IMG/VR virus record: IMGVR_UViG_3300032047_000140
Span: 1 to 22,957 of that record
From: a virus
DNA length: 22,957 bases
Strand: one strand, 5' to 3'
The number at the start of each line of letters is the position of its first letter. Positions within the stretch are counted from its first letter, which is position 1. Shown here piece after piece: positions 1-22,957 of this stretch. The notes below the pieces were generated by a model. The model did not search any database. It was given only the letters and a program-made list of their open reading frames with translations, and was not told where the DNA came from. The translations under genes were made by a program, and so were the position numbers.

Positions 1-29
1 AAATAAGCGAACAAAAAATCGTGATTTTT

Positions 30-70
30 AAAAAACCAAAAAAAAATGAGAGAGGCCGAAGCCCCCCTCA
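30..70 (-). terminator. UUCG hairpin plus T-tract terminator
   Basis: On the minus strand a 9-bp stem (bases 48-56 with 61-69, including two G-T pairs) is capped by a TTCG tetraloop closed by a C-G pair. It is followed at once by a run of nine T and then another T-rich stretch (bases 46 down to 31). The stem overlaps the stop codon of the last minus-strand gene (68-70). This is the layout of an intrinsic terminator. Archaeal RNA polymerase stops mainly on the T-tract, so the hairpin may mostly protect the 3' end of the long transcript. No gene is seen in bases 1-67. Confidence 0.7.
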
Positions 71-211
71 TTTAGTTTTATCCGACCATATTCCATTACA
101 AGCCCTGCATTCCCACAATTTTACTTGTTCGGGAGAACCTACATAGAAACCTAATAGCCTTCTCGCTACTGTTTTTTCGCCACAGTAGCGACATTCTTGT
201 TTTAAACTCAT
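68..211 (-). CDS. Zinc-ribbon microprotein (47 aa)
   Basis: This 47-residue protein carries two CxxC knuckles, CRYC at residues 7-10 and CRAC at 35-38, about 24 residues apart. That is the spacing of a zinc ribbon. A GxW motif and a basic C-terminus follow the second knuckle. It is the last gene of the leftward array, starts 4 bases after the stop of the membrane microprotein, and its stop lies inside the terminator hairpin. Small zinc ribbons of this kind in viruses often bind nucleic acid or a protein partner, but nothing here fixes the role. Coding is supported by the paired knuckles and the tight packing. Confidence 0.65.
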   Translation of the reverse strand: MSLKQECRYCGEKTVARRLLGFYVGSPEQVKLWECRACNGIWSDKTK

Positions 212-215
212 ACAA

Positions 216-365
216 TCACTTGTTTTTGTTATCTTCGCTCATCAAACGCTTCATATATTCTTCGACGCTTTCATCGGTGATATTAGTTCCACCGAAAGCG
301 GCAAAGAAAAGAAGCATAAGAATTACGACGAAAACAAACAAGCCAAACCATTCCCAGCCAGTCAT
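216..365 (-). CDS. Small single-pass membrane protein (49 aa)
   Basis: The N-terminus is short (MTGWEW) and is followed by one strongly hydrophobic helix at about residues 7-25. A charged soluble tail rich in Glu, Asp and Lys makes up the rest. The most likely topology is a single membrane span with the charged tail on one side. The start ATG overlaps the TGA stop of the exonuclease gene by one base (TGATG), so translation is probably coupled. No family is recognised. Viral microproteins of this shape can act at the host membrane or in lysis, but that is only a possibility. Confidence 0.6.
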   Translation of the reverse strand: MTGWEWFGLFVFVVILMLLFFAAFGGTNITDESVEEYMKRLMSEDNKNK

Positions 366-958
366 CACCAATCAACCTCCAATTCTTTATGTTCTCCCTT
401 TTCCATAGAAAAGGCTTTTACTATTCCATTATCTTGTCCATATTTCCAAAGGTCATAGACTAATTGTGTATCTTTCATGCAATACTCAACAACTTCATCA
501 TATTGACCCATTTTCCATAATTTAGGTGCATCTGCACTATCCATTAGTTTTGCATCATTCATGGTGCATTTAACTAAATTTTTAAGTTGGAATCTTTCCT
601 TATGTTCTTTCATTAAGATGCGACTTGTATCTATAAATTTTTCTTCTTTTAAATACTTATTAATGCAATAAATATCCATAGAATCTCTCAATATAGGTAA
701 ATCAAAAGCCTTAATGTTATGCCCTAACAAAACCCCGCCTTTTTGTAAATGCTCATCTAAGTCGTATTTTAGTTCGGATAACGATTTAATAATATGGCCG
801 GATTTAGCAAAACTATCCATTTTCTCATCAACATAAACTGTTCCGGTTTTACCATCCCAAGTAGCAACAGTAGATACTTGGAACATATGGGTATTACCAA
901 AACCGCCTATGTCAAAAGACATATTTTTAGTTTCTAAGTCAATAGCCAATACTGACAT
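365..958 (-). CDS. DnaQ-like (DEDDy) 3'-5' exonuclease
   Basis: This is a stand-alone 197-aa RNase H-fold exonuclease. Exo I is the DLET motif (D7, E9). Exo II lies in GHNIKAFDLPIL at residues 79-90 (D86). Exo III is YCMKD, with Y159 and D163 in the YxxxD spacing of the DEDDy subclass that also includes PolB proofreading domains. All catalytic positions are present, so it should hydrolyse single-stranded 3' ends with two metal ions. It lies downstream of the helicase, ERCC4 nuclease and primase genes. PolB keeps its own exonuclease domain, so this enzyme probably trims recombination or repair intermediates, or degrades host DNA. It ends in an acidic-aromatic tail (LEVDW). Confidence 0.85.
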   Translation of the reverse strand: MSVLAIDLETKNMSFDIGGFGNTHMFQVSTVATWDGKTGTVYVDEKMDSFAKSGHIIKSLSELKYDLDEHLQKGGVLLGHNIKAFDLPILRDSMDIYCINKYLKEEKFIDTSRILMKEHKERFQLKNLVKCTMNDAKLMDSADAPKLWKMGQYDEVVEYCMKDTQLVYDLWKYGQDNGIVKAFSMEKGEHKELEVDW

Positions 959-960
959 AC

Positions 961-1191
961 TTATTCACCAGCATTAGACCAAAGTTTGCTAATTTTTTCC
1001 TCTTCTTTATTTACTTTAGGTTTTTCATCTATGTCAGTTCTTCTTTTTAAGAAACAAACTATCTGTTTATTAGCCACAATTAGTTGAGAACAACATTCCC
1101 AACCATCATCTCCATAAGTATTTAATGTGTCAATTATTACTTTTGGCCCTTTTTCTACTTGAAAAACTAAATATGTATTTTCCCATTTCAT
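961..1191 (-). CDS. Small protein resembling DUF4177 (76 aa)
   Basis: This 76-residue protein has a strand near the N-terminus, a central helix ending in the signature LNTYGDDGWEC, then two strands and a lysine- and glutamate-rich tail. A helix followed by 'G.(D/E)GWE' and then a strand ending in 'FLKR' is typical of the small DUF4177 family. That family has no firm function. The start forms an ATGA overlap with the helicase stop and is preceded by GGTGAT. The next gene begins 2 bases after its stop. The family link is by eye and moderate in strength. Confidence 0.6.
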   Translation of the reverse strand: MKWENTYLVFQVEKGPKVIIDTLNTYGDDGWECCSQLIVANKQIVCFLKRRTDIDEKPKVNKEEEKISKLWSNAGE

Positions 1192-2651
1192 TCATCATCA
1201 CCTTTTATCATTCTAATATATGTTGTTCTGCCTTCCTTCTTTTCTGCAAACTTATGTCTAATAACTTCATAATATCTGTAAATCTGCGCCCTTGACTTCT
1301 TTGCTTTGGTCTTGACTTCGGTTAAGAGGTTGGTCTTATTCACGAATCCCTCATCATCTTTATTTAACTTATCGTAGATTTCGACGAAAATCGGCTCTAA
1401 ATTGTTTTCTGCGATGCTTCGCTTCTTCTGTCTCATGGTTCTTTCAAGCCAATCAACTAATGTCATGTAGCATTGTTTGATAATAGTTGCGGCTTGACGC
1501 ACATTATGTCCTGTCACTTTGAATCTATCTTCTTCATTGTTAATAGATGGTGCGGAAGCAACGCTACAAAGAACAGACATTTTATACAATATTTTCATTA
1601 AACGAGTAGTAAAGTTTCCTGCAATAACCGCAACATCTTCTCTTGCATCTTGCATGATTTTTCTTAATGTTTCATATTCTAATGTTAAAACTTGGTTAAA
1701 GTCCGGAGTAAATGTCATTGTTTCAAGGGAGTTCTTATTCGCATCTTCCCATCTTTTCTTAGTCATGTTGTAAATAGTCATTAAAGCCTCAACATATTTA
1801 TCAATTGGTGCATTTACTTCTTCTATTGTTCCTGCTTTTGCTATTTGCTCAAGTCTCATTTTATGTTGGATAAATTCGGGAACTTCCCAACAATAAACAA
1901 GCATTCTTTGTAATACTCCTTTTTCAGCCATTACTTGATTAAGATTACTTGGAGGGTAAGTCATAGCAATTACTGAACGCTCACAAAAACATTCCATAAC
2001 CATACCACCAAAAGAAGTTAATGCTTTTGATATTATCCAAGAATTACCCGATAATGAGTTCATTAAAGTGTTTAGATAAACAATTGAATTTTCTTTATGT
2101 TGAGTTTGTTTAAAGATACCGGAGTATTCAAATTCATCCCAATGGGCTAAACCATTTCCTTCTAAAACGCCCGGATTTCTTTCATATACATTTTCTCCAT
2201 CATCATCTTGTTCTTTAGTAAAACCACCAATTAGAACAGAATCGGTATAATCAGTAATACCAAAAGTATCAAAGATTCTATTCATAGGTATATTGTTTTC
2301 ATTTAAATATGGTGGGTGTGCGTTTTGTGCATTTATTCTCTTAAATACTCTATTAGCAACAGGGCCAACAAAATTCCATAGAGTTGATTTACCCGTTCCT
2401 GAAGTTTGAATCCAACAAAAGTGTATTCTTGTATCTTCATGGTTTCTTCCGTTAGGAATAGTAATAAAATCTTTACAAATCTGTCCTAAGATAGTAAAGA
2501 AACTTATTGCGGCAGGTATCTCATTATAGTGTGATACTTCAATTGCTGATTTTTGAAAGTCTCTAACGACTCTCGGTAGGGCTTCACTGAAAACACCTGC
2601 ATTAGTTTCAAGCATTTCCATATATTCTTCTTCATTATATTCTTCATTCAT
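1188..2651 (-). CDS. AAA+ ATPase, probable replicative helicase
   Basis: This 487-aa protein has a P-loop ending in TSGTGKST (residues 83-90) and a Walker B motif HWDEF (D172, E173). A sensor-like Asn sits in PPSN at about 236, and a candidate arginine finger lies in GVLQRM (about R249). The segment from Walker B to the Arg resembles DUF3987-type and other phage or plasmid helicases. The C-terminus (about 425-480) looks like a winged-helix domain. A predicted hexameric DNA helicase fits its place directly after the primase and ERCC4 nuclease genes, and no other helicase is visible. The classical first Gly of the P-loop is replaced (Q82). It could instead be another P-loop motor, so the helicase role is inference. 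Confidence 0.65.
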   Translation of the reverse strand: MNEEYNEEEYMEMLETNAGVFSEALPRVVRDFQKSAIEVSHYNEIPAAISFFTILGQICKDFITIPNGRNHEDTRIHFCWIQTSGTGKSTLWNFVGPVANRVFKRINAQNAHPPYLNENNIPMNRIFDTFGITDYTDSVLIGGFTKEQDDDGENVYERNPGVLEGNGLAHWDEFEYSGIFKQTQHKENSIVYLNTLMNSLSGNSWIISKALTSFGGMVMECFCERSVIAMTYPPSNLNQVMAEKGVLQRMLVYCWEVPEFIQHKMRLEQIAKAGTIEEVNAPIDKYVEALMTIYNMTKKRWEDANKNSLETMTFTPDFNQVLTLEYETLRKIMQDAREDVAVIAGNFTTRLMKILYKMSVLCSVASAPSINNEEDRFKVTGHNVRQAATIIKQCYMTLVDWLERTMRQKKRSIAENNLEPIFVEIYDKLNKDDEGFVNKTNLLTEVKTKAKKSRAQIYRYYEVIRHKFAEKKEGRTTYIRMIKGDDE

Positions 2652-3337
2652 ATTTTCACCTTCTCTTCCGAGTTTAATGTGGAGATTATTCTTTTGGCTA
2701 AGGTTTCCCCAATACCTTCAATTGCTTGCAGTTCAAAAACTGAACATTCACCAATTTCCATAATAGAGCCGAATTGCTTTATTAGTTCTTTTGCCTTTTT
2801 TACTGATATTCCTTTAATACTTGTTAATAAATCTAATCTTAAATCATCTGTTGTTAATCTTTTAAATACTTGTGGTGCTATTGTTTCTCTTGTTCTTGGT
2901 TTCATTTTACTTACTGCTGTTATTATTGATGCCGCTTCTTCTTCTGTTTTTACCCAAAAGGGTTTTATGTCCGTGTCTAATACTATTCTCCCTAATGCTC
3001 CAAGAAACTTATTGTTTAACATCACGCTTCTTGCGGCTACGGGCAATTTACTGCTGGAATGTTCAATTATATTTAGTATGGCCTCACTAAGCGAGCCATA
3101 GATGATTACTACATTGGTTTGGTAATGTCTATCCATGTTATCAAGTTGAGTCCAAAGCCTTTTTGACATTACAGACCCGATGAAATCAATAGTGGATTTT
3201 GCTTCAAAGCAAACATCATCATAAACATAGTCGCCTATCTCAATCCATTTTTTCTCATGTGGAATGAATAGGGCTTTTGCCTTTTTCATTACTAAGTCGG
3301 CTAACTTGGACTTTTCTCTTGAATCAATTATTAGCAT
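2648..3337 (-). CDS. XPF/ERCC4-type structure-specific nuclease
   Basis: This 229-aa protein has the two-part layout of archaeal XPF. The N-terminal ERCC4 nuclease domain has DSREK (D5), GDY (35-37) and a degenerate ExK..D core in FEAKSTID (E45, K47, D51), where the usual ERKxxxD Arg is Ala. A tandem helix-hairpin-helix region follows at about 165-225, with the hairpins IKGISVKKA and IEGIGETLA. Such enzymes cut flaps, forks and 3' branches and bind DNA as dimers through the HhH part. The start was set at 3337 because GGAGGT lies 6 bases upstream, giving a 14-base overlap with the primase gene. A longer reading from 3376 lacks such a site. The SF2 helicase domain of Hef is absent. Confidence 0.85.
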   Translation of the reverse strand: MLIIDSREKSKLADLVMKKAKALFIPHEKKWIEIGDYVYDDVCFEAKSTIDFIGSVMSKRLWTQLDNMDRHYQTNVVIIYGSLSEAILNIIEHSSSKLPVAARSVMLNNKFLGALGRIVLDTDIKPFWVKTEEEAASIITAVSKMKPRTRETIAPQVFKRLTTDDLRLDLLTSIKGISVKKAKELIKQFGSIMEIGECSVFELQAIEGIGETLAKRIISTLNSEEKVKI

Positions 3338-4364
3338 TTGAATACCTCCAACATTTCCCAACACAAAACCCATCACTAATCAGTTTATCACAATGAGGGG
3401 TGTTGTAATTATTATATACAGTAAATTTAGAATGTTTGATAGTTTCACTTTTATCCCAATCCAACCATACTGAATCGGATTCAGCAAATACTCTTTCTAA
3501 TTCTTCAACTACTAATTTATGCACTTGCGTTTTATCTGCTTGATTTACTAAATCAGTATAGCCCGATAATAAATCTCGATACCAAGATACCAAATATGCT
3601 CTTGCTAAATGCGTAGGATTTTCTACCATAACGGCATTATGCAAACAAGGCAACATAGGCAAATTACCAACTGTTGAAGGCACAGAAACCGAGCCTTCCA
3701 TAGCCTCAATAGGGGGTGCTTCGGGGAAAACTACCTCTTTTTTCCCGCTTTTTTTGAACGGTAAAAGGCGTGGCTCAAGAGCCATTGTTAGTATTTCTTC
3801 AATATCTAATCGTAAGTCATCAATTGTTAAAGGTATGCAATACCGAGCATTTCCTTTACCATCGGAAGAGGACATATTAACAGTATTGGGAACTCTTCTC
3901 AATCTTGTTTTCTGTCCAACTCTTTCATCTAATGAATTTTTCTTACCGACTTTTAAATCTAACAATTGTTTTATTTCTCTAAATAAGGTTTGAACATTTC
4001 TCATGTTTTTTGTTGTCTTACCAAATAAGAATAAATGAAATCCACGACCTGAAAAAAATAAAGTATGTAAATAACTATTTTCAATAACCATTTCCATTAC
4101 AACCTTAACATCTCTCCAAGCCATATCTAAATTATCTTCATGAGCATCAAAATCTAAAAAGATTCTATCAATAATTACACTATCCTCAACAGGCATAGTT
4201 TCTGTAAAATGTTCAAAATCATAAACGGTAGTATATACATTAGTTCGGTTGTTATGAGATTTAACAAACTCAAAGTATTCATTCTTTGTTGTCATCTTTT
4301 TTCTTTTCATTTGCGGAGCGTTTTTTACTTGACTCCCCGCCCAAACCATTCTCGGAAACTTCAT
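3324..4364 (-). CDS. DNA primase, PriS-PriL fusion
   Basis: This 346-aa protein carries the archaeo-eukaryotic primase core: FLDFD (D71, D73), SGRGFH (105-110) and the RRVP strand near 156-159. These are the metal, nucleotide and third-Asp/Arg regions of the small subunit. The C-terminal part looks like the 4Fe-4S domain of the large subunit. It has LPC (C240), then a helix with THLAR, and finally PHC, GFC and GKC (C325, C334, C338), so all four cluster cysteines are seen. The protein would make RNA or DNA primers for the split PolB. The start at 4364 has GGAGGT seven bases upstream but overlaps the previous gene by 86 bases. An alternative ATG at 4295 would drop 23 poorly conserved residues. 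Confidence 0.8.
   Translation of the reverse strand: MKFPRMVWAGSQVKNAPQMKRKKMTTKNEYFEFVKSHNNRTNVYTTVYDFEHFTETMPVEDSVIIDRIFLDFDAHEDNLDMAWRDVKVVMEMVIENSYLHTLFFSGRGFHLFLFGKTTKNMRNVQTLFREIKQLLDLKVGKKNSLDERVGQKTRLRRVPNTVNMSSSDGKGNARYCIPLTIDDLRLDIEEILTMALEPRLLPFKKSGKKEVVFPEAPPIEAMEGSVSVPSTVGNLPMLPCLHNAVMVENPTHLARAYLVSWYRDLLSGYTDLVNQADKTQVHKLVVEELERVFAESDSVWLDWDKSETIKHSKFTVYNNYNTPHCDKLISDGFCVGKCWRYSNANN
3344..3349 (-). promoter_or_regulatory. Shine-Dalgarno site for ERCC4 nuclease
   Basis: GGAGGT on the minus strand lies 6 bases before the ATG at 3337. This perfect complement to an archaeal anti-SD selects that start over an upstream in-frame codon. It lies inside the end of the primase gene, so the two are probably translated in a coupled way. 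Confidence 0.7.
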
Positions 4365-4650
4365 TGTTATTACCTCCAAAATTAACTGTTGCAGTATTAA
4401 GCATCTGTTTAATTACTTCCGCTACATCTGCTTGTATTTGTATTAATCCAATATCTCTAAACATATCTTCGTAAGTTCTTCCTACCATATTTTCATTTAT
4501 TCTAATATCTCTAATCAATTCAAATCTTTCTTGAAGAGACAATTCTATGTAAATATCATTGGCTAAAGAACCAATAGAAGTTGCTAAATCGCTAACTTCA
4601 ACAAAAGACCATTGTTTAGATAAAACTTTTTTCTTAATTAGTTCTTTCAT
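4279..4650 (-). CDS. Helical protein with charged tail (123 aa)
   Basis: No family is recognised. Residues 1-90 look mostly helical. The last 30 residues, after an Asn-rich stretch, are a hydrophilic Ser/Lys/Asp/Glu tail that is probably disordered. That tail is encoded where the primase gene overlaps in another frame, which may explain its low complexity. The start has GGAGAGGG upstream and shares an ATGA with the zinc-ribbon gene before it. Its position between a Cas4-like nuclease and the primase suggests a replication accessory role, but this is only context. Confidence 0.6.
   Translation of the reverse strand: MKELIKKKVLSKQWSFVEVSDLATSIGSLANDIYIELSLQERFELIRDIRINENMVGRTYEDMFRDIGLIQIQADVAEVIKQMLNTATVNFGGNNNEVSENGLGGESSKKRSANEKKKDDNKE
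4372..4377 (-). promoter_or_regulatory. Shine-Dalgarno site for primase
   Basis: GGAGGT on the minus strand sits 7 bases upstream of the ATG at 4364, inside the 123-aa gene. It favours the long primase N-terminus over the ATG at 4295, which has no comparable site. Confidence 0.55.
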
Positions 4651-4919
4651 TCTTCCCTCTCCTTTAATTGTTCATATGCTTGTAGTCTGCTTTGTTTTAA
4701 TGAATTAGCCATTTGTATAACTGATGCTATTATAGAACAAACTCCCTCATGGGCTTCACGGTCTAATCCTCTAAGTAATATTCTACTTGCAGTAACATAA
4801 TCATTACAGTCTCTACATACTCTATCTTCAAAATTCTCAAGAAGAGGTTGTGGATTATTACTTTCAAATTCCATCATTTTTTCATTACATAATTTACATT
4901 CTATTACATTAGTATTCAT
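4647..4919 (-). CDS. Zinc-ribbon small protein (90 aa)
   Basis: This 90-aa protein has an N-terminal pair of knuckles, CKLC at residues 9-12 and CRDC about 25 residues later. A helical C-terminus rich in Gln, Arg and Glu follows and may form a coiled coil. The ATG at 4919 is preferred because it follows the Cas4-like stop by 4 bases. A longer in-frame extension would run back into the nuclease gene and adds only a hydrophobic out-of-frame shadow. The protein could be a DNA-binding or protein-bridging subunit. No specific family is recognised. Confidence 0.65.
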   Translation of the reverse strand: MNTNVIECKLCNEKMMEFESNNPQPLLENFEDRVCRDCNDYVTASRILLRGLDREAHEGVCSIIASVIQMANSLKQSRLQAYEQLKEREE

Positions 4920-4923
4920 TTTA

Positions 4924-5853
4924 TCAACCCCATGTGTCTTCTTGAGCCGCAGGACAAATACCAAAATAAGAGCATGAAGCACACATCTTGTAAAAGAAAG
5001 TTGGTGTAAATTCTTTTATTTCATATGCTTTTATCAGTTTAGCAATATTTAGTTTAACAGAAGTCATAGACCTTTTCTTTACTTCTTCAACTGTAATATG
5101 ATTAGCCGCAGGATAATACCAACCCCAATGAGTGACCTTCATATCTTTGTTTAAACCATGTTTAGCCAAAACTTCTTCACTACAATTCTCTATCATTAGT
5201 TGATAAAACGCCATTTCTTGACGCATAGAAGTTGTTTTGTAATCTTTCCAACCTCCTGTTTTATATTCAAAAGGAATTAAATTACCATTTTCTATAAATA
5301 TTCTATCAATAATACCTTGAAGTCTAACCGTATATGGTCTGTTAAGAGTAAATTCTTGATAATTATTCCATGCTCCGCCTTTATATGGGCCAATTGGAAT
5401 AACTATTTCTGTATCAAACATTTCTTCATTAACAATAGGAAGAAACTCATGTAGTTTATCTTCAGATTTTGCTTCAATAAATCGTTGTGCTTCAAATGCC
5501 GCCACATTTAATGTAATGTCAAAATAATCATCAACGGGCATTAAACTTGTGCAATATTCTAAGACTTCACTATTATTCATATTCTCGGCTTTTTTAATAT
5601 CAAAATCATTAAAGAAATCTTCACGATGATTATGTAATACCGTTCCTTTACGCATGGCTTCGGTTTGGTCTTGTGGCCTTCTCTCAATATAATTAAATTG
5701 ATACTTTTTAGGACACCAATTAAATGAACCTAAAGAAGATTTACTAATCTTCAATATTGGTTTAGATGGGTCATCAAAATTTTCCCATTCCCATTTATAT
5801 GTAAAATCCTGCATGCTTGCTATTCTTGCTTTATATTTCTCATCTGTATTCAT
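4924..5853 (-). CDS. Cas4/RecB-like PD-(D/E)XK nuclease, Fe-S type
   Basis: This 309-aa protein has the RecB-type catalytic set: H74 in GTVLH, D183 in QGIIDR, E196 and K198 in EYK, and the downstream QExxFY motif (Q212, Y217). Cysteines C47 (NWCPKKY) and C291, C294 and C300 (CASCSYFGIC) match the one-plus-three pattern of the 4Fe-4S cluster in Cas4 and AddB/Dna2-type nucleases. It should cut single-stranded DNA ends and is well placed among replication genes. No Cas1, Cas2 or CRISPR repeats are present, so adaptation is not suggested. A role in flap processing or recombination is more likely. The start follows GGTGAT. Confidence 0.85.
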   Translation of the reverse strand: MNTDEKYKARIASMQDFTYKWEWENFDDPSKPILKISKSSLGSFNWCPKKYQFNYIERRPQDQTEAMRKGTVLHNHREDFFNDFDIKKAENMNNSEVLEYCTSLMPVDDYFDITLNVAAFEAQRFIEAKSEDKLHEFLPIVNEEMFDTEIVIPIGPYKGGAWNNYQEFTLNRPYTVRLQGIIDRIFIENGNLIPFEYKTGGWKDYKTTSMRQEMAFYQLMIENCSEEVLAKHGLNKDMKVTHWGWYYPAANHITVEEVKKRSMTSVKLNIAKLIKAYEIKEFTPTFFYKMCASCSYFGICPAAQEDTWG

Positions 5854-5857
5854 ATTA

Positions 5858-6064
5858 TCACCTGTCTATTTGTAATTGTTTAATTTCTTGAAATGACGCT
5901 CTTAATTCAGCGCACATATGGTCGTATAAAAAAACTAAATACTCTTCAAAAGTATAATCTCTAAACTGTTCATAATCGTCTTTTTCGGATTTATAATCTA
6001 AATATAAACCGTCTCTTACCTCTTCTAATCTTTCTCTTTCTAATAATATTTCATCTTCTCTCAA
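5858..6064 (-). CDS. Small acidic helical protein (68 aa)
   Basis: This short helical protein is rich in Glu, Asp, Arg and Tyr. Its middle section (YEQFRDYTFEEYLVFLYDHM) has alternating aromatic and acidic residues. The start is taken as TTG at 6064, because GGAGGA lies 6 bases upstream and the codon forms a TTGA overlap with the PolB C-part stop. An ATG at 6070 is possible but would sit directly after that site. The stop merges with the GGTGAT site of the Cas4-like gene. No family is recognised. Confidence 0.55.
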   Translation of the reverse strand: MREDEILLERERLEEVRDGLYLDYKSEKDDYEQFRDYTFEEYLVFLYDHMCAELRASFQEIKQLQIDR

Positions 6065-6951
6065 AACCATTCCTCCAAACTTCTTTGTATTGTTCCCGTT
6101 CTTATTGATGTTAAATCCCATGCCATCGCACTAAAAATAGGCTCGGCCTTCTTTACTACTTGTTCGGCATAGTGCTTGAGGTCGGGATTACAACCCTCAA
6201 ACTCCTTCGCAGTTGTGCATGATACATACTCAACTACTTTTCTTTCCTTTGTTAAAGGGTGAATATAATACTCACTATTGTTTAATACTTTCATAAAGAT
6301 ATATGAATCATCAAATTCAGTATCTTTACTCCAAGCATAAATAACTCCTGCGATACCCGAACCTATTGTCGGTTTTTTACCTTCAAGAGTTGTGAATTTC
6401 TTTGTATGTGTAGCGCATTTACTACATACAGAATGCTCTAATTCTAAACATTCTTTTAGATGATATTTAGCATTACAATCCGGACATTTAACCATGAGCC
6501 TATTAGTTCTTAATCTACTTCTTTTAATAAGAGGCGTTAGTCCTAACTTTCCATCTAAAACATCGGCATACTTAGAGTAAAGAAATTGCACTATTTCTGC
6601 TTGTGACTTTTGATTTACCCACATTTTCAATACATCTGTTTGAACTTCTTTAGCCAACTTAGTTTCACTAACTCTTTTGGCAGTAAATCCGGTCATGCTG
6701 AATTTAGGCTCATCAAGCCATTCTCCATCTTCCCAAGACACCAAACCCGCATTTCTATTTCTAACAGTTCCGACACCTAATGCTGAAAAATACTTTTCAA
6801 ACTCTAATACTACGGGGTGTTCATCTAATCCCATTACATTTGGAAAGTGTTCTCTTACGCTTTCTTCTATCTCCTTGATAGCCGTCTGCGCTTTTTCAAC
6901 AGAATCTATTTGAACATAAATAGAATCAGTATGTCCATAAACTACTTTCAT
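6061..6951 (-). CDS. DNA polymerase B, C-terminal part (motif C and thumb)
   Basis: This 296-aa protein is the second half of a split family B polymerase. It begins four residues before motif C, which reads YGHTDS (residues 5-10). The catalytic second Asp (D9) is present, while the first Asp of the usual YGDTDS is His. FEKYF (51-55) and the thumb motif TAKRVSETK (about 90-98) follow. A zinc-ribbon-like insert (C156, C159, C176, C179) lies further on. The last eight residues, QRSLEEWF, are a PCNA-interacting (PIP) box at the extreme C-terminus, as in archaeal PolB. The protein cannot polymerise alone. It must assemble with the product of 8211-9866. The start overlaps the previous stop as TAATG. 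Confidence 0.9.
   Translation of the reverse strand: MKVVYGHTDSIYVQIDSVEKAQTAIKEIEESVREHFPNVMGLDEHPVVLEFEKYFSALGVGTVRNRNAGLVSWEDGEWLDEPKFSMTGFTAKRVSETKLAKEVQTDVLKMWVNQKSQAEIVQFLYSKYADVLDGKLGLTPLIKRSRLRTNRLMVKCPDCNAKYHLKECLELEHSVCSKCATHTKKFTTLEGKKPTIGSGIAGVIYAWSKDTEFDDSYIFMKVLNNSEYYIHPLTKERKVVEYVSCTTAKEFEGCNPDLKHYAEQVVKKAEPIFSAMAWDLTSIRTGTIQRSLEEWF
6071..6076 (-). promoter_or_regulatory. Shine-Dalgarno site supporting a TTG start
   Basis: GGAGGA on the minus strand is 6 bases before TTG (6064) and directly abuts an ATG (6070). The spacing favours the TTG, giving a TTGA stop-start overlap with the polymerase gene. The same layout is seen at the PCNA start. Confidence 0.5.
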
Positions 6952-7157
6952 TATTTCATACCCACCCTTGTTGGTGCATTTATCTTATTAATAACATAAA
7001 AGTCTCTATTTTCTCCAAGATATTCTTGCATTTCGCATACTGCTCGTTCTAACTTAGCAGTATTTATTTCAAATAATACATCTAAGTCTTTTTGTAAGCC
7101 CTTGATTGTCTTTTTTAATCCTTCTATTTCTTTTTGTAATTTATCTATATCATTCAT
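6951..7157 (-). CDS. Coiled-coil small protein (68 aa)
   Basis: Residues 1-45 show a clear heptad pattern of Leu and Ile with Lys and Glu (IDKLQKEIEGLKKTIKGLQ), so a coiled coil or helical dimer is expected. A short basic tail follows. This is the last gene before the PolB C-part and shares TAATG with it. It starts in an ATGA overlap with the membrane microprotein. It lies in the block that separates the polymerase halves. A role in joining the halves is an attractive but untested idea. No family is recognised. Confidence 0.6.
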   Translation of the reverse strand: MNDIDKLQKEIEGLKKTIKGLQKDLDVLFEINTAKLERAVCEMQEYLGENRDFYVINKINAPTRVGMK

Positions 7158-7285
7158 ACTATCACCGTCATAATTGTTATAATGGTCGCTATGTTCACGA
7201 TATTTACCATCATTAATATCTTATTTGATTTTGCTATCATAGCCAGCAATTCTTCTAATAATTCATTTGTTTTGTCCATCATCAT
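7154..7285 (-). CDS. Small membrane protein (43 aa)
   Basis: The first 20 residues form an amphipathic acidic helix. Residues 24-43 are almost entirely Ile, Val, Met, Thr and Ala, a predicted single transmembrane helix running to the C-terminus (a tail-anchor layout). The ATG follows GGAG with 9 bases of spacing, and the stop makes an ATGA overlap with the coiled-coil gene. Three Met codons in a row at the start leave the exact first residue open. It belongs to the gene block inserted in the split polymerase. No function is recognised. Confidence 0.55.
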   Translation of the reverse strand: MMMDKTNELLEELLAMIAKSNKILMMVNIVNIATIITIMTVIV

Positions 7286-7436
7286 TTTTATTCGCTCCTT
7301 GCTCAATATCAATAATGACCGCATTACGCTTTAAATTATTCATCATTTGAAATATCTCCTTTACTTCTTTTAAAGTAATATCCCATGTTTCTTCGGTATC
7401 ATACGATACCTTTACACTTACAATTTTAGTTCTCAT
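7263..7436 (-). CDS. Small protein of unknown function (57 aa)
   Basis: This 57-aa protein has an N-terminal strand (TKIVSVKVSY), a central helix (TLKEVKEIFQMMNNL), another strand (AVIIDIE) and an Asn/Asp/Lys tail, which suggests a small alpha-beta fold. The start at 7436 is chosen because GGAGGA lies 6 bases upstream. A longer frame exists but lies inside the previous gene. It overlaps the winged-helix gene by 11 bases and the membrane microprotein by 23 bases. No family is recognised. Confidence 0.55.
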   Translation of the reverse strand: MRTKIVSVKVSYDTEETWDITLKEVKEIFQMMNNLKRNAVIIDIEQGANKNDDGQNK

Positions 7437-7653
7437 GTTTAATCCTCCTGTAAATCTTTCTTCCTTTAGATGTTTTAATAGGCTCAACATATTTTTGTCT
7501 ATTCAAATACCAACCAATAGCGGCATTATCACAAACAAATGTTGTTCCTCTTGTTTCAATTAGTTTTTCTTTTATTGACATAGCGAAAAATTCTTCGCCA
7601 ATATCAAGGGATAAAACTAATTCATCTATCCATCTTTTAATGTGTGTGTTCAT
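7426..7653 (-). CDS. Winged-helix-like small protein (75 aa)
   Basis: Helices in residues 1-35 are followed by a segment (DNAAIGWYLNRQKYVEPI) that looks like a recognition helix, then by two short strands with basic residues (GRKIYRRI). This is the pattern of a winged helix-turn-helix. The 86-aa protein at 14176-14436 has the same order of elements. The start follows GATGATAAT. It lies in the block between the polymerase halves and could bind DNA as a regulator or accessory factor. The assignment is from pattern only. Confidence 0.55.
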   Translation of the reverse strand: MNTHIKRWIDELVLSLDIGEEFFAMSIKEKLIETRGTTFVCDNAAIGWYLNRQKYVEPIKTSKGRKIYRRIKHEN

Positions 7654-7657
7654 ATTA

Positions 7658-7780
7658 TCATCTCTTATCTATTAAATCCAAGAACTTTTCAGCCTCAATT
7701 CTTGCTTCTTCGGCACATCTTTTACAATGGTATTTGCCTTCAAATTCCGGCCTACATCTTAGTGGTGTTTTACATTTCAT
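7658..7780 (-). CDS. Zinc-binding microprotein (40 aa)
   Basis: This 40-residue protein has four Cys in two clusters (C3 and C9; CKRC at 19-22) and a His just before the second pair. A helix of acidic and basic residues fills the rest. This is a minimal zinc-ribbon or treble-clef shape. The ATG shares ATGA with the previous stop, and the stop is followed by TGATAATATG of the next gene. Although very short, both overlaps and the Cys pattern support coding. No function is known. Confidence 0.55.
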   Translation of the reverse strand: MKCKTPLRCRPEFEGKYHCKRCAEEARIEAEKFLDLIDKR

Positions 7781-8214
7781 ACTTCTAACTCCTTATTTTT
7801 ATTTTGTGCGTATTTTAGTGCTTGGATTTGAGAACTAAAAAACTTAAACAAACCATTTTGCCGAGTTCTTTTACCGCACTTTTCACAAGGCGATGATTGA
7901 AAAATACCATTTTTTAATTTATGTTCACCATGCTTAGTGGACATAATATTATATTGACCGCAACCTTCTTTTGGTGTTCTACCAGCAGGTTTTAACTTAT
8001 TATCTTCTAATTGAACAGGGCATTTCCAAACCACCCAATTTCTTGAATGAATAGGAGATTGTTTTATTTCTTTCTCTAAAATATGGGAATGCCCTTCTCT
8101 AACTTCTTTATATTTTAAAAGAACGAGGGCTTCTTTTTCTGTAAAACTTAATGCTTCACTCATGGGTAATAAGTCCTTAATTAAAATATAAGTCCTTAAA
8201 GTTATACCACTCAT
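7777..8214 (-). CDS. Zinc-finger protein in polymerase break (145 aa)
   Basis: This is the first gene after the PolB N-part and shares ATGA with its stop. Residues 20-55 are helical and charged. The C-terminal half carries four Cys: WKC (C65), GCG (C85) and CEKC (C110, C113), probably one zinc site, followed by a basic CGKRTR segment and a helix. A DNA-binding role is plausible. I looked for HNH, GIY-YIG and LAGLIDADG catalytic motifs, since homing endonucleases often sit at polymerase breaks, and saw none. It could be a degenerate mobile-element protein or an accessory polymerase subunit. Confidence 0.65.
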   Translation of the reverse strand: MSGITLRTYILIKDLLPMSEALSFTEKEALVLLKYKEVREGHSHILEKEIKQSPIHSRNWVVWKCPVQLEDNKLKPAGRTPKEGCGQYNIMSTKHGEHKLKNGIFQSSPCEKCGKRTRQNGLFKFFSSQIQALKYAQNKNKELEV

Positions 8215-9866
8215 ATTTCCATCTCCTTCGCCTTAAATGCGGCTAATCTAATAGCCTCTCTTGCACTTGCCGTTATAGAAGCCGCTAAATTAACATTAGC
8301 CCAACCAAATCCTTGAAAGGCAATAATTCCGTAAAATGAAGCCATTAAACGCTTTACTGCCATTTGATTATTATGCCATTTTTGATACTCGCCACTATCA
8401 TTAGAGGCTTTCATTCTTTTCTTATAGTCATTTCTTAACTCTTTTAATTCTAATACTGCTCTTGGTAATAGTCCTAATTCATCTGTTTTAAAATACAACA
8501 TATGTTTCTTTTCAACGGGGCTAAAATCTCTTGGTGTTAGAATATTAACTGCAAATTCTGTTGGTTCTTCACTAATGGTTTCCCAAGATATATTTCTTGC
8601 TATCATCATTGAAGGATATAGACCTGCAAAATCAAAAGCCGCAACATTAAGATGTAATCCTTGAGTTTGTTCACTTAAAGGGTCATATATCATAGCCCCT
8701 TCATAAGTTTCTCTTTTCTCTACTTTACTTCCTGTCTTGCATTTCCACCAAGCATTTCTCATAAAGTAAATAGAACCCATGTGAGAAGCGTAGAAACAAG
8801 CATCAAATGGTGCTTTTAGTAATCTTTGTAGTGATAATATTGCTTCACTACAATAGTTTGATTCATCTATCTCGACTATCAACTTTACATCTTGTATAGC
8901 ATAGTCAAGATAAGTTTGAGTATCTTCTAACCAAGCCCTGCGATAAAATTCATTTGTATCGGGAAACTTCTCCGAGACAAGTTTCTTCTTGTTTAGAACT
9001 GTTTCACCAATATAATCAAGAGACAAAGAAGGTAATGTTCCTCTTTGTGAATCATTCCATTGTCTTTCAAATGCTAAATCTAAAGATAAAGTAATTCTTC
9101 CATTAATAGGTTGTTCAATAGGGCTAAAACCCTTTTCACCATATGCAAAGGAAAAACTATCTTTCTTTTTCTTTATACCTTTAATGTGTCCTGTTGGCGA
9201 CATTATTTGTGGATTAAGACCAAGAGCGCAGGTTCTTTCTAATAACTTAGGTATATCTGCAAAATGACCGAACCATGCAATTAACATATCGGGGTCTTTT
9301 ACAACCATTGTTGTCATAAAGTTTTCAAGCATGTCTTTTTCATTAGTGAATATTTTAGCATTCCCAAGAGGATAAGTGTGCATAATTTTACGCATTGCCT
9401 TTTCAGGAAACCATACCCATTGATGATACTTCTCTTCATAATTATCATACACTACAATAGTAGTAATACAATCGTGATATTCTCCGCCTTGTTGCCATTC
9501 CATATCCCAATACCATTTACGCATTTTATACTCCGGCATTTCTTTTACTTCATCAACTGCATATCTAAAGTGAAAAGGCACATCAGCCTCATAGGTTTTC
9601 TTGAACATATCTTTAGCCTTTCTAATATCAAAAGAAGTATCAACTACAACTTTCTTTAACGGCTCATTATCAATATTAACCCAATCACCACGAATATACT
9701 CAAAGTCTCTATCAATATACTTTGATGCCTTATACTTGGAAGGTTCTTTCTCATCTTCTTTAACATAAAAATAAGGTTTAACTTCCACCATTTCAAACTT
9801 CTTTTCACCGTTCTCTCTCCAAGATTTATAGATTCTTTTACCATCATTCATCTTACTTATTATCAT
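8211..9866 (-). CDS. DNA polymerase B, N-terminal part (exo and palm/fingers)
   Basis: This 551-aa protein is the first half of a split family B polymerase. The proofreading exonuclease is complete: Exo I D121/E123 (YWDMEW), Exo II D204 (FADIP) and Exo III Y322/D326 (YAIQD). The polymerase domain has motif A FDFAGLYPSM (D412) and motif B KRLMASFYG (K505, Y512, G513). The Asn of the usual KxxxNSxYG is replaced by Ala. The protein ends at residue 551, after the helix that follows motif B and just before motif C, which is encoded 1.26 kb further on at 6951. Together the parts total 847 aa, a normal PolB length. No intein residues are seen at the end. The enzyme would copy the viral genome. Confidence 0.92.
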   Translation of the reverse strand: MIISKMNDGKRIYKSWRENGEKKFEMVEVKPYFYVKEDEKEPSKYKASKYIDRDFEYIRGDWVNIDNEPLKKVVVDTSFDIRKAKDMFKKTYEADVPFHFRYAVDEVKEMPEYKMRKWYWDMEWQQGGEYHDCITTIVVYDNYEEKYHQWVWFPEKAMRKIMHTYPLGNAKIFTNEKDMLENFMTTMVVKDPDMLIAWFGHFADIPKLLERTCALGLNPQIMSPTGHIKGIKKKKDSFSFAYGEKGFSPIEQPINGRITLSLDLAFERQWNDSQRGTLPSLSLDYIGETVLNKKKLVSEKFPDTNEFYRRAWLEDTQTYLDYAIQDVKLIVEIDESNYCSEAILSLQRLLKAPFDACFYASHMGSIYFMRNAWWKCKTGSKVEKRETYEGAMIYDPLSEQTQGLHLNVAAFDFAGLYPSMMIARNISWETISEEPTEFAVNILTPRDFSPVEKKHMLYFKTDELGLLPRAVLELKELRNDYKKRMKASNDSGEYQKWHNNQMAVKRLMASFYGIIAFQGFGWANVNLAASITASAREAIRLAAFKAKEMEI

Positions 9867-9872
9867 TAATAT

Positions 9873-10646
9873 TCACGCACCTATATGTGGTGCTTTCAAT
9901 AGTATTCTATCATTAGCCACTATCAAAAGCGGAAATTCATCTTTCATGTATATGTTTAACATTTGGTCTTTCTCAAAGAAAGCATAAAGAGGGCTACTAA
10001 ATTCAATAGTTGCCCCTTCATTTGGATTAGTAATAAACAACGGAGTTAGCGTTTCTTCATACTTGTTAGTAATGCTTTGTCTTGTTGAAAGTGTTATTGT
10101 TTCATTCTTATCTAACTTGTATATGCCACTCTTAACCAATTCACATGCTTTAAGTGCATTCTGTAATTGTGCGTGTGTAATAGTAAATGCAGTTTCAAAT
10201 TGTCCTTTGCCGAAAGTCCATAGTCTATTCGGATTTACTTCATATCTAACATGACTTAGCATTCCCTTAATTCTTGTTAATGGTTGAATTTGAGGGTGAT
10301 TGACAACTAAAGGTATTGAAGCCTTCTTTGAATCACCACTTGTAATGGTAATAAAATCACCAACTGAAAATGTTATCTCATTAGAAAATGATTTCAAATA
10401 AGGAAGAACATTTGCGCTATCAAGACAGCAAATGCCTTCTTCGGATTCACCTTCTAATGGAATAGTTAGTGATACAAAGAAAGTTTGGTTTCCATTCCAA
10501 ATACTCAAATTATTATCTTTAACTTCTAAAAGAGCGTATGTTCCAAGATTGGTATTACCAAATCCATTATTAGTTGTTCCCTTTCCTTTAACTTGGACAC
10601 TCTCTAATCCGTTCTTTAGTTCATTTGTTTCTATTGTAAATTTCAA
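9873..10646 (-). CDS. PCNA-like DNA sliding clamp
   Basis: This divergent 257-aa clamp begins with the typical KFTIET..L strand-helix. The C-terminal signature is clear: FPLLI followed by ILLKAPHIG, matching the 'P....LaPri' end of PCNA. The length fits a two-domain, trimeric clamp. It would hold PolB on DNA through the PIP box of the polymerase C-part and also bind the PIP-box AAA+ protein. The start is TTG at 10646 in a TTGA overlap with the Sak4-like gene, with GAGAGGG 6 bases upstream. An in-frame extension upstream would add 12 residues inside that gene. The central region is only weakly similar to cellular PCNA. Confidence 0.8.
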   Translation of the reverse strand: MKFTIETNELKNGLESVQVKGKGTTNNGFGNTNLGTYALLEVKDNNLSIWNGNQTFFVSLTIPLEGESEEGICCLDSANVLPYLKSFSNEITFSVGDFITITSGDSKKASIPLVVNHPQIQPLTRIKGMLSHVRYEVNPNRLWTFGKGQFETAFTITHAQLQNALKACELVKSGIYKLDKNETITLSTRQSITNKYEETLTPLFITNPNEGATIEFSSPLYAFFEKDQMLNIYMKDEFPLLIVANDRILLKAPHIGA

Positions 10647-11464
10647 ATCAATCCCTCTCGCAATTCGGGAATACCTGTCCAAGAAACTTTACCTGTTCCG
10701 ACAGTTAATGATTCCCAAGTTTTACCGACAAGTGCAGTATTGGTTTTACTACTTAGTAATTCAGCCTTATACACTACATCGTTTTTCTTGCGAGTTCTTC
10801 TTGTTGAAATAATTTGGAACATATAATCTCCCCAATTGTGCCAATTAGGTTTAGAACCAATTACTTCTCCTGTTGCTCCATAATCTGCTTTAGCATGAGT
10901 AATGTAGATTTGGTCGCAATCTAAATTCTTACACATCATCAATAGAGAATAAAATGGTGCATTTCTTTTGCCCCATTCAAACTTCATCTTTTGTGGTTTG
11001 CCGATTTTAGAACTTCCGGTCACATTTAATGTGCAACAGTCAAGCCACTTATCTACTCCATCAAATACAAACAAAACATCTTCTCCTTCTGCTATTTTAG
11101 ACTTAACGAATAAAACAAAATCTTCGGAATTTGCTTCCGACTTTTGAATATCTAATTCGCCATTTTCATTTCTTACTTCGGGATTCCACAAAGTAATTCT
11201 TTCAGTCATCTCATGGTTTTGTCTCCATGTAGGTTCGCAACCATTATCCCAATCTAAAACATAAATTTGTTTATTAGGGAAATCAAGGGCTAATCCACTT
11301 TTGACTGTTTTGGGTTCTCCCCAAATACCACAAACTAAACGATTACTTCTTGCTAATCTACCTTCTGTTTGTTTCTTTAATTTATCCTGAAATGCGACAA
11401 CTCTTTGGTTCTCTATCATTTCATTCGCTACTGCCGGTTGTTTATTCTTACTTGTTAAACTCAT
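10643..11464 (-). CDS. Sak4/RadA-like RecA-fold ATPase
   Basis: This 273-aa ATPase has a P-loop GIWGEPKTVKSGLAL, with G49 to S56 as the core. The order GEPKTxKS is typical of the AAA_24/Sak4 group of phage single-strand annealing ATPases. The usual Gly before Lys is Val. Walker B is VLFVFDG (D135). An ITHAK strand near 188-192 matches the RecA motif 3 region. Sak4 proteins promote strand annealing or exchange with an SSB partner. Here the RPA-like SSB and the clamp are close neighbours. The start follows GGTGAT. It could also be called a minimal RadA-like recombinase, since it lacks the N-terminal HhH domain of RadA. Confidence 0.75.
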   Translation of the reverse strand: MSLTSKNKQPAVANEMIENQRVVAFQDKLKKQTEGRLARSNRLVCGIWGEPKTVKSGLALDFPNKQIYVLDWDNGCEPTWRQNHEMTERITLWNPEVRNENGELDIQKSEANSEDFVLFVKSKIAEGEDVLFVFDGVDKWLDCCTLNVTGSSKIGKPQKMKFEWGKRNAPFYSLLMMCKNLDCDQIYITHAKADYGATGEVIGSKPNWHNWGDYMFQIISTRRTRKKNDVVYKAELLSSKTNTALVGKTWESLTVGTGKVSWTGIPELREGLI

Positions 11465-11468
11465 TATA

Positions 11469-11726
11469 TCACCATTCCTCTATTATATCTTCATCTTCTA
11501 TATTTATTTTCTTTCCATTAAGTTTAGACCATGTTTCCAATACTGTTTTTAAATCTTCAATATTATTACAAACATATCTTGCTTCTTTAGTTCCAATATG
11601 GAACTTAGCCCAATAGGTATTTTCTTTCTTGTCATTTTCTTTCCAAGTAATAAAATCTACTTTAGACAAGTCAATCATATAACTATTGGTCTTTATTAAA
11701 TACTTATCTTCTTTTAGTTCATTCAT
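11469..11726 (-). CDS. Small protein, paralogue of next gene upstream (85 aa)
   Basis: This is an alpha-beta protein with an N-terminal KTNSYMIDLSKVDFITW block, several strands, and a C-terminal helix NIEDLKTVLETW. The same order of elements (LKT, a hydrophobic strand, K(I/V)xxI(S/T)W, further strands, EDL helix ending in W) occurs in the adjacent 74-aa protein, so the two look like tandem duplicates. Its tail is acidic and ends in Trp (EDIIEEW). It overlaps the upstream gene by 8 bases. No family is recognised. The layout suggests a homologous pair that may form a heterodimer. Confidence 0.65.
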   Translation of the reverse strand: MNELKEDKYLIKTNSYMIDLSKVDFITWKENDKKENTYWAKFHIGTKEARYVCNNIEDLKTVLETWSKLNGKKINIEDEDIIEEW

Positions 11727-11943
11727 AGGTAAATCCCCCTACTCCTAACCAATCACGAACATAAGAATCTAAAAACCTTTCAAGGTCTTCAAGTTCTAAA
11801 TATTGGATTATTGTTCCTGCGCTTGAATACACTTTCAATTCCATACCTAACACTCCATTTGAGTTCCATGAAATGTGTTGGATTTTATCGTAGTGAATAA
11901 ACGCTCTATCTGTTTTTAGTGCATTTTTAAAAATTCTTATCAT
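11719..11943 (-). CDS. Small protein, paralogue of next gene downstream (74 aa)
   Basis: This 74-aa protein shares its pattern with the 85-aa protein that follows it: ALKTDRAFIHYDKIQHISW, strands, then a LEDLERFLDSY helix and Trp. The match is by eye and covers most of the length, which supports duplication. AAGGAGA precedes the start. It is the first gene after the only sizeable non-coding gap of the window, so its mRNA leader carries the hairpin at 11960-11980. Function is unknown. Position next to SSB, Sak4-like ATPase and clamp suggests replication or recombination. Confidence 0.65.
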   Translation of the reverse strand: MIRIFKNALKTDRAFIHYDKIQHISWNSNGVLGMELKVYSSAGTIIQYLELEDLERFLDSYVRDWLGVGGFTYE

Positions 11944-11959
11944 AATAATTTCTCCTTAA

Positions 11960-11980
11960 ATATAGGCTTCGCACCTATAT
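11960..11980 (-). promoter_or_regulatory. Hairpin in leader of 74-aa gene
   Basis: A perfect 7-bp stem (ATATAGG with CCTATAT) encloses a 7-base loop. It sits directly upstream of the AAGGAGA ribosome-binding site (11951-11957) in the only longer gap of the array. It could be an RNA processing site, an mRNA stabiliser or an operator. The TATATTTAA on its downstream side also resembles an archaeal TATA box but lies too close to the start for a led transcript. Confidence 0.35.
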
Positions 11981-12009
11981 GACCGTCATTAACGCCAACG
12001 ACTACACAA

Positions 12010-12027
12010 TGATTGAATAATCAATCA
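12010..12027 (-). other. Small hairpin after SSB gene
   Basis: A perfect 6-bp inverted repeat (TGATTG and CAATCA around an ATTATT loop) overlaps the stop codon of the SSB gene (12025-12027). No T-tract follows, so it is not a clear terminator. It may mark an RNA 3' end or processing point together with the hairpin at 11960-11980. Confidence 0.3.
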
Positions 12028-13248
12028 AAACCAATCAAAGTTATCCTCAACGGGTTGGGAAACTTCAACGGCTGAACCATGCTTTAGGGTGCAATAAATA
12101 CCCGAAGCATTAATTGTTGTTGGTTCAACTCCTTCATCGGTTGTTCTTTGGCTTGTTCGGCCAACAATAATAACTGATGATTGAATACCGAAATCAATAT
12201 TCAAATGTGGGGGAATCCAACAAGTGACAATTCCCGAACCATCGGAATAATCCAATTCATAATCAATATCTGTTATATTGATAATTCTATTACCGTTCTT
12301 TGTTGGAGTCATATTCATATTAGTGACTGTTCCATCTGTAATTACAAATCTTTCTTTAGAAGGTAATTCCTGTCTTTGAATATGCGCTCTATCTAATTCC
12401 ATAAGTGGAGTTAGATGAGAACCAAAGTTATTTCTTAGACAATCTTCAAAGTCAAAGTTAGACATATCCCTAAATAATTCATTGTCCGGACTCATTTCAC
12501 TATTTAATGAAAGGCTATTGAATGTTAAATCTTTAGCCCCATAAATATCTGTTCCTGCATCATTAGCAACACAAAGGAAATGCACCCATTCAAATGTATT
12601 AGGTGCAAAATCTACTCCGCCTTGATTCTTATAAGAAAAGAAATAAGGTTTCATTTCACTTGTTCCAACAGAACCATAAAATATACCGCTTCTTCTCATT
12701 TGTTGTGGTGGTAGTGGTTTTCCGTATTGTGCATTCTTTCCGCCATTCATATAAACGGGCGTGTTATCTAAAGGAACATAATATCGGCCATCTTCTGTTT
12801 CTTCTGCTCCCGCAGGTAGAGATGAAATGGTTTTTTCTTCATATTCTCCATGTTGATAACGGGAAATAACCCACTTACCTAAAGCGTTTTCATTTGCTAT
12901 TGCTACAATTCCTTTTTCAAGGGCATTATCAGCATCACGCATAAACTCTTCTTTTGCTTTCATTCTGTTCCACGCCATCATATCTCTTGGTTCTTCTAAA
13001 GCAACAAAGAATCCAAATGCTGCCTTGTAAAAAGAATCATTACTGTTGTTATTGTTATTATTTGAATCTCCCTCTTGGGTTCTTCTAACATTCGCAACAT
13101 AGTTTCTCCATACACCTTTAGCAATTGGGGCGGTTGTTTCAATTCCGTTTTCTTCGCAAACTTCAACGAATTTTGCTAACGCTTCTTCTTCGCTCAAACC
13201 AATATATTGTGCGCTTTTAATCACTTCTGCTTTCATATCTTCATTCAT
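12025..13248 (-). CDS. RPA-like single-stranded DNA-binding protein
   Basis: This 407-aa protein has a helical N-terminal domain (EEALAKFVEVCEENG), then an Asn-rich linker at about 63-68. A central region probably holds one OB fold. A clear OB fold follows at about 300-387, with the strand pattern FVITDGTV, RIINITDI, GIVTCWI and SSVIIVG. The C-terminus is acidic and aromatic (EDNFDWF), the kind of tail SSBs use to dock partners. It should coat single strands during replication. ATG at 13248 is preferred because upstream in-frame sequence is a low-complexity Asn/Lys stretch overlapping RFC. It fits between the RFC and Sak4/PCNA genes. Confidence 0.75.
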   Translation of the reverse strand: MNEDMKAEVIKSAQYIGLSEEEALAKFVEVCEENGIETTAPIAKGVWRNYVANVRRTQEGDSNNNNNNSNDSFYKAAFGFFVALEEPRDMMAWNRMKAKEEFMRDADNALEKGIVAIANENALGKWVISRYQHGEYEEKTISSLPAGAEETEDGRYYVPLDNTPVYMNGGKNAQYGKPLPPQQMRRSGIFYGSVGTSEMKPYFFSYKNQGGVDFAPNTFEWVHFLCVANDAGTDIYGAKDLTFNSLSLNSEMSPDNELFRDMSNFDFEDCLRNNFGSHLTPLMELDRAHIQRQELPSKERFVITDGTVTNMNMTPTKNGNRIINITDIDYELDYSDGSGIVTCWIPPHLNIDFGIQSSVIIVGRTSQRTTDEGVEPTTINASGIYCTLKHGSAVEVSQPVEDNFDWF

Positions 13249-13298
13249 ATTTTTCACTTTCCTATTTTTTGTTTTTTTGTTTTTGTTTTTGTTCAATT

Positions 13299-14207
13299 CT
13301 ATGATAGTTGGCCAATTAACCATGAGGCTAATACTTTAGGAGTCATAGTGGTTGAACGCCATTCACTTTCTCCTATCGTTCTAAGGACTTTAAATTTCAA
13401 ATTGCTATCTAATTCAGCAATTAATACTGCGTCATGCAAGCCAATACAAATTTCACGGATAGTATATCCATCGTAAAGTAAGTTATGTATTGCCTGTAAA
13501 GAATCTGCCTGTTTATCAATTATTTTCATTAGTATTTTGCTATATTCATCTAAACTGTTATCCACCTGTGCCTTGAGGGAAGAATCACTTGCTTTTGCGG
13601 CCTGTAATTCTGTAATCGCCCTCCGCATATCACCGTTCATAGCATATATAAAGGAGTTCAAATCATTGGTTTCAAAACGAGTTATACCTTCTTTTTGAAG
13701 AATTGATTGTATTACTTCCAATAATGATTCATTACTCAATGGCTTAAAATGATAGTTGGCACATCTACTTTGTAATGCAAAGATAATCTTATTTCTATCA
13801 TTACAAGTAATAATAAATCTTATATTACTTGAATATCTTTCCATAATTCTTTTCAATGCATTTTGAGCATCATTAGTCATTCCATCCATTTCATCTAATA
13901 ATACGATTCTAAATGGTGCATCACCTATTGTTGCACTTTGAGCAATATTCTTTATTGTTGTTCTTACTGTTTCTAATCTTCTATCATCGGAAGCATTTAC
14001 TTCTATATAATTATCAATAAAAGATTCACCAAGTATTTCTTTGGCTAATACTAAAGAAGCACTTGTTTTCCCATTTCCCGGATTTCCATGAATTAAAACA
14101 TTAGGCATGTTTCTTTCTTCTATCCATGTTTTAGCGTCTAAACTAAAGTGTTCTTGTCCTATTAAGTCATTTAACTTATTTGGCCTGTATTTTTCTGTCC
14201 ATAACAT
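13299..14207 (-). CDS. Replication factor C small subunit (clamp loader)
   Basis: This 302-aa protein matches RFC-S throughout. It starts with WTEKYRP, has Walker A GNPGNGKT (41-48), Walker B LLDEMDG (D105, E106), sensor 1 in IITCN, and the arginine-finger SRC motif (S147-C149). The C-terminal collar domain is present at near-normal length. It would open and load the PCNA-like clamp. The start at 14207 has GGAGGA six bases upstream and lies 31 bases inside the previous gene. No full-length RFC large subunit is present, but the AAA+ protein at 14433-15275 may stand in for it. Confidence 0.93.
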   Translation of the reverse strand: MLWTEKYRPNKLNDLIGQEHFSLDAKTWIEERNMPNVLIHGNPGNGKTSASLVLAKEILGESFIDNYIEVNASDDRRLETVRTTIKNIAQSATIGDAPFRIVLLDEMDGMTNDAQNALKRIMERYSSNIRFIITCNDRNKIIFALQSRCANYHFKPLSNESLLEVIQSILQKEGITRFETNDLNSFIYAMNGDMRRAITELQAAKASDSSLKAQVDNSLDEYSKILMKIIDKQADSLQAIHNLLYDGYTIREICIGLHDAVLIAELDSNLKFKVLRTIGESEWRSTTMTPKVLASWLIGQLS

Positions 14208-14436
14208 TTTTATTCCTCCATATATTAACATCTTTTATTTTACATTTTCCAATCTTTTCAAATCTTTTATTTCTAAGTAGTTGTGCAATTTGATTTGAGG
14301 TAAATGAATATGACCTATTGGAAGAACTGCGCTTCCTTGAATTTTCTTTATTTAATTCATCCATTATCTGCCTACAAGTCATTTCTTTATCTTGTAAAAC
14401 AGATTCTATTCTATAAATTAATTTTCTTGTTTTCAT
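14176..14436 (-). CDS. Winged helix-turn-helix protein (86 aa)
   Basis: An N-terminal helix-turn (DKEMTCRQIMDELNKEN) is followed by a Ser/Arg-rich loop, then SNQIAQLLRN as recognition helix and two basic strands ending in VNIWRN. This is a winged helix. It is basic overall, which fits DNA binding. The gene sits between the PIP-box AAA+ gene and RFC-S, sharing ATGA with the former. GGAGGA lies upstream. It may regulate or accompany the clamp loader. The 75-aa protein at 7426-7653 has a similar plan. Confidence 0.65.
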   Translation of the reverse strand: MKTRKLIYRIESVLQDKEMTCRQIMDELNKENSRKRSSSNRSYSFTSNQIAQLLRNKRFEKIGKCKIKDVNIWRNKNVMDRKIQAK

Positions 14437-15275
14437 AAATAGTCCTCCAAAGAGGTTTGTTTTGCTCTTATCGGGTCTGTCTTTTTTCTTTTTCTTTTTT
14501 CACCTAAACCTAAAAGACGACATTCCCCGTTGTTTAGTTTCTTTTTGAATTGTGAAACAACTATTTCATCCTTACAAAGTTGCTTTAATAATCTTGGATT
14601 TCTTACTCCAAGCCTTCTTGCTAACTTAGGTAATACCGAATACTTTCTTCTTTTAGGCATATTTAATCTATCAAAAGAACCGCCTTCATGTGCATAGGCT
14701 AACATTTGATAAAAATAGTCTTGACTCCATCTTCTCTTTACTACACCATCAACAAAGATTAATCTATGCGGGTGCATATTTTCACTTAACCAAGATACTA
14801 TTTGAGTGTCCGGAGGTTTGTTATAAACTAATAACTTAGCAACTAAATCTCTATCTCTCTCCTTCAGGTAGCCCCTTACGAGGGAATAGGTATCTCTTTC
14901 AAAAGAAAACGGTTTTTCTGAATTAGGGGCAATTGATTTAATTGACTCTTCAAGAAAGTTATAAGAACCTGCCCGTTTTATACGACACATATCTTTTATT
15001 TCTTTGGGAACGGATTTCTCATTAATAGAAGTTAATACAATTTGTCCTCTATAATTCCTTAAAATAAATAGAATTGCTTGTTTATCAGGTTTATAGTGAA
15101 CATCTTCTATGATAATACCATTTTCCATAGGAAAAGAACCTACATCAATATTAATATCATTAGCAAAAACAATCATTGGTTCTTTTACTAATGTTAATGC
15201 TTGAGTTGATTTTCCTGTTCCTATTTTGCCTGTTATTAAAATTGCTCTATTTTGATTCATTGTTGTTAATCCCAT
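14433..15275 (-). CDS. AAA+-like ATPase with C-terminal PIP box
   Basis: This 280-aa protein has Walker A GKIGTGKST (residues 16-24), an acidic strand IIIEDVHY that may be Walker B, and a sensor-1-like strand QIVLTSIN (about 79-85) followed by a CRIKR element. The helical, basic C-terminal half ends in QTSLEDYL, a PIP box at the extreme C-terminus. Archaeal RFC large subunits end in the same way, and the gene is one short gene away from RFC-S. I infer a reduced RFC-L-like clamp-loader partner. A different PCNA-bound ATPase is possible. The start shares TAATG with the previous gene and follows AAAGGGGT. Confidence 0.65.
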   Translation of the reverse strand: MGLTTMNQNRAILITGKIGTGKSTQALTLVKEPMIVFANDINIDVGSFPMENGIIIEDVHYKPDKQAILFILRNYRGQIVLTSINEKSVPKEIKDMCRIKRAGSYNFLEESIKSIAPNSEKPFSFERDTYSLVRGYLKERDRDLVAKLLVYNKPPDTQIVSWLSENMHPHRLIFVDGVVKRRWSQDYFYQMLAYAHEGGSFDRLNMPKRRKYSVLPKLARRLGVRNPRLLKQLCKDEIVVSQFKKKLNNGECRLLGLGEKRKRKKTDPIRAKQTSLEDYL

Positions 15276-15673
15276 TAAATTACCCCTTTTAATTCTAATA
15301 ATTTATCTAATCCTTTTTGTGTCAAATGTTCTTTGTTCACCAACATTTTAACTACCGTATCAACCGTAGTCCACTCTCCTTGACGACTTTCTAAATTGTC
15401 GGGAATGTTATTTATTACTTTCTCAAGATTCCTTATCCCGCTAATATACATTATTGGTTTTGGTCTTGAAGAGGATTCTTCGTTGTGATAAGAAGAATAT
15501 ACTCCCCAATGCAACAAAGACCGTTGCACACCATGTAGAAACTTAGCCTTTCCTCTTATGGCCAAACCTATTATTGGTTTGTAGCCAATCTTTAATTCAT
15601 CTGTTCTAATAATCTTGAACTGAACTTTTGCACATGATAATAAAATTCCTACTAACATATCTTTACTAAACAT
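15275..15673 (-). CDS. LAGLIDADG-fold protein, catalytic Asp lost
   Basis: This 132-aa protein follows the plan of single-motif LAGLIDADG homing endonucleases. It has a first helix LVGILLSCA (7-15) where LAGLIDADG would be, then GYKPIIGLAI, a helix with a GVYSS turn, PIMYISGIRNLEKVINNIPDNL, and the closing KEHLTQKGLDKLLELK helix. The last two blocks match the family well. The acidic residues of the first helix are replaced (the catalytic Asp position is C14), so DNA cleavage is not expected. It may now act as a DNA-binding factor. The ATG at 15673 is chosen over an upstream GTG. It overlaps the 118-aa gene by 8 bases. Confidence 0.6.
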   Translation of the reverse strand: MFSKDMLVGILLSCAKVQFKIIRTDELKIGYKPIIGLAIRGKAKFLHGVQRSLLHWGVYSSYHNEESSSRPKPIMYISGIRNLEKVINNIPDNLESRQGEWTTVDTVVKMLVNKEHLTQKGLDKLLELKGVI

Positions 15674-16022
15674 AATTCTCACTTACTTTTATTCCTAAGT
15701 ATTCGCATTTGTATCTAAGAAAATTTAGCCCATCTAAGATTATTCCTTTGATGGTATTTTCTGTTTCCGAAGCGTCTCCTGCAAAGATAAACGCTAAACT
15801 TGTTCCTTGATAAGTATTCCAAGCAACCGCTTGCTTCTCATCTATTGGGTCAAAAAATACTGCCATTTCCGAGTATTTCTTAATCTGTTGAAGATGAATA
15901 ACTACTCCCTTAATCAACAGTTCCACTTCTTCTTCTTTCAAATCCCCAAATACTACAAATGTAAAACTCGTAGCCGTTCCATGACTTTCTATCCATTCTT
16001 GAATATGAAGGTCATTGAACAT
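15666..16022 (-). CDS. Alpha-beta protein of unknown function (118 aa)
   Basis: Strands (SFTFVVFGD, MAVFFDP, SLAFIFAGD) alternate with helices (EEEVELLIKGVVIHLQQI, ENTIKGIILDGLNFL), suggesting a small two-layer alpha-beta fold with an internal repeat-like symmetry. No family is recognised. The start at 16022 is favoured because AAGGA lies at suitable spacing. An ATG at 16031 forms an ATGA overlap but sits directly on the ribosome-binding site. It lies between the histone-fold-like gene and the LAGLIDADG-fold gene. Confidence 0.6.
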   Translation of the reverse strand: MFNDLHIQEWIESHGTATSFTFVVFGDLKEEEVELLIKGVVIHLQQIKKYSEMAVFFDPIDEKQAVAWNTYQGTSLAFIFAGDASETENTIKGIILDGLNFLRYKCEYLGIKVSENYV

Positions 16023-16027
16023 AATAA

Positions 16028-16471
16028 TCATTCCTTCATGTATTCCATGTTTGACGGCCAATATCCATTAGGTGCAGTATTTGTTTCTAACCAAAAGAAA
16101 TGTGCAGCAGTTATTCGACTATCGCCCCTGCTTATAGCATTTTCTTCTGCGTTGGCTATTAAGTTGCATAAAGCCGTTTCAACCCATTCACCCACGAAAT
16201 ACCTTGCTTGATTAGAAACTTGTAAATCTGTATTTTCCTTAAACAGTTTTGTTATATTCACCTTTGTTTTTGGTTTATGTTTTGGTATTTGTGGTTTCTC
16301 CGGAATAACAATTGCATTATCTTTGATATAAGGACAATACTTCTGTAATACTAATTTAGGTCTGCCTTGCTCATGTAATATATTTTTAAGATGAGCATAA
16401 CCTTCTTTATCAATTTTAATACATCTATAAGTTATGGTATCAATAATTGTCATTTCTCCTGCTTGAATCAT
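16028..16471 (-). CDS. Histone-fold-like protein (147 aa)
   Basis: The N-terminal 60 residues form an unrecognised domain, followed by a Pro/Lys-rich linker. Residues about 73-129 follow the histone plan. There is a short helix (ITKLFKE), then LQVSNQA opening a long helix (EWVETALCNLIANAEENAISRG), then a loop DSRIT, and a last helix AAHFFWLE. The 'RxT' loop and the Ala/Gly pattern match archaeal histones and NF-Y/TAF-like folds. It might bind or bend viral DNA, or dimerise with host histones. The start at 16471 has GAGGA with 6-base spacing. The call rests on pattern and spacing, not on a profile search. Confidence 0.5.
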   Translation of the reverse strand: MIQAGEMTIIDTITYRCIKIDKEGYAHLKNILHEQGRPKLVLQKYCPYIKDNAIVIPEKPQIPKHKPKTKVNITKLFKENTDLQVSNQARYFVGEWVETALCNLIANAEENAISRGDSRITAAHFFWLETNTAPNGYWPSNMEYMKE

Positions 16472-16473
16472 AA

Positions 16474-16863
16474 TCATTCCTCTTCCATTGGTTCTAACGC
16501 CTGTTGTAATACTGCTTTAATTAAGCCAATATCATCATTTCCATTCTCTATAAAATTAAGAGCAGTTAGTATGATGTGCTTATGTCTTTGGTCGTCAAGA
16601 GCGTATTTATCATTCTCAAGCATACCTAAAGTTTGAGCAATCTTCTTTTTGGCATCTTTTCTTTGATAGTTTGTTTCGCCTTGTTGATGTAAAAGAATAA
16701 ATCTTCTTTGATATAAACCAAGAAGATGAACATATTGAGTTCTTATTCTTCTCATGATATTCCTAATTTCACGATTAGTTTGGTTCATTGATAAATCACT
16801 TATCTTTATACTTCTACCAAATATATCTGTCATGTATTTAGTATTCCATGATGCACCTTTCAT
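16474..16863 (-). CDS. Basic helical protein (129 aa)
   Basis: This protein is almost wholly helical with many Arg, Lys and Gln residues (NREIRNIMRRIRTQYVHLLGLYQ) and an acidic end (LEPMEEE). It shares ATGA with the ligase stop, so ligase and this gene are translated together, and it abuts the histone-fold-like gene. A nucleic-acid or ligase-binding accessory role is possible. No family is recognised. Confidence 0.65.
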   Translation of the reverse strand: MKGASWNTKYMTDIFGRSIKISDLSMNQTNREIRNIMRRIRTQYVHLLGLYQRRFILLHQQGETNYQRKDAKKKIAQTLGMLENDKYALDDQRHKHIILTALNFIENGNDDIGLIKAVLQQALEPMEEE

Positions 16864-18395
16864 TCTAATCTCTCCACATCTTCTAAGGTATTAATATCCG
16901 CAACAAACTTATCATCTCTAATTCTAACACATCTTGGGAATCTTAAGCCTAAGTTGTCCTTTTCATCTCTTGAAACTAAATCAGCCTTAACTTCTAAAAC
17001 TACAACAGGTGAAACAAAGAACTGCCCATTCTCAAATTTCTCAACATTTCTTCTTAGCGTATTTGTTAGTGTGATTAAATCCTCATCGGAAAAACCACTA
17101 CCACACCAACCAACGCTTTGATAACCATTGTCGGACTTTACTCCTAATTCAAATGTGCCGAATACATTTGCTCTTTTACCTTCTCCATACTTAGTAGATA
17201 ATATAACTACATCAAGATTAATTTGTGGTGGTTTGTATTTAGCCCAACCAACACTTCTTTTCCCTGCTTCATAAGCCATTGAAGAATCTTTGACGATAAT
17301 ACCTTCAAAACCATCATTAATTGCTTGATGATAAAAAGCCATAATATCGCCTTCTGTTATTCGGTGCGCTTGATTCGGTAAATCTTTCATCTTCTCAAGC
17401 CTTTCATTGTATGGTAAATCCATAATAGTTTCATCGTTTAGCATAAGACAATCAAAGATAACCCATTCAACCTTTACCTTTTCTGCCGCTTCTAAATGAT
17501 TCTTAGAATGAACTCTTGTAGCCATTAGTTTATGTGGTGCAGGTGTTCCATCATCTTTTATTGGATATATTTCACCATCAAGTATTGCGTTCTTAATATC
17601 ATACTTTGCACATAATAAAACAATATCGGGGAATTGAACTGTTACCAATTTACCCTTACGATTAAAAATCATTACCTTGCCATCTTCAATATGAATTTGA
17701 TACCTATTACCATCATACTTGTAATCAACAACAAAGTTAGTTGGCCACTTATTCATAGGCACTTCTTTTGCTAACATAGGTGCTACAAACTTTCCGTGTG
17801 TTAAATTACATGGAGGTTCTATTCCTCTTTCATAGGCAGAACAAACTACTTCAATAGAATTAAAGTTCAAGTGTTTCTTAACCTCTTTAACTTTCTTCTT
17901 GTAGTAATGAGCCATAATTTTCGTGACTGTTCCTCTATTGATACCGTTTCTTGGTGTTCTTAGAAGATACCTAATGAACCATCTTCGGCCATTAGCAGAC
18001 ATACCGACTAAAGCCGTTTCTACATTTGTAAAAACATCGGAATCAATTTTACCACAATTAAATTCCAATATTAGTTTAGCACTTAGTAAAGGCATACCGT
18101 CTTTTATTTCTGTTTCTGCTGAAACATCAAGATAATATATCGCATCTCCTAAATCATTATGAGCCGCTAACAGTCCATCTATTTCACTTTCAAATACATC
18201 AAATATCTTCGCTAACCATTTCTTAGCCTTTGCTAAACCTAAGTTATTAGCAGTAAGGTTATCTTTATCTAAAATAGATAATACTAATCCTTTATTTTCA
18301 AAATTCTCAAGAGCGTTTCCTATCATTTTTATCTGTTGCGTTGGTGTTAGAGTATCGCTCGCTTCTAATAACCTTGCCATTCGTTCCCATGTCAT
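16860..18395 (-). CDS. ATP-dependent DNA ligase
   Basis: This 511-aa ligase has the usual three parts: an N-terminal helical DNA-binding domain (1-200), the adenylation domain and a C-terminal OB fold. Motif I is KYDGNR with nucleotidyl Lys K226. Motif III/IIIa elements are FNRKGK and LDGEIY (E275). Motif IV is EGIIVKD (K369) and motif V is WAKYKP (K386, K388). It seals nicks using ATP, joining Okazaki fragments and repair cuts. The length is close to cellular archaeal ligases (about 550-600), slightly shortened. The ATG at 18395 has GAAGTGAT upstream. The first 89 bases overlap a small gene in another frame. Confidence 0.95.
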   Translation of the reverse strand: MTWERMARLLEASDTLTPTQQIKMIGNALENFENKGLVLSILDKDNLTANNLGLAKAKKWLAKIFDVFESEIDGLLAAHNDLGDAIYYLDVSAETEIKDGMPLLSAKLILEFNCGKIDSDVFTNVETALVGMSANGRRWFIRYLLRTPRNGINRGTVTKIMAHYYKKKVKEVKKHLNFNSIEVVCSAYERGIEPPCNLTHGKFVAPMLAKEVPMNKWPTNFVVDYKYDGNRYQIHIEDGKVMIFNRKGKLVTVQFPDIVLLCAKYDIKNAILDGEIYPIKDDGTPAPHKLMATRVHSKNHLEAAEKVKVEWVIFDCLMLNDETIMDLPYNERLEKMKDLPNQAHRITEGDIMAFYHQAINDGFEGIIVKDSSMAYEAGKRSVGWAKYKPPQINLDVVILSTKYGEGKRANVFGTFELGVKSDNGYQSVGWCGSGFSDEDLITLTNTLRRNVEKFENGQFFVSPVVVLEVKADLVSRDEKDNLGLRFPRCVRIRDDKFVADINTLEDVERLE

Positions 18396-18525
18396 CTATA
18401 ATCACTTCCATATTTTCATTTATATTTTTTATCAGTTCTTTTAACAGGCTACTGATTTTCCCGTCATGCTTTTCAGCATATGTCCACATAGCATTTGCTA
18501 AGTAAATCCATTCATTCTTCTTCAT
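18307..18525 (-). CDS. Small helical protein overlapping ligase (72 aa)
   Basis: The first 45 residues form helices with aromatic residues (NEWIYLANAMWTYAEKHDG) and look like a genuine protein. The last 28 are polar and are encoded inside the start of the ligase gene in another frame. The 89-base overlap is unusually long for this array. Start ATG at 18525 lies 14 bases inside the previous gene. It may serve mainly to couple translation to ligase. No family is recognised, and a shorter or non-coding reading is possible. Confidence 0.5.
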   Translation of the reverse strand: MKKNEWIYLANAMWTYAEKHDGKISSLLKELIKNINENMEVIIDDMGTNGKVIRSERYSNTNATDKNDRKRS

Positions 18526-18868
18526 TTGATTCTTCCCCATCTAATCTTTGAAGCAATCTCAAGAAGTTAGCCATGATTTGTTGTATAGTATGTATTTCTT
18601 CTTGGTTGCCTCTTTCAATAAAGCGGTGCATCATATGAATAAAAGTTGCTTGAGTAATAGCAGGTGCTAATCTTGCTAAATCGTTATGGGAATAAATCTC
18701 CCAATAACAAACAAAAGAGGCTCTTGCTAAGTAATTACCTTTAGCGATACCTGCATATCCCATATTAAAATGTTCTAATTCAACATCATTAAGTGCTTTC
18801 TTTTGTTTCTTAGCCCATTCATCAAACTTCTTATCATTTGTTGTTATTAAAAATAATTTATTGTTCAT
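18512..18868 (-). CDS. Alpha-helical protein of unknown function (118 aa)
   Basis: An N-terminal strand (KLFLITTN) is followed by a basic helix (KKFDEWAKKQKKAL), then several helices including RASFVCYWEIYSHNDLARLA, and an acidic end (DGEESNEEE). No family is recognised. ATG at 18868 is preferred to an upstream TTG because GGAG lies 9 bases before it. It overlaps the 90-aa gene by 11 bases. The order small genes then ligase suggests one translational unit. Confidence 0.6.
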   Translation of the reverse strand: MNNKLFLITTNDKKFDEWAKKQKKALNDVELEHFNMGYAGIAKGNYLARASFVCYWEIYSHNDLARLAPAITQATFIHMMHRFIERGNQEEIHTIQQIMANFLRLLQRLDGEESNEEE

Positions 18869-19130
18869 CTTCTTCAACTCCTTTATCCATAAAATCTCTT
18901 AATGTTTTGTAAAATCTACTGTATGCTAATTCAACATGAAGTCTTTGAACTCTACTTCCTGCCCCTTTTCTTGGTGGAACAGTCATTTGACTTTCCAAAT
19001 ACTGTGCAAATAAATCCATTAAATCTGCTGAACAGTTAATGAATAAATCTACTGAACCATGTCCATACTGTCTATCTTCGTTTGCTTTCTTCAAACTCTT
19101 TTTGGCTTGAACTACGCTTATTCTTTTCAT
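18858..19130 (-). CDS. Small basic-acidic protein (90 aa)
   Basis: This 90-aa protein has a basic N-terminus (VQAKKSLKKAN), a hydrophobic helix (DLMDLFAQYLESQ), a PPRKGAG loop and a final helix (LHVELAYSRFYKTLRDFM) with an acidic tail. A remote likeness to a histone-like helix-loop-helix was considered, but the Pro-Pro break argues against it. It shares ATGA with the PC4-like gene and has a GGGAGAGAG site. Function is unknown. Confidence 0.6.
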   Translation of the reverse strand: MKRISVVQAKKSLKKANEDRQYGHGSVDLFINCSADLMDLFAQYLESQMTVPPRKGAGSRVQRLHVELAYSRFYKTLRDFMDKGVEEDEQ

Positions 19131-19327
19131 TCTATCTCTCTCCCTAATATTTGTAATAATAATTTTGCTTCTTCCATGTTCACCCGAACACCTTTCATTG
19201 TTGGTAAATTATCTTTAAACCAGCGAATATCCAAGACTTCAATATTCCTGTATTTACCTCTTTTAATTTTACATTCCATGCTATCATCACGGATAATAGT
19301 TCCAATAACTTCTAATCCATCTGTCAT
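19127..19327 (-). CDS. PC4-like ssDNA-binding protein (66 aa)
   Basis: This 66-aa protein fits the PC4/p15 coactivator fold. It has strands, then NIEVLDIRWF (DIR at 33-35), LPTMKGVRVN (42-50) in place of the family's 'PtkKGIsL', and the closing helix MEEAKLLLQIL. PC4 domains dimerise and bind single-stranded DNA, acting in transcription, repair or replication. In a viral operon it could melt promoters for late transcription or act as a second SSB. The ATG at 19327 is chosen for its ATGA overlap and GGGGTGG site. A GTG three codons upstream is less likely. Confidence 0.7.
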   Translation of the reverse strand: MTDGLEVIGTIIRDDSMECKIKRGKYRNIEVLDIRWFKDNLPTMKGVRVNMEEAKLLLQILGREIE

Positions 19328-19722
19328 GTTAGCCACCCCTGTTTGAATTTATCTAAATCCTGTCTTGATGTAAAGTATCTTGGTGTATCTAATTCATCAA
19401 TACGATTAACTATCCAACATGCGCCTCCTAATGAAGAAACTTGAACCACTTCATATTGACCGCTATTTACTTCTATAACTTCTTTAGTATTTATTTTAGG
19501 AACTAATCCCCACTTAAGAGTTAATTCTTGAGCAACTTCATGTATGTTTTCAGCAACATATTTTATGATATGCGCTCTTTGAATAGGTATTTTAGGAGCA
19601 ACTTCTATTGCTAATTCACCTGTCATTTTACAGACATTACATTTGTTTCCTAAACAAATAGGACACTTTACTCTTGCTTTATGCGGAGCAGGTAAATTAA
19701 CTGTTATTGCTTTCTTTTTCAT
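19324..19722 (-). CDS. Zinc-finger protein (132 aa)
   Basis: An N-terminal basic stretch leads to CPICLGNKCNVCKMTGEL (residues about 20-37), a DnaJ-like paired CxxC finger. An alpha-beta domain of about 95 residues follows, with a helical segment (HIIKYVAENIHEVAQEL) and a strand-rich end containing LGGACWIV. The zinc site suggests protein or nucleic acid binding. Location next to PC4-like and zinc-ribbon genes hints at a transcription or replication role. ATG at 19722 has GGTGAT six bases upstream. An upstream GTG is less likely. Confidence 0.65.
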   Translation of the reverse strand: MKKKAITVNLPAPHKARVKCPICLGNKCNVCKMTGELAIEVAPKIPIQRAHIIKYVAENIHEVAQELTLKWGLVPKINTKEVIEVNSGQYEVVQVSSLGGACWIVNRIDELDTPRYFTSRQDLDKFKQGWLT

Positions 19723-19820
19723 TTTCTCATCACCTTTATGCACTTCTCACATACACCGTATCGTCTTACATAATAAGCATCTGTTGGTCTTATACGCCTT
19801 TTACATCTTGAACAGTCCAT
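19719..19820 (-). CDS. Zinc-ribbon microprotein (33 aa)
   Basis: At 33 residues, this is close to the minimum for one zinc site: CSRC (3-6) and CEKC (24-27) with a basic Arg/Tyr segment between. GGAGGA lies 7 bases before the ATG. It shares TAATG with the gene before and ATGA with the 132-aa zinc-finger gene after it. These features strongly suggest it is translated despite its size. No function is known. Confidence 0.6.
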   Translation of the reverse strand: MDCSRCKRRIRPTDAYYVRRYGVCEKCIKVMRK

Positions 19821-19924
19821 TATTTGTTCCTCCGTTCAATTCTAAATACATTCCCGTCTTTAACAAGAATAATCATTGAACCATCGGAATAAACAGTTGT
19901 CATTCTTACGATTTCTTTTTCCAT
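19820..19924 (-). CDS. Basic microprotein (34 aa)
   Basis: This 34-aa peptide looks like a beta hairpin: strand (IVRMTTVYSDG), turn, strand (MIILVKDGNVFRIE), then a basic tail. GGAGG precedes the ATG by 7 bases and its stop overlaps the next start. Only the good ribosome-binding site and tight packing support coding. Function is unknown. Confidence 0.5.
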   Translation of the reverse strand: MEKEIVRMTTVYSDGSMIILVKDGNVFRIERRNK

Positions 19925-19926
19925 AA

Positions 19927-20124
19927 TCAAGCCTCCGACAATAACGCCCATTCAATTTTATCTTTCAAATCAACACCGAATCTGTGTTCATATGCCATAA
20001 GAAAATCAACTACGGTTTCAATACAACCTACCTGTTCTACCATATCTTCTATATCTTGCTTATCCCAATCATAAATATTAGTAGCAATATAACACGCTAA
20101 GTTTTTCATTTCTCTATATCCCAT
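19927..20124 (-). CDS. Small helical protein (65 aa)
   Basis: This protein is mostly helical and acidic (DKQDIEDMVEQVGCIETVVDFLMAYEHRFG). The start at 20124 follows GGAGG by 7 bases, directly after the GroEL stop. The region could be a small helical bundle. No family is recognised, and its place after the chaperonin gene does not by itself indicate a link. Confidence 0.6.
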   Translation of the reverse strand: MGYREMKNLACYIATNIYDWDKQDIEDMVEQVGCIETVVDFLMAYEHRFGVDLKDKIEWALLSEA

Positions 20125-20126
20125 AC

Positions 20127-21641
20127 TTAAGCCTCCGGCAATAATACTGCTACATCTGTTGAGTAGAATAAAGATGCTATTGATAATGCCGCCAAGAAAC
20201 TATTCTTAACTACCTTATATGGGTCAAAGACTCCTGCTTCTTCTAAGTTTTCTATCTTATTAGTAAGAGCATTGTAGCCCATACCGGAAGAAACATCAAT
20301 TTCTAATTTTGATGAAACATCACCGCTATTTTCAATCAATGTTAGCATTGGTTGTTTTAAAGAATATGTGAACCACTTCGGTAAAGTATCGTCTTTTGCT
20401 AATTTAGCATATAATGTTCCTCCACCAACTACAATTCCTTCTTCTAATGCGGCCTTTGTTGCATGTAAAGCATCATCAAGTCTTTCTTTAGTTTCTCGCA
20501 TTTCAATAGATGAAGAAGCACCAATTCTAATTGTGGCAACTCCCCCGCTAAGTTTTGCTATTCTGTTTTTGATTCTTGCTACTTGATGTCCTTTAGTATC
20601 TTTAGCCTGTTTCTTAAGCGTTTCAATTCTACTTAGAATCTCATATTCTTTTTCTTCATTTGTTCCAATAAAGGTAGTTGATTCTTTGGTAATAGATACT
20701 TTCTTACAAGTTCCTAAATCTAAAAGAGTGAAAACTTTAGGGTCGTCTTTGCTTTCTTCAACAAAAACTCTTCCACCTAATGCACAAGCCATATCTCCTA
20801 ATTCATTTATTTGTTCATCACCAAAATTAGGTGAAAGGACAACTGCACATTGAATAGTCTTTTGTAAAAGATTCATAACTAAATTATTCATGGCTGAACC
20901 ATCAAACCCTTTACAGAAAATAACAAGAGGCCGGTTGTTTGCTGAACTAAATTCTAATAGTGGCATAATATCGCTAAACTTTCTAATAGAAACATTAGAC
21001 ATAAACACCAATGGATTATCAAACTCAACACGGCCATTTTCAGTATTGCACATCAAATGACTTAGATAGCCTTCATTGATTTCCATACCTTTTCTAATCT
21101 CAATTTCTGTATTATAATTATTAGATTCTTCAACGGTGATAATACCGTCTCTTCCTACTTCATCAATTGCTCCTTTAATTAGACTACCAAGATGCCTGTC
21201 ATTGTTTGCCGCTATTGTAGCAACATTAAGAACATCGTCGTTTTCTACTTCAACAACATAAGTATCTAAATAATTAATCATCGTATCTCTTAAATCGCTA
21301 ATTAAGTTATTAAAATCATGAATTGACATATCTTCTCCAAAATCAACTAAATTATTACAAAAAGCCTGTGCTAAAATACAAGCGGTAGTTGTTCCATCGC
21401 CCGAATTATCTTGTGCTTTACTTGCTAAGTTTTGAACTAATTGTATTCCCATTTGAACATACGGGTCTTCATGAGAAATATACTTTGTAATGGTAACTCC
21501 GTCATTAATAATAATGGGTGGATTACCTTGCAGTATAACTGTTTTGGCTTGTGGGCCAAGTGTAGGTTTTACTGTATTAGCAACTAAATTAATTCCTTCT
21601 AACAATTTCTTTTTAACTTCTATTCTATCATTCAGTATCAT
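20127..21641 (-). CDS. groL: Group I chaperonin, GroEL/Hsp60-like
   Basis: This 504-aa chaperonin is of the bacterial (group I) type. It has the equatorial signature VKPTLGPQAKTV near 24-35 and the ATP-site GDGTTT (81-86, D82). An apical domain includes IMPLLEFSSANNRPLVIF. Nucleotide-binding DDALHATKAALEEG lies at about 389-402 with GGGT after it. The region EMRETKERLDDALHAT is almost identical to GroEL in pattern. It is shorter than bacterial GroEL (about 548 aa) and lacks the GGM tail, ending LLPEA. It should fold viral proteins in a closed chamber with the GroES encoded just upstream. ATG at 21641 with AGGAGAGG upstream replaces a longer in-frame reading that overlaps a small gene. Confidence 0.9.
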   Translation of the reverse strand: MILNDRIEVKKKLLEGINLVANTVKPTLGPQAKTVILQGNPPIIINDGVTITKYISHEDPYVQMGIQLVQNLASKAQDNSGDGTTTACILAQAFCNNLVDFGEDMSIHDFNNLISDLRDTMINYLDTYVVEVENDDVLNVATIAANNDRHLGSLIKGAIDEVGRDGIITVEESNNYNTEIEIRKGMEINEGYLSHLMCNTENGRVEFDNPLVFMSNVSIRKFSDIMPLLEFSSANNRPLVIFCKGFDGSAMNNLVMNLLQKTIQCAVVLSPNFGDEQINELGDMACALGGRVFVEESKDDPKVFTLLDLGTCKKVSITKESTTFIGTNEEKEYEILSRIETLKKQAKDTKGHQVARIKNRIAKLSGGVATIRIGASSSIEMRETKERLDDALHATKAALEEGIVVGGGTLYAKLAKDDTLPKWFTYSLKQPMLTLIENSGDVSSKLEIDVSSGMGYNALTNKIENLEEAGVFDPYKVVKNSFLAALSIASLFYSTDVAVLLPEA

Positions 21642-21795
21642 TCTTTCCTCTCCTATATTGTGTTTCTTTAATTCCTTCTTGTAGTAAATAAACAAGAATC
21701 TCATTTGTTGTCATATTTAGGTCGTCTCTCATCTTCATTATGAAACTCCATTGTTGTTCCGTAAATGGTAATGAATTAATATTTATTTCCTTCAT
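21628..21795 (-). CDS. Ribbon-helix-helix-like microprotein (55 aa)
   Basis: This 55-aa protein has a strand-like INSLPFT, a helix (EQQWSFIMKMRDDL), then MTTNEILVYLLQEGI as a second helix, and a basic tail. This is the order of a ribbon-helix-helix DNA-binding protein such as an Arc or CopG family member. It lies between GroES and GroEL, sharing ATGA with the GroES stop and overlapping the GroEL start by 14 bases. A regulator of the chaperonin genes is one possible role. The family link is by pattern only. Confidence 0.55.
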   Translation of the reverse strand: MKEININSLPFTEQQWSFIMKMRDDLNMTTNEILVYLLQEGIKETQYRRGKNDTE

Positions 21796-22040
21796 TCTTT
21801 CACCAACTTAGTTTGTTTTGTTTTAGAAAATACTCCCAACAAGTTTTCTGTTGGAACAAAAATCATATCTTCATGTGTTGGGAATCTATGTCTATCATCA
21901 AATAGAACTTCTTGTCCTTCTAATTCGGGATATTTAGGACATGAAACAACAAGCCCTCTTCCATCAGTTTTAATTTGAATACCACTTGAAGAAGTTGAGT
22001 TCTCAAGTTTAATTATGCAATAATCTCCAATAGCCCTCAT
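21792..22040 (-). CDS. groS: GroES-like co-chaperonin (82 aa)
   Basis: This 82-aa protein follows GroES: MRAIGDYCIIKL as the first strand, a Ser-rich mobile loop with GIQI (20-23) in place of the GIVL tripeptide that docks on GroEL, GRGLVVSCP, GQEVLFDD and a final FVPTENLLGVF. The size is close to GroES (97 aa), with a slightly shortened N-terminal part and loop. It is followed by GroEL, giving a groES-groEL order as in bacterial operons but split by a 55-aa gene. ATG at 22040 overlaps the previous stop (TAATG) and has GGAGG 7 bases upstream. Confidence 0.75.
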   Translation of the reverse strand: MRAIGDYCIIKLENSTSSSGIQIKTDGRGLVVSCPKYPELEGQEVLFDDRHRFPTHEDMIFVPTENLLGVFSKTKQTKLVKE

Positions 22041-22303
22041 TACTCTTCCTCCGATGGTAAAGCAACCCAACCTCTTGCAGTTTCGGAAACCCATACTGAT
22101 GTATGAGTTTTGTAAAACTGTTTCAGTCTTTTGTCTCTTTCTGTTTCTTTAGACCAAGTAATGCCTCTATCTTCCCTTCTAATGTTTTTATCATTAGGGT
22201 GTCTTTCTTGATGCCTTCTTTGTCTTTCAAGAAGAGTTTTAGGTTCTTCATCTACAATGACTTCTCCATATTCTCTTTTCTTTTGTTTTCTTTTATTATA
22301 CAT
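22040..22303 (-). CDS. Basic, charged small protein (87 aa)
   Basis: This protein is very rich in Lys, Arg and Glu (NKRKQKKREYG, LLERQRRHQERHP) and ends with a less charged segment (TSVWVSETARGWVALP) and an acidic tail. It probably is a disordered or helical nucleic-acid-binding protein. The ATG at 22303 has AGAGGA six bases upstream. An ATG two codons earlier forms ATGA with the JAMM gene but lacks spacing. It lies between JAMM and GroES genes. No family is recognised. Confidence 0.6.
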   Translation of the reverse strand: MYNKRKQKKREYGEVIVDEEPKTLLERQRRHQERHPNDKNIRREDRGITWSKETERDKRLKQFYKTHTSVWVSETARGWVALPSEEE

Positions 22304-22305
22304 AT

Positions 22306-22890
22306 TCATTCCTCTTCATTTCCATATTGATTCCATGTTTGGGTTCTTTCTAATTCGTGATTAACATAAATATCTAATTGTTTAGGTTTATCGTTTTCCC
22401 AAAAACCATAGTGGCCTTTGCCACCTAAAACATAAGCAGTTTCCATCAATGGTTGCCAAATAGATACTGTGCTAATATCTGTTCCACTAAAATAAGCACT
22501 ACCGAATGGGTGTGTATGAATCCAACATCTAACAGGCATTTTCATTCCTTTAGGAACAGAACCAAAATCAACAAAACCGGATGAACCGGATGAAACATAA
22601 CAATCATTCTTTGCATCAATAACAACTTGAACTTCTAAAGCCGGTAGTATGTTAGTTGAAGCATGCCAAATAGCATCATGAAATTCTATATTATGAAATG
22701 CTACCATCTCTAATAATGCTTTATCATCATGTGGAACACCATCTAATCTTTCTTTAACAATATCTTCATATGCTGACATTACATGATATTCAGCCTCCAC
22801 TCTTGCTATTTCTATTTCTTCTAAATACTTGTCATATCCATCATCATCACTATTTATTTCCTTGAAATAGTGGTCTTTTATTTTACCCAT
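22306..22890 (-). CDS. JAMM/MPN metalloprotease-like protein
   Basis: This 194-aa protein has the JAMM zinc site HTHPFGSAYFSGTD (H125, H127, S135, D138), which is the core HxHP...S..D of MPN/JAB proteases and isopeptidases. A strand (VQVVIDA) and RCWIH precede it. The conserved upstream Glu could be E86 but is not certain. The N-terminal 80 residues are acidic and helical. JAMM enzymes remove ubiquitin-like SAMP modifiers in archaea, or process prohead or tail proteins in phages. The GGAG site precedes the start. It lies beside GroES and GroEL. Activity is inferred from the motif. Confidence 0.8.
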   Translation of the reverse strand: MGKIKDHYFKEINSDDDGYDKYLEEIEIARVEAEYHVMSAYEDIVKERLDGVPHDDKALLEMVAFHNIEFHDAIWHASTNILPALEVQVVIDAKNDCYVSSGSSGFVDFGSVPKGMKMPVRCWIHTHPFGSAYFSGTDISTVSIWQPLMETAYVLGGKGHYGFWENDKPKQLDIYVNHELERTQTWNQYGNEEE

Positions 22891-22891
22891 T

Positions 22892-22957
22892 TTAATCTCT
22901 CCTTAGTTGTTTCTTTATCTTATCAAGTCTCTTCTGTAATCTTGCTTGTCTTCTTGC
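22892..22957 (-). CDS. C-terminal end of a basic helical protein (partial)
   Basis: Only the last 21 codons lie in the window. They encode a highly basic helical segment (RRQARLQKRLDKIKKQLRRD) ending in TAA one base before the JAMM start codon. The heptad-like Leu and Ile spacing suggests a coiled coil or a nucleic acid-binding tail. Coding rests on the absence of stops and on the tight spacing. The rest of the gene lies beyond the right edge. Confidence 0.45.
   Translation of the reverse strand, partial: ARRQARLQKRLDKIKKQLRRD

Follow-up and report, generated by a model that had tools for sequence, protein, structure and literature searches.

In this study, we found that a virus, probably an archaeal one, encodes its family B DNA polymerase (PolB) in two separate genes, and that the products are very likely two proteins, each translated independently, which form one enzyme together with no splicing step. 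As judged from the loci and folds compared, one clade of magrovirus-type viruses demonstrably has the gene cut in place, at a point after the fingers helix and ahead of the strand that carries motif C; likewise, the C-half begins with its own conserved start codon, and the free end of the N-half has drifted. The two-subunit reading is based on the tiling of the archaeal PolB fold by the two halves, the start codon found at every distinct C-half start, the drift of the N tails, and the low dN/dS of both halves. The halves would associate and thereby bring the metal-binding Asp residues D412 (N-half, motif A) and D9 (C-half, motif C) together in one active site, neither half would polymerise alone, and the last residues of the C-half would tether the complex to the viral clamp.

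The two polymerase halves and their gene neighbourhood

The window, that is, the whole stretch of DNA analysed, is a 22,957-base fragment. The features around the split are as follows.

9873..10682 (-): sliding-clamp-like gene, upstream of the N-half
8211..9866 (-): PolB N-half, 551 aa, ending ...AFKAKEMEI-stop; N-terminal domain, 3'-5' exonuclease, the palm part with motif A (DFAGLYPS), and the fingers with motif B (KRLMASFYG) and the following helix
6952..8210: break between the halves, 1,259 bases, with six small same-strand genes
6061..6951 (-): PolB C-half, 296 aa, beginning MKVVYGHTDS (motif C); the remaining palm, the thumb with a Cys-rich insert, and the C-terminal QxxLxxWF motif
6064..6090 (-): IQRSLEEWF, the C-terminus of the C-half
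4924..5853 (-): PD-(D/E)XK nuclease gene, downstream of the C-half, a synteny marker

Pfam and the predicted folds identified a family B DNA polymerase across both halves. The N-half matched PF00136 positions 36-193 together with an exonuclease domain, and the C-half matched PF00136 positions 222-347. With each half predicted as a single chain, the N-half fold (pLDDT 89.7) corresponded to residues 2-533 of solved archaeal PolB chains (Z about 28) and the C-half fold (pLDDT 91.3) to residues 534-757 of the same chains (Z about 16), the two tiling the fold with no gap and no overlap. The preliminary description of this DNA had given the same coordinates, lengths, and six genes in the break, and had described a PolB split just before motif C with a multi-gene filler, all of which our analysis bore out. 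Its view of the split as seamless holds by structure, in the comparison with PolB structures that it had proposed: N-half residue 551 falls at 533-534 and C-half residue 1 at 534-535 of KOD/9N/Tgo-type chains. The sequence ends and Pfam also bore out its statement that neither edge carries intein sequence.

The C-half ends in Qxx[LIM]xx[WF][WF], which we take to be a clamp-binding-like motif and which was present in 138/144 split and 15/15 intact proteins examined. A CxxC within residues 136-215, in the Cys-rich thumb insert, was found in 137 of the 144 C-halves.

The sliding-clamp-like gene matched the PHROG 'DNA polymerase processivity factor' (E 2e-5), its Pfam match being under the cut-off. 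The order clamp, PolB, PD-(D/E)XK nuclease was kept in all 16 loci compared (nine intact and seven split). The gene set of Magrovirales/Aoguangviridae (PolB NTD and CTD genes, clamp loader, ligase, chaperonin, primase, and clamp) was recovered: ligase and Cpn60 by Pfam, clamp loader (9e-59) and primase (1.4e-10) by PHROG, while PHROG did not confirm the GroES-like gene of the window. Related contigs reach 92-97 kb; Magrovirales/Aoguangviridae genomes measure 90-100 kb. By its gene set, which resembles that described in PMC10768690, the source is probably an archaeal virus, as the preliminary description had proposed. One scan of genome contigs gave two matches, in MAGs labelled Maricaulis and Altibacter; these were taken for mis-binned viral contigs and set aside as host evidence.

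The split recurs in one clade of related viruses

Among 348 related loci, a count that includes overlapping contig pieces, the same split was found at 256 and an intact PolB at 34, the remaining 58 lacking at least one of the two patterns, in most cases at the end of a contig. The junction analysis, which preceded this recount and left 61 entries as neither split nor intact (pattern missed or contig end), comprised 147 junctions distinct by exact sequence, with near-copies counted apart; four further split loci added by hand gave 151. Trees, folds, and motif counts used only halves with both ends and usual length, 140 N-halves and 144 C-halves from the 151 junctions. One related contig, L073, has a broken N-half, and this half (L073/L120) was thereby left out of these three analyses.

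The preliminary description had named misassembly and uninterrupted relatives as what could overturn the split, and had proposed a search for split and unsplit relatives. Misassembly is excluded by the same break in 147 distinct junctions; intact PolB genes do exist in relatives, but they belong to a separate sister clade.

A C-half start codon was present in 147/147 distinct junctions (145 ATG, one GTG, and one TTG), and was not imposed by the junction pattern, which left the first residue of the C-half free; at this position 27/27 intact loci have Tyr. A Shine-Dalgarno-like 4-mer precedes 67/147 C starts compared with 416/2,985 internal ATGs. The N tail measures 20-26 residues in split loci and 22 in 27/27 intact loci with the pattern. 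Relative to the nearest intact relatives, the two halves together are one residue longer (the start Met) in 103 of 147 cases, with a range of -1 to +5 because the N tails vary in length. Both halves are, by their substitution ratios, under purifying selection (dN/dS in 10 comparisons, 0.11-0.21 for the N-half and 0.02-0.15 for the C-half). Loss of one half was looked for in the N-only and C-only loci and was not found: 34/34 N-only loci end at most 1,799 bases past the N stop, 8/10 C-only loci begin at most 1,570 bases before the C start, and the other two (L391 and L395) have an N-half by tblastn.

The split forms appear to make up one clade beside an intact clade of magrovirus-type viruses, lying on one side of a branch in each tree (N-half, 100/99; C-half, 100/100). 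Which split lineage branches first differs between the trees: it is L369/L382/L396 for the N-half and L384/L395/L412 for the C-half. The N-half tree carries a warning of long branches to its haloviral outgroup, and the C-half tree is without an outer root. The intact sister clade (L331 and others) shares the place and order of the gene and the YGHTDS of the split forms, which are 43-45% identical to L331 in the N-half and 33-39% in the C-half; it differs in having a single gene, no Cys-rich thumb insert, and a conserved KNRY. The haloviral PolBs are intact, with YGDTDS at motif C, and were rejected as direct parents because they are too distant (about 25% identity). Marine virus AG-345-O18 (L083) has an intact PolB that looks T4-like.

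Could the pair be a decaying or inactive polymerase in a virus that relies on another enzyme? The first Asp of motif C is His in the split forms (YGHTDS in 136/144 and YAHTDS in 8/144), KNRY of the intact clade (15/15) is changed to [KRA]NRN in 143/144, and L073 has its broken N-half. The motif C His, however, is already present in the intact clade, and primer-independent PolBs without that first Asp are nevertheless highly active, according to an extract of PMC7544198. Moreover, dN/dS is low in both halves, and motif A D412, motif B K505, Y512, and G513, and the second motif C Asp (D9) are invariant in the alignments (A9, 56 rows; A8, 55 rows), as are the exonuclease acidic residues. Given these data, we regard decay as highly improbable.

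It is scarcely credible that full-length PolB is restored by split-intein trans-splicing or by removal of the filler as an intron, even though motif C is a classical intein site and long in-frame insertions are found close to motifs B and C in some haloviral PolBs. A further precedent, the split PolB3 of Methanobacteriales, has been explained by erratic intein excision (extract of PMC4104785). Against this, the structure match left no extra residues at either edge, Pfam and the fold matches revealed no intein domain or intein half fused to the part edges, and no Rfam family scored above its gathering threshold in the window or in five loci (six sources in all). The freely varying length and gene content of the break, the drifting length of the N tails, and the conserved start codon of the C-half also speak against splicing. 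For the two-subunit enzyme, we count as a precedent the 43A/43B proteins of Aeromonas phage 25, which co-purify and have polymerase activity (extract of PMC2988022).

The break and its small genes

From the N stop codon to the C start, the break of the window spans 1,259 bases, or 1,262 counting the stop codon; in relatives it ranges from 94 to 2819 bases. Its six genes are as follows.

7777..8214 (-): filler gene 1, 145 aa, Cys-rich; start overlaps the N-half stop by 4 bases
7658..7780 (-): filler gene 2, 40 aa, with Cys pairs; cluster F3, in 42/147 breaks
7426..7653 (-): filler gene 3, 75 aa; cluster F0, in 121/147 breaks
7263..7490 (-): filler gene 4, 75 aa; cluster F0, which lumps two neighbouring genes
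7154..7324 (-): filler gene 5, 56 aa, with a hydrophobic C-terminal segment; cluster F2, in 109/147 breaks
6951..7157 (-): filler gene 6, 68 aa, coiled-coil-like; cluster F1, in 117/147 breaks

Filler gene 1 forms a cluster of one (F43), with no relative among the other breaks and no Pfam or PHROG family at E 0.1; a 4-base overlap of the first break gene with the N stop was seen in 102/147 breaks. Filler gene 5 was placed in F2 by its letters, its ORF having been skipped by the tiling rule in the twin of the window (L002), and relatives of it are located elsewhere in L360, L370, L371, and L396. The F1 gene is the last before the C-half in 86 breaks, and in the window its stop codon and the C-half ATG share one base. 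The tiling rule, which yielded 687 break ORFs, passes over ORFs with strong overlap, and the gene counts for individual breaks therefore err on the low side. The dN/dS of the filler genes (about 0 to 0.67) is as a rule above that of the polymerase halves.

Origin of the split

HNH-type genes occur in 10/147 breaks (F14 in five and F15 in five), and all ten, scanned at full length from DNA, match HNH or endonuclease VII PHROGs; Pfam made no call for the four F14 members scanned. They come first in the break in nine of the ten, and are present also in the deep lineage of L382. Neither F14 nor F15 was found outside the breaks in the 1,754 kb searched, of which breaks make up 139.6 kb; as the endonuclease families were defined from break genes, this confinement applies to these families and not to every endonuclease. 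A MUG113/T5orf172 gene is present in four breaks (3/3 scanned members above the Pfam cut-off) and PDDEXK_3 in 1/147. The other 132 of 147 breaks hold none of these families, including that of the window, where Pfam, PHROG, and the break-gene clusters recognised no endonuclease family. In an independent case, L277, a 247-aa HNH gene (PF01844, 3.7e-8) interrupts a halovirus-type PolB in the thumb, and the C part has its own ATG.

As to the origin alone, it is as likely as not that small non-mobile genes, inserted or rearranged by chance, produced the split, with endonucleases arriving later as at any tolerated site. The 132 breaks without endonuclease families fit this, as do the deep-branching L396, L369, and L412, which have a single small ORF in breaks of 94, 132, and 222 bases; the confinement of HNH-type genes to the break, their first place in nine of ten, their presence in the L382 lineage, and the independent HNH split in L277 are harder to reconcile with it. 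A homing-endonuclease origin is plausible but falls short of probable: a free-standing homing endonuclease gene would have entered the most conserved stretch of the PolB gene, making or fixing the split, and the break would then have become a lasting landing place for small genes. Homing may be secondary, because 132/147 breaks lack the endonuclease families and the carriers include near-copies (L382/L383).

A broader proposal, which we consider rather unlikely, is that homing endonucleases target the motif C region of PolB in archaeal viruses and that such genes opened viral polymerase genes more than once, at motif C in a magrovirus ancestor and in the thumb in L277. In magroviruses, the split would have become permanent through loss of the target site, the break would serve as an exchange site for endonucleases and small genes, and carriers would convert, or be immune to, endonucleases that cut the intact PolB of competitors.

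Significance and comparison with known systems

The inferred enzyme would be a DNA polymerase with a catalytic centre common to two chains, cut right before motif C and retained by a whole clade of marine viruses. Intact PolBs, split ones, breaks from short to long, and L277 allow the route from insertion to an obligate two-subunit enzyme to be tested stepwise, and the cut site is a practical lead for polymerases switched on by assembly.

The preliminary description had called the arrangement unusual and perhaps undescribed. The split itself is not wholly new, because the Fig. 1 legend of PMC10768690 lists 'PolB-NTD/CTD' for Poseidoniales virus YSH_150918 (ICTV Aoguangviridae profile, order Magrovirales), and the multi-gene filler is not unique, because in Acinetobacter phage fHyAci03 the two PolB parts are separated by six small genes that are annotated. 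YSH_150918, compared by description, resembles the window in that label and in the clamp, clamp loader, primase, ligase, and GroEL/GroES listed in the text, with a G+C content of 31.5% versus about 33% here; the text is silent on split site, age, filler, and mechanism. In our literature search, PMC10768690 alone was found to name both PolB parts in Magrovirales; Philosof 2017, Prabhu 2025, and Zhou 2023 may discuss them.

In the split PolB3 of Methanobacteriales and the split PolB of Nanoarchaeum equitans, an archaeal PolB is likewise made from two genes; these splits are explained by intein excision or trans-splicing (extract of PMC4104785), whereas no intein trace is present here. The split gene 43 of T4-like phages (43A/43B; Acinetobacter and Aeromonas) is alike in that a viral PolB is encoded by two genes, which enclose small genes or an endonuclease. 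In fHyAci03, however, the cut precedes motif B, which is found in 43B; the window does not share this T4-like cut position, its own cut falling between motifs B and C, immediately ahead of the latter.

Two halves of one polymerase fold

Both PolB ORFs of the window and the six small genes between them were confirmed where the preliminary description had placed them:

6061-6951, minus strand, C-half (296 aa)
6952-8210, break with six same-strand filler genes
8211-9866, minus strand, N-half (551 aa)

In a domain scan the N-half matched an exonuclease domain together with PF00136 positions 36-193, and the C-half matched PF00136 positions 222-347. AlphaFold models of the separate halves were confident (pLDDT 89.7 for N and 91.3 for C). 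On archaeal-type PolB structures such as 5vu9 and 4k8x, N residues 1-551 spanned 2-533 (Z about 28) and C residues 1-285 spanned 534-757 (Z about 16), which places the cut behind the helix that follows motif B and ahead of the motif C strand; on RB69 polymerase (1ih7) the edges lay at 606 and 615. By these model-to-structure alignments no part of PolB is missing, and the proposed seamless split before motif C was borne out.

IMG/VR scans, with at most 80 matches of each retained, gave 516 N-half relatives and, when seeded with alignments, 492 matches with the N-alignment and 433 with the C-alignment. Among 348 magrovirus-type loci, which include many overlapping pieces of the same contigs, PolB was split in 256 and intact in 34; 34 carried the N pattern only, 10 the C pattern only and 14 neither. 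The single-half loci were close to a contig end except two, whose N-half was found by tblastn. Since 147 split junctions were distinct by exact sequence, the split is not an artefact. On one contig (L073/L120) the N-half ORF ends at 309 aa, through a sequencing error or a broken gene. The 184.7-kb contig IMGVR_UViG_3300021958_000021 (L057/L110, L161) carries two different magrovirus-type PolB loci and represents joined genomes or an unusual double genome. Two magrovirus-type PolB contigs, one split and one intact (L425, L426), lie in MAGs labelled Maricaulis and Altibacter, where they were probably mis-binned.

An intact sister clade

Unsplit relatives, as the preliminary description had suggested, were sought in two scans, the first starting from haloviral and magrovirus-type PolB sequences and the second from the intact matches of the first; viruses with a single PolB gene were found (813-825 aa when complete, among those aligned first). 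The junction region reads ...SITASARRAMRLTAFKAQELGYEVIYGHTDS... in intact PolB versus ...SITASAREAIRLAAFKAKEMEI-stop, then MKVVYGHTDS, in the split clade. The order p432 (a neighbour gene), RecA-like, clamp, PolB, PD-(D/E)XK nuclease, primase-like, ERCC4 nuclease and helicase-like was kept throughout the 16 loci examined, of which 9 are intact and 7 split; L363 stops inside the helicase-like gene, and no RFC gene was found in L363 and L365.

In the N tree (45 rows), rooted on haloviruses and carrying a long-branch warning, split forms made one clade (100/99) and intact forms another (96/85). A single branch separated them in the C tree (40 rows, without outer root; 100/100). The deepest split lineage differs between the trees. 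The simplest reading is one split event, in place, after divergence of the two clades. In magrovirus-type PolBs, both split and intact, His takes the place of the first motif C Asp that haloviruses have; this His is older than the split. Motif C of the window (6922-6939, minus strand) reads YGHTDS, as in 136 of 144 split forms, with YAHTDS in the other 8.

Probable separate translation and assembly

A start codon stands at the residue before motif C [KED]-V/I-V-Y, a residue left free in the search pattern, in 147/147 junctions (145 ATG, one GTG, one TTG); intact loci have Tyr there (27/27). From the Ser of SITASAR the N tail runs 20-26 residues, and 22 in 103 of 147 split junctions; in all 27 intact loci 22 residues, counted in the same way, stand before the [EK]VIY that follows the Tyr. 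The N stop overlaps the first break gene by 4 bases in 102/147, and the last break gene lies -4 to +5 bases from the C start in 145/147; halves and break genes thus sit close together in one operon, whose translation is probably coupled. A Shine-Dalgarno-like 4-mer was found ahead of 67 of 147 C starts, compared with 416 of 2,985 internal ATGs. In 10 comparisons with the window's twin L002, whose halves are identical to the window's, the N-half had a dN/dS of 0.11-0.21 and the C-half one of 0.02-0.15. The halves are most probably made as two separate proteins.

The C-terminal motif Qxx[LIM]xx[WF][WF], which we take to be clamp-binding-like, occurs in 138/144 split and 15/15 intact proteins, suggesting that the polymerase may dock on the viral clamp through it. 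In the alignments motif A Asp412 and motif B are in the N-half and motif C Asp9 is in the C-half, which leaves each half with an incomplete active site. Fold tiling and co-conservation, together with phage 25 43A/43B as a precedent, lead us to infer that the halves would assemble into one polymerase; 43A/43B are reported to co-purify and to show polymerase activity (PMC2988022).

Split forms carry [KRA]NRN (143/144) where intact forms have KNRY (15/15), and an extra FPNxx[GNS]L stretch (136/144) present in none of 15 intact forms examined. Most split C-halves have a further insert:

about 6406-6504, minus strand, Cys-rich, zinc-ribbon-like thumb insert, absent from the intact clade

CxxC occurs there in 137/144, being absent from L197, L377 and L396. 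Since L384, L393, L395 and L412 (262-263 aa) are without the insert, like the intact clade, it either arose after the split or has disappeared from these four.

Contents of the break and origin of the split

The break is the longest of ten replication-module intervals (median 883 bases, sd 456, n=135). The interval from p432 to the RecA-like gene (median 369, sd 473, n=77) has about the same spread and is a second site of gene turnover. In relatives this interval, which lies between 12025-13323 (p432) and 10643-11464 (RecA-like) in the window, measures 26-1,892 bases (n=77), as length-variable as the break.

After tiling, breaks held 1-9 ORFs of at least 25 aa, altogether 687 in 63 single-linkage clusters; clusters F0, F1 and F2 recur in 121, 117 and 109 of 147 breaks. 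The deep lineages L396, L369, L412 and L394 carry other ORFs, so the present filler does not define the split; L396, whose break is 94 bases long, has one overlapping Cys-rich ORF of 33 codons in it. Endonuclease-type genes were found in several breaks:

Cluster F14 (L036, L131, L181, L382, L383), HNH endonuclease or endonuclease VII by PHROG, 5/5
Cluster F15 (L063, L069, L071, L141, L191), HNH by PHROG, 5/5
MUG113/T5orf172 genes (L076, L104, L149, L151), all three scanned above the Pfam cut-off
PDDEXK_3 gene (L399)

Pfam made no HNH call in the four F14 members scanned; for F15, HNH was above cut-off in L063 and L141 and below it in L071 and L191. Outside breaks, no F14 or F15 relative was found in the split loci (1,754 kb) or in 21 intact loci (306 kb). 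Matches of F19 (MUG113) outside breaks fell mostly on the helicase-like gene, apparently through a tail common to both. Because break genes served to define these families, the counts do not cover every endonuclease.

In L277 (4980-8413) an archaeal-virus-type polymerase has been split independently: a halovirus-type PolB is interrupted in the thumb, close to residue 641 in HRTV-27 numbering, by an HNH gene of 247 aa (PF01844, 3.7e-8, above cut-off), and the C part after it has 201 aa and starts at an ATG of its own. This is how a young endonuclease split would be expected to look and, by analogy, it supports, without proving, an endonuclease origin of the magrovirus split too. Long inserts that may be inteins lie close to motif B or motif C in the haloviral PolB genes of L275, L278, L279, L281 and L283.

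Comparison with known split polymerases

For the split PolB3 of Methanobacteriales, Makarova et al. (2014; PMC4104785) give intein excision as the explanation. The suggestion that the present arrangement may be undescribed is not supported for the split itself. 'PolB-NTD/CTD' is already named in a figure legend of the ICTV profile of Aoguangviridae (PMC10768690), and a multi-gene filler is known from Acinetobacter phage fHyAci03, with six annotated small genes between two PolB genes; the literature searched, coverage of which was incomplete, yielded no statement on where exactly the cut lies, on the split forms being one clade, on their intact sister clade or on the break endonucleases. The PolB of fHyAci03 is cut before motif B, whereas that of the window is cut after motif B and before motif C.
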